DNA of 64,000 nucleotides, taken from the NCBI GenBank assembly GCA_030651695.1, contig JAUSCD010000029.1, positions 124,001-188,000 on the forward strand, in the 5' to 3' direction. The notes under the pieces were generated by a model. The model did not search any database. It had not been told where the DNA came from and saw only the letters and a program-made list of their open reading frames with translations. The stretch is from Pseudohongiella sp. GTDB taxonomy: Bacteria; Pseudomonadota; Gammaproteobacteria; Pseudomonadales; Pseudohongiellaceae. Positions within the stretch are counted from its first letter, which is position 1. Each line of letters starts with the position of its first letter. Positions 1 to 64,000 of this stretch are shown piece after piece. A program made the position numbers and the translations under genes.

Positions 1-437
1 GCCCAGATGCGCAGGTAGTAGTTCCAGGCGCGTGCCATTTCATGTTCGCCAGGCAGCGGATCAGGATGCCGCCACAACGCTAAGCGCGACCACACAGCAC
101 ACAACAGATCATTGTGAACCAGGGCTTCATGGATGGTGTCCACATCCTCCGGGTAGCCGAACTGTTCCAACACCGTCAATGCCATTTTTCGCGATGCGTT
201 GTGACGCAGAACCTCGCTGATACCGATACGCTCAAACTGTTGGAATCCCGCTGCAGGCGTGGTGACCGATTTCCACCAGTCGCGAAAGCCACGCACCAAC
301 TGCCGGCGGTGTTTGAATTCCGATTCTTGCAGGCCGATGGCTATAACCAGCGCTCGGGCTTCCAATGAATTGAATGAGGCCGGGAAAAATCGAGCGGCTG
401 CGGGCACCACCAAATCATGGTAGGTCTGTGCGTTCAT
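1..437 (-). CDS. Phage endolysin-like (lysozyme-fold) protein, C-terminus cut by window edge
   Basis: Reading leftward from an ATG at 437, an open frame of at least 145 codons runs off the window. It begins MNAQTYHDLVVPAARFF and contains ALVIAIGLQESEF around residues 28-40, a stretch resembling the catalytic-Glu region of lysozyme/transglycosylase-like proteins (AIxxQES), followed by GFQQFERIGI and a WxRLALWRHPDPLP segment. Similar proteins of unknown precise activity are frequent just after the holin in P2-like prophages of proteobacteria. It overlaps the end of the upstream holin-like gene by 23 bases, so translation is probably coupled. The role in lysis is inferred from position plus the IxxQES motif; it could instead be a structural or baseplate-linked muramidase. 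Confidence 0.6.
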   Translation of the reverse strand, partial: MNAQTYHDLVVPAAARFFPASFNSLEARALVIAIGLQESEFKHRRQLVRGFRDWWKSVTTPAAGFQQFERIGISEVLRHNASRKMALTVLEQFGYPEDVDTIHEALVHNDLLCAVWSRLALWRHPDPLPGEHEMARAWNYYLRIW

Positions 438-849
438 CGTCGCTCCTGAAGGGTCTGGCTTTGCTGCTGTTGTCTGATTTCTGCACGTTGATCGTCACTT
501 CCATGCCGAGCTTTCTCAGCACCACGCGCATGGACAAGTTGCCCGCTGCCAGTGCTAGGGCGGTTATCAAACCAGCTGCGCCGGTGAGCAGTAGGAGCTC
601 GCTCCAGCCGCTGATCAGCGTTGGGTAAAACACCATCGCGCCGGCCAGGGCCATCAACCCTCCAAACGCGCCTGTAATGGCATAGGCGATCGCAAAGGTG
701 GCAACCGTTTCCCGACGGGTGCGGGCGTGCTGGATGCATGCCACACCGCCGCCTACAGCGCCGTTTAGAATGGCCCCGACAAAGGGCAGGAGCTCGGGCA
801 GGCGAAACTGCACTTGATCATCAAGCATGAGGGTTACAGTCCTTCTCAT
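415..849 (-). CDS. Putative phage holin (three-helix membrane protein)
   Basis: A 144-residue protein with three likely membrane segments: LLPFVGAILNGAVGGGVACI near residues 20-40, ATFAIAYAITGAFGGLMAL near 50-70 and LLLLTGAAGLITALALAAG near 88-108. A charged C-terminal tail (KARPFRSDDERTD) follows, as in class I holins. I chose the ATG at 849 because GAGGTGGAG lies 7 bases upstream. An upstream ATG at 867 that overlaps the stop of gene X (ATGA) is an alternative. In P2 the holin Y follows X directly, and here the next gene looks like an endolysin. The assignment rests on topology and position, not on recognisable sequence identity. Confidence 0.6.
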   Translation of the reverse strand: MRRTVTLMLDDQVQFRLPELLPFVGAILNGAVGGGVACIQHARTRRETVATFAIAYAITGAFGGLMALAGAMVFYPTLISGWSELLLLTGAAGLITALALAAGNLSMRVVLRKLGMEVTINVQKSDNSSKARPFRSDDERTDLP

Positions 850-863
850 GGCGAATCTCCACC

Positions 864-1073
864 TCATGACCACAGCTGCACGGTCTCAATGGTGCGAGTT
901 CGCACGGGATTGGAAGGCAATGTCACTGCAGTGCCTTCAGGTAAATTCGGGCCGAGATCTGCCAGCCCTGGATTGAGCTCCAGCACCTGCTCAGTGACGC
1001 CGGCAGTGCGGCCGAGCACACGGTGGCACAGATGGTCCAGCGTTTCGTTTTGGTGGGCATAGGCGATGTTCAT
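864..1073 (-). CDS. X: Phage tail protein X (LysM-like, P2 gpX family)
   Basis: A 69-residue protein beginning MNIAYAHQNETLDHLCHRVLG. The order ETLDxLCHRVLG, VLELNPGLADLGPNLPEGTAVTLP is the compact LysM-like fold of P2 gpX, a small tail-assembly protein of about 67 residues. The start at 1073 overlaps the stop of gene L in a TGATG junction, so translation is probably coupled; the open frame extends further upstream but only inside gene L. It lies between L and the holin gene, exactly as in P2. Confidence is high for the family. The exact assembly role in this phage is inferred from P2. Confidence 0.88.
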   Translation of the reverse strand: MNIAYAHQNETLDHLCHRVLGRTAGVTEQVLELNPGLADLGPNLPEGTAVTLPSNPVRTRTIETVQLWS

Positions 1074-1555
1074 CAGATCAGCTCCACCGTAGAGTGCGGC
1101 TTGCCTTCGATGTCGCAGACAGCCCAACGTGCATCGCGCCGGTAATCGTCTGCAGCTTCATCCTTCGCCTGGCCAGAGTTATCACCACCAGGCGTTGCGC
1201 TTTGGTCTCGGTAGCGCTCCAGAAGCGTGGCCTTTGCTGTGGCATAAACGGCGCGAAGGTAAAGTGTCTTGAAGTGATCAGCGATCGCCCAGACGGGAGG
1301 CTCAACCGATGCATGAGACTCATGACCCTTTCCAATCTGTGTCGCCTGCCAGTCAGCCAACTGGCGGTTGACATCAGTAATCGCAATCTGCAGGGCCGTC
1401 TTGATACGGGCAGGCGTGGCACTGCTGTCGATGCGCTCCACAACAACAAAATCAGCCGGTTCTATATCTGGCCAGAAATCGTTGTTTGCGATCGGTTCCG
1501 ACTCTTCTGAGTCATCAGGCTCGCTGCCGGTACCGTAGCTGATCAGTGATGTCAT
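1073..1555 (-). CDS. L: Phage head completion protein (P2 gpL family)
   Basis: 160 residues, close to the 169 of P2 gpL, which stabilises the filled head and prepares it for tail joining. An acidic N-terminal stretch (EPDDSEESEP) precedes a segment IEPADFVVVERIDSSATPAR and a helical middle part with VNRQLADWQ and LYLRAVYATAKATLLERYRD. The last is characteristic of the family, as is the C-terminal YRRDARWAVCDIEGKP. It lies about 100 bases downstream of M and overlaps X by one base. Order and sequence pattern both support the call. Confidence 0.87.
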   Translation of the reverse strand: MTSLISYGTGSEPDDSEESEPIANNDFWPDIEPADFVVVERIDSSATPARIKTALQIAITDVNRQLADWQATQIGKGHESHASVEPPVWAIADHFKTLYLRAVYATAKATLLERYRDQSATPGGDNSGQAKDEAADDYRRDARWAVCDIEGKPHSTVELI

Positions 1556-1654
1556 GTTGCCCTCAAAAGTAGGGGGGTGGGCCGGGACATGGAGGGAGAA
1601 CGATCACCCCAGCCCGGCGCCCCCCTGGCGTCGGCGTGCGACTCAGTAGGACGA

Positions 1655-2380
1655 TCAGCTGTCGCTGCCGTCCTGTTGTTTTTTCAGTTCACGGGCGAGT
1701 TTTTCAATGTCTTTTTTCACGCCCACTTTCTCATTCAGCTGTACGGCGCGATTCAGATGGTTGAGTGCCTCCTCGGTACGGCCGCACTGGCGGTTCGCGA
1801 ACCCGATGGCTTTGTGCAATTTGGCGCGGATCTGATCGTGCATGTCCGCATCAGCAGTCAATCGATCTGTCAGGATCAGATTCGACAGCATCACGAAGTC
1901 CGGCGCACTGGCTTCGTCCTGTTCCAGCTGAGCGAGGACTTTCAGCGATTCATCAGCGACTTGTTCAGCAACCAAGCTGGCGGTGTCGCGCTGGTAACGG
2001 TCAGGCGTTTTCAGGCCGTGTTTCAGCGCATAAGTTGCGATGGCCAAACCGGTGGTGATATCGCCGATGTCAAAGAACCAGACCATGAGCGTCATGATCA
2101 CGTCGTCTTGTGCGCCTTTATCGGCTGACAGTACGCCCTCGATATACGGGTAGAAGTCGGGTAACAGTTCGCGCTTTTTCTCCACCTTTGCTTCGATAGA
2201 CTGGATGGATTTAAGTGTGCGACGTGCTTCCCACAAAGCGGCCTGCATCAATTCGTATTGGTCGCCGGTTTGGGGTTGGCCGGCCGTTGCGCTGCCAGCT
2301 GATTCGGCAGACATCATGCGCTGGAAGTGGCGTTGTGCGGGGGTTGATTTGCGGGACACGGTGTTGTTCTCCTTGGTCAA
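1655..2380 (-). CDS. M: Phage terminase small/endonuclease subunit (P2 gpM family)
   Basis: 241 residues (P2 gpM has 247). gpM works with the ATPase gpP to cut cos and package DNA into preformed procapsids. Visible family features are the N-terminal PAQRHFQRM segment, the helical ALWEARRTLKSIQSIEAKVEKK region, LLPDFYPYIEGVL, and VIMTLMVWFFDIGDI near residues 95-110. The C-terminal third contains a helix-turn-helix repeat resembling a TPR (IGFANRQCGRTEEALNHLNRA). It sits between the capsid gene N and head-completion gene L as in P2. Confidence 0.88.
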   Translation of the reverse strand: MTKENNTVSRKSTPAQRHFQRMMSAESAGSATAGQPQTGDQYELMQAALWEARRTLKSIQSIEAKVEKKRELLPDFYPYIEGVLSADKGAQDDVIMTLMVWFFDIGDITTGLAIATYALKHGLKTPDRYQRDTASLVAEQVADESLKVLAQLEQDEASAPDFVMLSNLILTDRLTADADMHDQIRAKLHKAIGFANRQCGRTEEALNHLNRAVQLNEKVGVKKDIEKLARELKKQQDGSDS

Positions 2381-2451
2381 CCAGGGCAGAGCCGGCTTTC
2401 TACTGCTGCCGGATGCCCTGGGGTGCTACTGCGCTCGTCGTGGGTTATGTG

Positions 2452-3477
2452 TTACGGGGCTTCGGGCACATCAAATGTGATGTTTTCGATCAGGCAGCCA
2501 AAGCCGTAATCTTCGACTACGTAGGCGTCATTGCTGGACTCGTAGTTTTCGATACGCTTGCGCTTGGGCTCATCAACGATATGGCGCCGACGGGAACCGT
2601 TTTGCCAGTACATCGACAGGTTCTCCAAGCTAGTAATCAGAATCTTGCCTTCGGGGAAAAATGGCACGCGCACTGCGCCCAGACCGCCGACACGTTTCTG
2701 AGACACGATCATATCCAAGGCCACGTTTTCGGTGGGCGTCTGGGCATGAGCGCTGATCAGGGGGAAATACTTGTCAGACAGCATCTGGCGACCCATGATC
2801 GCTACCAGATCAGTGGATTCACGGAACCATGGATCGATCAGGTTGTTGACTGCATCGAACACCAGTGCGTCCAGGTTTTCATAGTCGCCACCTGCACCGA
2901 TGGTGATCTCATCAGAATCAGCAACCACTTCGGACATCACTCTGGCAGGAGCATGCGTTCGATACTTCTGCAGCCAACCAATGTTGACGTCTTGCAGCAG
3001 AGGGTTTGCGCCACGATCGCTGGCAGTGGCAGCGTTGATGCCATTAAAGCCGATCATGATGCGATCAAGCGCTTGCTGACGGATGATCGCGTTACGCACG
3101 CGCAGTTGGAAGTCAGGGAACTTTGCCCACGCGTCCAGTTTGGACCATGCCAGGAAAGTATCAAACTCGGTGCTGTAGCACTCATAGTTGTTGTCGGTCA
3201 GTGTGGATAGGTCACGTGGCGAACGATCAGTTGTTGCTACGTTGGTTCGGCCAGCGATAGGGCCGCTGATGCCGAGGCCAAGTTTCTCGCCTTTGATTTC
3301 ATCGACACCGACGATGTTGATGCGGTTCAAAAACTCGCTGGATTCCTGAATTTTTGATTCCAAGGTTTGTTGCACGCTCGGCTCAATGCTGAACGATTCA
3401 GAGGCATCGGCAACGCCAGAAAGCATAGCAATCTGAACGCGCAGTTGATTAAACAATTTCCGGGTGTCATTACGCAT
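2452..3477 (-). CDS. N: Major capsid protein (P2 gpN family)
   Basis: 341 residues, near the 357 of P2 gpN, which forms the icosahedral head and is proteolytically trimmed at its N-terminus. Typical landmarks are the N-terminal MRNDTRKLFNQL helix (the processed region), RINIVGVDEIKGEKLGLG, the YECYSTEFDTFLAWSKLDAWAK region and the conserved GRQMLSDKYFPLI. The C-terminal part has VPFFPEGKILITSLENLSMYWQ. It lies ten bases downstream of the scaffold gene O. A 331-codon open frame on the opposite strand (2215-3210) is a shadow of this gene. Confidence 0.95.
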   Translation of the reverse strand: MRNDTRKLFNQLRVQIAMLSGVADASESFSIEPSVQQTLESKIQESSEFLNRINIVGVDEIKGEKLGLGISGPIAGRTNVATTDRSPRDLSTLTDNNYECYSTEFDTFLAWSKLDAWAKFPDFQLRVRNAIIRQQALDRIMIGFNGINAATASDRGANPLLQDVNIGWLQKYRTHAPARVMSEVVADSDEITIGAGGDYENLDALVFDAVNNLIDPWFRESTDLVAIMGRQMLSDKYFPLISAHAQTPTENVALDMIVSQKRVGGLGAVRVPFFPEGKILITSLENLSMYWQNGSRRRHIVDEPKRKRIENYESSNDAYVVEDYGFGCLIENITFDVPEAP

Positions 3478-3487
3478 GGTCGGGTCC

Positions 3488-4327
3488 TTAACAGTCGGTG
3501 AGTACTACGCCATCACCGCCAGTGGCCGGTGGGCGATTAGGGTGGTCGGGCTCGTTGTCGAGGCGCGTGTACAAATCTTCAAAACGCTTCAGCAGAGCCT
3601 GGTGTTGGCCCTTCAGATCGTTGAATGCCTGGTCACTGGCAGCTAAGGCAGTCTCTAATGCACCGTGTTTCTCAACGAACAGACCCAGCGTTTTTTCCAG
3701 GTCGGCGCGAAAAGTAGCCAGGTCACCTTTTGTTTTGTCCCCGAGCTTGGAGAACAGCGCTTTGACACTGTCCAGCAATGATGGGCCAGCGGCCACTGGA
3801 TCAGCAGGAGGATCCTGTTCGGCGAACAGTTCCGTCAGATCAATTTCCAGCGCTGCTGTAAAAACGTTCTCCGGGCGTTGCTTGCGGTTGGCCAGCGGGG
3901 ATTCTTTGCCCAGCTTGGCGCTGAACTGCAGCATTTCAGTTCCCAGGGAGGCGGGCGAATCAGTGACTGCCATGCCAATCAGGTAGGCTTCGCCGGTGTC
4001 AGAAAAATCTGGATCCACTTCTATGGATGAATAAATTTTCTGACGTTTTTTGTTGATTTCCTTCAGCTCATCAGTCGGGTCGAGCTGAACGTAGAGACCG
4101 AGCTTTCCAGCCAGGGCACCGTCTTTGATCTCTTCTGCCTTGACGGCTTTTACATCGCCCAGGGCAGAGAACGGGCCATCATGGAAAAGTCCACGGATAT
4201 GCTCCTGCCAGATGCGGGCGCCGTATACGGTGGGGTTGAAATTCTTGGCCATCTGTTCGATCCACAGACGTGATATCGTTCGGCCATCTGTCGTGGCGCC
4301 TTCTACGGCGACGCGGAACCATTTCAT
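3488..4327 (-). CDS. O: Capsid scaffolding protein and maturation protease (P2 gpO family)
   Basis: 279 residues (P2 gpO has 284). The N-terminal half carries the serine-protease domain: the MKWFRVAVEGATTDGR start, LWIEQMAKNFNPTVYGARIWQEHIRG with the family histidine, and AVTDSPASLGTEML around residues 135-150 containing the expected serine. The C-terminal half is the coiled-coil scaffold, with LFSKLGDKTKG and a long helical run to LLKRFEDLYTRLD. The gene diverges from terminase gene P across a 147-base gap that must hold two late promoters. Confidence 0.93.
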   Translation of the reverse strand: MKWFRVAVEGATTDGRTISRLWIEQMAKNFNPTVYGARIWQEHIRGLFHDGPFSALGDVKAVKAEEIKDGALAGKLGLYVQLDPTDELKEINKKRQKIYSSIEVDPDFSDTGEAYLIGMAVTDSPASLGTEMLQFSAKLGKESPLANRKQRPENVFTAALEIDLTELFAEQDPPADPVAAGPSLLDSVKALFSKLGDKTKGDLATFRADLEKTLGLFVEKHGALETALAASDQAFNDLKGQHQALLKRFEDLYTRLDNEPDHPNRPPATGGDGVVLTDC

Positions 4328-4474
4328 CAGCTCGCTCCTGCATGGGGGTGGTCGGTTCGTGTAGTCAGCAGATTCACCGCTCGCGCGTCCTTGTTCCAGC
4401 GCTGCACTTCTTACCGCCCGCCGTTACGAACCAGAACCAGATTCCCTAGTCGCGCGCGCGGGTACGCTGGCCGC
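4328..4474. promoter_or_regulatory. Divergent late-promoter region between O and P
   Basis: In P2 the ONMLX and PQ operons diverge from an analogous gap and are switched on by the Ogr/Delta activator. Here the gap contains a widely spaced 7-bp inverted repeat, GGTTCGT at 4354-4360 and ACGAACC at 4426-4432, so one copy faces each operon. I could not find a clear match to the P2 Ogr consensus (TGT-N12-ACA). That the repeat is an activator site is speculation; that promoters lie here follows from the gene arrangement. Confidence 0.45.
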
Positions 4475-6256
4475 ATGAATACTGCCGCTGACTTGACTTC
4501 CGATGGACCCAGAACCAGCGCCCGCCATTTGTACTGGCAGGGCTGGCGGGTCGCACGCATATCTGAACTGCTGGACATACCAGCAGCGACCATACATTCG
4601 TGGAAAATCCGCGAGGGCTGGGCAGACGCATCACCAGTGCAGCGGGTGGAAGGTGCCCTTGAAGCACGGATGGTTCAGCTGATCTGCAAGGATGGAAAAG
4701 AGGGCAAGGATTTTAAGGAGATCGACCTGCTAGGCCGGCAGATGGAGCGCCTGGCACGGGTTCATAAATACGATAAAACAGGGCGTGAGGCAGATCTCAA
4801 TCCGAACATCAATGCACGCAACGAAGCCCCGCGCAGCCGGAAACAAAAACGTAATTACCTGGACGATGATCAGGTCATTGCACTGCGCGCTGCGTTCGAT
4901 GATTCGCTATTCGACTACCAGCGGGTTTGGCATGAGGCCGGCATAAAGCACCGGATCAGGAACGTCCTTAAATCCCGGCAAATTGGTGCGACATGGTACT
5001 TTGCACGTGAAGCCATCGTTGATGCGTTTGAGAATGGCCGTAATAAAATATTCTTGTCCGCCTCAAAAGCGCAGGCTCATGTGTTCAGGGCCTACATTGT
5101 CCAGTTCGTTAAGGAAACCTGCGACGTTGAGCTGAAGGGCGATCCGATCATATTGGACAACGGTGCAGAGCTGCACTTTCTAGGTACCAACTTCCGCACC
5201 GCTCAGTCCTACCATGGCGACTTGTTCATGGATGAATACTTCTGGATCCATGGGTTCCAGCAGTTCCGTAAAGTTGCTTCCGGCATGGCGATGCACAAAA
5301 AGTGGCGCCAGACGTATTTCTCCACACCATCATCGTTTTCACATGAGGCATACCCGTTCTGGTCTGGCGAGCTCTTCAACAAGCGACGCCCGAAAGCCGA
5401 GCGCGAAGAGTTTGATGTTTCACACGCAGCGCTCGCAGGCGGCGTGTTGTGTCCCGATGGCCAGTGGCGACAGATCGTCACTGTGCTGGATGCTGCAGAG
5501 GGTGGCTGTGATCTATTTGATATCGCGCAGCTGCAGCTGGAGTACTCCCCGGATGAGTTTGCGAACCTGCTGATGTGTATGTTTGTCGACGATTCACAGT
5601 CGGCATTCCCGTTGTCATTGGTCCACCCGTGCATGGTTGATAGCTGGGAAGTCTGGGAGGACTACCGGCCATTTGCCCCTAGGCCTGTTGGCGATCGCGG
5701 TGTCTGGATCGGTTATGACCCGACCGGTACCGGCGAGGATGGCGACGGGGCAGGGCTGGTGGTGGTGTTGCCGGCGAGATCCGAAAACAGCAAACACCGC
5801 GTGCTTGAAAAGCACAGGCTCAAGGGTGAGGACTACCAGGCGCAGGCCGATTTCATCAAGTCGCTCAGGACCAAATACAACATCGAACACATCGGCATCG
5901 ATGTCAGCGGCCTGGGTGAAGCCGTGGCCGAGCACGTGGAGAAGTGGTTCCCGACGCTGACCAGGTATCGCTACGACATAGGGCTCAAATCCCGAATGGT
6001 GATGCAGGCTCAGCAGATCATGCGCAAAAGACGCCTCGAGTTCGATGCGGGCTGGTCTGATATGGCGCAGTCATTCATGGCTATCAAACGTGAGCTCACA
6101 GCCAGCGGCCGCCAGTTAACTTACACATCAGGGCGGAATCGTCTGACCGGCCACGCGGATCTCGCGTGGGCAGTTATGCATGCCCTGCACTTTGAACCGA
6201 TTACCGGTGCCGCAGAAGAGGGCACAGGCAAATCCATGATGGAGATGTACGAATGA
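4475..6256 (+). CDS. P: Terminase large subunit, ATPase (P2 gpP family)
   Basis: 593 residues from the ATG at 4475 (P2 gpP has 590); the open frame extends 28 codons upstream but without family sequence. The N-terminus has the helix-turn-helix DNA-binding segment WQGWRVARISELLDIPAATIHSWK. The ATPase core shows the atypical Walker A LKSRQIGAT near residue 172 and a Walker B DLFMDEYFW near 250. The nuclease-like C-terminal domain shows GYDPTGTGEDGDGAGL, IGIDVSGLGEAV and a GHADLAWAVMHAL ending, all hallmarks of the P2 family. The stop overlaps the start of Q (ATGA), so translation is coupled. Confidence 0.95.
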   Translation: MNTAADLTSDGPRTSARHLYWQGWRVARISELLDIPAATIHSWKIREGWADASPVQRVEGALEARMVQLICKDGKEGKDFKEIDLLGRQMERLARVHKYDKTGREADLNPNINARNEAPRSRKQKRNYLDDDQVIALRAAFDDSLFDYQRVWHEAGIKHRIRNVLKSRQIGATWYFAREAIVDAFENGRNKIFLSASKAQAHVFRAYIVQFVKETCDVELKGDPIILDNGAELHFLGTNFRTAQSYHGDLFMDEYFWIHGFQQFRKVASGMAMHKKWRQTYFSTPSSFSHEAYPFWSGELFNKRRPKAEREEFDVSHAALAGGVLCPDGQWRQIVTVLDAAEGGCDLFDIAQLQLEYSPDEFANLLMCMFVDDSQSAFPLSLVHPCMVDSWEVWEDYRPFAPRPVGDRGVWIGYDPTGTGEDGDGAGLVVVLPARSENSKHRVLEKHRLKGEDYQAQADFIKSLRTKYNIEHIGIDVSGLGEAVAEHVEKWFPTLTRYRYDIGLKSRMVMQAQQIMRKRRLEFDAGWSDMAQSFMAIKRELTASGRQLTYTSGRNRLTGHADLAWAVMHALHFEPITGAAEEGTGKSMMEMYE

Positions 6257-7335
6257 GCAGACGTAGAAACCAGCGCCAACAATCCATGGCTGCTACGGCA
6301 GAGGCACCTGTAGTGGCGGCAGCAGCCCCGGCTTCAACGGGATCAGGCGTGAAGGCATTCACGTTCGGAGATCCCGAGCCAGTCACCAGCATGAGGGACT
6401 TCTTTTACGAAGGCCTCTGGCTGTCGGCTGATGAGTGGTACGAACCCCCCGTGCCGTTTGCCATCCTGGCCAAAAGCTACCGGGCTACGGCACACCACGG
6501 CAGTGCTCTGCAGGTGAAGCGCAACATTCTGCTGCGCACATTCATTCCCCATCCGCTGCTGGATCGCAGAACGTTTAAAGGTCTGGCACTGGATTACCTG
6601 GTGTTTGGCAACGGGTATCTGGAAGATCGTCGCGGCCGGTTGGGCAAGGCGTTGCCTCTGCAACACCTGCATGCCAAATACACACGCCGTGGCAACAATG
6701 ATCGGTACTGGTGGGTGCCGAACTATCTGCAGCGAACCGAGCTGCCAGCAGGGCGGGTGATACACATCAAGGAACCGGACATCGACCAGGATATCTATGG
6801 CCTGCCTGATTATCTGGGATCTCTGCAGTCAGCCTGGTTGAATGAGTCAGCCACGTTGTTCCGGCGTCGCTACTACCTCAACGGTAGTCATGCTGGGTTC
6901 ATCATGTACGTATCAGACCCTGCTCAGGATCCAAAGGATATTGATGCAATGCGTGATGCCCTTAAAGCCAGCAAGGGCGTTGGCAATTTCCGCAACCTGT
7001 TTCTCTACAGTCCGAACGGAAAGAAGGACGGGATCCAGATCATACCGGTGTCTGAGGTGGCTGCAAAAGATGAGTTCATGAACATGAAGAACATCACCCG
7101 CGACGACCAGCTGGCCGGCCACAGGATCCCGCCGCAGTTGATGGGTATCGTGCCAGGCAACGCCGGCGGATTCGGTGACGTTGAAAAAGCAGCCAAGGTA
7201 TTCGTTGCAAACGAGCTGGAGCCACTGCAGGCAGCGTTCATGGAAATCAACGAACGTATCGGCGAGGAGGTGGTTCGCTTCCGGGACTATGTCCTGGGTG
7301 ATTCACCAGGGTCCGGACTGGATCCCGCCCGTTAA
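6253..7335 (+). CDS. Q: Portal protein (P2 gpQ family)
   Basis: 360 residues (P2 gpQ has 344). It forms the dodecameric portal through which DNA enters the head and to which the tail attaches. Visible family segments are WYEPPVPFAILAKSYRATAHHGSAL near residues 55-80, LALDYLVFGNGYLE, the RAT-to-HIKEPDIDQDIYGLPDYLGSL region, and RDDQLAGHRIPPQLMGIVPGNAGGFG near residues 280-305. The N-terminal 35 residues are Ala-rich and variable. The gene is followed within 25 bases by an intrinsic terminator that ends the PQ operon. Confidence 0.95.
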   Translation: MSRRRNQRQQSMAATAEAPVVAAAAPASTGSGVKAFTFGDPEPVTSMRDFFYEGLWLSADEWYEPPVPFAILAKSYRATAHHGSALQVKRNILLRTFIPHPLLDRRTFKGLALDYLVFGNGYLEDRRGRLGKALPLQHLHAKYTRRGNNDRYWWVPNYLQRTELPAGRVIHIKEPDIDQDIYGLPDYLGSLQSAWLNESATLFRRRYYLNGSHAGFIMYVSDPAQDPKDIDAMRDALKASKGVGNFRNLFLYSPNGKKDGIQIIPVSEVAAKDEFMNMKNITRDDQLAGHRIPPQLMGIVPGNAGGFGDVEKAAKVFVANELEPLQAAFMEINERIGEEVVRFRDYVLGDSPGSGLDPAR

Positions 7336-7355
7336 ATCTTCTGTAGTCCCCCTTT

Positions 7356-7379
7356 GCCGCCTCCGGGCGGCTTTTTTTT
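7356..7379 (+). terminator. Intrinsic terminator of the phage PQ operon
   Basis: Perfect 6-bp stem GCCGCC/GGCGGC with a TCCG tetraloop, followed by eight T residues, 20 bases after the portal stop codon. Confidence 0.92.
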
Positions 7380-7404
7380 GCCCGATCGGCACCCACAGCG
7401 CGCC

Positions 7405-7430
7405 GTCAATACCCCGCCCCGCCTCCGGTC
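7405..7430 (-). other. Candidate phage cos site
   Basis: On the minus strand this reads GGAGGCGGGGCGGGG followed by TATTGACGGCGCGCTGTGG. From memory, the left end of P2 starts GGCGAGGCGGGGAAAGCAC followed by TGCGCGCTGACGG. The GGCGGGG core, the GCGCGCTG segment and the orientation relative to the 3' end of Q all agree with P2. It also lies where cos should be, just past the Q terminator. The match is partial and includes a GC-rich tract that could arise by chance, so this is a position-supported candidate only. Confidence 0.45.
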
Positions 7431-8257
7431 TTTGCCTGTTAATTTTTTGGCAGCAGTGCAGAGCCACGCAAAGCCCGCAACACCGGCGCGATTTCGGTGA
7501 TTGTAACCATTTAAAATTTATGCACTTTTTCTTAATCCTGTCAGGCAATACGCCAGCCAGAGCAGGCATCTTTATTTTCAAAGGGGGGGTACACACGCAG
7601 AACTAACCGTGGAACCGTGGATGGGGTGTTTTAATAATTATCTGTTTGATATTTAAGAATATTCTATCCACGGTTTGGCCGTGGATGAAGTGTGGAAAGT
7701 GTGGATCATTTTTTGTACAGCTCCACGAACCGTGGATTGCTACCTGCGCATTTTCCGGGGCTTTCTTTTATATATTCTTCTTTCTTTTTAATAAGTTAAA
7801 TCAATATATATATAGAAAGAAGGTGAACAGCATCCACAGTGAGAAAGGTGAAAACGTGGAAGAATGAGCACAAACCGTGGAAAAAACAGGGTAATCCGTG
7901 GAAGCTATTTCCCCGAGTATCAATAACTTAACTAAAAACTGGGGTGAAATCCACGGGTTCTGTGCGCTCCCTGTGACCTTGGAAAAAAATAAAGGGCCGG
8001 AAAGATCCTGCCCGGTTTTTTTCTGGCGCAGCCGATTTCTCTGGTTCAGACGTGGGAGTTGGGCAGATCTGGGAGGCCGCTGGCAGCGCAGCAGCTGCAG
8101 GGGAGACAGCTGGAAGTGACTATATAAGGTGGGTGTGGATAATGCGCTGGCCAGGCAGATCTGGCCCTGTGCAGGAATATAGGAAAACTCAGATTTTTAA
8201 CACTTGAAAAAAGTGATAATAATGCAGTAAAAACAATTATTTAAGTTATTGTGCAAA
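7431..8257. other. Non-coding AT-rich prophage stretch between cos candidate and att
   Basis: About 830 bases with no open frame I can support as a gene: the longest (7646-7867 and 7898-8119, both 73 codons) have no ribosome site or recognisable sequence and run through the repeat cluster. The left half holds eight CCGTGGA/TCCACGG heptamers (separate entry); near 8132 there is one TGTGGATAA. AT content rises sharply from 7620 to 7960 and again from 8165 to 8257. In other P2-like phages this position can hold cargo genes or the attP arms; here only the latter looks plausible. Confidence 0.6.
7607..7956. repeat. Cluster of eight CCGTGGA/TCCACGG heptamers, two as hairpins
   Basis: CCGTGGA occurs at 7607, 7615, 7679, 7730, 7875 and 7896, and its complement TCCACGG at 7667 and 7950. 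Near-copies occur as CGTGGA at 7855, TGTGGA near 7691 and 7700, and TCCACG at 7722. Two sets form inverted repeats: TCCACGG-TTTGG-CCGTGGA at 7667-7685 and TCCACG-AAC-CGTGGA at 7722-7736. The flanking bases are often AA before and AA or AT after. The reported arm-site consensus of P2 integrase is TGTGGACA, which shares the GTGGA core, so these may be arm-type sites of this phage's integrase next to att. A repressor or replication-initiator array is an alternative. Confidence 0.8.
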
Positions 8258-8307
8258 CAACACTGGCAGTGTTGAGGTCAGCGGTTCGATCCCGCTTAGC
8301 TCCACCA
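8258..8307 (+). tRNA. 3' fragment of tRNA-Ala(GGC), prophage attachment site
   Basis: The sequence folds as the second half of a tRNA. It has an anticodon stem CAACA/TGTTG (8258-8262, 8270-8274) around the loop CTGGCAG with anticodon GGC, a variable AGGTC, a T arm AGCGG-TTCGATC-CCGCT, the 3' acceptor strand TAGCTCC, discriminator A and an encoded CCA at 8305-8307. The 5' half (acceptor and D arm) is absent; upstream sequence is AT-rich phage DNA. This is what remains when a phage integrates into a tRNA gene and carries its own copy of the 3' half. The intact tRNA-Ala should be at the other, unseen end of the prophage. It is followed by a good terminator. Confidence 0.92.
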
Positions 8308-8355
8308 AATTTAGTCTGAACACAGACCGCCTGATACAAATTTTGTGACAGGCAC

Positions 8356-8396
8356 AAAAAAGGCCGATTCATGTTTAAGTGAATCGGCCTTTTTGT
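8356..8396. terminator. Bidirectional terminator (tRNA-Ala / gltA)
   Basis: A perfect 10-bp stem GGCCGATTCA/TGAATCGGCC (8362-8371 and 8380-8389) with an 8-base loop, A6 on the left and T5 on the right. It can end the original tRNA-Ala transcript rightward and the gltA transcript leftward. Confidence 0.92.
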
Positions 8397-8490
8397 TTGT
8401 GCGCCATTTGTATTTCGGGGTGCCTGGTATATGGCCTTCCTGTGCCCGGGGGGGCGCTGCCTTACTTCCCCCGGATTACAGTTCGGTTGC

Positions 8491-9768
8491 TCAGACCGGA
8501 TAGTCGCGCTTGGGTGAGCCGCGGTAGAGCTGGCGTGGGCGTCCAATTTTATAAGGGCCACTGAGCATTTCATTCCAGTGGGAGATCCAGCCAGGTGTGC
8601 GGCCCAAAGCAAAAATAACGGTAAACATGCTGGTCGGGATGCCAATGGCTTTAAGAATAATGCCTGAGTAGAAATCTACGTTAGGGTAAAGTTTTCTCTC
8701 AATAAAGTATTGATCTTCCAGAGCAATTTTTTCAAGTCTACGGGCAATCCTGAATAACGGGTCGTTTTCGACACCCAGGTCAGCCAGAACCTCATCGCAG
8801 ATCTTGCGCATGACCTTGGAGCGCGGATCAAAGTTTTTATAAACCCGGTGGCCAAAGCCCATCAGGCGGAACGGATCATCTTTGTCTTTGGCTTTGGCAA
8901 TAAACTCTTCTATGCGCGATTCATCACCAATCTCATTCAGCATCTTCAGTACAGCTTCGTTGGCGCCGCCGTGTGCCGGTCCCCACAGCGCTGCTATGCC
9001 GGAAGAGATACAGGCATAAGGATTTGCACCGGTAGAGCCAGCCAGTCTGACAGTTGACGTTGATGCGTTTTGTTCATGGTCGGCGTGCAACAGGAATATC
9101 ACGTCCACCGCCTTGGCCAATACCGAGCTGACATTCGGGCCTTCTGCGGGGACACCAAACATCATGTGCAGGAAATTCTCGGCGTAAGTCAGTGAGTTGA
9201 TAGGGCTCATTACAGGCTGGCCGATGGAGTGCTTGTAAATCATTGCGGCCAGTGTAGGCATTTTTGCGATCAGGCGGATTGCGGCAAGGTGGCGATGCTC
9301 GGCGTCATCTACATCAAGGCTGTCGTGATAAAGTGCTGCCAGAGCGCCGGTCAGAGAAATCAGTACTGCCATCGGGTGGGCGTTGCGCTGGAACCCGTTA
9401 AGTAGTTGTGCAATCTGCGCATCCACCATGGTGTGACGTTTAATTTCGTCAGTAAATGCTTGTTTGTTGGCTGCGTCGGGCAGTTCACCTTTAAGCAGTA
9501 GATAACAGGTTTCGAGGTAATCGGAATGATCTGCCAGTTGATCTATTGGATAACCACGATGTAACAGTACCCCGGCATCACCATCAATATAGGTAATTGA
9601 TGATTCTGTGGACGCTGTTGACATGAACCCTGGATCGTAGGTGAACACGCCTTTGGAAACGAGACTGCGAACGTCTATTACGTCCGGGCCAATAGTGCCT
9701 TCCAGAACGGGAAGCTCAATCACATCCTGGCTGCCGGCCAGGCTGACGCGGGCTTTTTTGTCACTCAT
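8491..9768 (-). CDS. gltA: Citrate synthase (type II)
   Basis: Condenses acetyl-CoA with oxaloacetate to citrate, the first step of the TCA cycle, in the cytoplasm. 425 residues, against 427 in E. coli. The catalytic triad is visible: His266 in [10 protein letters not shown], His307 in GFGHRVY and Asp365 in [16 protein letters not shown] near residue 228-236 and the N-terminal domain typical of the hexameric, NADH-sensitive gammaproteobacterial type are also present. It faces away from the sdh-suc operon across a 467-base gap, as in most gammaproteobacteria. Its 3' end lies less than 200 bases from the prophage att. Confidence 0.97.
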
Positions 9769-10235
9769 ATTCTACTCCTGACTGATAAACTTCCAGCTGC
9801 CGGCGGTTGCAATTACCCGCTCAAGAACCGGCCAACGGCCTGCCTTTTGGATTGTTGTTTAAAGGGCAGGGGGCCAGCGGCAAAAGCGGTACTGTACCAT
9901 AAACCGGAGTTTGTTCACTCCCGCCACATCATAATTTATTGCAAATGACAGCATGCTGTCGATTGAGGGCCTTTAAACCGCTGCAACAGGGTCTGTTTTA
10001 TTGTATTCCGGCATCTATGGGAATATACTCTGCGCCCACACGATCGGCGTCATAAAGTGCCGAATTCGTTGACGAAGCGACTGAACCGGAAAGGAATTTT
10101 TTTCGTATCATCCGTAGTAAGAATACGGAGCGTTCAGACACTCCGGTGGTGAGCAGAATCTCATCCGATTGTGGACGAGAACTGGTCGTAACACTAACTG
10201 CGCCCGTAAGCGGGCTCCACTTGAATTGGCTACCA
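9769..10235. promoter_or_regulatory. Divergent gltA / sdhC control region
   Basis: 467 bases without a gene. On the gltA side there is a perfect 14-bp palindrome GACAGCATGCTGTC at 9947-9960, positioned like an operator between the two transcription units. On the sdh side there is a good sigma70 promoter at 10001-10029 (separate entry), which leaves a leader of roughly 200 bases before the sdhC GTG at 10236. I found no convincing leftward promoter for gltA. The frame that continues upstream of sdhC to 10146 carries no SdhC-like sequence. Confidence 0.7.
10001..10029 (+). promoter_or_regulatory. Sigma70 promoter of the sdh-suc operon
   Basis: A -35 TTGTAT at 10001-10006 and a -10 TATACT at 10024-10029 are separated by exactly 17 bases. 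Transcription would start near 10036 and give an untranslated leader of about 200 bases ahead of sdhC. In E. coli the sdhC leader is a target of small RNAs (RyhB, Spot42, RybB); whether that applies here is unknown. Confidence 0.72.
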
Positions 10236-10610
10236 GTGAAAGACAACAGACCTAAAAATCTCGATCTCTATACCGTGCGCTTTCCGTTACCCGCAATTAC
10301 GTCGATCCTGCACAGGATTTCCGGGGTTTTCATTTTTGCCGGCATCTTTGTGTTGTTGTGGTTGCTTTCCGAGTCCCTGACTTCCGAGTCCGGATTCAGA
10401 AATGTTCAGGAATGGCTGGCTGCTACGCCCGTCAAACTTGTGATTTGGGCAATACTCGCCGGGCTTCTCTATCACCTTATTGCCGGTATCAAACACCTGG
10501 TGATGGATATGGGTATTGGTGAAACCCTCGAGGGGGCCAATATCGCTGCGAAGCTTGTTGTTGTGTTCTCTGCGATTGCGATAGTGCTTGCGGGAGTGTG
10601 GATATGGTAA
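10236..10610 (+). CDS. sdhC: Succinate dehydrogenase cytochrome b556 subunit
   Basis: Membrane anchor of complex II that binds haem b and ubiquinone. 124 residues from a GTG at 10236: VKDNRPKNLDLYTVRFPLPA is the typical SdhC N-terminus, so the longer frame starting at 10146 is rejected. Signature ITSILHRISG, with the conserved Ser/Arg of the quinone site near residues 27-31, is followed by three membrane helices. His in YHLIAGIKHLVMDMG near residue 84-92 is the expected haem ligand region. It overlaps sdhD by 7 bases. No strong ribosome site precedes the GTG. Confidence 0.93.
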   Translation: MKDNRPKNLDLYTVRFPLPAITSILHRISGVFIFAGIFVLLWLLSESLTSESGFRNVQEWLAATPVKLVIWAILAGLLYHLIAGIKHLVMDMGIGETLEGANIAAKLVVVFSAIAIVLAGVWIW

Positions 10611-10972
10611 GAAACATCACCAATTTTGGACGCAACGGAGTATCTGACTGGGTCATCCAGCGCGTCAGCGCCGTCATTCTGGGCGTCTACTTTGTGGGCC
10701 TGCTGGGTTTTATGCTGTTGTCCCCGGATCTTGGTTTTGCCCAATGGCAGGCTCTGTTCAGTGCAACCTGGATGCGGATAGCCAGCCTTGCCGCTCTTCT
10801 TGCTCTGTGTGCACATGCCTGGATCGGCATGTGGACAGTCTTCACCGACTACCTGACTGAATACATGCTGGGACCTAAGGGTACAGTGCTGAGATTTGTG
10901 TTTCAGGCAGCCAGCGTGTTACTGATTTTCGTTTACCTCGTTTGGGGTGTTCAGATTCTGTGGGGTCTATAA
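10604..10972 (+). CDS. sdhD: Succinate dehydrogenase membrane anchor subunit
   Basis: Second membrane anchor of complex II. 122 residues from the ATG at 10604; MVRNITNFGRNGVSDWVIQR matches the SdhD N-terminus, so the ATG two codons upstream is less likely. Three hydrophobic helices follow, with the haem-ligand region LCAHAWIGMWTVFTDYL near residues 68-84. It sits between sdhC (7-base overlap) and sdhA (adjacent), as in the standard sdhCDAB order. Confidence 0.94.
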   Translation: MVRNITNFGRNGVSDWVIQRVSAVILGVYFVGLLGFMLLSPDLGFAQWQALFSATWMRIASLAALLALCAHAWIGMWTVFTDYLTEYMLGPKGTVLRFVFQAASVLLIFVYLVWGVQILWGL

Positions 10973-12745
10973 ATGAGCGGTATGCGTACGATTTCGTTTG
11001 ATGCATTGATTGTTGGCGGCGGTGGTGCCGGCATGCGTGCATCGCTGCAATTAGCCCAGTCAGGTTACAAAACTGCAGTTATCAGTAAAGTGTTTCCGAC
11101 ACGTTCGCACACCGTGTCCGCGCAAGGCGGCATCACCTGCGCGATCGCCAGTGATGATCCCAATGATGATTGGCGCTGGCACATGTATGACACGGTCAAA
11201 GGCTCTGACTACATCGGAGATCAGGAAGCGATCGAGTACATGTGTAGTGAAGGCCCGCAGACTGTATTTGAACTCGAGCACATGGGTCTGCCTTTCTCGC
11301 GGACTGCCAATGGCCGCATCTATCAGCGCCCGTTTGGTGGTCAGTCAAAAGATTTTGGTAAAGGCGGTCAGGCTGCCCGTACCTGTGCTGCAGCAGACCG
11401 TACCGGCCACGCGCTGCTGCATACGCTGTATCAGGGTAACCTGAAAAATGAAACCGTCTTTTTTAATGAATGGTATGCCACCGATCTGGTGCGCAATCAG
11501 GACGGCGTAGTTGTGGGCGTTATCGCCATCTGCATCGAAACCGGTGAGACAGTATACGTGCGCTCCAAAGCCACGGTACTGGCAACGGGCGGAGCAGGGC
11601 GAATTTATGCATCGACAACCAATGCGCTGATTAACACCGGCGATGGTGTAGGCATGGCGCTGCGGGCCGGTTATCCGGTGCAGGATATGGAAATGTGGCA
11701 GTTTCACCCCACCGGCATTTATGGTGCCGGTACACTGGTAACTGAAGGTTGCCGTGGTGAAGGCGGTTACCTGATCAACAAAGACGGCGAGCGTTTTATG
11801 GAGCGTTATGCTCCTAACGCGAAGGATCTGGCCGGGCGTGACGTTGTTGCCCGCTCCATGATCCAGGAAATTATTGCTGGCAAGGGTTGTGGTCCAAATG
11901 GCGATCACGTCTTGTTGAAACTTGATCACCTGGGTGAAAAAGTATTAAACGAGAAGCTCCCGGGCATTCTTGAGCTGTCGCGTACGTTTGCACACGTTGA
12001 TCCGGTTAAAGAGCCTATTCCGGTAATCCCGACCTGCCATTACATGATGGGCGGTATTCCAACTAATATTAACGGTCAGGCTATTCGTCAGAACGCAAAT
12101 GGTGAAGACGAATTGATTCATGGTCTGTTTGCTGTCGGCGAAGCTGCCTGTGTATCAGTTCATGGTGCCAACCGTCTGGGTGGCAACTCGCTGCTGGATC
12201 TGGTGGTGTTTGGTCGTGCTGCCGGTAAACACATTGAAAGCATGCTGACTCAGGGTGTTGAGCACCGTAAAGCTTCAGAGTCTGATATCGAGCAGGCGCA
12301 GTCGCGTCTGAATCGACTTAACAGTACCACTGGTGGCGAAAAAGTGGCTGATCTGCGTGCCGAGCTGCAGACCATCATGCAAAACCACTTTGGTGTGTTC
12401 CGGACCGGCGACTTTATGCGCGACGGGATCAAGAAGCTGGAAGCCCTGCGTCCACGCATAGCCAACGTCCACCTGATTGACAAGAGTAACGCCTTCAACA
12501 CGGCACGCATCGAAGCACTCGAACTGGAGAACTTGTTCGAGGTTGCGGAAGCGACGGCACTGGCCGCCGAAGTCAGAACAGAAAGCCGTGGTGCGCATGC
12601 CCGTGAAGACTATCAGGAGCGTGATGACGAGAACTGGCTTTGCCATTCTCTGTATCATCCTGCAGAGCGCAAGATCACCAAGCGAGCTGTGAATTTCTCT
12701 CCCAAAACGGTTGAGAAGTTTGAACCCAAAGTCAGAACCTATTAA
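10973..12745 (+). CDS. sdhA: Succinate dehydrogenase flavoprotein subunit
   Basis: Oxidises succinate to fumarate and passes electrons to SdhB. 590 residues (588 in E. coli). The Rossmann motif [15 protein letters not shown] is near residue 11, and the covalent-FAD histidine is His46 in [27 protein letters not shown] contributes to the dicarboxylate site, [13 protein letters not shown] carries a catalytic-region segment and [18 protein letters not shown] is typical of the C-terminal half. The start directly follows the sdhD stop. Confidence 0.97.
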
Positions 12746-12799
12746 TTATTTTGCTGCCTGTTTTCGGGCAGCAATGATTTTGAGCAAAGGTGAAACAAC

Positions 12800-13504
12800 G
12801 TGTTAGTGAGTGTCTATCGCTATAACCCGGAAACTGATAGCAAACCGTCCATGCAAGAATATCAGATCGATATCCCGGAAGGGCGCGATCTGATGGTGCT
12901 GGATGTTCTGGAGCTGATAAAGAGGGAAGATCCTTCTGTTTCCTACCGCCGGTCTTGCCGCGAAGGTGTTTGTGGCTCTGATGGTATGAATATCAACGGC
13001 ACCAACGGACTGGCGTGTATTACCCCTGTCTCTGCCGTGGCCAAAAACGGCAAGCTGGTGCTGCGTCCGCTACCGGGCCTGCCCGTGATTCGTGATCTGG
13101 TTGTAGACATGAGTATTTTCTACAAACAGTTCGAGAAAGTTAAGCCGTTCCTGGTGAACAACACACCGGCGCCGGCCATTGAAAGACTTCAGTCGCCGGA
13201 AGACCGGGCTAAACTGGACGGCCTGTATGAGTGCATCCTGTGTGCATGCTGCAGCACCAACTGCCCCTCGTTCTGGTGGAATCCGGACAAGTTTATCGGT
13301 CCGGCTGGATTGTTACAGGCTTACCGCTTCCTGGCCGATAGTAGAGATACTGCGACTGAGGAGCGGCTTGCAGGTCTTGAGGATCCGTTCAGTGTTTTCC
13401 GTTGTCGCGGAATCATGAACTGCGTTGCGGTATGCCCAAAGGGTCTGAACCCGACAAAGGCGATCGGACATATCCGTCAAATGCTTCTGCAGCGCGGGAC
13501 CTGA
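12800..13504 (+). CDS. sdhB: Succinate dehydrogenase iron-sulfur subunit
   Basis: Carries electrons from the flavin to ubiquinone through three iron-sulfur clusters. 234 residues (238 in E. coli). Cluster ligands are visible: CREGVCGSD near residue 54 for 2Fe-2S, CILCACCSTNCPSFWWN near 146 for 4Fe-4S, and CRGIMNCVAVCPKGLNP near 203 for 3Fe-4S and 4Fe-4S. It uses a GTG start at 12800, preceded by AAAGGTG. It is separated from sucA by an 88-base gap holding a hairpin. Confidence 0.96.
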   Translation: MLVSVYRYNPETDSKPSMQEYQIDIPEGRDLMVLDVLELIKREDPSVSYRRSCREGVCGSDGMNINGTNGLACITPVSAVAKNGKLVLRPLPGLPVIRDLVVDMSIFYKQFEKVKPFLVNNTPAPAIERLQSPEDRAKLDGLYECILCACCSTNCPSFWWNPDKFIGPAGLLQAYRFLADSRDTATEERLAGLEDPFSVFRCRGIMNCVAVCPKGLNPTKAIGHIRQMLLQRGT

Positions 13505-13521
13505 GACTAACGTATTTTCAG

Positions 13522-13570
13522 AAACCGGCGGCGGATGGGCTCACGAGGCCTGATTCCGTAACGCCGGTTT
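13522..13570 (+). repeat. Intercistronic inverted repeat between sdhB and sucA
   Basis: A perfect 9-bp inverted repeat AAACCGGCG/CGCCGGTTT with a 31-base loop, followed by TTGTC rather than a T run. It ends about 22 bases before the sucA start. It could act as an RNA-stability or attenuation element separating sdh from suc mRNA; it is not a canonical terminator. Confidence 0.65.
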
Positions 13571-13592
13571 TGTCAACCCGGGAATTATAAAA

Positions 13593-16436
13593 ATGCACAA
13601 CAGCATCATGGAGTTAATGTGGAGCAGTGGCCATCTTTCAGGTGGCAATGCCGAATATGTTGAGCAGCTCTACGACCAGTACTTGAAGGACGCCAGCCAG
13701 GTTCCGGAAGAGTGGCGGCTATATTTTGACTCTCTGCCCCAGTTGGTGGAGCAACCCGTTTCGGATGTCTCGCATCGGGAAATCCAGGAACATTTTCGCA
13801 AACTCGGCAAAACCAGCCGCTTTATGCCGGTGCTCAGCAACGATGTTGTTGTAAATTCCGAGCATGAAAACAAACAGGTTCAGGTCCTGCACCTGATCAG
13901 CTCCTACCGCGTCCGCGGGCATCAGAAAGCGTCACTTGACCCGTTGTCATTAATGCATCGCGAGCAGGTCCCTGATCTGCAACTTGATTTCCACAATCTT
14001 TCGCCTGCTGATAACTCCACCTTATTCCAGACCGGTTCGCTGCAGATCAACCGCGATACTGCAACCTTGCGCGAAATTGTTGAGTCGCTTGAGAGCATTT
14101 ATTGCGGCTCTATCGGCTATGAATTTATGCATATAGTGGACCTGGCGCAGAAACAGTGGCTGCAGAAACGCATCGAACCGAAGCTGGGTAATCCAGGTTT
14201 CAGCACTGAAATCAAACGTCATTTGCTGGAGCGTCTGAGCGCTGCGGAGGGTCTTGAAAAACATCTGGATTCCAAGTACCCGGGTACCAAGCGTTTTGGA
14301 CTTGAAGGTGGCGAAAGCCTGATCCCCCTTTGTGATGAGCTCATCCAGAGAGCGGGTAGCTACGGCGTCAAGGAAGTTGTTATAGGCATGGCGCATCGTG
14401 GCCGTCTGAATATGCTGGTGAATATTCTCGGCAAAAATCCTGCTGACCTGTTTAATGAGTTTGAAGGCCGCGCCAAGTACAAAAGTTCGGGAGATGTAAA
14501 ATACCACCAGGGTTTCTCGTCCAATATTATGACCCCGGGCGGTGAAGTGCACCTTGCGATGGCGTTTAACCCGTCTCACCTGGAGATAGTATCTCCTGTG
14601 GTTGAAGGGTCAGTACGTGCGCGTCAGGATCGTCGCAAAGACAACCTGGGGCATTCAGTGCTTCCCGTCAGTATTCATGGCGACGCTGCTTTTGCCGGTC
14701 AGGGCGTGGTGATGGAAACTTTCCAGATGTCCAAGACTCGTGCATACGGGACAGGTGGCACAGTTCATATCATCATCAATAACCAGGTGGGGTTCACCAC
14801 AAACCGCCAGGACGACGCACGTTCTACAGAATACTGTACCGATGTGGCAAAAATGGTGCAGGCGCCGATTTTTCACGTCAATGCGGACGACCCTGAAGCC
14901 GTGCTGTTTGTTACTCAGCTGGCTCTGGATTTCCGTTATGAATTCAAGAAAGATGTGGTGATTGACCTGGTTTGTTATCGCCGTCGCGGACACAATGAAA
15001 CCGACGAGCCTGCGTCCACACAGCCAATCATGTATGCCAAAGTGCGTCAGATGCCAACCACACGCTCACTGTATGCAGACAAGATGATTGCACAGGGCGT
15101 TGTTACTGCGGCAGAGGTGGATGAACAAAATACTTCATACCGTAGTGCCCTGGATACCGGCGCTCACGTTGTGAAAAGTCTGATAAAAGAGCCCAATGTT
15201 GAAATGTTTGTGGACTGGAACCCCTACCTCGGGCACACATGGTCTCCGCATTACAACACCAGCATCAAGCTGGAGACGTTGCAGGCGCTGGCTAAAAAGA
15301 TTACCACCTTGCCTGCAAACCTTACTCTGCATCGCCAGGTTCAGAAAATCTCTGATGATCGCTCCAGGATGGCTGCGGGTGAGATGCCGATAGACTGGGG
15401 TTTTGCTGAAACTCTGGCGTACGCCAGTATTCTGACCACAGGCAATCGCGTTCGCCTGACAGGCCAGGATGTCGGTCGGGGTACTTTCTCTCATCGCCAC
15501 GCAGTATTGCGTGATCAGACAACAGAAGAAGAGCACGTTCCGCTGCGCTCACTGGTGTCTGATCCGAAGATGTTCAGTATTTATGATTCGCTATTGTCCG
15601 AGGCCGCAGTGCTCGCATTTGAGTATGGCTACGCGACTACTACCCCCAACGCCCTGGTTATCTGGGAAGCACAGTTTGGTGACTTTGCGAACTGCGCGCA
15701 GGTAGTAATTGACCAGTTTATTACCAGTGGCGAGCAAAAGTGGCAAAGGCTGTGTGGCCTGACCATGTTGCTTCCGCATGGTTATGAGGGGCAGGGACCA
15801 GAGCATTCTTCAGCACGTCTGGAGCGATTCCTTCAGATGTGCGCAGAGCAGAATATCCAGGTCTGCCTGCCGACAAACTCTACTCAGGTTTTCCACATGC
15901 TGAGACGTCAGGTATTGTCGCCTCTGCGCAAACCTCTGGTTGTTATGTCTCCGAAAAGTCTCCTGCGGCACAAAGAGACTTCGGCTACGCTTGAAGAGCT
16001 GGCCAATGGCACCTTCCAGGTTGTGATTGGAGAGACCGACAGCGATATCGTTGCAGACAAAGTGGATCGTGTAATTCTGTGCGCGGGCAAGGTTTATTAC
16101 GACCTGCGAGCAGAACGACGTAGTCGCGGTCTGACCAATATCGCCATCATCCGTCTGGAGCAGTTATACCCCTTCCCGGAGGATGATCTGAGAGAAGCAA
16201 TGAAGCAGTACGCCAATGTGTCCGATGTTGTGTGGTGTCAGGAAGAGCCTATGAACCAGGGCGCCTGGTATTCAAGTCAACACCATATGCGTAACGTCAT
16301 CCAGTCTCTTGGCCTGACGGTTAACCTGCGTTATGCCGGTCGAGAGGCATCGGCATCTCCTGCGGCCGGATACCCTGAGTTGCACAATCAGCAGCTCAAG
16401 GCGTTCCTGGAGCAGGCATTGGGTCAGGGAAAGTAA
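13593..16436 (+). CDS. sucA: 2-oxoglutarate dehydrogenase E1 component
   Basis: Thiamine-diphosphate-dependent E1 that decarboxylates 2-oxoglutarate and succinylates the lipoyl group of SucB. 947 residues (933 in E. coli). The N-terminus has the E1o-specific ELMWSSGHLSGGNAEYVEQLY segment used for complex assembly. The ThDP and active-site regions appear as EVVIGMAHRGRLNMLVNILGK, VSIHGDAAFAGQG and YCRRGHNETDEP-like VCYRRRGHNETDEP. The transketolase-like C-terminal half has GTFSHRHAVLRDQ and PHGYEGQGPEHSSARLERFLQ. It is followed 55 bases later by sucB. Confidence 0.97.
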   Translation: MHNSIMELMWSSGHLSGGNAEYVEQLYDQYLKDASQVPEEWRLYFDSLPQLVEQPVSDVSHREIQEHFRKLGKTSRFMPVLSNDVVVNSEHENKQVQVLHLISSYRVRGHQKASLDPLSLMHREQVPDLQLDFHNLSPADNSTLFQTGSLQINRDTATLREIVESLESIYCGSIGYEFMHIVDLAQKQWLQKRIEPKLGNPGFSTEIKRHLLERLSAAEGLEKHLDSKYPGTKRFGLEGGESLIPLCDELIQRAGSYGVKEVVIGMAHRGRLNMLVNILGKNPADLFNEFEGRAKYKSSGDVKYHQGFSSNIMTPGGEVHLAMAFNPSHLEIVSPVVEGSVRARQDRRKDNLGHSVLPVSIHGDAAFAGQGVVMETFQMSKTRAYGTGGTVHIIINNQVGFTTNRQDDARSTEYCTDVAKMVQAPIFHVNADDPEAVLFVTQLALDFRYEFKKDVVIDLVCYRRRGHNETDEPASTQPIMYAKVRQMPTTRSLYADKMIAQGVVTAAEVDEQNTSYRSALDTGAHVVKSLIKEPNVEMFVDWNPYLGHTWSPHYNTSIKLETLQALAKKITTLPANLTLHRQVQKISDDRSRMAAGEMPIDWGFAETLAYASILTTGNRVRLTGQDVGRGTFSHRHAVLRDQTTEEEHVPLRSLVSDPKMFSIYDSLLSEAAVLAFEYGYATTTPNALVIWEAQFGDFANCAQVVIDQFITSGEQKWQRLCGLTMLLPHGYEGQGPEHSSARLERFLQMCAEQNIQVCLPTNSTQVFHMLRRQVLSPLRKPLVVMSPKSLLRHKETSATLEELANGTFQVVIGETDSDIVADKVDRVILCAGKVYYDLRAERRSRGLTNIAIIRLEQLYPFPEDDLREAMKQYANVSDVVWCQEEPMNQGAWYSSQHHMRNVIQSLGLTVNLRYAGREASASPAAGYPELHNQQLKAFLEQALGQGK

Positions 16437-16491
16437 ACTAATAATTTGATCTGCTGGTCAGATAATAACTATCAAATATAAAGGACTTAAC

Positions 16492-17688
16492 ATGTCTATT
16501 GAAATCAAGGCACCACAACTGCCCGAATCAGTGCCGGATGGTACGATTGCAAGCTGGCATAAAAAACCAGGTGACGCGGTCAAGCGCGATGAACTGCTGG
16601 TGGACATTGAAACCGATAAAGTTGTTATTGAAGTAGTGTCGCCCGCGGATGGCGTGCTTGAAAAGATAATGAAGAATTCCGGTGACACAATTGTCAGTAA
16701 TGAGCTTATTGCGGTTGTTAAAGAAGGCGCCGCTGCAGCAGCACCGGCAGCAGCAAAAACTTCGGAACCAGCGGCTGCAAAAACTGAACCCGCAGCAGAA
16801 GTACCTGCATTGAGTCCTGCCGCCAAAAAACTGGCTGAAGAACATGGGCTGAGCGCGGGTCAAATCAGTGGCAGCGGCAAAGCCGGCCGAATTACTAAAG
16901 AAGATGTGCTCGGCGCTATTGAAGGTGGTTCGCGTCCTGCTGCCCCGGTCAGGGAAATGCCGGTGGGTGTTGACGTGTCATCCGGTCGTGTTGAAGAGCG
17001 TGTCCCGATGAGCCGTCTGCGCGCCAAGGTCGCAGAGCGTCTGCTGCAGGCTTCCCAGACCACTGCCATGCTGACTACTTTTAATGAAGTAAACATGGCG
17101 CCTGTGATGGCATTGCGTGCTCGTTATAAAGACCAGTTTGAGAAAGCACATGATGGTATTCGTCTGGGCTTTATGTCGTTCTTTGTCCGCGCCAGCGTCG
17201 AAGCCCTCAAGCGTTATCCTGCGGTCAACGCATCAATTGATGGTAGTGACATTGTATATCACGGATATCAGGATATTGGTGTTGCGGTATCTTCTCCGCG
17301 CGGCCTGGTGGTTCCGGTACTCAGAAATGCGGACCACATGGGTCTTGCACAGATAGAAGGCAAGATTCGTGAGTATGGCAATAAAGCTCAGGATGGCAAA
17401 TTGTCTATCGATGAAATGACAGGTGGCACGTTCACCATCTCCAACGGCGGCGTGTTTGGTTCTTTGCTGTCGACTCCTATTCTGAATCCTCCGCAGACTG
17501 CCATTCTGGGTATGCACAAGATTCAGGAGCGTCCAATGGCCGTAAATGGCAAAGTCGAGATTCTTCCAATGATGTATCTGGCGCTGTCTTATGATCATCG
17601 TATGATTGATGGCAAAGAGGCGGTTCAGTTCCTGGTTACGATCAAGGACTTGCTGGAAGATCCGGCTCGTATTCTGCTCGAGATCTGA
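16492..17688 (+). CDS. sucB: Dihydrolipoyllysine succinyltransferase (E2)
   Basis: Core of the 2-oxoglutarate dehydrogenase complex; transfers the succinyl group to CoA. 398 residues (405 in E. coli). The lipoyl domain has the modified Lys43 in ETDKVVIEV. An Ala/Pro-rich linker follows at about residues 78-103, then a peripheral-subunit-binding domain near 104-145 ([24 protein letters not shown]). The catalytic domain ends with [10 protein letters not shown], where His369 and Asp373 are the active-site pair. A strong hairpin separates it from lpd. Confidence 0.97.
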
Positions 17689-17742
17689 GGTGATTCGAAC
17701 AGGGCTCTTGTGCACAGTGTTGAACAGGAGTCCTCGCTCCGC

Positions 17743-17773
17743 TGAGCCACAGCCCTCACAAAGCTGTGGCTCA
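17743..17773 (+). repeat. Intercistronic hairpin between sucB and lpd
   Basis: A perfect 11-bp inverted repeat TGAGCCACAGC/GCTGTGGCTCA with a 9-base loop, followed by TGCGTTTC and no T run. It sits about 55 bases after sucB and 44 before lpd. It probably protects or processes the mRNA or partially uncouples lpd, which is shared with pyruvate dehydrogenase. Confidence 0.75.
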
Positions 17774-17793
17774 TGCGTTTCACGGGTCAGTAA

Positions 17794-19266
<1,473 letters not shown>

Positions 19267-19298
19267 TTCATGCGCTTTTATTACAGAGGACATTACGA

Positions 19299-20465
19299 AT
19301 GAATCTACACGAGTATCAGGGAAAGCAGCTTTTTGCTGAGTATGGACTTCCGGTTTCAAAAGGCTTTGCGGTGGACACACCGGAAGCAGCAGCAGAGGCC
19401 TGTGACAAGATCGGTGGTGACATGTGGGTCGTCAAGGCTCAGGTGCACGCAGGTGGTCGTGGCAAAGCCGGTGGCGTAAAGCTGGTCAAAAATCGCGAAG
19501 ACGCCAAAGCATTTGCAGCGCAGTGGCTGGGCAAGCGCCTGGTAACTTACCAGACAGATGCCAATGGTCAGCCGGTAACAAAAATCCTGGTTGAATCGTG
19601 TACGGACATCGCCAAAGAACTGTACCTTGGTGCCGTTGTTGATCGTTCTTCACGTCGTATTGTATTTATGGCATCCACCGAAGGTGGTGTTGAAATTGAA
19701 AAAGTTGCACACGACACTCCGGAGAAAATTCTGAAAGCAATCATCGATCCTCTGGTAGGCGCGCAGCCTTATCAGGGGCGTGAGCTTGCGTTCCAGCTGG
19801 GTCTGGAAGGCGATCAGATCAAACAGTTCGCCAATATTTTTGTTGGTCTGGGCAAGCTGTTTGTGGATTACGACCTGGCGCTGCTGGAAATCAATCCGTT
19901 GGTTATCAAGACCGACGGCAATCTGCACTGCCTTGATGCAAAAATAAACATTGATGCCAACGCGATGTATCGTCAGCCAAAACTTAAAGCCATGCACGAT
20001 CCGTCGCAGGACGATCCGCGCGAAGCGCACGCTGCCAGTTTTGAGCTGAACTACGTGGCACTTGAAGGCAACATTGGTTGCATGGTGAATGGCGCCGGAC
20101 TGGCCATGGGCACTATGGATATCGTTAACCTGCACGGTGGCAAACCTGCAAACTTCCTGGATGTGGGTGGTGGTGCTACCAAAGAGCGCGTCACTGAAGC
20201 ATTCAAAATCATTCTGTCTGATTCGAATGTACAGGCCGTTCTGGTAAATATATTCGGAGGCATCGTTCGTTGCGACATGATTGCTGAAGGCATCATTGGT
20301 GCTGTCAGGGAAGTAGGTGTGAAAGTTCCGGTGGTTGTGCGTCTTGAAGGCAACAATGCCGAGCTGGGTGCAAAAGTGCTGGCTGAAAGTGGTCTGAACA
20401 TCATCGCGGCAAAAAGCCTGACTGATGCTGCTCAGCAGGTCGTCAAGGCCGCGGAGGGTAAATAA
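19299..20465 (+). CDS. sucC: Succinyl-CoA synthetase beta subunit
   Basis: With SucD it converts succinyl-CoA to succinate with ADP or GDP phosphorylation. 388 residues, the same as E. coli. The start [19 protein letters not shown] and the ATP-grasp segment [18 protein letters not shown] near residues 43-60 are canonical. [23 protein letters not shown] and [16 protein letters not shown] follow. Its stop overlaps the sucD start (TAATG), as expected for a stoichiometric pair. Confidence 0.97.
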
Positions 20466-21337
20466 TGAGTATTCTGATTAACAAAAACACCAAAGTAATC
20501 TGCCAGGGTTTTACCGGCGCTCAAGGAACATTCCACTCAGAGCAGGCAATCGCTTACGGCACCAAGATGGTTGGTGGCGTAACACCAGGTAAAGGCGGCA
20601 CTGTTCATCTGGGACTGCCAGTGTTCAACACCGTACGTGAAGCGGTTGCAGCGACTGGTGCAGACGCCAGCGTAATTTATGTGCCGGCGGCATTCTGCAA
20701 AGACTCGATTCTGGAAGCCGCCAACGGTGGCATCAAACTGATCGTTTGTATCACTGAAGGCATTCCGACTCTGGATATGCTGGATGCCAAGGTCAAGTGT
20801 GACGAGCTGGGTGTACGCCTGATCGGACCCAACTGCCCGGGCGTGATTACTCCCGGTGAGTGCAAAATCGGCATTATGCCTGGTCATATACACAAGCCTG
20901 GCAAAGTGGGCATCGTGTCACGTTCTGGCACCCTGACTTATGAAGCTGTCAAACAGACCACTGACTATGGTTTTGGTCAGTCTTCTTGTGTTGGTATTGG
21001 CGGAGATCCGATTCCCGGCTCCAACTTTATCGATATTCTGGCTCTGTTTGAAAAGGATCCCCAGACTGAAGCGATTGTGATGATTGGCGAGATTGGCGGC
21101 AGCGCGGAAGAAGAAGCCGCTGCTTACATCAAAGCCCATGTTACAAAACCCGTCGTGTCCTATATCGCAGGCGTAACCGCACCAGCTGGTAAACGTATGG
21201 GCCATGCCGGTGCGATTATCTCGGGAGGCAAGGGTACTGCTGATGAGAAATTTGCCGCTTTACAGGATGCGGGCGTCAAAACCGTTCGCAGTCTCGCTGA
21301 CATTGGTCAGGCGCTCAAGGAAGTGACTGGCTGGTGA
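20465..21337 (+). CDS. sucD: Succinyl-CoA synthetase alpha subunit
   Basis: Binds CoA and carries the phosphohistidine intermediate. 290 residues (289 in E. coli). CoA-binding [15 protein letters not shown] near residue 16 and [10 protein letters not shown] are visible. The phosphorylated His lies in [19 protein letters not shown] near residue 246. It ends the TCA gene run; no clean intrinsic terminator follows, so readthrough into the downstream TonB2-type operon cannot be excluded. Confidence 0.97.
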
Positions 21338-21757
21338 TGCACAAGTTGCGGGCGTGATGTAGCGTCCGTGACCCGCATCAGTGCGAAAGCCTTATAGAGC
21401 AAGGGTTCGGCGTAAAAAATTCTCCTTCGGGAGGTTCAAAAATTCAAACATGTTGTGTTAGTCTTGATTGCATAATTCGGCAAGGAGCTTTGAATTTACG
21501 CCAAACCGCTTGATCCGGGCCGCTTTTGTTACCAAAGGTTTCACGAACTCGTTGTTCGTGTAGAAAGGTAACTTGATGGCTTGATTTATGCAAAGCTGAA
21601 GCACTGATGGATCGTTGTTGTTTTGGGATTTACCTCCGGATGTTGAGTTTGTCCGGCTCCTGTTACTGGCAGGTTCTAGGTAAAAAGAAGAATAGTACGA
21701 GTAAGATGTCACATCCGGTGCTGCACCGGGGTGTTTAATAAAATAACAGGATGGCAC
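21338..21757. other. Intergenic region between sucD and the TonB2-type operon
   Basis: 420 bases without a supported gene; a 99-codon minus-strand frame (21458-21757) has no ribosome site or family resemblance. I see three small hairpins: CTCC-TTCG-GGAG near 21422-21433 flanked by A-rich and T-rich sequence, CACGAAC/GTTCGTG at 21542-21560 with a 5-base loop, and CCGGTG/CACCGG at 21715-21729 just before the operon. No convincing promoter or Fur box was found by eye, although a promoter for the TonB operon is likely here. Confidence 0.55.
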
Positions 21758-22549
21758 ATGAAAAACCGTCGATTATATTCCAAGGTTCTGGTACCACTCG
21801 CGTCACTGCTTGTGATCGGAACAGCTAAAGCTCAGGACGTTGATACCAGCGCTCTTGATCAAGCTCAGGGCGTTGTTGCCGAAACTATTCAGGCAGCTGC
21901 TCAGTCTCAGCAGAACATTAACCGTCTCTCGAATTCCGCAAGCTCCCTTTTCGAAGAATTCAAACTGGAAAGCGACAACCTGGAAGCACTGTTGGTTCTT
22001 AATGCCAACTGGCGTAGACAGATTGCGATTCAAGAGCAGGAAATCGCCACTATCGCTGAATCCATTGCTGAAGTGCGTAATGTGACTCAGGAGCTTCCGC
22101 TGCTGATGAATCGTATGATCGCCGGCATGGAGCAATTTATCGAACTGGACTTTCCCTTCCATCTGGACGCCCGACGTGCGCGAATCCAGTTCGTTCGCTC
22201 TGCAATCGACAATCCAAACGTATCTACTGCTGAACGCTTCCGCCAGATTCTGGTGTTGTTCCAGACAGAGAATGCGTACGGCCGTACCCGTGAGACATAT
22301 TCAACCACACTGACCCTTGATGGTGTTCAGCGTGATGTTGACATGCTGCGTGTTGGTCGTGTGTCCCTGGTATTCCAGACCAAGGATCGTGCCCTCAGCG
22401 GTGCATGGGATCCACAGGCTCGCCAGTGGGTGACCCTGAACGCGTCCGAGTACAGAACAGCTGTCCGTTCCGCGATCAACGTTGCCAGTGGCATGGTCGC
22501 ACCTGATATCATTGACTTACCAATTGTTGCGCCGGAGTTAGCACAGTGA
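21758..22549 (+). CDS. Periplasmic DUF3450 protein of the TonB2-type system
   Basis: 263 residues from the ATG at 21758, preceded by ACAGGA. A signal peptide (MKNRRLYSKVLVPLASLLVI, cleavage after AKAQ) leads into a helical, probably coiled-coil domain (residues about 30-115, QAAAQSQQNINRLSNSASSL to IAEVRNVTQ). A small C-terminal domain has RVSLVFQTKDRALSGAWDP near residues 205-225. DUF3450 genes typically precede ttpC in TonB2 operons of Vibrio and relatives. Its molecular role is not established; it presumably assists the TtpC/ExbB complex in the periplasm. The stop overlaps the next start (GTGA). Confidence 0.88.
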   Translation: MKNRRLYSKVLVPLASLLVIGTAKAQDVDTSALDQAQGVVAETIQAAAQSQQNINRLSNSASSLFEEFKLESDNLEALLVLNANWRRQIAIQEQEIATIAESIAEVRNVTQELPLLMNRMIAGMEQFIELDFPFHLDARRARIQFVRSAIDNPNVSTAERFRQILVLFQTENAYGRTRETYSTTLTLDGVQRDVDMLRVGRVSLVFQTKDRALSGAWDPQARQWVTLNASEYRTAVRSAINVASGMVAPDIIDLPIVAPELAQ

Positions 22550-23940
22550 AGAAGAACATAATTAAATTAGCAGGCATTTCCTTAACGGGGCTTTTCCTGG
22601 CCGTATCATCGCAAGCTTTTGCGCAACAGCCGGCAGCCAATCTTGCTGAACTGCTCCGTAACGTTGAACAAAATCGTGTTGTTGAATCACAGGAAGCTCG
22701 TGAGCGTGAACAGCGCTTCCAGCAGCAGGTGAACCAGCAGCAGCAGATTCTGACTGAAACACGCACCCGGATTACTCAGGAAGAAACTGAGAACTCCCGT
22801 CTCGAAGGCGTTTTTGATGCGAACCGTCAGATATTGATGGAGCGTCGTGCTCAATTGCGCGAAGTACGTGCCAACCTGAACGAACTGCTGGGTACCATCC
22901 AGGGTGTGGCGGGTGACTTCCGCAGTGTGTTCGACAACTCCCTGATCAGCGCCCAGTATCCTGGCCGTAACGAATTCCTGGACTCATTTATCGCCCGCGT
23001 CGCGAGTGATACTGAACAGGTTCGTGTTGATGAAATCGAGCGTTTCTGGTTCTTCATGCAGCAGGAACTGGTTGAGTCCGGCCGTGTTGTTCAATACCAG
23101 GGCATCGTAGGTCTGCCATCCGGCGAACAGGAAACACGTACTATTACCCGTATCGGTTCCTTTAATGCCATCGCAAATGGCGACTACCTGTCCTACACCG
23201 GTCAAGTGGGTCACCTGCAGGTTCTGCCACGTCAGCCTAGCGGCGACATCGTTGGTCGTGCCCGTACTCTGGAAAGCGCTCAGTCTGGTATGCACAAAGT
23301 GGGTATTGACCCGACTGGTGCACTGGGCGGCAGCTTGATGGCCAACCTGATCAACTTCCCGACAGCTGCAGAGCAGGTTCGTGATAACTCAGGCGAAATC
23401 GGTTATATGATTATTGCACTGGGCATCATTGGTGTGTTGGTTGGCTTGTTCCGTTCATTCGTATTGACGCTGGTATCAGCCAAAGTGAATGCACAGATCA
23501 AATCTGACAAAGCCAGCAAGAACAACCCGCTGGGTCGCATACTGCTGGTTGCAGAGTCCAATCCGAATGTGGATACAGAAACACTTGAACTGAAGTTGGG
23601 CGAAGCCATTCTGCAGGAAACCCCTGCGCTTGAGCGTTTGCTGACGATGATCAAGATTATCGCCACCATTGCTCCTCTGATGGGTCTGTTGGGTACCGTA
23701 ACCGGTATGATTCAGGTCTTCCAGCAGATCACTGTTTACGGTGCTGGTGACCCCACCATCATGGCAGGCGGTATCTCCATGGCATTGATGACAACAGTAC
23801 TGGGTATTGTTGCTGCGATTCCTTGCATCCTGATGCACGCATGGGTAAAGAGCAAAAGCGACCGTATTATCCATATCCTGGAAGAACAGGCCACTGGCAT
23901 CATTGCCAAGAAAGCAGAAGCTTCTGGCAAGCAGGCTTAA
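22546..23940 (+). CDS. ttpC: TtpC-like MotA/TolQ/ExbB proton channel protein with periplasmic coiled coil
   Basis: 464 residues from a GTG that overlaps the previous stop. A signal peptide (to about residue 26, AFAQQ) is followed by a long Glu/Gln/Arg-rich coiled coil at roughly residues 40-120 and a periplasmic domain. The MotA/TolQ/ExbB domain spans residues about 280-450, with helices at GYMIIALGIIGVLVGLF, IKIIATIAPLMGLLGTVTGM and LMTTVLGIVAAIPCILM. TtpC is the fourth membrane component that distinguishes TonB2 systems from TonB1. Its role in passing energy between outer-membrane receptors and ExbB/ExbD/TonB is known in Vibrio; here it is inferred by homology and order. Confidence 0.92.
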   Translation: MKKNIIKLAGISLTGLFLAVSSQAFAQQPAANLAELLRNVEQNRVVESQEAREREQRFQQQVNQQQQILTETRTRITQEETENSRLEGVFDANRQILMERRAQLREVRANLNELLGTIQGVAGDFRSVFDNSLISAQYPGRNEFLDSFIARVASDTEQVRVDEIERFWFFMQQELVESGRVVQYQGIVGLPSGEQETRTITRIGSFNAIANGDYLSYTGQVGHLQVLPRQPSGDIVGRARTLESAQSGMHKVGIDPTGALGGSLMANLINFPTAAEQVRDNSGEIGYMIIALGIIGVLVGLFRSFVLTLVSAKVNAQIKSDKASKNNPLGRILLVAESNPNVDTETLELKLGEAILQETPALERLLTMIKIIATIAPLMGLLGTVTGMIQVFQQITVYGAGDPTIMAGGISMALMTTVLGIVAAIPCILMHAWVKSKSDRIIHILEEQATGIIAKKAEASGKQA

Positions 23941-23949
23941 GGGGGTTTC

Positions 23950-24471
23950 ATGTACTTTGCACTGCTCGATGGATATGAAGCGATAACAGACTTCATGGCT
24001 AGAGGCGGGAGTGTATTGTGGATTATCGCAATACTGCTTCTGGTAATGTGGTCTCTTATATTCGAGCGGATCTGGTACCTGCACTCAACTCATTCCAAGA
24101 GGGTGAAACACACCCTCGCGGCGTGGGCCGGCAGAACAGACACCCGTTCATGGCGTGCGCAACAGATACGTAACATGATGGTTTCCGAGGTATCACTCGA
24201 TCTGAAAACATCATTACCACTGATTGAAGCTCTGGTAGTTATATGCCCGCTGCTTGGTCTGCTGGGTACGGTTACAGGCATGATTGAAGTGTTTTATGTG
24301 ATGGCTTTGACCGGTGGTGGCGATGCCAAGTCAATGGCAGGTGGTGTGTCCAAAGCAACCATCCCGACCATGGCTGGAATGGTGGGTGCACTGTCCGGAA
24401 TCTTTGCTTTCAACTGGTTAAAACACCGTGTTGATCGTGACCTGGAATTTCTCGAAGATCACATGTCCTAA
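23950..24471 (+). CDS. exbB: TonB2-system proton channel ExbB
   Basis: 173 residues, short as in the TonB2-type ExbB2. Three membrane helices: VLWIIAILLLVMWSLIFERI near residues 18-37, LPLIEALVVICPLLGLLGTV near 80-100 with the GLLGTVTGMIEVF motif, and IPTMAGMVGALSGIFAFNWL near 138-157. It forms the inner-membrane proton channel with ExbD. A GGGGG ribosome site precedes the ATG by 5 bases, and the gene lies 9 bases after ttpC, so the operon now holds two ExbB-type proteins in tandem. Confidence 0.93.
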   Translation: MYFALLDGYEAITDFMARGGSVLWIIAILLLVMWSLIFERIWYLHSTHSKRVKHTLAAWAGRTDTRSWRAQQIRNMMVSEVSLDLKTSLPLIEALVVICPLLGLLGTVTGMIEVFYVMALTGGGDAKSMAGGVSKATIPTMAGMVGALSGIFAFNWLKHRVDRDLEFLEDHMS

Positions 24472-24501
24472 GTCAATTAGAGATTCTGAAAAGGCATAAT
24501 A

Positions 24502-24912
24502 ATGAAAACAGGTTTAATGAAGAAACGCGAGGACGCTGAATCAGGCGGGGAGATCGACTTGACCCCTATGCTTGATGTTGTTTTCATCCTGCTGATCTTC
24601 TTTATCGTTACCTCCGTGTTTGTCACCGAGGCCGGTATCGATGTACTCAAGCCGGAAGCATCAACAGCAGAATCACGTAATAGAGATCTGATTCTTATCG
24701 CTATTTCAAATGATGGCCAAATTTGGATAGATGGTGAGCAAATAGATCCACGTTTTATCCGGTCTCGTTTTGAGAGACGACTGGCTGAAACACCGAATGC
24801 ATCGGTGGTCATCCAGGGTGACAGAGCGGCGCAGAACGAACAGGTGATGACAATTCTCAGAGCCGCTCGTGATGCAAATATCGCAGCTGTGTCCATTTCT
24901 ACGGAGAACTAA
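24502..24912 (+). CDS. exbD: Biopolymer transport protein ExbD
   Basis: 136 residues. One N-terminal membrane helix (MLDVVFILLIFFIVTSVFV) contains the essential Asp25 that relays protons. The periplasmic domain carries the family pattern ISNDGQIWIDGEQID near 70-85 and VVIQGDRAAQNEQVM near 100-115. It is 31 bases downstream of exbB and 3 bases before tonB. With ExbB it converts proton-motive force into movement of TonB. Confidence 0.94.
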   Translation: MKTGLMKKREDAESGGEIDLTPMLDVVFILLIFFIVTSVFVTEAGIDVLKPEASTAESRNRDLILIAISNDGQIWIDGEQIDPRFIRSRFERRLAETPNASVVIQGDRAAQNEQVMTILRAARDANIAAVSISTEN

Positions 24913-24915
24913 ACG

Positions 24916-25524
24916 ATGATTGCGATTCGATGGTTAATTTCAGTAGGTCTGGCAGCGTTTATTACAATCGTGTTGTTCTACTTCATGCAGGCGCTTATTG
25001 CGACCGGCGGGGAGTTGGATCAGCGGGTAAATGTCGTCAGGATTGTCGACGCCACCATGCCAGAGATTGTGATGGAAGTAGTGCGTGAGGTTGAGCGTCC
25101 TGAAGAAATTCAGCAGCAGGATACACCTCCACCAGAAGTTCCTGATCGTAATGTTGATATGGATACAAACAACAATCTCAATATCAGCCGCGATTCTGTA
25201 AACGTTGACGTTGGTCTGGATATCGGTGCACATGGTCTGGGTGTTTCCGACGGCGAAATGCTGCCTTTGGTTAATATTCAGCCGACTTATCCTACCCGGG
25301 CTGCGCAGCGTGGTATTGAAGGTTGGGCCCAGGTAGCTTTCACCGTGACTGAAACTGGTGGTGTCCGCGATGTAAGAGTCGTTGATGCCGAGCCTCAGGG
25401 TATGTTTGACCAGGCCTCAATTCGTGCTGCCGAACGTTTCCGTTTTCAGCCGCGTGTTGTTAATGGTCAGCCAGTGGAAGTGCCGAATGTACAGTACGTG
25501 TTCCGTTTCCAGTTGGAGGAGTAA
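24916..25524 (+). CDS. tonB: TonB2-type energy transducer
   Basis: 202 residues, shorter than E. coli TonB, as is usual for TonB2. An N-terminal membrane anchor (WLISVGLAAFITIVLFYFM, residues 5-23) is followed by a modest Pro/Glu-rich spacer (QQQDTPPPEVPD) and a C-terminal TonB domain from about residue 118: IQPTYPTRAAQRGIEGWAQV, VVDAEPQGMFDQASIRAAER and FQPRVVNGQPV. It should contact TonB boxes of outer-membrane receptors, none of which is encoded in this window. Confidence 0.94.
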   Translation: MIAIRWLISVGLAAFITIVLFYFMQALIATGGELDQRVNVVRIVDATMPEIVMEVVREVERPEEIQQQDTPPPEVPDRNVDMDTNNNLNISRDSVNVDVGLDIGAHGLGVSDGEMLPLVNIQPTYPTRAAQRGIEGWAQVAFTVTETGGVRDVRVVDAEPQGMFDQASIRAAERFRFQPRVVNGQPVEVPNVQYVFRFQLEE

Positions 25525-25527
25525 TAG

Positions 25528-26898
25528 ATGTCTACTTCAAATTTGAAACTTAAGAATATTGTATTGGCGGGTGTTCTTGCGGCGTCTGCAGTGATACTGC
25601 AGGCGACTGTTTCCGAACCGGTTTATGCACAACAATCTGGCCAGAGTGGGCAGCAGTCTGGTCAACGCCAGCCGCCACCCACGCGTAGTTCAGATACACT
25701 GAGTGATCGTGTATACCGTTCTATTGCTGAAATTCAGGGTCTGATGACGCCGGAAGACACCAATCGGCAGCCTGATCTGGTAGGCGCAAAGCGTGCGCTG
25801 GATGCATTGAATGAGCGTTACGACTCATTAAATGACTTTGAGAAATCAACACTGCTGAACTTCTACACCAACTATTATCTGTCAACAGATGACATGGCAA
25901 ATGCTATGGCAACCTTTGAGCGGATTCTGCGTATTCAGAACCTGCGAGAAGATGCCCGACTGCGTGCCTTGTTGTCGCTCGGGCAGCTGTACGCTTCTGA
26001 AGAGCGTTATGACGATGCCATCACAACACTGAATCAGTGGCGTGAGCTGTCAGCAGACGAAAACGCAACCGTGTTCCAGATTCTGGCGCTGGCTTATTAC
26101 AACAAACAGGATTACCGTCAGGCGATTCCTTTGCTGATCAGCCATATGGACATGCTGCGTGCTGAAGGGCGCGCTATCGGCAAGAATATCTATGGCCTGC
26201 TTAATCTGATGTACATCGAATTGGAAGATTTTACAAATGCCCACGCTGTCACCAAGACAATGGTGGGATTGTTTGATGAAGCTTCCGACTGGCGTAATCT
26301 GGCTGCCATCTATGGTTATCTGGACGATGAAGCAAAGCGTGTCCAGACCATGGAACTGACGTACCGTAAGGGCTATTTCGCCAGCGAAGCTGAGTATCTC
26401 AATCTTGGCCAGACTTTGGCCGGAATGGACGCTCCTATGCGTGGCATCAAAGTGCTTGAAGACGGTATGGAAAAAGGCGTAGTGGCTGAAAACGAGGCAA
26501 ATCTGCGTCGTCTTACCCAGATGTATATTATGGCATCTGAGTTCCAGACTGCTGCTGTGCCTGCCAGACGTCTGACGGAGCTCGCAAACGATGGCCAGTC
26601 CTGGGACTATCTTGGTTACGTCTACCTCATGAATCGCGACTACGCAAGTGCAGTGACAGCAATGCAAACTGCACTCGAACGTGGCGGTCTGGAGAATCAG
26701 GGAGAAGTTCAGTTATCTCTGGCGCGTGCGCTGGTGGAGCTGGACAGATTCGATGAAGCAATGGTTGCTGCCGAGCGTGCCCGCACACTGGGTACAAATA
26801 ACGCTGCGCAATTTGTCACTTATGTGAGAAGTTCGAAAGAGCGTCATGAGGCCTTGCAGACTCGTAAACAGCAATCAATAGAGTACTATCGTTCCTGA
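25528..26898 (+). CDS. Periplasmic TPR protein of the TonB2-type operon
   Basis: 456 residues with a signal peptide (residues 1-35, ending VYAQQ) and a Gln/Gly/Ser-rich mature N-terminus. Several tetratricopeptide repeats follow: LLSLGQLYASEERYDDAI, ILALAYYNKQDYRQAIPLL, YLGYVYLMNRDYASAVTAM and LSLARALVELDRFDEAMVAA. The Vibrio TonB2 cluster also ends with a TPR gene of unresolved function. It starts three bases after tonB and ends about 48 bases before an intrinsic terminator, so it is the last operon gene. It probably scaffolds the periplasmic side of the complex. Confidence 0.9.
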   Translation: MSTSNLKLKNIVLAGVLAASAVILQATVSEPVYAQQSGQSGQQSGQRQPPPTRSSDTLSDRVYRSIAEIQGLMTPEDTNRQPDLVGAKRALDALNERYDSLNDFEKSTLLNFYTNYYLSTDDMANAMATFERILRIQNLREDARLRALLSLGQLYASEERYDDAITTLNQWRELSADENATVFQILALAYYNKQDYRQAIPLLISHMDMLRAEGRAIGKNIYGLLNLMYIELEDFTNAHAVTKTMVGLFDEASDWRNLAAIYGYLDDEAKRVQTMELTYRKGYFASEAEYLNLGQTLAGMDAPMRGIKVLEDGMEKGVVAENEANLRRLTQMYIMASEFQTAAVPARRLTELANDGQSWDYLGYVYLMNRDYASAVTAMQTALERGGLENQGEVQLSLARALVELDRFDEAMVAAERARTLGTNNAAQFVTYVRSSKERHEALQTRKQQSIEYYRS

Positions 26899-26918
26899 TA
26901 AGTTCTTTCTACTGAACG

Positions 26919-26947
26919 CTTGAAATCCGGGGACTGTGTCCCCATAA
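26919..26947 (+). promoter_or_regulatory. Near-consensus heat-shock (sigma32) promoter of htpG
   Basis: CTTGAAA at 26919-26925, 14 bases, then CCCCATAA at 26940-26947. The sigma32 consensus is CTTGAAA, 13-15 bases, CCCCATNT. htpG is a classical sigma32 gene in enterobacteria. Transcription would start near 26954, which is inside the left arm of the terminator that ends the previous operon. The leader to the htpG ATG is about 144 bases. Confidence 0.85.
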
Positions 26948-26982
26948 AAACCCGGTGACCGGAAGGTTAACCGGGTTTTTTT
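26946..26982 (+). terminator. Intrinsic terminator of the TonB2-type operon
   Basis: An A5 tract, stem CCCGGT/ACCGGG (26951-26956 and 26970-26975; extendable through the A/T tracts) with a 13-base loop, then seven T residues. It follows the TPR gene by about 48 bases. It overlaps the start site of the heat-shock promoter for htpG. A second small hairpin, GGGGAC/GTCCCC at 26929-26943, lies just upstream. Confidence 0.88.
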
Positions 26983-27097
26983 ATGGCATGCCTTTCAAGG
27001 CTGTCATCCGCGCGGGCCGTCGCTGACGCGACGTTAAGAATTCCTCCCGGAAAATTTTTATGTTATTGCCAGAGACTTATCTGCAGGGGTTATTTGA

Positions 27098-29011
27098 ATG
27101 ACAACGGATATCAAGAAAGAAACCAGAGGGTTTGAAACAGAAGCTAAACAACTGCTGCAACTGATGATCCACTCGCTGTATAGCAACAAGGAAGTCTTTC
27201 TTCGCGAGTTGATTTCAAATGCGTCAGATGCAGCCGACAAATTACGTTTTGAGGCGCTCTCCAGCCCTGAGCTGTATGAAAATGATGCTGATCTCAAGAT
27301 CCTCATCAGCTTCGATAAGGAAGCAGGCACTATTACCATTTCTGACAACGGCATCGGTATGAACAAGGAAGAGGTGATCAGCAACCTCGGCACTATTGCA
27401 CGATCAGGAACAGCTCAATTTTTAAATAATCTCAGCGGCGATCAGAAAAAAGATTCCCAGCTGATTGGCCAGTTCGGTGTCGGCTTCTACTCCGCATTTA
27501 TTGTCGCAACCGAAGTGGAAGTGCTTACAAGAAAAGCCGGTGCAGCTGCCTCTGACGCGGTACGATGGTTGTCTCAGGGCGAGTCAGACTATTCAGTAGA
27601 AACTGTTGAAAAAGCATCCAGAGGTACCAGCGTCACCCTGAGGCTGCGGCCCGATTGTATCGAGTTTGCTGACGGCTGGCGTCTGCGTCAGATAGTCAAA
27701 AAGTATGCCGACCATATCGCCATTCCGGTGCTGCTGCCAAAACAGAAACCGGACATAGATGATGACGAAAATAAAACATCGGAAACTCCCGAATTTGAAC
27801 CGGTAAATGCAGCCAAAGCGCTGTGGACGCGTGCGCGAAGTGAAGTGAAGGAAGACGAATATGTTGAATTCTACAAACACATCACGCACGACTATGAGAA
27901 ACCGTTAAGTTGGAGTCATAACAAGGTTGAAGGCAAACTGGAGTACAACAGCCTGTTGTATGTGCCAGGTCGCGCACCTTTTGATTTATGGAACCGCGAC
28001 GGTGTCAGAGGGTTAAAACTCTACGTGCAGCGCGTTTTTATCATGGATCAGGCTGAACAGTTTCTGCCTCTGTATCTGCGCTTTATCAAAGGCGTTGTCG
28101 ATTCCAATGATATCTCGCTGAATGTTTCACGGGAAATTCTTCAGAAGGATCCTGCCGTCGATTCCATGCGCAGCGCATTAACAAAACGTGCGCTGGATAT
28201 GTTGTCCAAACTCAAAGCGGACGACAAAGAAAAATATGCAAAATTCTGGGGGGAATTTGGTCAGGTTCTTAAAGAAGGTCCGGGAGAAGATTTCTCCAAT
28301 CGTGAGGCCATTGCCAAACTGTTGATGTTTAACAGTACGCATGAAGGCAGCACCGGGCAGGATCAGAGTCTGGAAGACTATGTCTCACGGTTGAAGCCTG
28401 AACAAAACAAAATTTATTATCTGATTGCAGATTCTGCAAAAACAGCCCGCAACAGCCCGCACCTGGAGATATTCAGGAAAAAGGGTATAGAAGTGCTGCT
28501 ATTGTCCGATCGGATTGATGAATGGCTGATGAGCCACTTACATGAGTTTGATGGCAAGTCATTACAGGACATCACTCGTGGTGAACTGGATCTTGGCAAG
28601 CTTGATGATGAAACAGAAAAAGCCGAACAGGAAAAGCGCGAAGAGTCGATGAAGCCTTTGCTGGACCGCGTAAAAACCAGTCTGGGTGAGCGCATAAAAG
28701 AGGCGAGGGTGAGCCACCGGTTAACCGACTCTCCAGCGTGTCTTGCGCTTGACGATGATGACATGGGCGCGCAGATGCGTCGTATCATGCAGGCATCAGG
28801 ACAGCCAGTGCCAGAGACCAAGCCCGTTTTTGAGCTCAACCCGGATCATCCTTTGATTAATAAACTGGAGCGTGAACCTGATGAAGAGCGCTTCGGCGAT
28901 TTGATCTCCTTGCTGTTTGACCAGGCCAGCCTGGCGGAAGGTCAGGAGCTTGAAGACCCTGCGCGCTTCAGTCGCCAGCTCAACAAACTTCTGCTTGAGC
29001 TGTGTGACTGA
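27098..29011 (+). CDS. htpG: Chaperone HtpG (Hsp90 family)
   Basis: Cytoplasmic ATP-dependent Hsp90 chaperone. 637 residues (624 in E. coli). The N-terminal GHKL ATPase motifs are clear: [15 protein letters not shown] near residue 38, [11 protein letters not shown] near 84 and [14 protein letters not shown] near 125. The middle domain has [10 protein letters not shown] and the C-terminal dimerisation domain ends without the eukaryotic MEEVD, as in bacteria. The start has AGGGGT upstream. It is monocistronic between a terminator and the convergent argS, with a sigma32 promoter upstream. Confidence 0.97.
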
Positions 29012-29032
29012 TCAAGTCTGGTTGGTGAATCA

Positions 29033-29062
29033 GAGCCGCTGCTACATGCGTTGCAGCGGCTC
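29033..29062. repeat. Inverted repeat at the htpG/argS convergent junction
   Basis: A perfect 10-bp inverted repeat GAGCCGCTGC/GCAGCGGCTC with a 10-base loop spans the argS stop codon, 22 bases beyond the htpG stop. There is no T run on either strand, so it is not a canonical intrinsic terminator. It may still act as a barrier or 3'-end stabiliser for both convergent transcripts. Confidence 0.7.
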
Positions 29063-30790
29063 AATTCCAAGCAGATTCAAACCTTTCTTGAGCGTTTCTG
29101 CGGTCAACTGCGCCAATGCCAGACGGCTGGCGCGCACATCTGCACCGGCTTTCATAATCGGGCAGCTTTCGTAGAACTTCATAAACAGTCCGGATAACTC
29201 GTACAGATACAGGCAGAGCTGGTTTGGGTAACAATCTTCCCCCAGCTGTCTGACCAGTTCGGCAAATTGCAGAATTTTGATTGCCAGCGTGCGTTCTTCA
29301 GGAACCAGCAGGTCAATCGTGCGGCCGGGCACTACAGATTCTTCCTGCAGACGTCTGAGCACACTTTGAATACGGGCATAAGCGTACAACAAATACGGCG
29401 CGGTATTTCCCTCGAAAGACAACATGCTGGACCAGTCAAAAATATAGTCGCTGGTGCGGTTTTTTGACAAATCTGAGTATTTCACAGCTGCGATGCCGAC
29501 GGTGCGGGAGATTAGTTGTTTCTCATTATCGGCCAGCTGAGGATTCTTTTCTGTGACAAGATTCAGCGCACGGGTTACTGACTCGTCCAACAGTTCACGT
29601 AGTTTGACGGTATCACCGCTGCGGGTTTTAAACGGTTTGCCATCTTCACCCATCATGGTGCCGTAGGCGATATGCTCCAGCTGGCAGTCCTGACGTACAA
29701 AACCGGCTGCTCGCGCTACTGCAAATACTTGTTGGAAGTGCAGGCTCTGACGGGCGTCAACAACATACAAAACACGGTCTGCGCCAAGTTTGTCGGATCT
29801 GTAACGGATAGCCGCCAAATCAGTGCTGGCATAGAGGTAGCCACCATCACTTTTCTGAATAATGACAGGCAGTGGGCTGCCGTCCTTGCCAGTAAATTCC
29901 TCAAGGAATACACACTGTGCGCCATCAGATTCTGTCAGCAATTCTTTGTTCGAAAGCTCTTTTACTATCTCTGGTAAGTCATTGTTATAAAAACTTTCTG
30001 CGCGCAGGTCGCTGCGCCTGAGGCTGACCGATAAAAGCTCATAAACCTCCTCGCAATGGCGCAGGGACTCATCAATAAAACGTTGCCATGCAGCCAGACA
30101 CTCAGGATCTCCCTGCTGAAGTTTTACGACATAGGCGCGAGCCTCATCCGCGAATGCGGGCTCAGCATCAAAACGTTGTTTGGCGGCGCGATAGAAGCCT
30201 TCAAGGTCCGACAAATTGCTGGCCACAGCATTCTCATTCTGGCCCTCATCAGCGCTCAGAGAGTTCATATGGGCAATCAGCATGCCGAACTGTGTGCCCC
30301 AGTCTCCGACATGGTTCTGACGGATGACGCAGTGCCCCAGCGCTTCGAGAATACGAACTATCGAGTCACCAATGATGGTGCCGCGCAAGTGCCCCACATG
30401 CATTTCTTTGGCAAGATTCGGGCTGGAGTAGTCGACCACGATGGTTTGCGGACGATTGGCTGGCAGGATCAGCGTTTCGGGTGCTGCAAGGCAATCAGCG
30501 GCTTTGGTCGCCAGCATTTGCGTGTTCAGAAACAAATTGATGAAGCCCGGACCGGCAACTTCGGCGCGTTCAATCAAACCATCGGTTTTTAGCGCGGAGA
30601 CAACTTTTGTTGCCAGTTCGCGGGGATTTTGTCGCAGCTGACGTGCTACTGCCATCACGCCATTGGCCTGATAGTCTCCGAACTCCGGCCGTGAGGCATA
30701 GATTACCAAACCTTTGGCGTCGCTTACGCCACTGATCTCGACCAGTGTTTGTGTAAGGATCTGTTCCAGGCACTCTTTGATTGTCAGCAT
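29042..30790 (-). CDS. argS: Arginyl-tRNA synthetase
   Basis: Charges tRNA-Arg. 582 residues from the ATG at 30790, chosen because CGGAG lies upstream and MLTIKECLEQILTQTL is a typical N-terminus; an in-frame ATG 11 codons earlier is not supported. The class I signature appears as HVGH in NLAKEMHVGHLRGTI near residue 125. The KMSKS loop is replaced by GKPFKTRSGDTVKL, the usual situation in this enzyme. The C-terminal DALR anticodon-binding domain ends LLGIEPLQRM. It diverges from rluC. Confidence 0.96.
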   Translation of the reverse strand: MLTIKECLEQILTQTLVEISGVSDAKGLVIYASRPEFGDYQANGVMAVARQLRQNPRELATKVVSALKTDGLIERAEVAGPGFINLFLNTQMLATKAADCLAAPETLILPANRPQTIVVDYSSPNLAKEMHVGHLRGTIIGDSIVRILEALGHCVIRQNHVGDWGTQFGMLIAHMNSLSADEGQNENAVASNLSDLEGFYRAAKQRFDAEPAFADEARAYVVKLQQGDPECLAAWQRFIDESLRHCEEVYELLSVSLRRSDLRAESFYNNDLPEIVKELSNKELLTESDGAQCVFLEEFTGKDGSPLPVIIQKSDGGYLYASTDLAAIRYRSDKLGADRVLYVVDARQSLHFQQVFAVARAAGFVRQDCQLEHIAYGTMMGEDGKPFKTRSGDTVKLRELLDESVTRALNLVTEKNPQLADNEKQLISRTVGIAAVKYSDLSKNRTSDYIFDWSSMLSFEGNTAPYLLYAYARIQSVLRRLQEESVVPGRTIDLLVPEERTLAIKILQFAELVRQLGEDCYPNQLCLYLYELSGLFMKFYESCPIMKAGADVRASRLALAQLTAETLKKGLNLLGIEPLQRM

Positions 30791-30977
30791 ATACAACTCC
30801 GTGATCTTGCAAAAGCGGGCCACAAAACCGGCACATTCATGGCCGGAGTGGCAAAAACTGCGCGGATTTTACACCAAACCACGCTAGCCTGTCGGGTTTG
30901 ATGACCATGTAATGCTATGCCGGATGTTATACTGCGGCCAGTTTCCCGCTGATCAATTTGAAAGATGTCCGACTCCC

Positions 30978-31940
30978 ATGAGCAATACTGAACAAAACAG
31001 CCCCAATACAGGCGTGCAATTGCTTGAGGTATCCAGTCATTCCGATGAGCAGCGACTGGATAATTTTTTGATGTCCAGATTAAAAGGGCTGCCTAAATCC
31101 CACCTGTACAGGCTGATCCGCAAAGGTGAAATCAGAGTCAATAAAAAACGCTGTAAACCAGATCAGCGGCTGGCGGAAGGCGATGTGGTGAGGGTTGCAC
31201 CGTTGCGTCTGTCCAATCCCGAGGCGCCGGTGGCGCCGGGTGCCGGGTTGATGCAGCACCTGACACAAAGTATTTTGTATGAAGATGAGTACCTGATGAT
31301 ACTCAATAAACCGTCCGGTCTTGCCGTTCATGGAGGCTCAGGTATAGCCGCTGGTCTGGTTGAGGCGCTGAGGTTTATGGCGGGTCCGGAGGATTATCGT
31401 GAACTGGTGCACAGACTCGATAAAGAAACCTCGGGTTGCTTGCTGATTGCCAAAACTGGTAAGACTTTGAAGGCCTTACAAGCGGAAATGAAAGCTGGTA
31501 ATTTCCAGAAGAAATACCTGGTGCTAGTGCACGGGCAATGGCCCCGGCAAGTTACCAAGGTCGATTCGCCATTGCTCAAGCATCACCCGAGTGACGGAGA
31601 GAGTTACTCAACGATTGACAGCGAAGGCAAGCCGTCGATTACCTTGTTTGAGATCAGACAAGTATTTGCAGCAGCCACCTTGATCGAAGCCACTCTTGTC
31701 ACGGGCAGGACACATCAGATAAGAGTGCATACCCAGTCTGTCGGACATCCTGTTGTGGGTGATACACGTTACACGTTTGACAAGCCACATACTTTCAAGT
31801 CAGTGCGCCATATGTGCCTGCATGCAGCATCTTTGAAGTTCCGGCATCCCCATACTGATGCCAATATCGAGGTGTCGGCGCCGCTGCCTGACCTGATGCA
31901 GTCTTTGATTAACACGCTGAGTGATAAAAAAACCGTGTAA
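30978..31940 (+). CDS. rluC: 23S rRNA pseudouridine synthase, RluC type
   Basis: Makes pseudouridines 955, 2504 and 2580 of 23S rRNA in E. coli. 320 residues from the ATG at 30978; upstream in-frame codons lack family sequence. An S4 RNA-binding domain (LDNFLMSRLKGLPKSHLYRLIRKGEIRVN, residues about 28-56, read here as separate pieces LDNFLMSRL and SHLYRLIRKGEIRVN) precedes the catalytic domain. The catalytic Asp148 lies in VHRLDKETSG. TGRTHQIRVHTQSVGHPVVGD follows near 230. A -10-like TATACT lies at 30928. Usually rluC faces rne; here argS is the divergent neighbour. Confidence 0.93.
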   Translation: MSNTEQNSPNTGVQLLEVSSHSDEQRLDNFLMSRLKGLPKSHLYRLIRKGEIRVNKKRCKPDQRLAEGDVVRVAPLRLSNPEAPVAPGAGLMQHLTQSILYEDEYLMILNKPSGLAVHGGSGIAAGLVEALRFMAGPEDYRELVHRLDKETSGCLLIAKTGKTLKALQAEMKAGNFQKKYLVLVHGQWPRQVTKVDSPLLKHHPSDGESYSTIDSEGKPSITLFEIRQVFAAATLIEATLVTGRTHQIRVHTQSVGHPVVGDTRYTFDKPHTFKSVRHMCLHAASLKFRHPHTDANIEVSAPLPDLMQSLINTLSDKKTV

Positions 31941-31975
31941 GACGCCGGAAACACAGTGAAAAGACGCATATTTTT

Positions 31976-32004
31976 TTGACAGAAAGGCTTTGTGCCCCTA
32001 GAAT
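31976..32004 (+). promoter_or_regulatory. Strong sigma70 promoter of the yceD-rpmF-plsX-fab operon
   Basis: A perfect -35 TTGACA at 31976-31981 and a -10 TAGAAT at 31999-32004 with a 17-base spacer. Transcription would start at about 32010-32012, only two to four bases before the yceD ATG at 32014, so the first gene is probably translated from a leaderless mRNA. Confidence 0.85.
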
Positions 32005-32013
32005 TGCGCGCCT

Positions 32014-32592
32014 ATGGCAGAGACCCCAAATCCTCAATCTGTATTCCCGCCTCAGCTGGACCCCCGCAAGGTGTTTCGGCAAGCGCTTCAGATTCAGGGA
32101 CATATTGCTGTTTCAGCGCTTGATCGTCTGTGCGAGATACTGCTCGACGATCAAGGTGTGGTAAACGCCAGACTGGCTTTCGAAGTCGATAGTGATCGCA
32201 GATTACGTATCCGTGGTCATGTAAATGCTGAGGTCAGTGTTGTATGCCAACGGTGCATGCAACCCATGAAGCAGATTTTGGACGATTCCATTGATCTGGT
32301 GATGGTCAGTACGGAAGCTCGTATGAAACAGCTCCCGGCGACCCTGGATCCCTGGTTTTGTGGCGAGGACGAAGTATTGGTCCCCGCTGATATAATTGAA
32401 GAACAATTGATTCTGGCCATGCCGATAGTCACCATGCATCAATCCTGCATTGATATTGACGATCTGAATAGCAAGGCCAAAGAGTTACACACAAAGGGTT
32501 CGTCAGGAACAGAGTCATCTGAGGCCGGATCCGGGAAACATAATCCGTTTGCAGTACTGGCAGGGCTGAAGTCTGATCGTAACAAGTCCTGA
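32014..32592 (+). CDS. yceD: YceD/DUF177 family 23S rRNA accumulation protein
   Basis: 192 residues. YceD is needed for normal 23S rRNA levels in E. coli and is nearly always encoded before rpmF. The N-terminal FPPQLDPRKVFRQALQIQG aligns with the family start. A CxxC (VVCQRCMQP) lies near residue 78 and the C-terminal signature NPFAVLAGLK is conserved. The family segment DEVLVPADIIEEQLILAMPIV is clear. The C-terminal region has an extra Ser/Thr/Gly-rich stretch before the NPFAVL box. Its start lies almost at the predicted transcription start. Confidence 0.93.
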   Translation: MAETPNPQSVFPPQLDPRKVFRQALQIQGHIAVSALDRLCEILLDDQGVVNARLAFEVDSDRRLRIRGHVNAEVSVVCQRCMQPMKQILDDSIDLVMVSTEARMKQLPATLDPWFCGEDEVLVPADIIEEQLILAMPIVTMHQSCIDIDDLNSKAKELHTKGSSGTESSEAGSGKHNPFAVLAGLKSDRNKS

Positions 32593-32636
32593 CACTGAAG
32601 CGCTTAACTTAAAGATTTTTAACAGGAGTAAACCGC

Positions 32637-32816
32637 ATGGCCGTTCAACAGAACAAAAAATCCCGCGCTCGCCGCGACCAGCGTCGCAGCCACGATGCGC
32701 TGACAGGCCCAACTCTGTCAGTTGACAAAACGACTGGTGAAATACACCGTCGTCACCATGTGACTGCCGATGGTTTCTACAAAGGCAAAAAAGTACTGAA
32801 CCTCGGCGACGAATAA
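32637..32816 (+). CDS. rpmF: 50S ribosomal protein L32
   Basis: 59 residues, read directly from the sequence. It starts [20 protein letters not shown] and continues [20 protein letters not shown] with [13 protein letters not shown], the full L32 pattern of gammaproteobacteria (57 residues in E. coli). The zinc-binding cysteines found in some bacterial L32 paralogues are absent, as is usual for this type. An AACAGGAG ribosome site precedes the ATG. It lies 44 bases after yceD and two bases before plsX. Confidence 0.97.
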
Positions 32817-32818
32817 GT

Positions 32819-33847
32819 TTGGTAGACGTCCGGCGCATCGCCATTGACGTAATGGGGGGCGATTCCGGTCCCTCTGTGACTGTGCCGGCCAGCATTTCTG
32901 CTTTGCGCCGGCATACGTCTCTCTGCATTGTTTTGATTGGGGACCAATCCCTGATCGAACCCTATATAGTGAAATTGACTGCAGAAGAGCGCGGTCGCCT
33001 CGAAGTCCTCCATACAGTCAGCATTGTCAGCAATCAGGCGCGCCCGGATTCTATTTTGCGCACAGGTCGTCAATCTTCTATGTTTCTGGCTGTTGAACAG
33101 GTGCGCTCAGGAGCAGCTGAGGCTTGCGTCAGTGCGGGCAACACGGGGGCTTTACTGCTTGCTGGCCGCCATCTGCTGAAAAATATCCCTGGTGTTGACA
33201 AGCCTGCCATTATGGCGTTGGTCCCGGCCTCGCGTGGTGCTGCCTACACTTATCTGCTTGACGTTGGCGCAAATATTGAGTGCACGGCGACACAATTGTA
33301 TCAATTTGCGTTGATGGGCAGCGTGATGGTGACATCCCTGACCGGGCAACAGCGTGCACGCGTTGCGCTGCTCAATATCGGTGAAGAAGACTACAAGGGG
33401 CGACAGGAAATCCGCGATGCTGCTGAAATGTTGTCGCAGTGCGCAGATATTGAATATACGGGATTCATCGAAGGTAACCAGATATTCGACGGGTGTGCTG
33501 ATGTGATTGTGTGTGATGGGTTCACAGGCAATATCACCATCAAGACCAGCGCAGGAGCGGTCAGAGTTGTGCAAAACCTGATCCAGCAGAGTATCAGGAA
33601 GCGCTGGTATTATCGTGTGTTCGCCTGGTGGATGAGGCCATTTCTGCGCGACTTGCGCCGTGCTCTGCGACCCTCAAAATATAATGGTGCCACGTTGGTT
33701 GGCCTGCAGGGAATTATTGTGAAGAGTCATGGCAACGCCGAAAGAGCCGGTTTTGAGCAGGCGATCGAGCACGCTATCAAACAAATTGCTGACGATATTC
33801 CTGCGTTAATTGCAAGGCGGATGGCTGAGCTGTCGCCGCGTCATTGA
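32819..33847 (+). CDS. plsX: Phosphate acyltransferase PlsX
   Basis: Converts acyl-ACP to acyl-phosphate for phospholipid synthesis and binds the inner membrane peripherally. 342 residues from a TTG at 32819. This start is chosen because RRIAIDVMGGDSGPSVTV, the conserved N-terminus, begins four residues later and no other start is in reach. CVSAGNTGALLLAGRHLL near residue 102 and DVIVCDGFTGNITIKT near 230 are family signatures. It follows rpmF by two bases. fabH, which usually follows plsX, is missing here. Confidence 0.95.
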   Translation: MVDVRRIAIDVMGGDSGPSVTVPASISALRRHTSLCIVLIGDQSLIEPYIVKLTAEERGRLEVLHTVSIVSNQARPDSILRTGRQSSMFLAVEQVRSGAAEACVSAGNTGALLLAGRHLLKNIPGVDKPAIMALVPASRGAAYTYLLDVGANIECTATQLYQFALMGSVMVTSLTGQQRARVALLNIGEEDYKGRQEIRDAAEMLSQCADIEYTGFIEGNQIFDGCADVIVCDGFTGNITIKTSAGAVRVVQNLIQQSIRKRWYYRVFAWWMRPFLRDLRRALRPSKYNGATLVGLQGIIVKSHGNAERAGFEQAIEHAIKQIADDIPALIARRMAELSPRH

Positions 33848-33911
33848 GGCTGAGTGTATGGGTTTGCAGATACTTTCAAGACTAAACATAAGCTGAAAAC
33901 GAGAGTGAGTT

Positions 33912-34850
33912 ATGCATAAATTCGGATTTGTATTTCCGGGACAAGGCTCCCAGAAAACCGGCATGCTGGCTGAGCTGGCACAAGAGCATTCCAGTATTCT
34001 GGATACGTTTGCCGAGGCTTCAGATGCCCTTGGTCAGGACCTGTGGAGGATAGTGCAGGACAATCCCGATGGTTTGCTGGATCAGACACATATTACCCAG
34101 CCAGCGTTACTGGCTGCGTCGGTATCAATCTGGCGGGTCTGGCAGCAACGTCAGGGCGCACTGCCTGAAATGCTTGCCGGCCATAGTCTGGGCGAGTATT
34201 CGGCTTTAGTATGCGCAGGCGTGATTGATCTGGGGGATGCCATAAAGTTGGTCCATCAGCGTGGGCTCTACATGCAGGATGCTGTGCCTGCCGGCACCGG
34301 TGCCATGGCGGCTATCATCGGCATGGACGATCAGAAAATTGATGAGATCTGCCGTTTGGTAGCGGGGGAGGGCACTGTCTCGGCGGCGAATTTTAATTCT
34401 CCCGGGCAGACCGTCATTGCCGGCGACAAGGCGGCGGTAGAAAGAGCGATGGCAGCATTAAAGGAAGCTGGTGCCAAACGCGCTTTGCCGCTGAATGTCA
34501 GTGTGCCATCGCATTGCGCGCTGATGAAGCCTGCCGCAGACAGGCTGGCGGACCAGTTGGCAGCGGTGCAATTCCGTAAGCCGTCCATCCCCGTGGTACA
34601 AAATATTAACGGTCGGGCCGCGCGTGAATCTGGCGAAATGCGTGAGAATCTGCTTAAACAGTTGTATATGCCAGTGCAGTGGGTCGACACGGTTTACTGT
34701 ATGCGCGACTTCGGGATAGGCAAAGTAGTAGAATGCGGCCCTGGAAAAGTCCTGGGTGGCCTCATCAAACGCATTCATCCGGAAATGGAATCGTTCAGCA
34801 CAGAGCTGCCTGATGCGTTTACCGAAGCGCTGGCCAGCGTTGGTCGATGA
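33912..34850 (+). CDS. fabD: Malonyl-CoA:ACP transacylase
   Basis: Loads malonate from CoA onto ACP for fatty-acid elongation. 312 residues (309 in E. coli). FVFPGQGSQKTGML at the N-terminus, the active-site Ser92 in AGHSLGEYSALV, the second catalytic region VSVPSHCALM with His near 201, and the C-terminal VVECGPGKVLGGLIKRI are all present. It lies 64 bases after plsX with GAGAGTGAG upstream of the ATG. Confidence 0.97.
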   Translation: MHKFGFVFPGQGSQKTGMLAELAQEHSSILDTFAEASDALGQDLWRIVQDNPDGLLDQTHITQPALLAASVSIWRVWQQRQGALPEMLAGHSLGEYSALVCAGVIDLGDAIKLVHQRGLYMQDAVPAGTGAMAAIIGMDDQKIDEICRLVAGEGTVSAANFNSPGQTVIAGDKAAVERAMAALKEAGAKRALPLNVSVPSHCALMKPAADRLADQLAAVQFRKPSIPVVQNINGRAARESGEMRENLLKQLYMPVQWVDTVYCMRDFGIGKVVECGPGKVLGGLIKRIHPEMESFSTELPDAFTEALASVGR

Positions 34851-34952
34851 CAACTGGCCAGACCGCCCATCAGTGCTTGTCTGACTTGATACAATTTGAG
34901 CTGTTGAAACAGCGCGCTGAATTCCAGTGTGGAATCAGGAGAAGAGGGATAC

Positions 34953-35699
34953 ATGAGTTTAGTAGGAAAAGTCGCACTGGTAACCGGTGCCAGCCGTGGG
35001 ATAGGACGCGCAATAGCTGAAGAGCTTGGTAAGGCGGGTGCGATTGTTGCCGGCACAGCAACTACCGAGTCCGGCGCTCAGGCGATCACGGAATTTTTTG
35101 CGCAATCCGGAATCAAAGGGTCAGGCTTTTGTCTGGATGTCGGTTCAAGTCAGGCAGTTGATTCTGTATTGGCTCAGATTGAACAGGTTTTGGGCTCCGC
35201 TCCGCTGATACTGGTGAATAACGCCGGTATCACCAAAGACAATCTGCTGATGAGAATGAAGGACGATGAGTGGGAGAGTGTGATTAACACCAATCTGACT
35301 TCTCTGTATCGTGTTTGCAAGGGAACACTGAGAGCAATGACCAAGGCACGCTGGGGACGGATTATCAACATCAGTTCGGTGGTGGCTTCCAGTGGTAATC
35401 CTGGCCAGACAAACTATGCCGCGTCTAAAGCAGCCGTGGAGGGTTTCACGCGCTCATTGGCGCGCGAGATCGGGTCACGAGGCATCACTGTCAATGCGAT
35501 AGCGCCGGGATTTATTGATACCGATATGACCAGGGCTTTAAATGAAAAACAGATTGAGACGCTGATGGCGCAGATTCCGCTGGCTCGCTTTGGAAAACCT
35601 GAGGAAATCGGCGCTGTCGCCGGATTTCTGGCATCTGAAGCGGGCGGCTATATTACCGGTGAAACCATACAGGTAAATGGTGGTATGTACATGGCCTGA
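34953..35699 (+). CDS. fabG: 3-oxoacyl-ACP reductase
   Basis: NADPH-dependent reduction of 3-ketoacyl-ACP. 248 residues from the ATG at 34953 with AGGAGAAGAGGG upstream (244 in E. coli); an in-frame GTG 8 codons earlier is unsupported. The short-chain dehydrogenase motifs are VTGASRGIGRAIAEELG near residue 12, LVNNAGITKDNLLMRM near 87, the catalytic Ser in INISSVVASSGNPGQ and the YxxxK of QTNYAASKAAVEGF near 155. IAPGFIDTDMT follows near 185. Confidence 0.97.
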   Translation: MSLVGKVALVTGASRGIGRAIAEELGKAGAIVAGTATTESGAQAITEFFAQSGIKGSGFCLDVGSSQAVDSVLAQIEQVLGSAPLILVNNAGITKDNLLMRMKDDEWESVINTNLTSLYRVCKGTLRAMTKARWGRIINISSVVASSGNPGQTNYAASKAAVEGFTRSLAREIGSRGITVNAIAPGFIDTDMTRALNEKQIETLMAQIPLARFGKPEEIGAVAGFLASEAGGYITGETIQVNGGMYMA

Positions 35700-35930
35700 T
35701 CTGCTTCAAAAGAGCAGCATTTGTAGCTATGTAAATGTTGATATATGTAAGGCAAGATATTGAAATAATTATGTAATATTGTGGTCAAGTGAATTATTTT
35801 CGAGTTAAAGATTACAAGCACTACAAAATACATGTAAACTTGCGTTTCGGATTAATCGGGTTGGTCAAAAAGTAACCAAATTTAATCGGAATGCATGACT
35901 AAACCTTAGTACTAGGAGCTAATAAGAGTT

Positions 35931-36164
35931 ATGAGCAGCATTGAAGAACGCGTAAAGAAAATTGTCTGCGAGCAGCTTGGCGTAAAGGAAGAAGATGTAA
36001 AACTGTCGTCTTCATTCGTGGAAGATCTCGGCGCTGATTCTTTGGATACCGTGGAATTGGTTATGGCACTCGAAGAAGAGTTCGAAACTGAGATTCCGGA
36101 CGAAGACGCCGAAAAGATTACCACAGTGCAGCTGGCCGTAGATTACATTAACCAGCACCTGTAA
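35931..36164 (+). CDS. acpP: Acyl carrier protein
   Basis: 77 residues, acidic. Phosphopantetheine is attached to Ser37 in [13 protein letters not shown]. The start [18 protein letters not shown] is characteristic, preceded by AGGAGCTAATAAGAGTT. A 231-base AT-rich upstream gap suggests its own strong promoter; I could not pick one convincing pair of boxes there, but TTGGT/ACCAA flanks 35861-35879. A hairpin terminator follows before fabF, consistent with acpP being expressed more strongly than its neighbours. Confidence 0.98.
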
Positions 36165-36196
36165 CAGCATTCCGCTTATCGGATTGATACAAATAG

Positions 36197-36234
36197 AAGC
36201 TACTCCGGGCAGTTACTTGGAGTAGCTTTTGTTT
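36197..36234 (+). terminator. Intrinsic terminator (attenuator) between acpP and fabF
   Basis: A perfect 10-bp stem AAGCTACTCC/GGAGTAGCTT (36197-36206 and 36219-36228) with a 12-base loop, followed by TTGTTT. It lies 33 bases after acpP and ends just before the fabF ribosome site. The interrupted T tract suggests partial rather than complete termination. Confidence 0.78.
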
Positions 36235-36254
36235 ATTCTGTGGAGAGAAGCGAG

Positions 36255-37499
36255 TTGAATGGCAGGCGAGTAGTGATTACTGGTCTTGGCATGGTAACCC
36301 CGCTGGGTAACGATGTCGCGACAACATGGAATGCCCTCAAAGAGGCTAAAAGCGGTATCAATGTTCTTGAGCAATTTGATACTTCTGCTTTCAGTACTCG
36401 ATTCGGCGGTTCAATCAAGAATTTTGACTGCGATCCATACATGCCGGCAAAAGATGCCAAACGCATGGATGTGTTTCTCCTTTACGGAGTAGCAGCAGGA
36501 GTTCAGGCCATGCGTGATGCAGGGCTGGATTCCGGCGATGGTTATGATCCTGCCCGTTTTGGTGCTGCTATTGGTTCAGGCATTGGTGGTATTACTGCCA
36601 TCGAAAATAATGCCGAACTGATTCGTAGCAGCGGTCCACGCAAGGTTTCCCCATTTTTTGTTCCCGGATCCATCATCAATATGCTGGGTGGGACACTGTC
36701 TATCCGTTTCAACCTGCAAGGTCCCAATATCGCGGTAGTCACAGCGTGTACAACGGGTACGCACAATATTGGATTGGCAGCTCAGATGATTGCATTCGGA
36801 CAGGCTGATCTGATGCTGGCGGGCGGAGCTGAAATGGCAACGTCTCCGGTGGGCCTCGGGGGGTTCTGCGCCGCAAGAGCACTATCGACCCGTAATGACG
36901 ATCCTCAGGCGGCAAGCCGTCCATGGGATAAAGACCGTGATGGTTTTGTGCTCGGAGACGGGGCTGGTGTTATGGTCCTTGAAGAGTATGAGCATGCAGT
37001 CAAACGTGGTGCCACAATCTATGCCGAGCTGACAGGTTTTGGTATGAGTGCTGATGCATTCCATATGACATCACCATCAGAAAACGGCCGTGGTGCGGCA
37101 GCCTGTATGCAAAATGCATTATTGAGTGCCGGCATGAATGCCGGCGATATCCAATATATTAATGCACATGGGACATCCACTATCGCAGGCGATGTTGCGG
37201 AAACTCAGGCCATTAAAACGGTGTTTGGCGACCACTCCCCGCGTCTTGCAGTCAGCTCAACAAAATCCATGCTGGGTCATTTGCTGGGTGCTGCTGGCGC
37301 AGTTGAAGCTATTGTGTGTGTCATGTCACTTTATGATCAGGTAATTACCCCGACGATCAATCTGGATTGTCCTGACGTTGAATGTGATCTCGATTATGTT
37401 CCCAAACAAAGTCGTGATGCCAGACTCGATGCGGTGCTAAGTAATTCGTTTGGGTTCGGGGGCACCAACGGCTCTCTGATATTCAAGCGCTGTGTATAA
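36255..37499 (+). CDS. fabF: 3-oxoacyl-ACP synthase II
   Basis: Elongates acyl-ACP by condensation with malonyl-ACP. 414 residues from a TTG at 36255 (413 in E. coli). This start is chosen because GGAGAGAAG lies 5 bases or more upstream and [17 protein letters not shown] aligns with the family start; the GTG at 36240 has no ribosome site. The catalytic Cys165 is in [10 protein letters not shown], the histidines in [11 protein letters not shown] and [16 protein letters not shown]. The stop codon is the first base triplet of a terminator hairpin that also holds the pabC start. Confidence 0.96.
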
Positions 37500-37529
37500 A
37501 AAAGGAGCCATGAGCATGGCTCCTTTTTT
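37498..37529 (+). terminator. Perfect intrinsic terminator overlapping the pabC start codon
   Basis: AAAAAAGGAGCCAT, a GAGC loop and ATGGCTCCTTTTTT form a 14-bp perfect stem with A6/T6 flanks. The left arm contains the last bases of the fabF stop and the pabC ribosome site (GGAG); both candidate pabC ATG codons (37510 and 37516) lie in the hairpin. Folding would both terminate transcription and hide the start of pabC. Confidence 0.88.
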
Positions 37530-38430
37530 AAAACCCATTCAGCCTGATTCTAAACAGCCTGGCCCGGAACAAACAAATCTGCAAAAGGCATTCTCCCCTG
37601 TGATCTCGTCACAGGATCGTGGATTTTTGTACGGTGATGGTGTTTTTGAAACCGTTCGTTATCGCGGAGGCAGGTTGTTGCTATGGGCACTGCACCGCGA
37701 CCGGCTTGTCAGAAGCTGCGAAACACTTGTTATTCCTCTGCGTGAAGATGTTCTCGATCAGATTGTTTCTGAATCAATTGAGCTTGCGCCAGCCGCTGAC
37801 TGCATCCTGAAAATAATAGTGACACGTGGCGAAGGAGGTCGTGGTTATGTACCGCCGATTTCAGCTGAAGCGTCGGTAGTATTGCAATGGCATGCACTTC
37901 CGGCGGACATTGCTGAATCATCACGACAGGGCATTGATTGTATTATCTGCGATCATCCTCTGTCTCTTAATCCTGTCACGGCTGGCATCAAACATCTCAA
38001 TCGTCTGGATCAGGTGATGGCAAGTTTGCAACTGAGGCAGGCTGCACAAAGTTTTCCTGCTATCAGAGAGGGGTTGATGTGTGATGTGGACGGCAACGTT
38101 ATTGAAGGCACACGAAGCAATATTTTTGCTGTCATAGACAACAGGTTGTGTACGCCTGATTTAAGTCGCGCCGGTGTCCAGGGAGTTGCCCGCAGTTTTC
38201 TGAGCGAACAATTCAGTGTAGCGGGTATCGCACTGGAAGTGCGCCATATCTCTCAACAGGAATTGAGACTTGCGTCCGAGCTTTTTGTTTGCAACAGTGT
38301 CTTGGGTGTGTGGCCCGTAAACAGAATTTTGTTCCTGGAAAATAATGCTGCGAGTGTACAGGTTCAATTTCCTTCCCGGCAGATGGCAGATATTGCCGGC
38401 AAGGCACTACAAGAAATTTTTTCTTTATGA
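37516..38430 (+). CDS. pabC: Aminodeoxychorismate lyase
   Basis: PLP-dependent class IV aminotransferase-fold enzyme that makes 4-aminobenzoate for folate. 304 residues from the ATG at 37516, which has GGAG 8 bases upstream. DRGFLYGDGVFETVRYRGG near residue 36 is the family N-terminal signature. The PLP lysine lies in TAGIKHLNRLDQVMA near 158. GNVIEGTRSNIFAV near 195 is the conserved active-site loop. The N-terminal 30 residues are longer and less conserved than usual, so the start carries some doubt. Its initiation region is inside a terminator hairpin. Confidence 0.9.
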   Translation: MAPFLKPIQPDSKQPGPEQTNLQKAFSPVISSQDRGFLYGDGVFETVRYRGGRLLLWALHRDRLVRSCETLVIPLREDVLDQIVSESIELAPAADCILKIIVTRGEGGRGYVPPISAEASVVLQWHALPADIAESSRQGIDCIICDHPLSLNPVTAGIKHLNRLDQVMASLQLRQAAQSFPAIREGLMCDVDGNVIEGTRSNIFAVIDNRLCTPDLSRAGVQGVARSFLSEQFSVAGIALEVRHISQQELRLASELFVCNSVLGVWPVNRILFLENNAASVQVQFPSRQMADIAGKALQEIFSL

Positions 38431-39455
38431 CTATGTTGCGGATTATATTTTCCTACCTGCTTCGGCTCATGTTGGTTGCTTCGCTGCTGGCATTGCTTGT
38501 GGCCGCAGGTTTGTATTATTTGACTCGCCAGTATTTAGCTACTCCCATAGCGCTTGAGCACCCGGTCGTTGTCATGATAGAGCCGGGCCAGTCGCTGACC
38601 CGCATCTCGTATCAGCTGGCCGATGCCGGCTATCTGACCTGGCCCCGGGTTTTTGTTGCATGGGCGCGCTGGGAAGGACTCGACAGATCAATCAAAACCG
38701 GTGAGTACGAATTAACACCAGGGCTTACACCTGTAACCTTGATGGACCTGTTGATGTCTGGTCGCAATGTGCAGTACCCGCTGACATTGATAGAGGGTTG
38801 GACAGCAAGGCAGGCGCTGCAACATCTGTGGCAGCAGGATACCATCGTGCCGACACTGCAAGACCTTTCAGATGACGAATTGTTGCAAAAGCTGCAGTCG
38901 CCATTTCCGTTCCTGGAGGGCACACTTTTCCCGGATACTTATTTCCATACACGTGGCACAACGGACGAAGCGATTATCCGCCGTGCGCATCGCCAACTGA
39001 TATCGGTACTTGAATCTGAATGGCTGCAAAGAGCACAAGGCTTGCCATACGAGAATCAGTGGGAAGCATTGATCATGGCGTCGATCATAGAAAAAGAATC
39101 GGGCTATCAGGCAGAAAAGGCCGATATATCCGGAGTGTTTGTACGACGCCTGCAGCAAGGCATGCGTCTGCAATCAGATCCCACGGTTATCTATGGTGTT
39201 GGTGATGCTTATACAGGGGTGATTCGACGCAGCGATCTGGACACAACGACGCCCTGGAATACCTACCGCATTTCGGGTCTGCCGCCCTCACCGATTGCGT
39301 TAAGCGGCAGGGATTCAATCCGGGCGAGTTTGAATCCGAATGATGGCACAGCGCTCTATTTTGTTTCGCGCGGGGATGGCAGCCATCAGTTTTCAAACAC
39401 ACTGCAAGAACATAATGCTGCTGTACGTCAATATCTGAGGAATAACAATGAGTGA
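38427..39455 (+). CDS. mltG: Endolytic murein transglycosylase MltG
   Basis: Inner-membrane YceG-like enzyme that cleaves nascent peptidoglycan and helps set glycan length. 342 residues (340 in E. coli). One N-terminal membrane helix ([21 protein letters not shown], residues about 11-30) precedes a LysM-like subdomain ([18 protein letters not shown]). The catalytic Glu is in [14 protein letters not shown] near residue 222. [10 protein letters not shown] and [13 protein letters not shown] complete the signature. It overlaps the pabC stop (ATGA) and tmk by 8 bases. Confidence 0.96.
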
Positions 39456-40107
39456 GCAGACCGTCACCAAAAGAGGCTGTTTCATTACGGTTGAAGGTAC
39501 TGAGGGTGTAGGCAAAACCACCAATATCGCGTGGATCAGGCAGTGTCTGCTTGCGCACGGGATTGAACCGTTACAAACAAGAGAGCCTGGTGGCACTGAG
39601 CTGGCGGAACAAATTCGTGCTTTGTTGTTAAGCCCGCGTGATGAAAAGATGGCGGAGTTGACTGAATTGTTGCTGGTATTTGCTGCCAGAGCCCAACATC
39701 TCGCGCAAAAGATAAATCCCGCACTGACTGCCGGGCAATGGGTGTTGTGTGATCGTTTTACGGATGCCACCTACGCCTATCAAGGCGGCGGACGCAATCT
39801 TGATAAACAGACTATCTCTACGCTGGAAAACCTTGTTCAGGGTGAGCTGCGCCCGGACCTGATATTGATTCTGGACATCGAACCTGAACTGGGTCTTCAG
39901 CGCGCACGCCTGCGCGGCGAACCTGACAGATTTGAACAAGAGACATTGGCATTTTTTAATCGTGTTCGGGCAGCTTACCTCGACCGCGCCAGGCAGAATC
40001 CATCACGTTATCTGATTGTGGACGCCAGCCAGCCTCTGGATCAGGTCCAGCAACAGATTAAACTCGGGCTTGATAATTTTATCTCCGCCGGAGATACAGC
40101 AATATGA
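39448..40107 (+). CDS. tmk: Thymidylate kinase
   Basis: Phosphorylates dTMP to dTDP. 219 residues (213 in E. coli). The P-loop is [13 protein letters not shown] near residue 13, [13 protein letters not shown] carries the DR(E)PGG-like motif near 44, and the LID/DRF segment [21 protein letters not shown] lies near 97. It overlaps both mltG (8 bases) and holB (4 bases), consistent with coupled translation in the pabC-mltG-tmk-holB-pilZ string. Confidence 0.96.
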
Positions 40108-41054
40108 GTACCGTATTGCCATGGCATGAAGATGCCTGGCACCAGATCCAGAGCCAGATTCGCGGTGGCAGACTGCCTCACGCGATTTTATTGCAAGGAT
40201 TGCCGGGTAGTGGGCGACGTCAATTTGCTGATGCTTTGTGTGCACACCTGTTATGCGAGTCTGAAGCGGACAAGCCATGTGGCCGCTGCCGTCAGTGCAT
40301 GCTGTATAACAGCGGAAACCATCCTGATGTGTTGGTGCTTGAACCTGAAGAGAAAAGCAAAAGCATCAAAATAGATCAGATTCGGCGTCTGAGTTTGTTT
40401 GTTGCCCAGACCAGTAATCAGAGCAATGTGACTAAACTTATCGTGATACGGCCTGCGGAAGCCCTCGGTCCGGCCGCCGCGAACTCATTGCTGAAGAGTC
40501 TGGAGGAACCACCCGGCAGAACGCTTTTTATGCTGATTGCGGAACCTGGCACAGCGCTATTGCCTACTATTCGCAGTCGCTGCCAGCCTGTTGCCCTTGC
40601 CGGTGCCGGCACAGAACAGGCTATGGCCTGGTTACAGCTTCACAGTAGTGCTGCCGTTGACGATTTGGCAGCAGCGCTGCAGCTCGCCCCGGGATCTCCT
40701 GTTGCTGCCCTGGCGCTGCTGGAGGAGGGTTTGCCAGCATGGCGTGCAGGGATTGAGGAGCGTCTTTCTGAGCTGGCAAGCGGACGCCTGAGCCCGGTCG
40801 AACTCGCAAAACTGGCAAGCACGCAGCCAGCTCTGCGTGCTATACATTTGATAGAAGAAATCAGCGCCCGGGATAGTCGTGCGTTTATACAATCGCATCA
40901 TATGCAAGACTTGCGCAGGGAGTTGCTCTTTCAGCACAAACTGCTTCCTGTAAAACAACAATTGAATAGCACTGCCAATCCTAATGAGCTGATGGCGCTT
41001 GAGTATTTGTTGATTGAATATGCCGGCTTGCTGAAGGCACGCACCGGCACCTGA
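40104..41054 (+). CDS. holB: DNA polymerase III subunit delta prime
   Basis: Clamp-loader subunit. 316 residues (334 in E. coli). The AAA+ domain starts [23 protein letters not shown]. The P-loop Lys is replaced by Arg, consistent with delta prime not hydrolysing ATP. Four zinc-ligand cysteines appear in [18 protein letters not shown] near residues 50-66. [21 protein letters not shown] near 131 and [12 protein letters not shown] near 155 (SRC motif) are typical. It overlaps tmk by 4 bases. Confidence 0.95.
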
Positions 41055-41095
41055 AATCTGAACTCTTTTTTCTGAAACATGGACGGATCAGACAA

Positions 41096-41449
41096 TTGAA
41101 ACCATCAACTATGAGGCCCGGAATGCTCAGGCTGGCGTTTTCAGACACCGACGTGCTGAAAGCCTGCTACATGCCATTTCTGAAGCGTAAAGGTTTGTTT
41201 GTTCCTTCGACACAGATGCGTGAGATGGGCGAAAAACTGTTCCTGGTGGTGCAACTGAAACAGCAGAATCTGACAGTGGCAGGCATGGCAAGCGTATGCT
41301 GGATAACACCCAATTATTGCAGTGATGGTCGAGAGACCGGGTACGGTTTGCACTTTGACGATGATGCTGGAGAGCTGAGCGCAGCCATTGCTTCTGCCGT
41401 CGGGGCTGATAATGTTTGTTCTCAGCGCACAGTGAGTTATACCCTGTGA
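41096..41449 (+). CDS. pilZ: Type IV pilus assembly protein PilZ
   Basis: 117 residues from a TTG at 41096, preceded by GGAT; an ATG at 41111 would give 112 residues. Segments LRLAFSDTDVLKACYMPFLKRKGLFVPS and VAGMASVCWITPNYC, and GYGLHFDDDAG follow the P. aeruginosa PilZ (118 residues) pattern. This founding-type PilZ lacks the RxxxR and DxSxxG motifs that bind c-di-GMP, and neither is visible here. holB-pilZ adjacency is standard in gammaproteobacteria with type IV pili, though no pilus structural genes are in the window. Confidence 0.9.
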   Translation: MKPSTMRPGMLRLAFSDTDVLKACYMPFLKRKGLFVPSTQMREMGEKLFLVVQLKQQNLTVAGMASVCWITPNYCSDGRETGYGLHFDDDAGELSAAIASAVGADNVCSQRTVSYTL

Positions 41450-41505
41450 TGGTCAGGCTGGGCTAGAATACAGCTATCACCCATGCAATCAGGAGTACAG
41501 TCAGC

Positions 41506-42051
41506 ATGATATTCAGTTTTCTTTCAACAACAAGAGTCAGTGATGCGCTGAAAGCACTGGCCGTTTCCGCCATGGTGTTCCTGATGGCCTGCTCAGCTGA
41601 TTCCGGCAGCAGTGCACAATCCGCCGACTCCGCACCTGCCGCGCAGATCACCATGGACATCTACAAAAGCCCGACCTGTGGTTGCTGCACGATCTGGCAG
41701 GATCACGCCCAGGAGCGCGGATTTGCCTTCAGAGTCCATCATATGGACAACAATGAATTGACCATGGAAAAGCTGCGCCGGGGTATCAATTTACGATATC
41801 ACTCCTGTCATACCACAGTCTCACAAGATGGCAGCGTCTTTGAGGGTCATATCCCAGCGTATCTGGTTCGGCAGTACCTTGCGGATAAGCCGGCTGACGC
41901 AATTGGTCTGGCAGTGCCAGGTATGCCGCTGGGTAGCCCGGGAATGGAAGCAGGTGATCGGTTGGACCCTTATGATGTGCTGCTGTTGAAAGCAGACGGA
42001 AGTTCGGAAGTCTACGCGCAAATCACAGAATTGCAGTCCCAGTACCAATAA
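41506..42051 (+). CDS. DUF411 family metal-associated lipoprotein
   Basis: 181 residues. A signal peptide ends in a lipobox (FLMACS, Cys near residue 29), followed by a Ser/Ala-rich linker. The DUF411 core shows the signature KSPTCGCCTIWQDHA near residues 54-70 with a CGCC metal-binding motif. CHTTV at about 104 and GHIPAYLVRQYLADKP near 116 complete it. DUF411 genes are usually found near copper/silver resistance genes, and a multicopper oxidase lies 5.5 kb away here. The exact function is unknown. The 3' end overlaps the convergent flavoprotein gene by 29 bases. Confidence 0.9.
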   Translation: MIFSFLSTTRVSDALKALAVSAMVFLMACSADSGSSAQSADSAPAAQITMDIYKSPTCGCCTIWQDHAQERGFAFRVHHMDNNELTMEKLRRGINLRYHSCHTTVSQDGSVFEGHIPAYLVRQYLADKPADAIGLAVPGMPLGSPGMEAGDRLDPYDVLLLKADGSSEVYAQITELQSQYQ

Positions 42052-43249
42052 TTGCCGAATTGCGTACCTGATCCCTGACGTGTTCCGCCAGTGCCATGCT
42101 GGCGGTAAGTCCAGGAGATTCAATGCCAAACAATTGCCACAACCCTTCCAGTCCATGCGAGTCCTTATCCTGAATCACAAAATCGGGAACAGTGCTTCCG
42201 GCTGTTTTTATACGCGGTCTGATGCCAGCGTAGGCGGTTTGTAGCCGGTTTGCTTCAAGTTCCGGGTAGTATTGTTGTATTTCCTTTATAAACAACGGCA
42301 TGCGTAATAAATCTACGGTATATTCAAGATTATCCACGGGCTCAATATCCGGGCCAAAACGGCATTGTCCCGCCATATCCAGCGTGGCGTGGATACCCAG
42401 GCCGCGCTGGGCCGGATCTGGCACGGGATAAATAAGATGGACAAAAGGGCTTTTGCCCGTAAGGCTCATATAATTGCCTTTAATGAAGCTCATCTCGGGC
42501 AAAGAAGAGGGCAGCAAGCCTGCAATTCGGGTCGCTACAGATACTGCATGCAATCCGGCACAATTGATCAATACTCGCGAATCAAGAGTCATTGCTTCAG
42601 GGCCCGACTGAATCTGCAGCCTGAATCCAGGGCCGTTTCCGAGGGGCTCGGCTCCTGTCAGTTCAGTGTGCAGGGCAAGGGTGACGCCATTTGCTTCAGC
42701 TTCTCCCAGAAAACTTGTCATCAAACCATGGCTGTCTACAATGCCGGTTTCAGGCGACCACAGAGCGACATCTGCCTGCACATGGGGTTCCAGCCGGTGT
42801 AATTGGTTTGTATCCAGAAACTCAAGCGAGTCAACGCCATTGGCCCGGGCTCGGTATTGGATATTTTCAAGCGCAGCGATTTCAGATCTGGCGGCAACAA
42901 TCAGCTTGCCAATACGCCGGTGGGGAATTTGATATTTCTCGCAGTAGCGGTAGAGCAACTCACGGCCGCGTACGCAACTGTTTGCTTTTATACTGCCGGG
43001 CGCGTAATAAATGCCAGCATGGATGACCTCACTGTTGCGGCTGCTGGTCTCCTCACCGATGCGGCCATGTTTCTCCAGCACCACAATTTCCCGGGAAGGG
43101 AATGCATTGGAGAGCTCCCTGGCCAGTGCCAGTCCCACAATGCCGGCTCCGATAATACAAATGTCGATAGCCGGCACTGGCGGTGTCTGATCAATACGCA
43201 GAGGCGCCACCGTCGCTGCGTGGATCAGAGGTGGCGTGCATGACGCCAT
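42023..43249 (-). CDS. FAD-dependent oxidoreductase, L-2-hydroxyglutarate oxidase-like
   Basis: 408 residues as drawn; the DAO-type FAD fold begins at about residue 29 (DICIIGAGIVGLALARELS). EETSSRNSEVIHAGIYYAPGS near 67-87 is the characteristic LhgO/L2HGDH active-site segment. SPETGIVDSHGLM near 166 and the C-terminal FGIESPGLTASMALAEHV also fit. The family oxidises L-2-hydroxyglutarate to 2-oxoglutarate and feeds electrons to quinones. The listed start overlaps the upstream ggt by 59 bases and has no ribosome site, so the true start may be an internal GTG (for example near 43210 or 43177). Confidence 0.82.
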   Translation of the reverse strand: MASCTPPLIHAATVAPLRIDQTPPVPAIDICIIGAGIVGLALARELSNAFPSREIVVLEKHGRIGEETSSRNSEVIHAGIYYAPGSIKANSCVRGRELLYRYCEKYQIPHRRIGKLIVAARSEIAALENIQYRARANGVDSLEFLDTNQLHRLEPHVQADVALWSPETGIVDSHGLMTSFLGEAEANGVTLALHTELTGAEPLGNGPGFRLQIQSGPEAMTLDSRVLINCAGLHAVSVATRIAGLLPSSLPEMSFIKGNYMSLTGKSPFVHLIYPVPDPAQRGLGIHATLDMAGQCRFGPDIEPVDNLEYTVDLLRMPLFIKEIQQYYPELEANRLQTAYAGIRPRIKTAGSTVPDFVIQDKDSHGLEGLWQLFGIESPGLTASMALAEHVRDQVRNSAIIGTGTAIL

Positions 43250-44879
43250 TTTGCATCAAAATGGAGTTGGCATCACCCAGGCCATAACCCATCGGCGCTA
43301 AATCTATATGGCCCATCGCTTCCAGTCTTTGCTGTGCGCCATCCTGCAGTGCGCCTGGCTCAATTCTGATCATGTCAGGTTGCCACTGGTGGTGGATGCG
43401 CGGACTGGCAACAGCGTCTTCGATGCCCATTTCATGGTCCAGTACATTGAGCATGACCTGAAACACTGTGTTGATGATCGTTGATCCGCCAGGTGACCCG
43501 GTGACCAGAACCGGCTCGCCGTCACGCGTCACAATCGTGGGTGTCATCGAGCTGAGCATACGTTTGCCAGGTTCGATTTTATTGGCTTCATCTCCCAGCA
43601 AGCCATAGGCATTTGGCTCGTTCGGTTTGGCGGAAAAGTCGTCCATCTCGTTGTTCAGCAGGAACCCTGCGCCGGGGACTACAATACGGTTGCCATAACC
43701 GAGATTGAGCGTTGTGGTTAAAGCAACAGAGATGCCGTTTTTATCCATCACTGAAAAGTGGGTAGTCTCCATGCTTTCCATGGGCCAGCTGCCTGAGCCA
43801 ATGTCAGCACTTCGTGACGCCTGGTCGGGATTGAAGTCGAGGAAACGCTGACGTGCATAGTTTTTGTCGGTCAGCATGTCCAGCGGCACCGGATAGAAGT
43901 CCGGGTCACCCATGTGCTCGGCGCGGTCGGCATAGGCCCTGCGTTGCGCCTCGACCATCAGATGTATCGCTTCGGCAGAGCCCCAACCCATGCTTTTGAC
44001 ATCATAAGCTTCCAGCATATTCATCATCTGTACTACCAACGCGCCGCCAGAAGAGGGGGGGGGCATGGACCAGATATCGTACCCGCGATAGCTGCCCTTT
44101 ATGGGTTCCCGCCACTCGGCGTTGTAGCCTGCCAGATCTTCATGAGAAATCATGCCGTCAAGGCGCTGCATTTCAGCGATCAGCAAGTCAGCGGTTTTGC
44201 CTTTGTAAAACCCGTCCCGGCCTTCAGCGGAAATGCGCTTCAGGGTCTCGGCCAGATCTTTCTGTACCCAGAGTTCGCCAGCTTGCCAGGGTTGGCCGTT
44301 GTTGCTGAATACTGCCATCGAGGCAGGGTAGTCGCGCATGCTGTTCAGCACACGCTCGAAATCCTGCGCCATATCTGCTGAAAGAGGAAAGCCTTCTTCC
44401 GCGAGCTTGATTGCCGGGGCTATTACCTGTTCACGATCCATGCTGCCGTAGCGCTCAAGCGCGTCCAGTAATCCGGCGACACTGCCAGGGACGCCGGCTG
44501 CCTGTGCACTATAGAGAGACTTGCGCCGGTCGACATTGCCGGCATCATCCAGAAACATATCCGGGAATGCCGTGCCCGGAGCTTTTTCGCGGTGATCCTG
44601 GGTCACTACGGTACCGTCATCCAGCCTTATCACCATAAAACCACCACCACCAATATTGCCGGCGGAGGGGTAGGTGACTGCCAGAGCGAAGGCAGTGGCG
44701 ACAGCTGCATCAACTGCATTGCCGCCCTGTCTGAGAATTTCGACGCCAACATCAGAAGCCAGCTGTGAACGTGATGTCACTACACCGTTGCTACCGGATA
44801 CAGTATTGGCAAAACCCGATGGTGCAATGACTAAACTGACAATCAGGAAAAAGGAGATAAACGAACGTCTGAGCATCAC
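43191..44879 (-). CDS. ggt: Gamma-glutamyltransferase
   Basis: Periplasmic Ntn-hydrolase that cleaves or transfers the gamma-glutamyl group of glutathione. 562 residues (580 in E. coli). A signal peptide covers about residues 1-24 (ends SGFAN). The large subunit has GGNAVDAAVATAFALAVTYPS near 52 and NIGGGGFMVI near 75. The autoprocessing and catalytic Thr372 lies in METTHFSVMDKNG, and the substrate loop GNRIVVPGAGFLLNNEMDDF follows. SSMTPTIV and GSPGGSTIINTV are in the small subunit. It diverges from glutathione reductase. Confidence 0.95.
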   Translation of the reverse strand: MMLRRSFISFFLIVSLVIAPSGFANTVSGSNGVVTSRSQLASDVGVEILRQGGNAVDAAVATAFALAVTYPSAGNIGGGGFMVIRLDDGTVVTQDHREKAPGTAFPDMFLDDAGNVDRRKSLYSAQAAGVPGSVAGLLDALERYGSMDREQVIAPAIKLAEEGFPLSADMAQDFERVLNSMRDYPASMAVFSNNGQPWQAGELWVQKDLAETLKRISAEGRDGFYKGKTADLLIAEMQRLDGMISHEDLAGYNAEWREPIKGSYRGYDIWSMPPPSSGGALVVQMMNMLEAYDVKSMGWGSAEAIHLMVEAQRRAYADRAEHMGDPDFYPVPLDMLTDKNYARQRFLDFNPDQASRSADIGSGSWPMESMETTHFSVMDKNGISVALTTTLNLGYGNRIVVPGAGFLLNNEMDDFSAKPNEPNAYGLLGDEANKIEPGKRMLSSMTPTIVTRDGEPVLVTGSPGGSTIINTVFQVMLNVLDHEMGIEDAVASPRIHHQWQPDMIRIEPGALQDGAQQRLEAMGHIDLAPMGYGLGDANSILMQNGVMHATSDPRSDGGASAY

Positions 44880-45054
44880 TATGCCTCTTGTTTAAGGTCT
44901 GCGGATTCGCCTCAATGCTATCACAAAGCATTTCAAGACAGGCATGCAGCTGATTAAATTCCTGAGGTTTTTTAGAGTAACGCAAGCTGCCGACTATACC
45001 TGTATCAGCATCGCCGGTTATAGTTGCTATCCGAATTGTGACCCAGAGGTTTTA

Positions 45055-46431
45055 ATGCCGCACTTTGATTACGACTTTTTTGTTATTGGCGCGGGCTCCG
45101 GCGGGGTCAGAGCATCACGCACAGCCGCGGCGCTTGGTGCCCGTACAGCAATTGCAGAAGAGCGATTTTTCGGTGGCACATGCGTGAATGTAGGCTGCAT
45201 CCCGAAAAAACTTTATACCTATGCGGCTCAGTTCCCGCACCAGGTGCGTGACGCGGCGGCTTACGGATGGCAGATCGCACAGCCTCCGACTTTTGACTGG
45301 CGTCTCCTGAAGCAAAACAAAGATAAAGAAATCAGTCGATTGAATGGTATATATAAAAACATTCTTAACTCGTCTGGGGTCGAGATTATCGAAGGCAGAG
45401 CAATCATTACCGGGCCTAACCAGCTTGATGTCGCTGGCAGGACTGTGACAGCCCGCTACATCCTCATTGCCACGGGTGGCCGATCAAGATTGCCTGGGAT
45501 TCCGGGAGGCGAGCTAGCGCTGAATTCTGATGACTTTTTTGAACTGACCAGACAGCCCGGCACAGTTGTTGTAGTTGGTGGTGGTTATATAGCGACTGAA
45601 CTTGCGGGCGTTTTTGCCGGCCTTGGCTCAAAGGTGCATCTTGTTCATCGTGGCGATAGCCTGCTGCGTGGTTTCGACAGAGAGCTCGCGGATTTTGTGA
45701 CTGACGCCTTGCATTCGTATGCTGATCTGCATCTGGGCACGCAGGTTGTCAGTATTGAGAAATCCTCAGATGCATCGTCAGAGCTTGTCATCTGTCTTGA
45801 CGACGGCCGCAGGTTGCCAGCCGATCAGATTCTGTTCGCCACGGGCCGTACAGCCAATACCGCTGGCCTGGGACTTGAACAACTGGGTGTGGACCTTGAT
45901 GACACTGGCGCAGTCGTCGTCAATGAGGAGTTTGAAAGCAGCGTGCCCGGCATATTCGCGGTTGGCGATGTCATCAATCGCGTAACCCTTACGCCTGTCG
46001 CTCTGGCCGAAGGCCAGACCTTGGCGCGCAGACTTTTTTCGAGTGATGCAGAGCTCAGAAAAAGCAGGGTGTCCTACGATCTGATTCCATCCGCAGTGTT
46101 CTGCGATCCTCAACTGGCGACGGTTGGTTTGACAGAGGAGCAGGCTAGGGCAACGTTCCCCGGGCTAAAAGTCTTCAAGAGCAGATTCAGGCCGTTAAAG
46201 CATACCCTGACGGGGGCTGCAGAGTTTACCTTGATGAAAATGCTGGTTGATGCTGCAACCGATAAAGTTGTAGGTGTCCACATGGCGGGAGCAGACGCTG
46301 CCGAAATCATTCAGGGCATGGCGGTGGCGCTGCAGGCCGGCGCTACCAAGGCGGATTTCGACAATACTCTGGGGATTCATCCCACTGCCGCCGAAGAGTT
46401 TGTGACCATGCGTACGCCAGTAGCTGACTGA
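45055..46431 (+). CDS. gor: Glutathione-disulfide reductase
   Basis: NADPH-dependent reduction of glutathione disulfide in the cytoplasm. 458 residues from the ATG at 45055 (AGAGGT upstream); the open frame extends 37 codons further but without family sequence. FAD motif FVIGAGSGGVRASRTAA, the redox disulfide GGTCVNVGCIPKKLYTYAAQF near residue 41, and GGGYIATELAGVFAGLGSK near 178 are clear. VHRGDSLLRGFD supplies arginines of the NADPH-specific type. C-terminal GIHPTAAEEFVTMR has the catalytic His-Glu. It diverges from ggt, pairing glutathione breakdown with recycling. Confidence 0.93.
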   Translation: MPHFDYDFFVIGAGSGGVRASRTAAALGARTAIAEERFFGGTCVNVGCIPKKLYTYAAQFPHQVRDAAAYGWQIAQPPTFDWRLLKQNKDKEISRLNGIYKNILNSSGVEIIEGRAIITGPNQLDVAGRTVTARYILIATGGRSRLPGIPGGELALNSDDFFELTRQPGTVVVVGGGYIATELAGVFAGLGSKVHLVHRGDSLLRGFDRELADFVTDALHSYADLHLGTQVVSIEKSSDASSELVICLDDGRRLPADQILFATGRTANTAGLGLEQLGVDLDDTGAVVVNEEFESSVPGIFAVGDVINRVTLTPVALAEGQTLARRLFSSDAELRKSRVSYDLIPSAVFCDPQLATVGLTEEQARATFPGLKVFKSRFRPLKHTLTGAAEFTLMKMLVDAATDKVVGVHMAGADAAEIIQGMAVALQAGATKADFDNTLGIHPTAAEEFVTMRTPVAD

Positions 46432-46519
46432 TGTCCGGTTCTGGCGATCCGGAGAGATCTGATAAACGTAATGCTCTTATACCCACATCAATACGTTGAT
46501 TGCTGAGAATAAAAAAAAT

Positions 46520-47578
46520 ATGCAAAACGATTATTCGACAATACTGGGCGCCCGTAGTACGGATCTGGAGTTTTATACACGCGTTATGATGGTGGTGGCA
46601 CTGTGCGGTGTCACTTTCGGTCTGGCATTCGGACTTTACCACTTGTTCTGGGGTAATCAGCTGCTCAGTCTGGTTCTGCTTCCGGTCGTGTGTTTGCAGA
46701 TTATTACTGTGTATCTGTTGAAGAAGAATGGTTTCAGCCGGTTTGCCGCGTGGACTATTGCGCTTCTGCAAACAGCAGCTACGATCTTTTACAGTCTTGA
46801 AATCGGCATTGAGGCCAGCTACTGGCTGTTCGCCAGCGGTGTTGCCAACTACTACATTGTTGACAGAAAAGTGGCTTTGAGCTTTAACGCCGTAGCTTGT
46901 TTTGTAATAGCTGTATATGCATTGGGTGAACCGGCAATTGCCATTCGTTACGCCGCCAGTTTTGTAATGATCAATATTTTTCTGTTCAGTTTTGCCCGCC
47001 AACTTGAAAAGAAAAATGCACAACTGGATCATATGTTGACGGTCGATCCGCTGACAATGGCCGGCAACCGTACTGCGCTGGAAGCAGCATTGAGACGTGT
47101 AAAAAGCCAATACGATCGTCATGAAACACCGGTATCACTTATCATGATCGATCTGGATCACTTCAAACGTATTAATGACACCCACGGGCACAGCGAGGGC
47201 GACAGAGTTCTGAACAGAATCGCGACATTGATCAAAAAACGGCTTCGACCTACAGACAGTCTATTCCGTTTCGGCGGCGAAGAATTTATTGTGATTACCG
47301 AAAACACCCATCTGAATCAGGCCGCCTACCTGGCCGAAGACATACGCAAGCGCGTAGAGAGTGACGTCGACGATCAACGCAAGCATGCGGGTGATGCGCT
47401 GACTGTTTCCCTGGGGCTTGCGCAGCTTCGCGGCAATGAAGCTGCGGATGACTGGTTAGGCCGGGCGGATAAAGCCATGTACAAAGCCAAGGCTATGGGC
47501 AGAAACTGGATTTGTTTTGATGCCGATACATCGGCGGATCAAACGGGCAACCCGTCCGGGACTGCCTCGACCTTGTAA
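46520..47578 (+). CDS. Membrane diguanylate cyclase (GGDEF protein)
   Basis: 352 residues from the ATG at 46520; a TTG at 46496 is an alternative and neither has a good ribosome site. About six membrane helices fill residues 20-165 (for example VVALCGVTFGLAFGLYHLF and FAAWTIALLQTAATIFYSL). A GGDEF domain follows from about residue 178: LTVDPLTMAGNRTAL, LIMIDLDHFKRINDTHGHSEGD and FRFGGEEFIVI with an intact GGEEF active site. An RPTD inhibitory I-site lies five residues before it. It should make c-di-GMP. The signal sensed by the membrane part is unknown. The end overlaps the convergent multicopper oxidase by 40 bases. Confidence 0.93.
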   Translation: MQNDYSTILGARSTDLEFYTRVMMVVALCGVTFGLAFGLYHLFWGNQLLSLVLLPVVCLQIITVYLLKKNGFSRFAAWTIALLQTAATIFYSLEIGIEASYWLFASGVANYYIVDRKVALSFNAVACFVIAVYALGEPAIAIRYAASFVMINIFLFSFARQLEKKNAQLDHMLTVDPLTMAGNRTALEAALRRVKSQYDRHETPVSLIMIDLDHFKRINDTHGHSEGDRVLNRIATLIKKRLRPTDSLFRFGGEEFIVITENTHLNQAAYLAEDIRKRVESDVDDQRKHAGDALTVSLGLAQLRGNEAADDWLGRADKAMYKAKAMGRNWICFDADTSADQTGNPSGTASTL

Positions 47579-48834
47579 GCCTGCGTTCCGGGTGGTGGTT
47601 CATACCATCCGGGCTGCGCTCCTTCCTCTAGCTCGTCCCGCACCTTGATCAGTGTGAACATCCCGCCCATTTCCATCGGCCCGAACAAACCCTGACCTCC
47701 CATCATCGGCAAAGTATTGTCAGGGCCCTGCATGTGACCGGCATCAATATGCTGTTGGTGATCCGACATTCCATGTTCTCCCATGGGCATATAACCCGGA
47801 ACCAGTGCTGCGATACGACGGGCAATTTCACGCTGATTGACCCCAATGGTATTTGGCAGGCCGTGTCCCATCGCATTCATGGTGTGATGCGACATGTGGC
47901 AATGTAAAGGCCAGTCACCGGCGACTGCGGTAAATTCCAGATCCCGGGTCTGGCCGACACCGACCAATTCAGTAACCTCCTTGCGCCACTGGTTCTGCGG
48001 CCAGCGGCCACCGTCTGATCCAGTGACATCAAACTGCACCCCATGCATATGCATGGGGTGATTCCACATGGAAAGATTACCTATGCGAACACGAACGCGC
48101 TCTCCAGTCTGCGCTGTCAACGAATCGATGGCGGGAAACACCCGGCTGTTGATGGTCCACAGATCAAACTCCGTCATGATGCTGGGGTCTGGTCTGTAAG
48201 TGCCGGGATGGATCGCCCAGTTATGAAGCAACAGCGCGTAGTCGCGATCAACGGAATTGGCATCCGGGGTGCGTGGATGAATGATAAACATGCCCATCAT
48301 GCCCATGGCCATCTGAATCATTTCATCTGCATGAGGATGGTACATGTGGGTGCCATGTTGCATCAGCGGAAACTCATAAACCCAGGTCTCTCCGGGCTTG
48401 ATGGACGCTTGTGTGAGACCTGCTACGCCGTCCATACCAAACGGCAATAACAGACCGTGCCAATGTACCGTGGTGGGTTCGCGCAGTTTGTTGGTTACAT
48501 AAATGCGTACGGTGTCACCTTCGACTGCTTCAATAGTTGGGCCTGGTGTGCTGCCATTGTAACCCCATGCTTTGATGCGGGTGCCGGGCGCGAATTCATG
48601 ATCAACTTCTTCAGCGATCAGATGAAACTCTTTAACACCGTCTCGCATTCTCCAGGGCAGGCTACGCCCATTTGGAGTGATAACAGGCACATACCCAAGC
48701 TCATTACTGCGCACAGATCTGCTGGCAGTTTGCGTGGTTTGCACAGATCCGGCTTGCGCCGCAGCACCGCTGCTTAGCTTGCTGCCAAGAATAGTGGCGG
48801 CGCCGCCTATCAACAACTGTCGTCGGTTAATCAT
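47539..48834 (-). CDS. Multicopper oxidase (periplasmic, copper-tolerance type)
   Basis: 431 residues from the ATG at 48834 with AGGAGAG upstream. The N-terminus MINRRQLLIGGAATILG is a likely Tat signal. Copper ligands are visible in order: TVHWHGLLLP near 97, HGTHMYHPHADE near 135, MWNHPMHMHG near 255 and HCHMSHHTMNAM near 305, which fits HCHx3Hx4M including the type 1 axial Met. The C-terminal tail is Met/His-rich (YMPMGEHGMSDHQQH, MQGPDNTLPMM), as in copper-handling oxidases. It probably oxidises Cu(I) in the periplasm. It is translationally coupled to the TolC-like gene (8-base overlap). Confidence 0.93.
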   Translation of the reverse strand: MINRRQLLIGGAATILGSKLSSGAAAQAGSVQTTQTASRSVRSNELGYVPVITPNGRSLPWRMRDGVKEFHLIAEEVDHEFAPGTRIKAWGYNGSTPGPTIEAVEGDTVRIYVTNKLREPTTVHWHGLLLPFGMDGVAGLTQASIKPGETWVYEFPLMQHGTHMYHPHADEMIQMAMGMMGMFIIHPRTPDANSVDRDYALLLHNWAIHPGTYRPDPSIMTEFDLWTINSRVFPAIDSLTAQTGERVRVRIGNLSMWNHPMHMHGVQFDVTGSDGGRWPQNQWRKEVTELVGVGQTRDLEFTAVAGDWPLHCHMSHHTMNAMGHGLPNTIGVNQREIARRIAALVPGYMPMGEHGMSDHQQHIDAGHMQGPDNTLPMMGGQGLFGPMEMGGMFTLIKVRDELEEGAQPGWYEPPPGTQAYKVEAVPDGLPV

Positions 48835-50200
48835 TTGTACTCTCCTGAATTTGCGTGCCAATCAGATTTTCAAGGGTTGAATACGAGCGCCAGTATTGTT
48901 CGCTGGCGTTAACCTGGCGCATTCTGGCGTCGAGCATCAAATCGGCGATGGCCAACAAATCAAAGGTGCCGCGTAGCATAAAATTATATTCCTGCACACT
49001 GAGCGCCATCATGCGTTGGAGGCGGGGGAGTTCATCCGAGTTGAGCAGGTTGAGTTGCTGCAGGCTGCTCCATATTTCTTGTAGCGAAGTACGTATGCCA
49101 GTCCGGATTTCTGCTTCGATCATTTGCTGCTGGATTAGGGCCAGTTGTAGTTGACCTTGCATGACACTGAGTTGAGTATCTCCATTGTCAAATACAGGCG
49201 CTTCAACAGACAGAGCAAAACCGTGTTGCCGCTCGCCACTGCTCTCCCGCTCAGTGATAAGTTCGAGCCCGGCGCCGCGTAGTCCGGTCCGGCGCACGGC
49301 GAGAGCAAGAGCAGCTTGCTTCTGCTGCTGTTCAAACTGCATCAGTTGTAGTGCTGGCTGATGTTCCCGCGCCAACTGCATCAGCCGTTCGGTTTCAGGC
49401 GGTCCACTGTCGGCAGCGTGCTGCGTGACGGATGGTAACCGTTCCGGCACAGAGATATTTTCCAGCTCTGCCAACCCAAGCGATTGCTGCAATTGGTTGC
49501 GCGCTTTTATGGCGTCAAATTCTGCCTGCATCAACTTAGCCTGACGTTGATCGGCAATACTTTGATTGCTGAGCAGTTCAAGTTCGCTGATATTTCCTGC
49601 TTCAAAAAGCACCCCGGCAAAATCGGCAGCCACAGTTGCGGACTCGTGGAGCTCCCGATGGATCTGCAGTTTCTGCTGCGCTGCCACAGCGTGCAACCAG
49701 ACACTACGGACATGACCCAGTTCCTCATGTAGCAGGCGCCAGGCCTGAGCCTGCCATCTGGCTTGTTCAGTTTCAGCAAGTGCTATGCGCCGTTGTCGGC
49801 TCAGCCAGTCAAGCAAGCCAAGCGAAACGGAAAACTCCATCTGCCAGCGGCCTCCGCTATCCGGGCGCATCAGCGACAATTCCATTCCGGGATTTGCGCG
49901 CAATCGTTGCTGGACTACGTCTGCTTCGTGGATTCCAAGTTCCACAAAAATGCTGGCGATGCGCGGGCTGCGTTGCAAGGCCAACTGCTGGGCAGATGCA
50001 ATGGTGCTGATAATGTCGGTGGACAGAGGATCACTATCCTTAATTACGTGCTGTCCGGCGCCGGTGATCTTTGGTTCGAGATATGCGCGGGCAGAACGTT
50101 CATATTCGGCGTAATGGGTCTGATAGCGCGCAGGACTGGCGGACTGGCAGGCAGTCATAAACAGCAGCAAGCTCAAAAGGCCTGACTTGAGGAGGTACAT
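48827..50200 (-). CDS. TolC/CzcC-like outer-membrane efflux lipoprotein
   Basis: 457 residues from the ATG at 50200 with AAAGGAAA upstream. A lipoprotein signal ends FMTACQ (Cys about residue 18). The rest is the helical TolC repeat fold: QQLALQRSPRIASIFVELGIHEADVVQQRLRANPG and, in the second half, LMQLAREHQPALQLMQFEQQQKQ followed by FALSVEAPVFDNGDTQLSVMQ. The CzcC group exports metals with an RND pump, but no RND or membrane-fusion gene is present here. It may work with a pump encoded elsewhere or with the multicopper oxidase alone. Confidence 0.88.
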   Translation of the reverse strand: MYLLKSGLLSLLLFMTACQSASPARYQTHYAEYERSARAYLEPKITGAGQHVIKDSDPLSTDIISTIASAQQLALQRSPRIASIFVELGIHEADVVQQRLRANPGMELSLMRPDSGGRWQMEFSVSLGLLDWLSRQRRIALAETEQARWQAQAWRLLHEELGHVRSVWLHAVAAQQKLQIHRELHESATVAADFAGVLFEAGNISELELLSNQSIADQRQAKLMQAEFDAIKARNQLQQSLGLAELENISVPERLPSVTQHAADSGPPETERLMQLAREHQPALQLMQFEQQQKQAALALAVRRTGLRGAGLELITERESSGERQHGFALSVEAPVFDNGDTQLSVMQGQLQLALIQQQMIEAEIRTGIRTSLQEIWSSLQQLNLLNSDELPRLQRMMALSVQEYNFMLRGTFDLLAIADLMLDARMRQVNASEQYWRSYSTLENLIGTQIQESTND

Positions 50201-50248
50201 TTTTGATTTCCTTTCCGGAACATGTGTAATCAACATGCCGCACAAAAT

Positions 50249-50262
50249 TTGAATTAATTCAA
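50249..50262. promoter_or_regulatory. 14-bp AT-rich palindrome upstream of the TolC-like gene
   Basis: TTGAATTAATTCAA is a perfect palindrome in the 90-base gap between the Cys/His-rich protein gene and the TolC-like gene, about 50 bases before the latter's start. It may be an operator for the copper genes, but AT-rich palindromes of this length also occur by chance. Confidence 0.35.
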
Positions 50263-50290
50263 TTGGTTGTGCTGATGCAGCGGAGCTGTA

Positions 50291-50737
50291 TCAAGAACGG
50301 ATAAGCGGACAGGGAGGGCGGGCGGGGTTGCTGCGGATACCAGCTTCCGGGGCCTGATTAAACCGTGAAAATGCAGCATTATCAAAAGCCGGGGCTTGTT
50401 GTGTTTTGCTGATCAAACTTAAAGGTTTCAGATTCTGACAGGCGCCGCTGCAGTGAAAGCAGGAAGTGGCATCGGCCGAACTGGCTGTATGGGCTGACAA
50501 GGCTTCGGCAGCAGATTTGTCTGAATCTGTAGAAATGCTTTTATTGGAAGATCCATGGCAATCCGGTGCGGGCGCTGTTGCTGGCTCCGGCTGCGAAGTT
50601 TCGCGTGTTCCGGGCTGGTTGTATGTGGCTTCAATGACGTCATGTTGCTCGCACTCAGCCAAAACTGCCGCCAAGGCCTGAGCAGGCAGGCAAAACACCA
50701 GAAAAAGCGCGAGCCATGGATGTTTGAAGATTTTCAT
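50291..50737 (-). CDS. Cys/His-rich periplasmic protein of the copper operon
   Basis: 148 residues from the ATG at 50737. A signal peptide (MKIFKHPWLALFLVFCLPAQ, cut near ALAA) precedes a low-complexity Ser/Thr/Ala/Pro-rich region. Possible metal ligands occur as CEQHD near residue 29, PDCHG near 59 and SCFHCSGACQ near 92-101. I do not recognise the family with certainty; it resembles the small CopL/CzcI-type periplasmic proteins that accompany metal-efflux operons. It is first in a leftward run with the TolC-like gene and multicopper oxidase. A metal-binding role is inferred from composition and context. Confidence 0.7.
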   Translation of the reverse strand: MKIFKHPWLALFLVFCLPAQALAAVLAECEQHDVIEATYNQPGTRETSQPEPATAPAPDCHGSSNKSISTDSDKSAAEALSAHTASSADATSCFHCSGACQNLKPLSLISKTQQAPAFDNAAFSRFNQAPEAGIRSNPARPPCPLIRS

Positions 50738-51038
50738 AATGCACAGTGTCGCATTTGTGCAAAGTTTGCTCAAGTTCGGGCTCAGGCTTGAAGGGCGGCT
50801 CAGCGGCCACAGAGGCCAGTCCTTTTTGTCCGCAGGCGGCTCTGCGTATATGTGCGATTACGCTAACTAACGGTCAAACTCACAATCGTGGGAGGAATGT
50901 ATTCATCGTAACAGCATGATTTAATTATGATTCTATTCTGGCGCGTTGTTTGCTAGGCATTATTGGCACATTCGGAGACATAAGTCTCATAACAAACAGG
51001 GGCTAAGCGCGATTGCCCTATATACAAGTACGAATATT

Positions 51039-52862
51039 ATGAAGCGACGCGTTGCAATGCTGAGAATGATCCTGAACTGGGTTGTGGTAACAGTGATGAT
51101 GTGGGGAGCTGCGTTTGAGGTGCCGGCTCAGCATGACAATTTTGAGACTGCGATAGAGGAGGAGGGGCTCACAGGTGTGGTTTGGTCAACTCTGACGCCA
51201 GACGGAATTGCAACTGGCGCAGCGGGGTTTGCCGACGCCAAGAGCAGGGAATTGATTCTCCATGACAGCAAAGTCCAGACTGGCTCGTTAGTCAAAACCC
51301 TCGTTGCTACCGGAATATTGCGGTTGGTTACTGAGGGAAGGCTGGGGCTTGATATCCCTGTGTCGACGCTGTTACCTGAGTTTGAATTTGATAATCCATG
51401 GATGCCCGGTAATCCTGTTTTGGTGCAGCACCTTTTAGACCATACCTCCGGGCTTGAGGATGCCCGTCTCGGACAGATTTTTAGCATGGCTTCTGAATCT
51501 GACACGCCTTTAAGCATGAGTTTCCCTAATACCGTTCTGAGAATTAGAAGTCGGCCGGGCAGCCGCGTTTCCTATTCAAATCAAGGCTACACGTTACTGG
51601 GCATGTTGATAGAGCGCGTTACCGGCGAGCGTTACGAGCAGTACCTCGATAAACAGCTGTTGCAACCGCTCGGCATGCATCAAAGCAGCTTCCGCTTCAT
51701 TTCACAGGTGGGGCCGCATGCCGATGCCCGGTTGGTCATGGGCCACTTTGAGAACGGCGTTACTCAGCTTGCCGTGCCAATGTATCTGCGTCCTGCAGGT
51801 CAGTTCACCACCACAGCGTCAGATATGGCTTTATTCGCAGGCTTTCTGATGAGCAACGGCGAAGTTGACGGCAAGGCTTTTATCACATTCAAGCTTTTGC
51901 AATCGATGGGGCGACCAACCACCACGGAGGCCGCTATGGCTGGCCTGGTGGATGCAGGGTATGGCCTGGGTTTAAATAGCCGAGATCGCCATGGTGTGCT
52001 AGCCAATTGCCATGTCGGCACTTCCATAGGTTTTCGCGCAAGTTTCTGCGTGTTTCCCCATGCGCAGAAAGCTTTCTTCGTTGCTATGAACGCTGATGTT
52101 GAAACAGCTGACTATGATCGGTTTGACGCTCTACTAATTCGGGAGCTCGACATCACAGCGTCAATACCATCCGCGAGCATAACCCCATCAATTGGGATCG
52201 TTGACTGGCAGGGTATCTACGTGCTTGCTCCCAACCGCATGCAAAGTTTCGCCTACATTGATCGAGCTCTGAACTTTGCAACGCTGCGTTGGGACGGCCA
52301 ACAGCTTCACATGAAGCCGTTCCAAAATGCATCAAGATCTTTGCTGCCCGTTGGCGACTGGCTGTTCCGTGCGGAGGATAGAGTGCGCGCGTCGCACGTT
52401 CTGCTGGTAGCTGACGATGGGCAGCGAATCATTAGTGATGGCTTCCGTAGCTACCAGAAGATCAGCCTTTGGCACATAATTCCGATTTGGATCAGTCTAA
52501 TTGCAGGACTGGTTGGATTGGTGTATCTGTTCTTTACTGGCATCTTTCGAATTCTACGCCATGGAGTACGAAAATCAGATCCAATGGTCACTGCATTTTT
52601 TGCATGCACGGCGCTTTTTCTCCCCATCCCGTTGTTTTATAGTCAGTCATTCCTGCAGCTTGGCGAACTGACTCCGGCGAGCGGTTTGTTGGCTCTGGTG
52701 ACAGGCTTGCTGCCGCTTGCAATGATCTTCGGGCTGTGGGGCTCTGTTAGGCAGGATGCAAAAGATCGGAGTCTGCTTGGCATGCTGGCAATGTTGAGTG
52801 TGCTCCAGTGGTGTGTGGTGCTTGCTTTCTGGGGATTGGTACCACTGCGCCTGTGGGTCTAG
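51039..52862 (+). CDS. Beta-lactamase-fold serine hydrolase with four C-terminal membrane helices
   Basis: 607 residues from the ATG at 51039; the open frame extends upstream but without a signal sequence, and ATG 51057 is also possible. An N-terminal signal or anchor (MLRMILNWVVVTVMMWGAA) precedes a class C/penicillin-binding-like domain. It has SxxK in TGSLVKT (Ser83, Lys86), LLDHTSGLED, YSN (Tyr179, Asn181) and HVGT as the third motif. After about residue 470, four hydrophobic helices follow (for example IIPIWISLIAGLVGLVYLF and ASGLLALVTGLLPLAMIFG). Such proteins are usually peptidases or esterases; substrate and resistance role are unknown. Confidence 0.88.
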   Translation: MKRRVAMLRMILNWVVVTVMMWGAAFEVPAQHDNFETAIEEEGLTGVVWSTLTPDGIATGAAGFADAKSRELILHDSKVQTGSLVKTLVATGILRLVTEGRLGLDIPVSTLLPEFEFDNPWMPGNPVLVQHLLDHTSGLEDARLGQIFSMASESDTPLSMSFPNTVLRIRSRPGSRVSYSNQGYTLLGMLIERVTGERYEQYLDKQLLQPLGMHQSSFRFISQVGPHADARLVMGHFENGVTQLAVPMYLRPAGQFTTTASDMALFAGFLMSNGEVDGKAFITFKLLQSMGRPTTTEAAMAGLVDAGYGLGLNSRDRHGVLANCHVGTSIGFRASFCVFPHAQKAFFVAMNADVETADYDRFDALLIRELDITASIPSASITPSIGIVDWQGIYVLAPNRMQSFAYIDRALNFATLRWDGQQLHMKPFQNASRSLLPVGDWLFRAEDRVRASHVLLVADDGQRIISDGFRSYQKISLWHIIPIWISLIAGLVGLVYLFFTGIFRILRHGVRKSDPMVTAFFACTALFLPIPLFYSQSFLQLGELTPASGLLALVTGLLPLAMIFGLWGSVRQDAKDRSLLGMLAMLSVLQWCVVLAFWGLVPLRLWV

Positions 52863-52873
52863 ACGAAAGCATT

Positions 52874-52891
52874 AGACCCGCTGGTCTTTTT
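52874..52891 (+). terminator. Short intrinsic terminator after the beta-lactamase-fold gene
   Basis: A 5-bp stem AGACC/GGTCT with a CGCT loop and T4-T5 tail lies 12 bases after the stop codon. The short stem makes it a weak to moderate terminator. Confidence 0.55.
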
Positions 52892-53289
52892 CCCGAATAT
52901 GGTCTTGGCGCGGAATAATTTATTCGGCTTATAGCAATCACAACAGACGCTGGATACATCTTAAAGCAACAAGATGACGCACGCTGAGTGTAGGTTGCAT
53001 GAAACAAATAGTTCAATCATCGGAAGATACCGCTGAGGCGTCATCTAAATGCGTTTTTGTAGTAACTATTCCAGCGATCCTCTATTTCCGGTAATAAAGA
53101 TTACCGGAAATAAGATAAGACTTTGTATATTAATAAGTTCAACTGCTGTTTAGTGGTGTAAATTGATTCAGTGTTTACTCACCACTGCCCTCATGTTAGA
53201 ACTCAGTTGTAGGGATTTCTAAAACGGTATCCTGCGTCATGATCGCTGCGACGTCTGGAATTGATGTATTTTGTTGAGGGACCAAACCA
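52892..53289. other. Intergenic region with a 12-bp perfect inverted repeat
   Basis: About 400 bases without a supported gene. The main feature is TATTTCCGGTAA/TTACCGGAAATA at 53083-53112 (separate entry). Otherwise the stretch is AT-rich and holds the presumed promoter and the GAGGGACC ribosome site of the small lipoprotein gene. I saw no clear promoter boxes. Confidence 0.6.
53083..53112. repeat. 12-bp perfect inverted repeat
   Basis: TATTTCCGGTAA, a TAAAGA loop and TTACCGGAAATA, about 180 bases upstream of the small lipoprotein gene. There is no T run after it on the plus strand. It could be a regulator-binding site or a stable RNA hairpin. Confidence 0.8.
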
Positions 53290-53553
53290 ATGTCTGCAAA
53301 ACACACCGCACTTTTGAGCTTATTACTATTGCCATTACTCGTTGCCTGCGCCGGCAATCCCGAAAACCCCACGCGTCGCCCCCCGGATTATGCGATTCCT
53401 GTAGGCATGGACAGTTACGAAGTACGTTGTGGGGCTGTCAGAGTGTTTGTCTCGTATACCTCAGTCGACGTCTTTTTTAACGACGATGGCACCACTAAAA
53501 CGCAAGAGGCATTCTGTGAGGAAAATCGCAGCGATACCTCAATCAGGCGTTAA
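53290..53553 (+). CDS. Small outer-membrane-type lipoprotein, unknown function
   Basis: 87 residues, start ATG with GAGGGACC upstream. A lipoprotein signal peptide (ALLSLLLLPLLVACAGN) puts the lipidated Cys near residue 20. The mature part of about 67 residues contains two further cysteines (EVRCGAVRVFVSY and EAFCEEN), which could form a disulfide. The pattern PVGMDSYEVRCG suggests a small beta-structure. I recognise no named family. It converges on the phosphatase-like gene with a 16-base gap and looks monocistronic. Confidence 0.75.
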   Translation: MSAKHTALLSLLLLPLLVACAGNPENPTRRPPDYAIPVGMDSYEVRCGAVRVFVSYTSVDVFFNDDGTTKTQEAFCEENRSDTSIRR

Positions 53554-53569
53554 TGTTCTGGTATTAAAA

Positions 53570-54151
53570 TTAATTGCCGGCCGTTGATGGTGTCCAGTCG
53601 CAGCCTTCACACTGCGGGTCGACATTGTTTTCAGCCATCACGGCAAATATAAAATCGCGCCAGGTCTCGTTTGGCTGCCACACAGAATTCATATCTGCTT
53701 TAGCCTGTGAAACCGGGACATCTTCATAAATTACCCGATAAAGAAAGCTGAACGCCGTGGCGCGTGCGTTGACCTGACAATGCAGCAAGGTTTTGCGATC
53801 CGTATCCCGACGCATGGCGTCTGCAAAGGTATAAAAATCCAGACTTGTCGGACGAGTCCAGTCCACGGGAATGTGCACATAATCCATGCCAAGGCTTTTC
53901 ACCAGCTGATCGGCATTGGCGACTGCATTCGGGTTGTTGGTAAAAGCAAGGTAGATAACACGCTCGAAACCGGCGTCACGCACTGCGCTGAATTGCTCGG
54001 CCGTTGGTTGTCCTGCACTGGCAAACGTATCGCTGTATTGCCTGAAGTTAAAAATCTCATTTAACGCCGGATTGGCTGGCTCTTGAATCTGAGCTTGCGC
54101 TGATAAACTGGTGAAAACAATCAGTGAGGCCAATATAGCTCTATATATCAT
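53570..54151 (-). CDS. Periplasmic dual-specificity-phosphatase-like protein (DUF442/BLH-type)
   Basis: 193 residues with a signal peptide (cut near SAQAQ, residue 20). The fold signature is that of the cysteine phosphatase/beta-lactamase-hydrolase-like family: YSDTFASAGQPTAEQFSAVRDAGFERVIYL near 39-68, VHIPVDW with the likely Asp97, and the P-loop LLHCQVNARATAF with Cys125 and Arg130. The loop is Cx4R rather than the classical Cx5R, which is common in this subfamily. The C-terminus has a CEGC motif. Its substrate is unknown, and periplasmic location is unusual for a phosphatase of this type. Confidence 0.82.
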   Translation of the reverse strand: MIYRAILASLIVFTSLSAQAQIQEPANPALNEIFNFRQYSDTFASAGQPTAEQFSAVRDAGFERVIYLAFTNNPNAVANADQLVKSLGMDYVHIPVDWTRPTSLDFYTFADAMRRDTDRKTLLHCQVNARATAFSFLYRVIYEDVPVSQAKADMNSVWQPNETWRDFIFAVMAENNVDPQCEGCDWTPSTAGN

Positions 54152-54333
54152 GGTGATAGACTCGTATTGTTAAGTAAAGTCAGCGGCTCGCTGACGCTCA
54201 TAACAGCGCACATCATGCTGGCAAAATTCCGCCTTCCGGGCAAGCAGAATGTATTTGCACATGGCCGGCTTGCCTTCAAACCACGGCGCACTCACACTGT
54301 GCGTATTGCAGACCTGATGCGAAAAATCCCGGA

Positions 54334-55551
54334 ATGAAAAGCAAGATCAAAGTCTTACTGCATCCTTTGTTTGACACACGTGAAAGTATGCCCAATCCCT
54401 GGCGTGAGCCTCCCCTGTTGCCGGAGCCTGTGCGGGCTCATGTGCCGGAAGGTGCTGCCGAAGACTACTTACGCGCCAGCGAATTTCTGTTCAGTTATCG
54501 CGGCAGCCCCGACACCCATACCGCCTACCGGCGGGAGCTGGAGCATTTCCTGCAATGGTGCTGGCTGCATGCCGACACTACTTTAAAGGAGATCCAGCGC
54601 GAGCATCTGGAAAGTTATATCGAATTCGCCCGCCAGCCCCCGGCTGACTGGACCGGTAGCAAACAGGCGCCCCGCTTTCTTGATAAGGCCGGCGAACGGG
54701 TTCTGAATCCTGAATGGCGCCCTTACGTGTGCCCCAAAGATCAGGCCTACAGTCTGTCGCAATCAGGCTTACAGGCGATATTTGGTATTTTGAGCAGCTT
54801 CTTTTCCTATTTAGTGCAGGAAAATTACGTCGCAGCCAATCCGGTGGCCCACATCCGTCAGAAAGGCAAATTCCTGCGTAAACGTCAGGGACAGGAAAAA
54901 ATCCGCAGACTTTCGCAAATCCAGTGGGACGTAGTGCTGGAAACCGCGGAAAAAATGGCAGCAGAAGACCCGCTTCAGCATGAGCGTACGCTGTTTGTGA
55001 TGAGCGCCCTGTTCGGAATGTACCTGCGTATTTCAGAGCTGGTGGAAACCGAGCGCTGGATACCCCAGATGGGGCACTTTCAACGCGATCTGGAGGGCAA
55101 CTGGTGGTTTCTTACTGTAGGAAAGGGTAATAAAGAGCGTGAGGTGTCAGTCAGCAATGCCATGTTGGAAGCCCTAAAAAGGTACCGGATATCACGTGGC
55201 CTGACACCACTGCCCGGGCCCGGCGACTCTGCCCCGCTGGTCCATAAAACACGCGGCAAGGGGGGGATCACCAGTACCCGGCAAATTCGGGGCATTGTTC
55301 AGAAATGTTTTGATCAGGCTGAAGAAAAACTGCGTTCAGAAGGGTCTTTTGAGGAGGCAGACAGGTTGGCTGGTGCAACCGTGCACTGGCTCCGCCACAC
55401 CGGGATCTCTGAAGACGTGAAATATCGACCCCGGGAGCACGTGCGGGATGATGCCGGGCACGGCTCAAGTGCTATCACCGATCGGTATATTGATGTGGAA
55501 CGCGTCGAGCGTCACAAGAGCGCGCGCAACAAGCGCATCAAACATGACTGA
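54334..55551 (+). CDS. Solitary tyrosine recombinase
   Basis: 405 residues. An N-terminal SAM-like DNA-binding domain (TAYRRELEHFLQWCW near 63-77, GILSSFFSYLVQENYVAANPV near 151-171) precedes the catalytic domain. Catalytic residues in order are Arg232 in YLRISEL, Lys264/267 in GKGNKER, His351 and Arg354 in HWLRHTG, His376 in GHGSSAITDRY and the nucleophile Tyr385. All appear intact. The gene stands alone between chromosomal genes; no tRNA, direct repeat or other mobile genes were seen nearby, and it lies 46 kb from the prophage att. An ATG 18 codons downstream is an alternative start. Confidence 0.9.
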   Translation: MKSKIKVLLHPLFDTRESMPNPWREPPLLPEPVRAHVPEGAAEDYLRASEFLFSYRGSPDTHTAYRRELEHFLQWCWLHADTTLKEIQREHLESYIEFARQPPADWTGSKQAPRFLDKAGERVLNPEWRPYVCPKDQAYSLSQSGLQAIFGILSSFFSYLVQENYVAANPVAHIRQKGKFLRKRQGQEKIRRLSQIQWDVVLETAEKMAAEDPLQHERTLFVMSALFGMYLRISELVETERWIPQMGHFQRDLEGNWWFLTVGKGNKEREVSVSNAMLEALKRYRISRGLTPLPGPGDSAPLVHKTRGKGGITSTRQIRGIVQKCFDQAEEKLRSEGSFEEADRLAGATVHWLRHTGISEDVKYRPREHVRDDAGHGSSAITDRYIDVERVERHKSARNKRIKHD

Positions 55552-55643
55552 AATCTGGCAGCATTGTCACGTTAAGTCACCTTGTTCACCTTGACACAGC
55601 GCAACAAAACGTAATATCAAGGGTCAGGAAAACCACAAGTTTC

Positions 55644-57956
55644 ATGCGAGGTACGACATTGAATACTGTGAATCATAAGTTGAAGCATGGGGTGGCTCTC
55701 AAGCCCTGGTACAGCGCTCTTAAAAAGACTGGCGGCACCGTTGGTGCATCCCTCCTGTTGGCGTGGATGTTCAGCTCCCCACTGGCTGCCCAGGATGCTG
55801 CGGCGACTGCACTGGATGTCCAGGAAGAAGACGTACTGGCTGTACTCAGTGTTGATGCGCTTTACCAGAGCATGACGCCGCAGGCGGTTTATGGCCGTAC
55901 TGCCATAGAGTTGTTGCGCGAACTTGAAACCAAACACTACTCCCCTGTCAGCTTTGACGACCGGTTTTCCGGTGAGGTTTTTGATTACTTCATTAAAGCC
56001 CTTGACGGGCAGAAATTATATTTTCTGGATTCAGATATCAATGCCCTCTCCTCTCTTCGTGCCGAGTTGGATAACAGTCTGATTGCAGGTGATCTGCAGC
56101 CCGGGTTTGATATTTACAATCTTTATCACAGGCGTGTGCTTGAGCGTCTGGTGTGGACTGTTGAGTTTGTGGAAAATGAACTGGAAACACTGAGTTTTGA
56201 CACGGACGAGCAACTGCAGATTGACCGGAAAGATGCTCCATGGGCCCAGAACACTGAAGAGCTGGATAATCTGTGGCGTCAGCGTATCAAGAGCAGCGCG
56301 CTCAGCCTGTCGTTGACTGGTATGGAAATGCATTTGATTCAGGATCGCCTGAGCAAGCGCTACCGCAACCAGTTAACCCAGATCGCCAAGACCAATGACC
56401 GCGATGTTTTCCAGGCGTATATGGCCACGGTAGCGCGCACAGTTGATCCGCACACCAGTTATTTCTCCCCGCGCGACTCGGAGAACTTCAATATGGGTCT
56501 GCGCGGATCGCTACAGGGTATAGGCGCACAGCTGACCTCTGAGGACGAATACACTAAAGTCGCTGAACTTATCAAGGGCGGCCCTGCTGAGCAGGCCGGC
56601 GAGCTCAAGGCCGGAGATCGCATCATTGGTATAGCTCAGGGTGCGGACGGTGAAATGAAAGACGTGATTGGTTTGCGTCTGGATGATGTTGTTGATCAGA
56701 TTCGCGGAGAGAAAGGCACCACTGTGCGTTTGAGTGTCATCCCTGCCGAGGCAGCTGGCGAAGCGGCGGCGCGTGAAATATTGATTGTCCGTGACACGGT
56801 TGAATTGTCAGAGCAGTTTGCACGCAGTGAAGTGATCGATATCGGAGTGGGTGAAGACCACTATAAAGTCGGTGTCATCACGCTGCCCTCTTTCTATTTT
56901 GACTTTGAAGCGGCCGCGGCTGGCTTACCAAACTATCGTAGCTCTGCACGCGATGTGCGCGCGCTGCTGGAAGAGTTAAAAAGCCAGGATGTTGAAGCGG
57001 TTGTGGTTGACCTGCGTTACAACGGCGGTGGGTCATTAAATGAGGCCAACGAGTTGGTCGGTCTGTTTATTGAATCCGGCCCTACTGTCCAAATCCGTTA
57101 TTCTGGTCAGCGCAATGGTTTTGTCCGGTCGTACGGGGACGCCGATGTGTCTGTTGTTTACGACGGCCCTATGGCGGTGTTGGTTAACCGCGCCAGTGCG
57201 TCAGCCTCAGAGATTTTTGCTGGCGCCATTCAGGATTACCAGCGTGGTGTAGTGCTTGGTGGGCAGACGTTCGGCAAGGGCACGGTGCAGGAAATTATCC
57301 CGATGAACTACGGGCAGGTGAAATTGACCCGCTCCAAGTTCTATCGTATTTCAGGAGCCAGCACCCAGCATCGCGGTGTGTTGCCTGACATTAATTTCCC
57401 TGACCGTTATCAGGCCATCGAAACCATGGGCGAGAGTAATCTCGACGGAGCCCTGCCCTGGGATACTGTGCGACCTGTAGAGTTCCGTACCTATCACCCT
57501 ATCCGCCAGATCATGCCGGAGCTGCAGGCGCGTCATGAAGAGCGCGCTGCGCGTGATGCTGACTTCATTTTCCTGAACGATTCAGTTGAACGCATGCTGG
57601 AAGCACGTCAGCGTACTACCATTCCCCTGAACCGGGATGCATTAAAGGCGCAGCGTGACGCAGATCGTCGGGCTGCCTTTGATGCCAACAATCTGCGTCT
57701 GCTGGCAAAAGGACTTCCTCTGGAAGTCTGGGAAGAAGAGACCGGGGAAGAACTGGATTCTCAGCTTGCCCTGCAGGATGAAGACGCAATCGACAGCGAT
57801 GAAGAGCTCAAGGAAGAAGATCCCCTGCTGCTTGAAAGCGGTCGCATTCTGGTAGACATGGCCGAGCTGCTGGGTCGCCCGATGGCATCTGCACCCAGAT
57901 CAGAGCCGGTGCAGGCTGCGTCAGTCAGTACAAACCCGGTACGCGTCACGCAATAA
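55644..57956 (+). CDS. prc: Carboxy-terminal processing protease Prc (Tsp)
   Basis: Periplasmic S41 protease that degrades tagged proteins and trims envelope proteins. 770 residues, longer than the 682 of E. coli because of both ends. A signal/anchor lies at residues about 30-50 (VGASLLLAWMFSSPLAAQ). A PDZ domain follows around 285-370 (LRGSLQGIGAQLTSEDEYTKV, GDRIIGIAQG). The catalytic Ser lies in NRASASASEIFAG (residues 515-527) and the Lys is Lys545 in TFGKGTVQE. GVLPDINFPDRY marks the family C-terminal part. An acidic tail of about 60 residues is extra. The start region lacks a clear ribosome site. Confidence 0.94.
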   Translation: MRGTTLNTVNHKLKHGVALKPWYSALKKTGGTVGASLLLAWMFSSPLAAQDAAATALDVQEEDVLAVLSVDALYQSMTPQAVYGRTAIELLRELETKHYSPVSFDDRFSGEVFDYFIKALDGQKLYFLDSDINALSSLRAELDNSLIAGDLQPGFDIYNLYHRRVLERLVWTVEFVENELETLSFDTDEQLQIDRKDAPWAQNTEELDNLWRQRIKSSALSLSLTGMEMHLIQDRLSKRYRNQLTQIAKTNDRDVFQAYMATVARTVDPHTSYFSPRDSENFNMGLRGSLQGIGAQLTSEDEYTKVAELIKGGPAEQAGELKAGDRIIGIAQGADGEMKDVIGLRLDDVVDQIRGEKGTTVRLSVIPAEAAGEAAAREILIVRDTVELSEQFARSEVIDIGVGEDHYKVGVITLPSFYFDFEAAAAGLPNYRSSARDVRALLEELKSQDVEAVVVDLRYNGGGSLNEANELVGLFIESGPTVQIRYSGQRNGFVRSYGDADVSVVYDGPMAVLVNRASASASEIFAGAIQDYQRGVVLGGQTFGKGTVQEIIPMNYGQVKLTRSKFYRISGASTQHRGVLPDINFPDRYQAIETMGESNLDGALPWDTVRPVEFRTYHPIRQIMPELQARHEERAARDADFIFLNDSVERMLEARQRTTIPLNRDALKAQRDADRRAAFDANNLRLLAKGLPLEVWEEETGEELDSQLALQDEDAIDSDEELKEEDPLLLESGRILVDMAELLGRPMASAPRSEPVQAASVSTNPVRVTQ

Positions 57957-58021
57957 GGAAAAGGCAACGGTATTGCAGCAGCTAAAAGCCCGACGCTTAG
58001 AGTAAGTTGAAATGGGTAAAT

Positions 58022-58051
58022 AAAAAACGGGAGCCAAGGCTCCCGTTTTTT
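58022..58051. terminator. Intrinsic terminator after prc
   Basis: A perfect 14-bp stem AAAAAACGGGAGCC/GGCTCCCGTTTTTT with a 2-base loop, 65 bases after the prc stop. A6 and T6 flanks allow it to stop the convergent DUF3089 gene as well. Confidence 0.93.
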
Positions 58052-58103
58052 ATTTGGCGCCACTTCATACGCCACTATAGGCGCTGCTACTGGTGGTAGT
58101 ACG

Positions 58104-59282
58104 TTACTGCTTTGACAGATATGCTCTGGCCTGGCGCCCTGCCAGCGTGACCAGATCTCCCATAGCCGCATTCACATCGATCAAATGTAAACCCCACCCA
58201 GCATTGATGCTGCCGTCGGCATTCATCACATCACCGCTGATAGTGTCTGTACGCGGATCTGATGGATCAGCGTTTACAGTAATTTCCAGATAAGAGAACT
58301 GTCCATTGTTGACGCACTCACCCGTCAACAGGCCAGGTACGCTCACAAATGGCGTATTGATGGATGAGTTTCCGGCAACCCAGGGAGACTGGGCATTGGA
58401 TGCAAATCCCTCTACTGTCGCATTACTCAAATGAGCATTCAGCTGGTTGTGTCCGCTGGCCAGCTGAGCCGGGTTAGTACAGATGGCAGTGCTGCCCTGC
58501 CCGTTACGACCAAACAGGCTGGTTGCCGGCGGAGGTACATCGCTTCTGAAAGACACGTATGACACGATACATCCGGTCTGATCCCCGCTCTCACATACCG
58601 GCATGTGCTTGAACGTACCTCCAACAACATTGCCCTCAGGTACCTGTGCGGTAGCACCTAGCAGCATCGCCGAAACAATCTGTGACTGAACATCTTTGCC
58701 TTCAATCTCGTTGATAATCAGACGGGACAGCACACCGGCTCCCTGAGAATGTCCGATCAGGATGATCCCGCGGCCGTCGTTGTGATTTTCCAGATAGTAG
58801 TTCCAGGCATCGACAACATCACGGTAAGGCATCTCTCGATCTGGTGTGGCAGTCTGGGCGCCACCACCCATATTGGCACGCAGTGCGGTTAGTGTGACCT
58901 GGCGGTATAAAGGGGCAAAGGTTCTGCACTCTGAGCCAAGACGTGCAAACTGGCTGCGTACGACATTGTATTCTTCCGGGCCGGCATCCATGTCGCTGTT
59001 GGGTGTGGTATCCAAAGACACTGTCGGGTAAACATAAAAGCAATCTACCGGTGCATCTTCACGCGCTGCCCAGGTCTGCAGCGCTGTTGACCCATCGTTG
59101 TTGACAATTGTGGTGTTCAGGTCTGCGCCGCAGGCACGCGGGTTGTCAGGCAGGCACAACCAATTCTGTGAATCGGAAAAGTCCACCTTTGCCTCAGCAG
59201 AGTGACTGTTGGCAGAGAGTAATATGGCTGCGCACGCCGACGTGGCAATAGCAGTAAACAATAACGAATGTTTCTGGTTCAT
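58104..59282 (-). CDS. DUF3089 alpha/beta hydrolase, secreted
   Basis: 392 residues with a signal peptide (cut near HSAEA, residue 30). The nucleophile elbow is IILIGHSQGAGV with Ser179. Upstream, CFYVYPTVSLDTT and ECRTFAPLYRQVT are DUF3089 signatures, and the C-terminal GWGLHLIDVNAAMGDL carries the probable catalytic His. Six or more cysteines (for example WLCLPDNPRACG, CESGDQTGCIV) suggest disulfides, fitting export. The natural substrate is unknown; a lipase or esterase role is inferred from the fold. It converges with prc across a shared terminator. Confidence 0.88.
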   Translation of the reverse strand: MNQKHSLLFTAIATSACAAILLSANSHSAEAKVDFSDSQNWLCLPDNPRACGADLNTTIVNNDGSTALQTWAAREDAPVDCFYVYPTVSLDTTPNSDMDAGPEEYNVVRSQFARLGSECRTFAPLYRQVTLTALRANMGGGAQTATPDREMPYRDVVDAWNYYLENHNDGRGIILIGHSQGAGVLSRLIINEIEGKDVQSQIVSAMLLGATAQVPEGNVVGGTFKHMPVCESGDQTGCIVSYVSFRSDVPPPATSLFGRNGQGSTAICTNPAQLASGHNQLNAHLSNATVEGFASNAQSPWVAGNSSINTPFVSVPGLLTGECVNNGQFSYLEITVNADPSDPRTDTISGDVMNADGSINAGWGLHLIDVNAAMGDLVTLAGRQARAYLSKQ

Positions 59283-59475
59283 GAGTCCGTTCCCCCGGGT
59301 TAATTAAAATATGACGCGTTGCAGAATATGTCAGCTGATGCAGCCAGGCAAGTGCTGCGCTATCAGGTCTTTTTTACAGATGTGGCTGGGATTTTGACAG
59401 ACAACGCGTTAAAGTTCGGACAATTCTTAACTCCTTTATACAATCAGAACAAACGATTAAAAGAAGAGCCACCTG

Positions 59476-60909
59476 ATGACTGACAAGTACACGCCCTCCC
59501 TGCTGACCTCGGTTATACCCCTGTTATTGCTGTTTGCCCTGCTTGCGTACAACGTTTACATGTACGGCGATGACTCAGTTAGTGGTGCTAACCAGACCGC
59601 ATTGATTCTGAGTGCCGCGTTTGCTGCCATCATTGGACTCTCCAGAGGTCTGTCATGGTCGTCTATTCAGGAGAATGTACTTGAAAACATCAAAGCGGCC
59701 ACGCCAGCGATCCTGATTCTGTTAATGGTTGGTGCATTGATAGGTTCATGGTTGGTGGGTGGTATAGTGCCCAGTATGATTTATTACGGACTGGGGATAT
59801 TCAGCCCGACTATTTTTGTTGCCAGCGCCTGTGTCATCACAGCTATCGCAGCTATTGTGATTGGCAGTTCATGGTCGACTTCCGCAACATTGGGTGTCGC
59901 ATTGATGAGTATTGGTTATGCCATGGGTATTAACCCTGGTCTGGTGGCCGGTGCTATTGTTTCCGGCGCCTACTTTGGTGACAAAATGTCGCCTTTGTCA
60001 GATACCACGAATCTTGCTTCCGGCGTGGCCGGTGTCGATTTATTTACGCATATTCGTTATCTGAGTATGACTGCCTTCCCCTCTCTTGTTATTTCGCTGG
60101 TGCTGTACACCATACTGGGGTGGTACTTTGGCGGCGATACTTCAAGTGCCGACAATACTGCGCGATATCAGGAAGTCATCGCACAGCAGTTTAACGTGAA
60201 TCCGATTTTGTTGCTGGTGCCAGCCGGTGTGATTTTTTTGATTATTCGCAAAGTACCCGCCCTGCCCGCTTTATTTGTTGGTGCTGCAGCAGGCATTGTA
60301 TGCGCGATTTTGTTGCAGCGCGATCTGGTGGTTGTGCTGGGAGCTGAGTTGGGCAACACATATCAGATTATGATGCAGGCACTCTACGGCGATATTAATG
60401 TGGTGACAGGTGACGCTGTTCTGGACGAATTGCTGAGTAGCGGTGGAATGTTCGGCATGCTTAATACCATCTGGCTGATCCTGTCCGCCATGGTATTTGG
60501 CGGCGTGATGGAAGCCTGCGGGTTTCTTGGTCGCATTACAACAGCGCTGATAAGCCGGGTGCGTAGTGACGCCGGTTTGATCACTGCAACTGGTGCCACT
60601 TGCATGGTGACCAACGTGTCAGCATCTGATCAGTATCTCTCGCTGGTGGTGCCAGGTCGCATGTTCAGCAATGCGTACAAAGAGCGAGGTCTTGCACCGC
60701 AGAATCTCAGTCGTACACTGGAAGATACCGGAACCGTAACTTCAGTGCTGATTCCGTGGAATACCTGCGGGGCTTACCATGCCAGTGTGCTGGGTGTAGC
60801 CACACTGGCTTATGCCCCGTGGGCATTTTTCTGTCTGATCAGTCCTATGATGACGCTGTTTTTTGCATGGGCCCGTATCGGTATCGTGCGCAATCAGGAC
60901 GGGGCGTAA
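59476..60909 (+). CDS. nhaC: Na+/H+ antiporter, NhaC family
   Basis: 477 residues with about 11 membrane helices. The family signatures are IVIGSSWSTSATLGVALMSIG near 130-150, SGAYFGDKMSPLSDTTNLASG near 162-182, and VTNVSASDQYLSLVVPGRMF near 375-395 followed by LIPWNTCGAYHASVLGV near 417. The acidic and polar residues in these motifs are those expected for cation binding. It exports Na+ in exchange for protons, which would suit a marine organism. It overlaps the convergent glgA by 16 bases. Confidence 0.93.
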   Translation: MTDKYTPSLLTSVIPLLLLFALLAYNVYMYGDDSVSGANQTALILSAAFAAIIGLSRGLSWSSIQENVLENIKAATPAILILLMVGALIGSWLVGGIVPSMIYYGLGIFSPTIFVASACVITAIAAIVIGSSWSTSATLGVALMSIGYAMGINPGLVAGAIVSGAYFGDKMSPLSDTTNLASGVAGVDLFTHIRYLSMTAFPSLVISLVLYTILGWYFGGDTSSADNTARYQEVIAQQFNVNPILLLVPAGVIFLIIRKVPALPALFVGAAAGIVCAILLQRDLVVVLGAELGNTYQIMMQALYGDINVVTGDAVLDELLSSGGMFGMLNTIWLILSAMVFGGVMEACGFLGRITTALISRVRSDAGLITATGATCMVTNVSASDQYLSLVVPGRMFSNAYKERGLAPQNLSRTLEDTGTVTSVLIPWNTCGAYHASVLGVATLAYAPWAFFCLISPMMTLFFAWARIGIVRNQDGA

Positions 60910-62510
60910 AGCTTTTTCAGATAGTTCACTATGGCATCGTCCCAGAGGAACCGCGCTTCGCTTGCGTTATTCTGGATCAACTGCCATTGCGCCGGATGGT
61001 GCTGTACCAACTGGCTTGCCTGATCGAGAGAGTCAAGCATATTACGCAACTGTGCCGGTATAGAATCACCATCGAAAACAAATCCGGTGGCTCCGTCAAA
61101 AACAGTATTTTTCAGGCCACCAACCCCGTGCACAACACAGGGCGTACCGGCACGCATCGCCAGCATCTGACTGATTCCGCAGGGTTCAAAACTGCTGGGC
61201 ATCAGGAATAAGTCTGCGGCACCGTAAAGCGCTTCTGCAAGTTCTTCCGAGAAGCCCTGCAGATACAGAAAGTTTTTGTGTTTGCGCATCATGCCGGAAA
61301 AGAACTGCTCGTAACTATGGTCGCCAGTGCCGACCAGAATATAGATGCCCTCACCCAGAGCGCGCAGAATTTCATCCAGAGCACATTCTGAATTGCTGGC
61401 AGATTTCAAACCCGTGCGCAGCAAACTGACTTTCTGATCTGTTAAACGTCCTATTGAGACCACAGAAACAGGAAATGGTTTTCGCCTGAGTTGCCACTGT
61501 AAAACGCGGTGAGCGGCCCACAGATATGACGATGGAATCCAGTCTCTGTCTCCTGACCAAAGCAGGATGGTGTCGCTGATCAACTGGAGCAGATCTCGCC
61601 GTTTACGGTTATCTCGCAATCCTGCGACGCGACCTGCCGCACTGGTAGCGGGATATTCACAGCCGTTCAAAATTCCTACAAGTCGTTTCTTCTTCGCTAA
61701 CAACTGGAGATCCTGCTCCAGCCCTTCGCCGCCAATAAAACCTTTGGCAACGTCATTGGGGCGCTGAATTTCTTCGCAGTAACCAGGCGACACTGCGTGC
61801 ACCGTATCACTGAGCAATAGCCCGCAACGCATCAGATTGATACAGTCCTTAAAGCGTGGGTCGACTATATTGTTGATGTCGGGATTTTTTTTCCAGAGAT
61901 CAGTTGTCATCAACTCCGGGTGCCAATGCTCAAGTGACGAATAGTCATCTCTCAACGGGCGGATGCCTTGCAAAGACAGATTGTGAATGGTGTAAACCGT
62001 GCGGATGGACCGTAGTGGCTGATATCGTGGATGAAATCTACGAAGCACAGTAATCAAGGATGCATGCCAGTCATGAAGGTGAATAACATCGGGCTTATGC
62101 AGTTCATCAGCAATCAGCCAGTCGCAAACTGCCGTGCAAAACAGCGCAAACTTGTGAGCATCTGTGGCAAACGGTGCTGATTCGTCATGGCAGTAGATTG
62201 CGCCGGCGCCGCAGGCAGCAAATGCCGGGTGATCAAGTACGTAGTGGTTCACCAGCGGATTAATATCTGGTCCGGTTTCGAGCCGGTACAGATCAAGTGC
62301 CTGTGGCTGACTGCAAAAAACCGTATTGATAGTGCCCAGACGTCTGCTGTTATTGACATGTGCAAGACGCTGGTACCCAGGAGTAATAACTGATACCTGA
62401 TGTCCTTGCCTGGCCAAAGCAAGCGGAACGTCACGAATAACATCACCGATGCCGCCTACCTTGCCACCTTTTAACGCAGCATTTTCAGCGGCGATCATCA
62501 CAATATGCAT
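60894..62510 (-). CDS. glgA: Glycogen synthase (GT5)
   Basis: Adds glucose from ADP-glucose to glycogen. 538 residues, longer than the 477 of E. coli. The N-terminal MHIVMIAAENAALKGGKVGGIGDVIRDVP carries the ADP-glucose-binding KxGG motif (KVGG), and VIHLHDWHASLI near 140 follows. The C-terminal nucleotide domain has VSIGRLTDQKV, LMPSSFEPCGISQMLAMRAG (EPCG region with catalytic Glu) and HGVGGLKNTV. The extra length sits in the middle (about residues 215-330). It lies 12 bases downstream of glgC and is the last gene of the glycogen run. Confidence 0.92.
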   Translation of the reverse strand: MHIVMIAAENAALKGGKVGGIGDVIRDVPLALARQGHQVSVITPGYQRLAHVNNSRRLGTINTVFCSQPQALDLYRLETGPDINPLVNHYVLDHPAFAACGAGAIYCHDESAPFATDAHKFALFCTAVCDWLIADELHKPDVIHLHDWHASLITVLRRFHPRYQPLRSIRTVYTIHNLSLQGIRPLRDDYSSLEHWHPELMTTDLWKKNPDINNIVDPRFKDCINLMRCGLLLSDTVHAVSPGYCEEIQRPNDVAKGFIGGEGLEQDLQLLAKKKRLVGILNGCEYPATSAAGRVAGLRDNRKRRDLLQLISDTILLWSGDRDWIPSSYLWAAHRVLQWQLRRKPFPVSVVSIGRLTDQKVSLLRTGLKSASNSECALDEILRALGEGIYILVGTGDHSYEQFFSGMMRKHKNFLYLQGFSEELAEALYGAADLFLMPSSFEPCGISQMLAMRAGTPCVVHGVGGLKNTVFDGATGFVFDGDSIPAQLRNMLDSLDQASQLVQHHPAQWQLIQNNASEARFLWDDAIVNYLKKLYAPS

Positions 62511-62522
62511 GTAGCGGGTTCC

Positions 62523-63791
62523 TTAGAGTCCTCCGACTGATTGTCCCAGCATTTCGCGGGTAACCAGCGTGACACCTTTTTCTGTAACGCGAAATCCGCG
62601 CCGGATATCTTCTGCTTTGTCGTGACCAATAACCATGCCTTCAGGAATGGTACAGCCGCGGTCGATGATAACCTTGCGTAATTTACAATGCCGGGATATT
62701 TCGACATCGGGCAACACCACTGCTTGCTCAATCTCGGAATAGGAGTGTACACGCACGTTTGAAAACAGCAGCGACTTGCGTATACATGAGCCCGATATGA
62801 TACAGCCACTGGAGACCATGGAGTCAATTGCCATACCGCGTCGGTCATCGTCATCGAATACAAATTTGGCTGGCGGCAACTGTTCCTGGAAAGTCCATAT
62901 AGGCCAGCGCGGATCATAAAGATTTAATGACGGAGTGGGCTCAACCAGCTCCATATTCGCCTGCCAGAAGGAATCCAGGTTTCCAACATCACGCCAGTAC
63001 GCTTTGACGTTGTCTGCCGGATCAGCAAAACGGTAGGCGAATACTTTGTGTTCGCTGATGATGGAAGGAATAATATTCTTGCCAAAGTCGTGGTCTGAAT
63101 CATCGTTTTTAGCATCTTTACGTAACTGCTCAAACAGAAACTCAGTCTTGAACACATAGTTGCCCATAGAGGCGAGACAGTTCTCCGGATTGTCCGGTAC
63201 GCATTGCGGGTGCAACGGTTTTTCGTTGAATGCAAGGATGCGATGGTCTCGATCTACACTCATGACGCCAAAATTGCCAGCGGCCTCTTCAATCGGCACT
63301 TCCATGCATGACACCGTCATATCAGCGTCCATTTCTGCATGATAGGCCAGCATGTCGCCGTAGTCTTGCCTGTACACATGATCGCCGGACAACACCATGA
63401 CATATTCCGGGATTTCGCCCCGGATAATGTCGATGTTCTGGAACACAGCATCTGCTGTACCCATATACCAGCTGTCGGAATAGCGCTGTGAGGCCGGCAG
63501 AATTTCCACGCCCTCCCCCAACTCCTTTTTAAAATGTCCCCAGCCGCGTACAAGATGTTTAATCAGTGAGTGAGCTTTATATTGTGTAACAACCCCCACA
63601 CGCCTGACGCCGGAGTTGATACAGTTTGACAGGGGGAAGTCGATGATGCGGAATTTTCCACCGAAAAACAGCGCAGGTTTTGCCCGCCAGTTAGTCAGCT
63701 CGTGCAGACGGCTGCCTTTGCCTCCCGCCAGGATGATGGCGTAGGTATTTCTCGTCAATCGACTGACATAACGCTGACCGTGCGGTTCCAT
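62523..63791 (-). CDS. glgC: Glucose-1-phosphate adenylyltransferase
   Basis: Makes ADP-glucose for glycogen synthesis; the controlled step of the pathway. 422 residues (431 in E. coli). [29 protein letters not shown], here split as [15 protein letters not shown] and [21 protein letters not shown], is the pyrophosphorylase signature near residues 20-55. [14 protein letters not shown] near 136 and [11 protein letters not shown] near 212 follow, and the C-terminal left-handed beta-helix starts near 300. The AGGAGGT ribosome site overlaps the end of glgP, 11 bases from its stop, so coupling is likely. Confidence 0.95.
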
Positions 63792-63802
63792 TTATAACCT
63801 CC

Positions 63803-64000
63803 TCATTTGAGTTGCCAGATTTCACTGGCATAAGCACTGATGGTTCTGTCGCTGGAAAAATAAGCACTCGCGGCAGTGTTAAGGATACTCTTTTGTATCC
63901 ATCGATCAGTCTGCTGATACAAGGTTGTTACATGTTGTTGGGCATCAACAAAGGTGCTGAAATCAGCAGCAGTCATCCATTGATCGTGAGGATTGCGTAC
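63803..64000 (-). CDS. glgP: Glycogen phosphorylase, C-terminal fragment (window edge)
   Basis: The last 65 codons of a leftward gene whose start lies beyond the window. The visible C-terminus reads DPHDQWMTAADFSTFVDAQQ, then a linker with LYQQTDRWIQKSILNTAASA, ending YFSSDRTISAYASEIWQLK. The FSSDRTI..YA..IW ending is the glycogen/maltodextrin phosphorylase signature. It is followed directly by glgC and glgA. It could be GlgP or the close paralogue MalP; glycogen genes alongside favour GlgP. Confidence 0.9.
   Translation of the reverse strand, partial: VRNPHDQWMTAADFSTFVDAQQHVTTLYQQTDRWIQKSILNTAASAYFSSDRTISAYASEIWQLK

What the first reader, a model, noticed from the sequence alone, without database searches (positions are those of the whole stretch)
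7607..7956. Dense CCGTGGA heptamer cluster between cos and att: possible integrase arm-site array
Eight exact heptamers in 350 non-coding bases is far above chance (about 0.04 expected for both strands). Two sets form hairpins (7667-7685, 7722-7736). The GTGGA core matches the reported P2 integrase arm-site consensus TGTGGACA, and the array lies 300 bases from the att core. The number of sites and the inverted arrangement exceed the few arm sites known for P2, so it may be an unusual attP arm, an operator array or a replication element.
Basis: partly seen in the sequence, partly recalled or inferred. Interest (0 to 1): 0.62.

Follow-up and report, generated by a model that had tools for sequence, protein, structure and literature searches.

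The report
Phage replication origin, not integrase sites
The cluster of CCGTGGA repeats is part of a roughly 380-base DNA element that travels with one phage DNA-copying enzyme through many different phages, so it is most likely the place where these viruses start copying their DNA and not where they insert into the host chromosome.

Summary
In detail: eight exact CCGTGGA heptamers lie in 7607-7956, non-coding, between cos (7390-7423) and attR (8258-8309), far above chance. The integrase arm-site reading does not hold. The array is the core of a conserved ~380-408-nt element (window 7592-7971, minus strand); a profile built without the window finds it at E 6.6e-44. The element tracks a TOPRIM primase-helicase (911 aa here), not the integrase: 56 of 63 bacterial loci carrying that primase with at least 1.5 kb downstream have it, all 56 on the primase strand. 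It occurs in phages with no annotated integrase (KS14, FLC5, FLC10), in a siphophage, and beside cos in two relatives' prophage ends that show other attachment systems, but in none of the integrase-relative loci held. The integrase has its own arm-type repeats, TGCACAARAAC, at the attachment core. The element has iterons on both sides of an AT-rich centre plus IHF-like sites; the C-half of a homologous primase is predicted to fold like SCCmec Cch and SaPIBov1 Rep. Best explanation: a SaPI/PICI-type iteron replication origin in full-size P2-like phages. Function is inferred; nothing was tested at the bench.

The parts
7592..7971 (-). Whole conserved element (proposed iteron replication origin), on the strand of the primase gene
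   Evidence: nhmmer with a profile from 14 other elements, window held out: model 1-406, E 6.6e-44
7607..7621 (+). Two iterons CCGTGGA-A-CCGTGGA; the conserved terminal pair of the element
7667..7685 (.). Inverted iteron pair TCCACGG/CCGTGGA (hairpin)
7690..7705 (+). Two variant iterons GTGTGGA (GTGGA cores at 7692 and 7701)
7722..7736 (.). Inverted iteron pair TCCACG/CGTGGA (hairpin)
7757..7826 (.). AT-rich centre (77% A+T against 54-56% on either side) with a pyrimidine/purine inverted repeat (arms 7777-7790 and 7809-7822); proposed melting region
   Evidence: similar layout in relatives
7832..7860 (.). Two variant iterons (TCCAC at 7833 on -, GTGGA at 7856 on +)
7875..7902 (+). Two iterons CCGTGGA
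7918..7930 (+). Exact IHF-consensus site TATCAATAACTTA, at the position where 113 such sites lie in 136 elements
   Evidence: the consensus WATCAANNNNTTR is recalled
7639..7651 (-). IHF-like site TATCAAACAGATA, one base off consensus, at the second conserved position
   Evidence: read
7950..7956 (-). Iteron CCGTGGA at the other end of the element
7390..7423 (-). cos site by alignment to P2 cos
   Evidence: a similar stretch at C13:40442-40498, 88%
8245..8256 (-). Candidate true Int arm-type site GTTATTGTGCAA (reverse complement TTGCACAATAAC); three direct copies lie on the int side of attL (L005 3559-3593)
   Evidence: TGCACAA itself is not rare (17 in the window), so the case rests on the three copies and on Int relatives
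8258..8309 (+). attR core, 3' part of tRNA-Ala(GGC)
   Evidence: 52 bp identical to C21:101478-101529; tRNA at L005 3452-3527
6253..7335 (+). P2-type portal gene
   Evidence: phrog_68, E 2.3e-149

Best explanation
The array is the iteron part of a replication origin of a P2-like prophage that carries a fused TOPRIM primase-helicase. Inferred mechanism: the C-terminal winged-helix domain of the 911-aa protein (gene at L005 7261-9996, minus strand) binds the CCGTGGA-type iterons on both sides of the AT-rich centre. IHF bends the DNA at the two flanking sites. Hexamers of the MCM-like helicase load at the melted centre, and the fused DnaG-like domain primes synthesis, as in SaPI/PICI Rep-ori systems. 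In the circular phage the origin lies about 4.1 kb downstream of the primase gene, on its strand, across int and attP. Shown here: the element, its conservation, its linkage to the primase, its strand, its layout, and the predicted fold of a 56%-identical homologue. Inferred: binding, melting and origin activity.
For: (1) A profile from 14 relatives' elements, with the window, KS14, yong1 and L037 left out, finds the window at 6.6e-44, L037 at 7.1e-29, KS14 at 3.4e-27 and yong1 at 3.1e-17; it finds nothing in P2, 186 or P4 at E<1e-3 and nothing in Markov-shuffled copies of all 143 sequences. (2) 58 of the 66 non-seed viral loci with the primase (the best 80 of 121 relatives were kept, 14 were seeds) and 56 of 63 bacterial loci with at least 1.5 kb downstream carry it; 56 of 56 on the primase strand. 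(3) Reverse test: two DNA patterns gave 14 stretches; all 9 with a full element have the primase in the locus (8) or record (1). Five of the 9 are contigs already seen, 4 are new. (4) Apart from out-of-frame ORFs inside the primase gene, the primase is the only protein found in every genome of both a P2-like set (own, KS14, KL3, AP3) and a siphophage-type set (yong1, L114, L037; the last two are fragments) at E<=1e-6. (5) Iterons flank an AT-rich centre; exact IHF consensus sites are 40 times denser than in the loci as a whole (3.27 against 0.081 per kb) and sit at fixed places. (6) Phages with no annotated integrase (KS14, FLC5, FLC10) have it. (7) C-half of the L037 primase: SCCmec Cch 5dgk Z 12.5, SaPIBov1 Rep 8tch Z 11.6, then a winged-helix/oriT-DNA protein Z 7.9 on the last domain. 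(8) SaPI/PICI origins lie directly 3' of rep as two iteron sets around an AT-rich region, bound by the Rep C-terminus (PMC7581432 and PMC6092414, passages).
Against: No binding or replication experiment was done or found. 7 of 63 bacterial loci and 4 viral loci with over 1.6 kb downstream lack a detectable element. In the window and in G432 it lies beside cos, not beside the primase. KS14 also encodes a separate annotated replication initiation protein (27740-28495) with repeats of its own just upstream (seen), so its plasmid state cannot be credited to this element. The iteron sequence varies between relatives (CCGTGGA, CTGTGGA, CCGAGGA, GCCACGAGTC, GATGGA), so recognition by the primase is an inference. 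Part of the helicase core is poorly predicted (residues 141-219 of the C-half below pLDDT 50), and a Z of 7.9 can be a common arrangement by the tool's own note. GC skew did not point to it.
Confidence: 0.8

Rival explanations
1. Integrase arm-site array: the 411-aa Int binds the heptamers to build the intasome.
For: The heptamers lie 302-651 bases from the att core, the element has IHF-like sites, and GTGGA resembles P2 Int arm sites (TGTGGACA at P2 24471 and 24482).
Against: Absent from all loci held around the eight Int relatives of 41-49% identity, though for several of them the far attachment end was not identified. Present with an unrelated XerD-like recombinase, with a serine integrase, next to an Arm-DNA-bind_3 integrase, at a prophage end beside a tmRNA gene, and in phages with no annotated integrase. 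Int has other arm-type repeats at the core, and by eye 5 of the 8 Int relatives have similar ones in the same place. In KL3 and AP3 the element lies 5' of the int gene, in the window beyond attP.
Confidence: 0.03
2. A cis-acting replication control or maintenance site (P4 crr-like helper, incompatibility or copy-control iterons) that binds the primase-helicase but is not where synthesis starts.
For: P4 has two such loci, ori and crr, and crr is a mixed-orientation repeat block directly downstream of alpha and near attP.
Against: It has its own AT-rich centre like a complete PICI origin, and the k-mer scan found no second non-coding array in the rest of the prophage (L005 and L006, at p<1e-7).
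Confidence: 0.11
3. A packaging signal beside cos (terminase-binding repeats).
For: It is beside cos, and near a portal gene, in the window and at two G432 prophage ends, in the same order and orientation and at a similar distance from cos.
Against: In KL3 and AP3 it is beside the primase and int region, about 10.8 and 3.8 kb from the portal gene. yong1 has no match to the P2-type terminase at E<=1e-6. P2 and 186, whose cos aligns with this one, lack it.
Confidence: 0.03
4. A recombination or dimer-resolution site for the XerD-like recombinase encoded next to it in a subgroup.
For: The recombinase gene starts at or within about 100 bases of the element in L037, L114, L116 and yong1, and a homologue lies beside it in G127 and G447.
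Against: The P2-like phages (own, KL3, KS14, AP3) show no BLASTP match to that recombinase at E<=1e-6.
Confidence: 0.03

Closest known systems
SaPI/PICI replication origins (SaPIBov1 Rep-ori, EcCICFT073 rep-ori)
   Same: Short iterons in two sets flanking an AT-rich region; downstream of the initiator gene in most relatives; initiator with the same predicted helicase fold and a C-terminal winged-helix-like domain (8tch Z 11.6).
   Different: Found here in full-size temperate phages; initiator fused to a DnaG-type TOPRIM primase (the paper puts the SaPIbov1 and SaPI5 primases in the AEP family); element about 400 nt with two IHF-like sites; in the window it is separated from the gene by other genes, int and attP.
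Phage P4 alpha / ori / crr
   Same: Primase replicon; crr is a block of short mixed-orientation repeats directly 3' of the alpha gene and near attP.
   Different: Different repeat sequence; no significant profile match (best E 0.44, inside crr); P4 is annotated with two separate loci.
P2 integrase arm sites
   Same: GTGGA core.
   Different: P2 has TGTGGACA at 24471 and 24482 and one related site in the P arm; the element has 13 GTGGA cores in mixed orientation and no TGTGGACA.
Burkholderia phages KL3, KS5, KS14, AP3, FLC5, FLC10 (Peduoviridae)
   Same: Homologous primase (about 50-55%), P2-type structural genes, homologous element.
   Different: Their records list no replication origin; the repeat sequence differs (KS14 CCGAGGA, KL3 GCCACGAGTC).

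Membership tests
[quoted passage not shown]
   13 GTGGA cores on both sides of 7757-7826 (77% A+T against 54-56%); similar layout in relatives
SaPI/PICI-type iteron origin | Location immediately 3' of the initiator gene | tested here: inconclusive
   Downstream on the same strand in 56 of 63 bacterial loci, 67-5283 nt after the end of the primase match; in the window about 4.1 kb downstream on the circular map, so downstream but not immediately
SaPI/PICI-type iteron origin | Cognate initiator with helicase and C-terminal DNA-binding domain | tested here: met
   Predicted fold only, from the L037 homologue: 5dgk Z 12.5, 8tch Z 11.6, 5vfx Z 7.9
SaPI/PICI-type iteron origin | Initiator binds the iterons; rep plus ori replicates a plasmid | not testable with these tools
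   Needs gel shift and a plasmid assay
PICI (as an element) | Satellite that depends on a helper phage | tested here: not met
   The prophage carries its own P2-type capsid, terminase and portal genes
Tyrosine-integrase arm-site array | Same repeats present near att of relatives with the same integrase | tested here: not met
   No element at E<1e-3 in any Int-relative locus held (L011-L031, L120-L135); other repeats are there instead in most
Tyrosine-integrase arm-site array | Occurs only in elements with that integrase | tested here: not met
   KS14, FLC5 and FLC10 have it with no integrase annotated; L114 has a serine integrase
P4 ori/crr | Homologous sequence to P4 crr or ori | tested here: not met
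   Best match E 0.44

The most novel reading that the evidence does not exclude
A whole branch of P2-like phages, together with unrelated siphophages, uses a mobile satellite-type replicon: a TOPRIM-primase/MCM-like helicase plus an IHF-flanked iteron origin. The origin organisation that was reported for PICI satellites and 'no other known bacterial replicon' is therefore shared with full phages, and the replicon moves between phages as a two-part cassette whose iterons change between lineages.
Probability: 0.5. Interest if true: 0.65.

Novelty: new variant of a known kind. Interest (0 to 1): 0.5.

Why it matters
P2 is the textbook gpA rolling-circle phage (recalled; its record annotates gpA as nicking at the origin). 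This element suggests how a large sister branch (KL3, KS5, AP3, KS14 and many prophages) may start replication instead. It gives a ready-made origin/initiator pair to test, and links phage replicons to those of satellites (SaPI/PICI, P4) that compete with them. It also warns that repeats near an attachment site need not be integrase sites.

Tried and rejected
Arm-site reading: rejected (see rivals). Packaging and XerD-site readings: rejected as the general role. DnaA boxes: the iterons share TCCAC with the DnaA box (recalled) and an exact TTATCCACA (reverse strand) lies at 8134-8142, but outside the element; not pursued. GC skew was uninformative: the curves run one way over most of each genome, and my piece of the own prophage lacked 2 kb. 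A primase tree against repeat type was prepared but not built (only printed the help text and labels). Int as a query gave no relative in genome contigs or viral contigs and one weak match in 'phages' (28%); its relatives came from the genome search only. Arrays near Int relatives: L127/L128 CCGTTTA repeats look coding (not checked further); L124 and L130 arrays lie in gaps after other genes. The L200 array is a 43-bp tandem repeat and was not counted. Phages with the primase: I fetched 7 of the 20 matching records (KL3, KS5, KS14, AP3, FLC5, FLC10, yong1); all 7 have the element. The 14 seeds of the profile were picked by eye after a GTGGA scan. Counts are not independent: many loci are near-identical Burkholderia prophages, and some sequences occur in both collections. 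Of 80 viral loci, 8 lack the element; 4 of these end within 260 nt of the primase and 4 do not. Of 74 bacterial loci, 7 do not reach the primase C-terminus and 4 of the other 67 have under 1500 nt downstream. In the reverse test, two further stretches (L221, L226) had only short weak profile matches (E 3e-4 and 8e-4) and three (L217, L218, L224) none; no primase was found in any of these five loci, nor in the records of L221 and L224. Order search: 390 genomes, four full-length primases besides the own one (G432 twice, G127, G447). G127 and G447 have the element beside it. L265 and L266 are assigned to G432's two primase prophages by inference only, since they lie on other contigs. In the own family 1 of the 136 other genomes had a match, weak and partial. 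Literature: nine searches; no listed title or start of abstract describes this element; I did not read the listed papers beyond the three named below, and most subscription papers are not held. Seen: PMC3091744, PMC7581432 and PMC6092414, passages only; Ubeda 2007 only as cited there.

Full report
What is there. The window is G000:C21:124001-188000. Its first 7.3 kb hold P2-type late genes: baseplate hub, head-tail adaptor, terminase small subunit, capsid, scaffold, terminase large subunit and portal. After the portal gene come about 920 bases without a convincing gene and then a 52-bp copy of the 3' part of tRNA-Ala(GGC) at 8258-8309. The same 52 bases end the intact tRNA at C21:101478-101529, so the prophage spans about 31 kb. 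At the other end lie a 411-aa tyrosine integrase (L005 3635-4870) and a 911-aa primase (L005 7261-9996; phrog_5629 with E 0; TOPRIM by Pfam). None of the 17 prophage proteins scanned matched a P2 gpA-type replicase; the proteins of L006 were not scanned.

Eight CCGTGGA copies lie in 7607-7956, in both orientations, with two hairpins. A local Poisson estimate gives p 2.7e-14. The best heptamer in 1000 Markov shuffles reached at most 6 copies. In the own genome, two copies in the same orientation within 30 bases occur only here. cos is at 7390-7423 by alignment with P2 cos.

The integrase does not own the array. Eight Int relatives of 41-49% identity were found in seven genomes (G015 twice, G057, G063, G067, G118, G144, G165). 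The element was not found in the loci held around them, 7.6 to about 60 kb each as the contigs allowed. In several of those elements the far attachment end was not identified, so absence there is less certain than absence near int. What most of them do have is a set of three short direct repeats between the attachment core and int. In the own prophage these are TGCACAAGAAC, TGCACAAGAAC and TGCACAATAAC at L005 3559-3593, with an inverted copy at window 8245-8256. By eye, similar triples are in L012, L013, L015, L016 and L025; L030 has three copies of GTTTTTCTCCA, L011 a looser pair, and L014 none that I could see. These are the likely true arm sites. TGCACAA alone is not rare (17 in the window).

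The primase owns it. k-mer scans of 80 viral loci that carry a homologous primase (the best 80 of 121) showed the same kind of array just downstream of it in several. A profile HMM from 14 of these elements, picked by eye and without the window, found the window at 7592-7971 on the minus strand with E 6.6e-44. The same profile found KL3, KS5, AP3, KS14, FLC5, FLC10 and the Microcystis siphophage yong1. It found nothing at E<1e-3 in P2, 186 or P4, in any Int-relative locus, or in Markov shuffles of all 143 sequences. Of the 66 non-seed viral loci, 58 have it. In bacterial genomes, 56 of 63 primase loci with at least 1500 nt downstream carry it, 67-5283 nt after the end of the primase match, all on the primase strand. 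In the reverse direction, two DNA patterns gave 14 stretches; 9 contain a full element, and all 9 have the primase in the locus (8) or elsewhere in the record (1). Five of those 9 are contigs already seen, 4 are new. When protein sets were compared at E<=1e-6, the primase (apart from out-of-frame ORFs inside its gene) was the only protein found in all of a P2-like set (own, KS14, KL3, AP3) and a siphophage-type set (yong1 and the fragments L114 and L037); one further own protein, a phosphatase, has a match in L114 alone.

Natural experiments separate the element from integration. KS14, FLC5 and FLC10 have the element, and their records list no integrase (KS14 and FLC5 list a DNA invertase, and many FLC10 genes are unnamed). 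KS14 is kept as a plasmid (PMC3091744, passages), but it encodes a further replication initiation protein with repeats of its own, so this does not show that the element drives plasmid replication. L114 has a large serine integrase. L037 and L116 have a XerD-like recombinase whose best BLASTP match to the own Int has E 0.11 and 1.9. In G432, which has two primases of 64% identity, the element was not found near the primase genes but beside cos, near a portal fragment, on two other contigs (L265, E 9e-28; L266, E 2.5e-13), in the same order and orientation as in the window. One of these lies next to an Arm-DNA-bind_3 integrase with no similarity to the own Int; the other lies beside a tmRNA gene, the likely attachment site. 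So the same element beside cos goes with what look like three attachment systems.

Anatomy. In the model orientation the element begins with a CCGTGGA iteron and an IHF-consensus site, then iterons, an AT-rich centre with a pyrimidine/purine inverted repeat, more iterons, a second IHF-like site and a closing iteron pair. Of 136 elements, 118 have at least one exact IHF consensus; 113 such sites fall at the first position and 55 (61 with the neighbouring bin) at the second; the density is 3.27 per kb against 0.081 per kb in the loci. In the window the first is exact (7918-7930) and the second is one base off (7639-7651). The centre, 7757-7826, is 77% A+T. The iteron core varies between lineages: CGTGGA, TGTGGA, CGAGGA in the KS14 group, GTGGC in the KL3 group, GATGGA in a few.

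The partner protein. The model of the L037 primase (56% identical to the own one) has a DnaG-like N-terminal half (T7 gp4 Z 16.6, DnaG Z 16.1). The C-terminal half, predicted from 31 sequences (mean pLDDT 73), is closest to SCCmec Cch (Z 12.5, rmsd 3.8, 231 aligned) and SaPIBov1 Rep (Z 11.6, rmsd 9.7, 309 aligned). Its last domain is closest to a winged-helix protein solved with oriT DNA (Z 7.9, rmsd 3.5, 93 aligned), a level that the tool calls common; MCM helicases follow at Z 6.6 and below. Part of the helicase core is poorly predicted.

Comparison with what is known. [quoted passage not shown] P4 has a comparable block, crr, directly 3' of alpha and near attP. The element here resembles these in layout and partner, and differs in sequence, in its IHF-like sites, in the TOPRIM primase fusion and in sitting in complete phages. 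In the window it is not immediately 3' of the gene: it is about 4.1 kb downstream on the circular map, across int and attP (worked out).

Verdict. The array is real and is most likely a replication origin of a SaPI/PICI type in a P2-like phage, confidence 0.80. The integrase reading is rejected. Binding, melting and origin activity are inferred and need the tests listed.

Noticed in passing
L007 4443-4499 (G000:C13:40442-40498): A second cos-like stretch, 88% identical to window 7397-7453, near HTH and IrrE-like genes and without the iteron element: possibly a satellite or remnant that mimics this phage's cos.
   Followed up: partly
L124 14024-14300 and L130 13379-13680: Two elements with Int relatives carry other arrays (GTGGTCA; ACCGGCA): direct repeats, AT-rich stretch, inverted repeats, in gaps just after another gene (not identified). 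These look like further PICI-type origins.
   Followed up: partly
L005 3529-3541: Exact IHF-consensus site AATCAATGACTTA directly beside the attL core on the int side, as expected for an intasome.
   Followed up: no
window 8134-8142: Exact DnaA-box TTATCCACA (minus strand) between the element and attR.
   Followed up: no
L037 17790-18800, L114 13739-14797, L116 14547-15605, L138 26672-27754, L248 4216-5202, L251 8651-9634: A XerD-like recombinase (41-49% identical between the groups) is encoded right beside the element in the non-P2-like phages; its role (for instance dimer resolution) is unknown.
   Followed up: partly
L119 (KS14) 27740-28680: KS14 has a second, plasmid-type replication initiation gene with its own direct repeats upstream, so it may carry two replicons: one for the plasmid state and the primase element for lytic growth.
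   Followed up: no
window 8357-8394: Perfect 15-bp inverted repeat with flanking A/T runs just outside attR, probably a terminator after the citrate-synthase-like gene at 8491-9768 (gene name recalled).
   Followed up: no
L141 4330-4390 (P4): The only profile match in P4, below threshold (E 0.44), falls inside the annotated crr; possibly chance.
   Followed up: no
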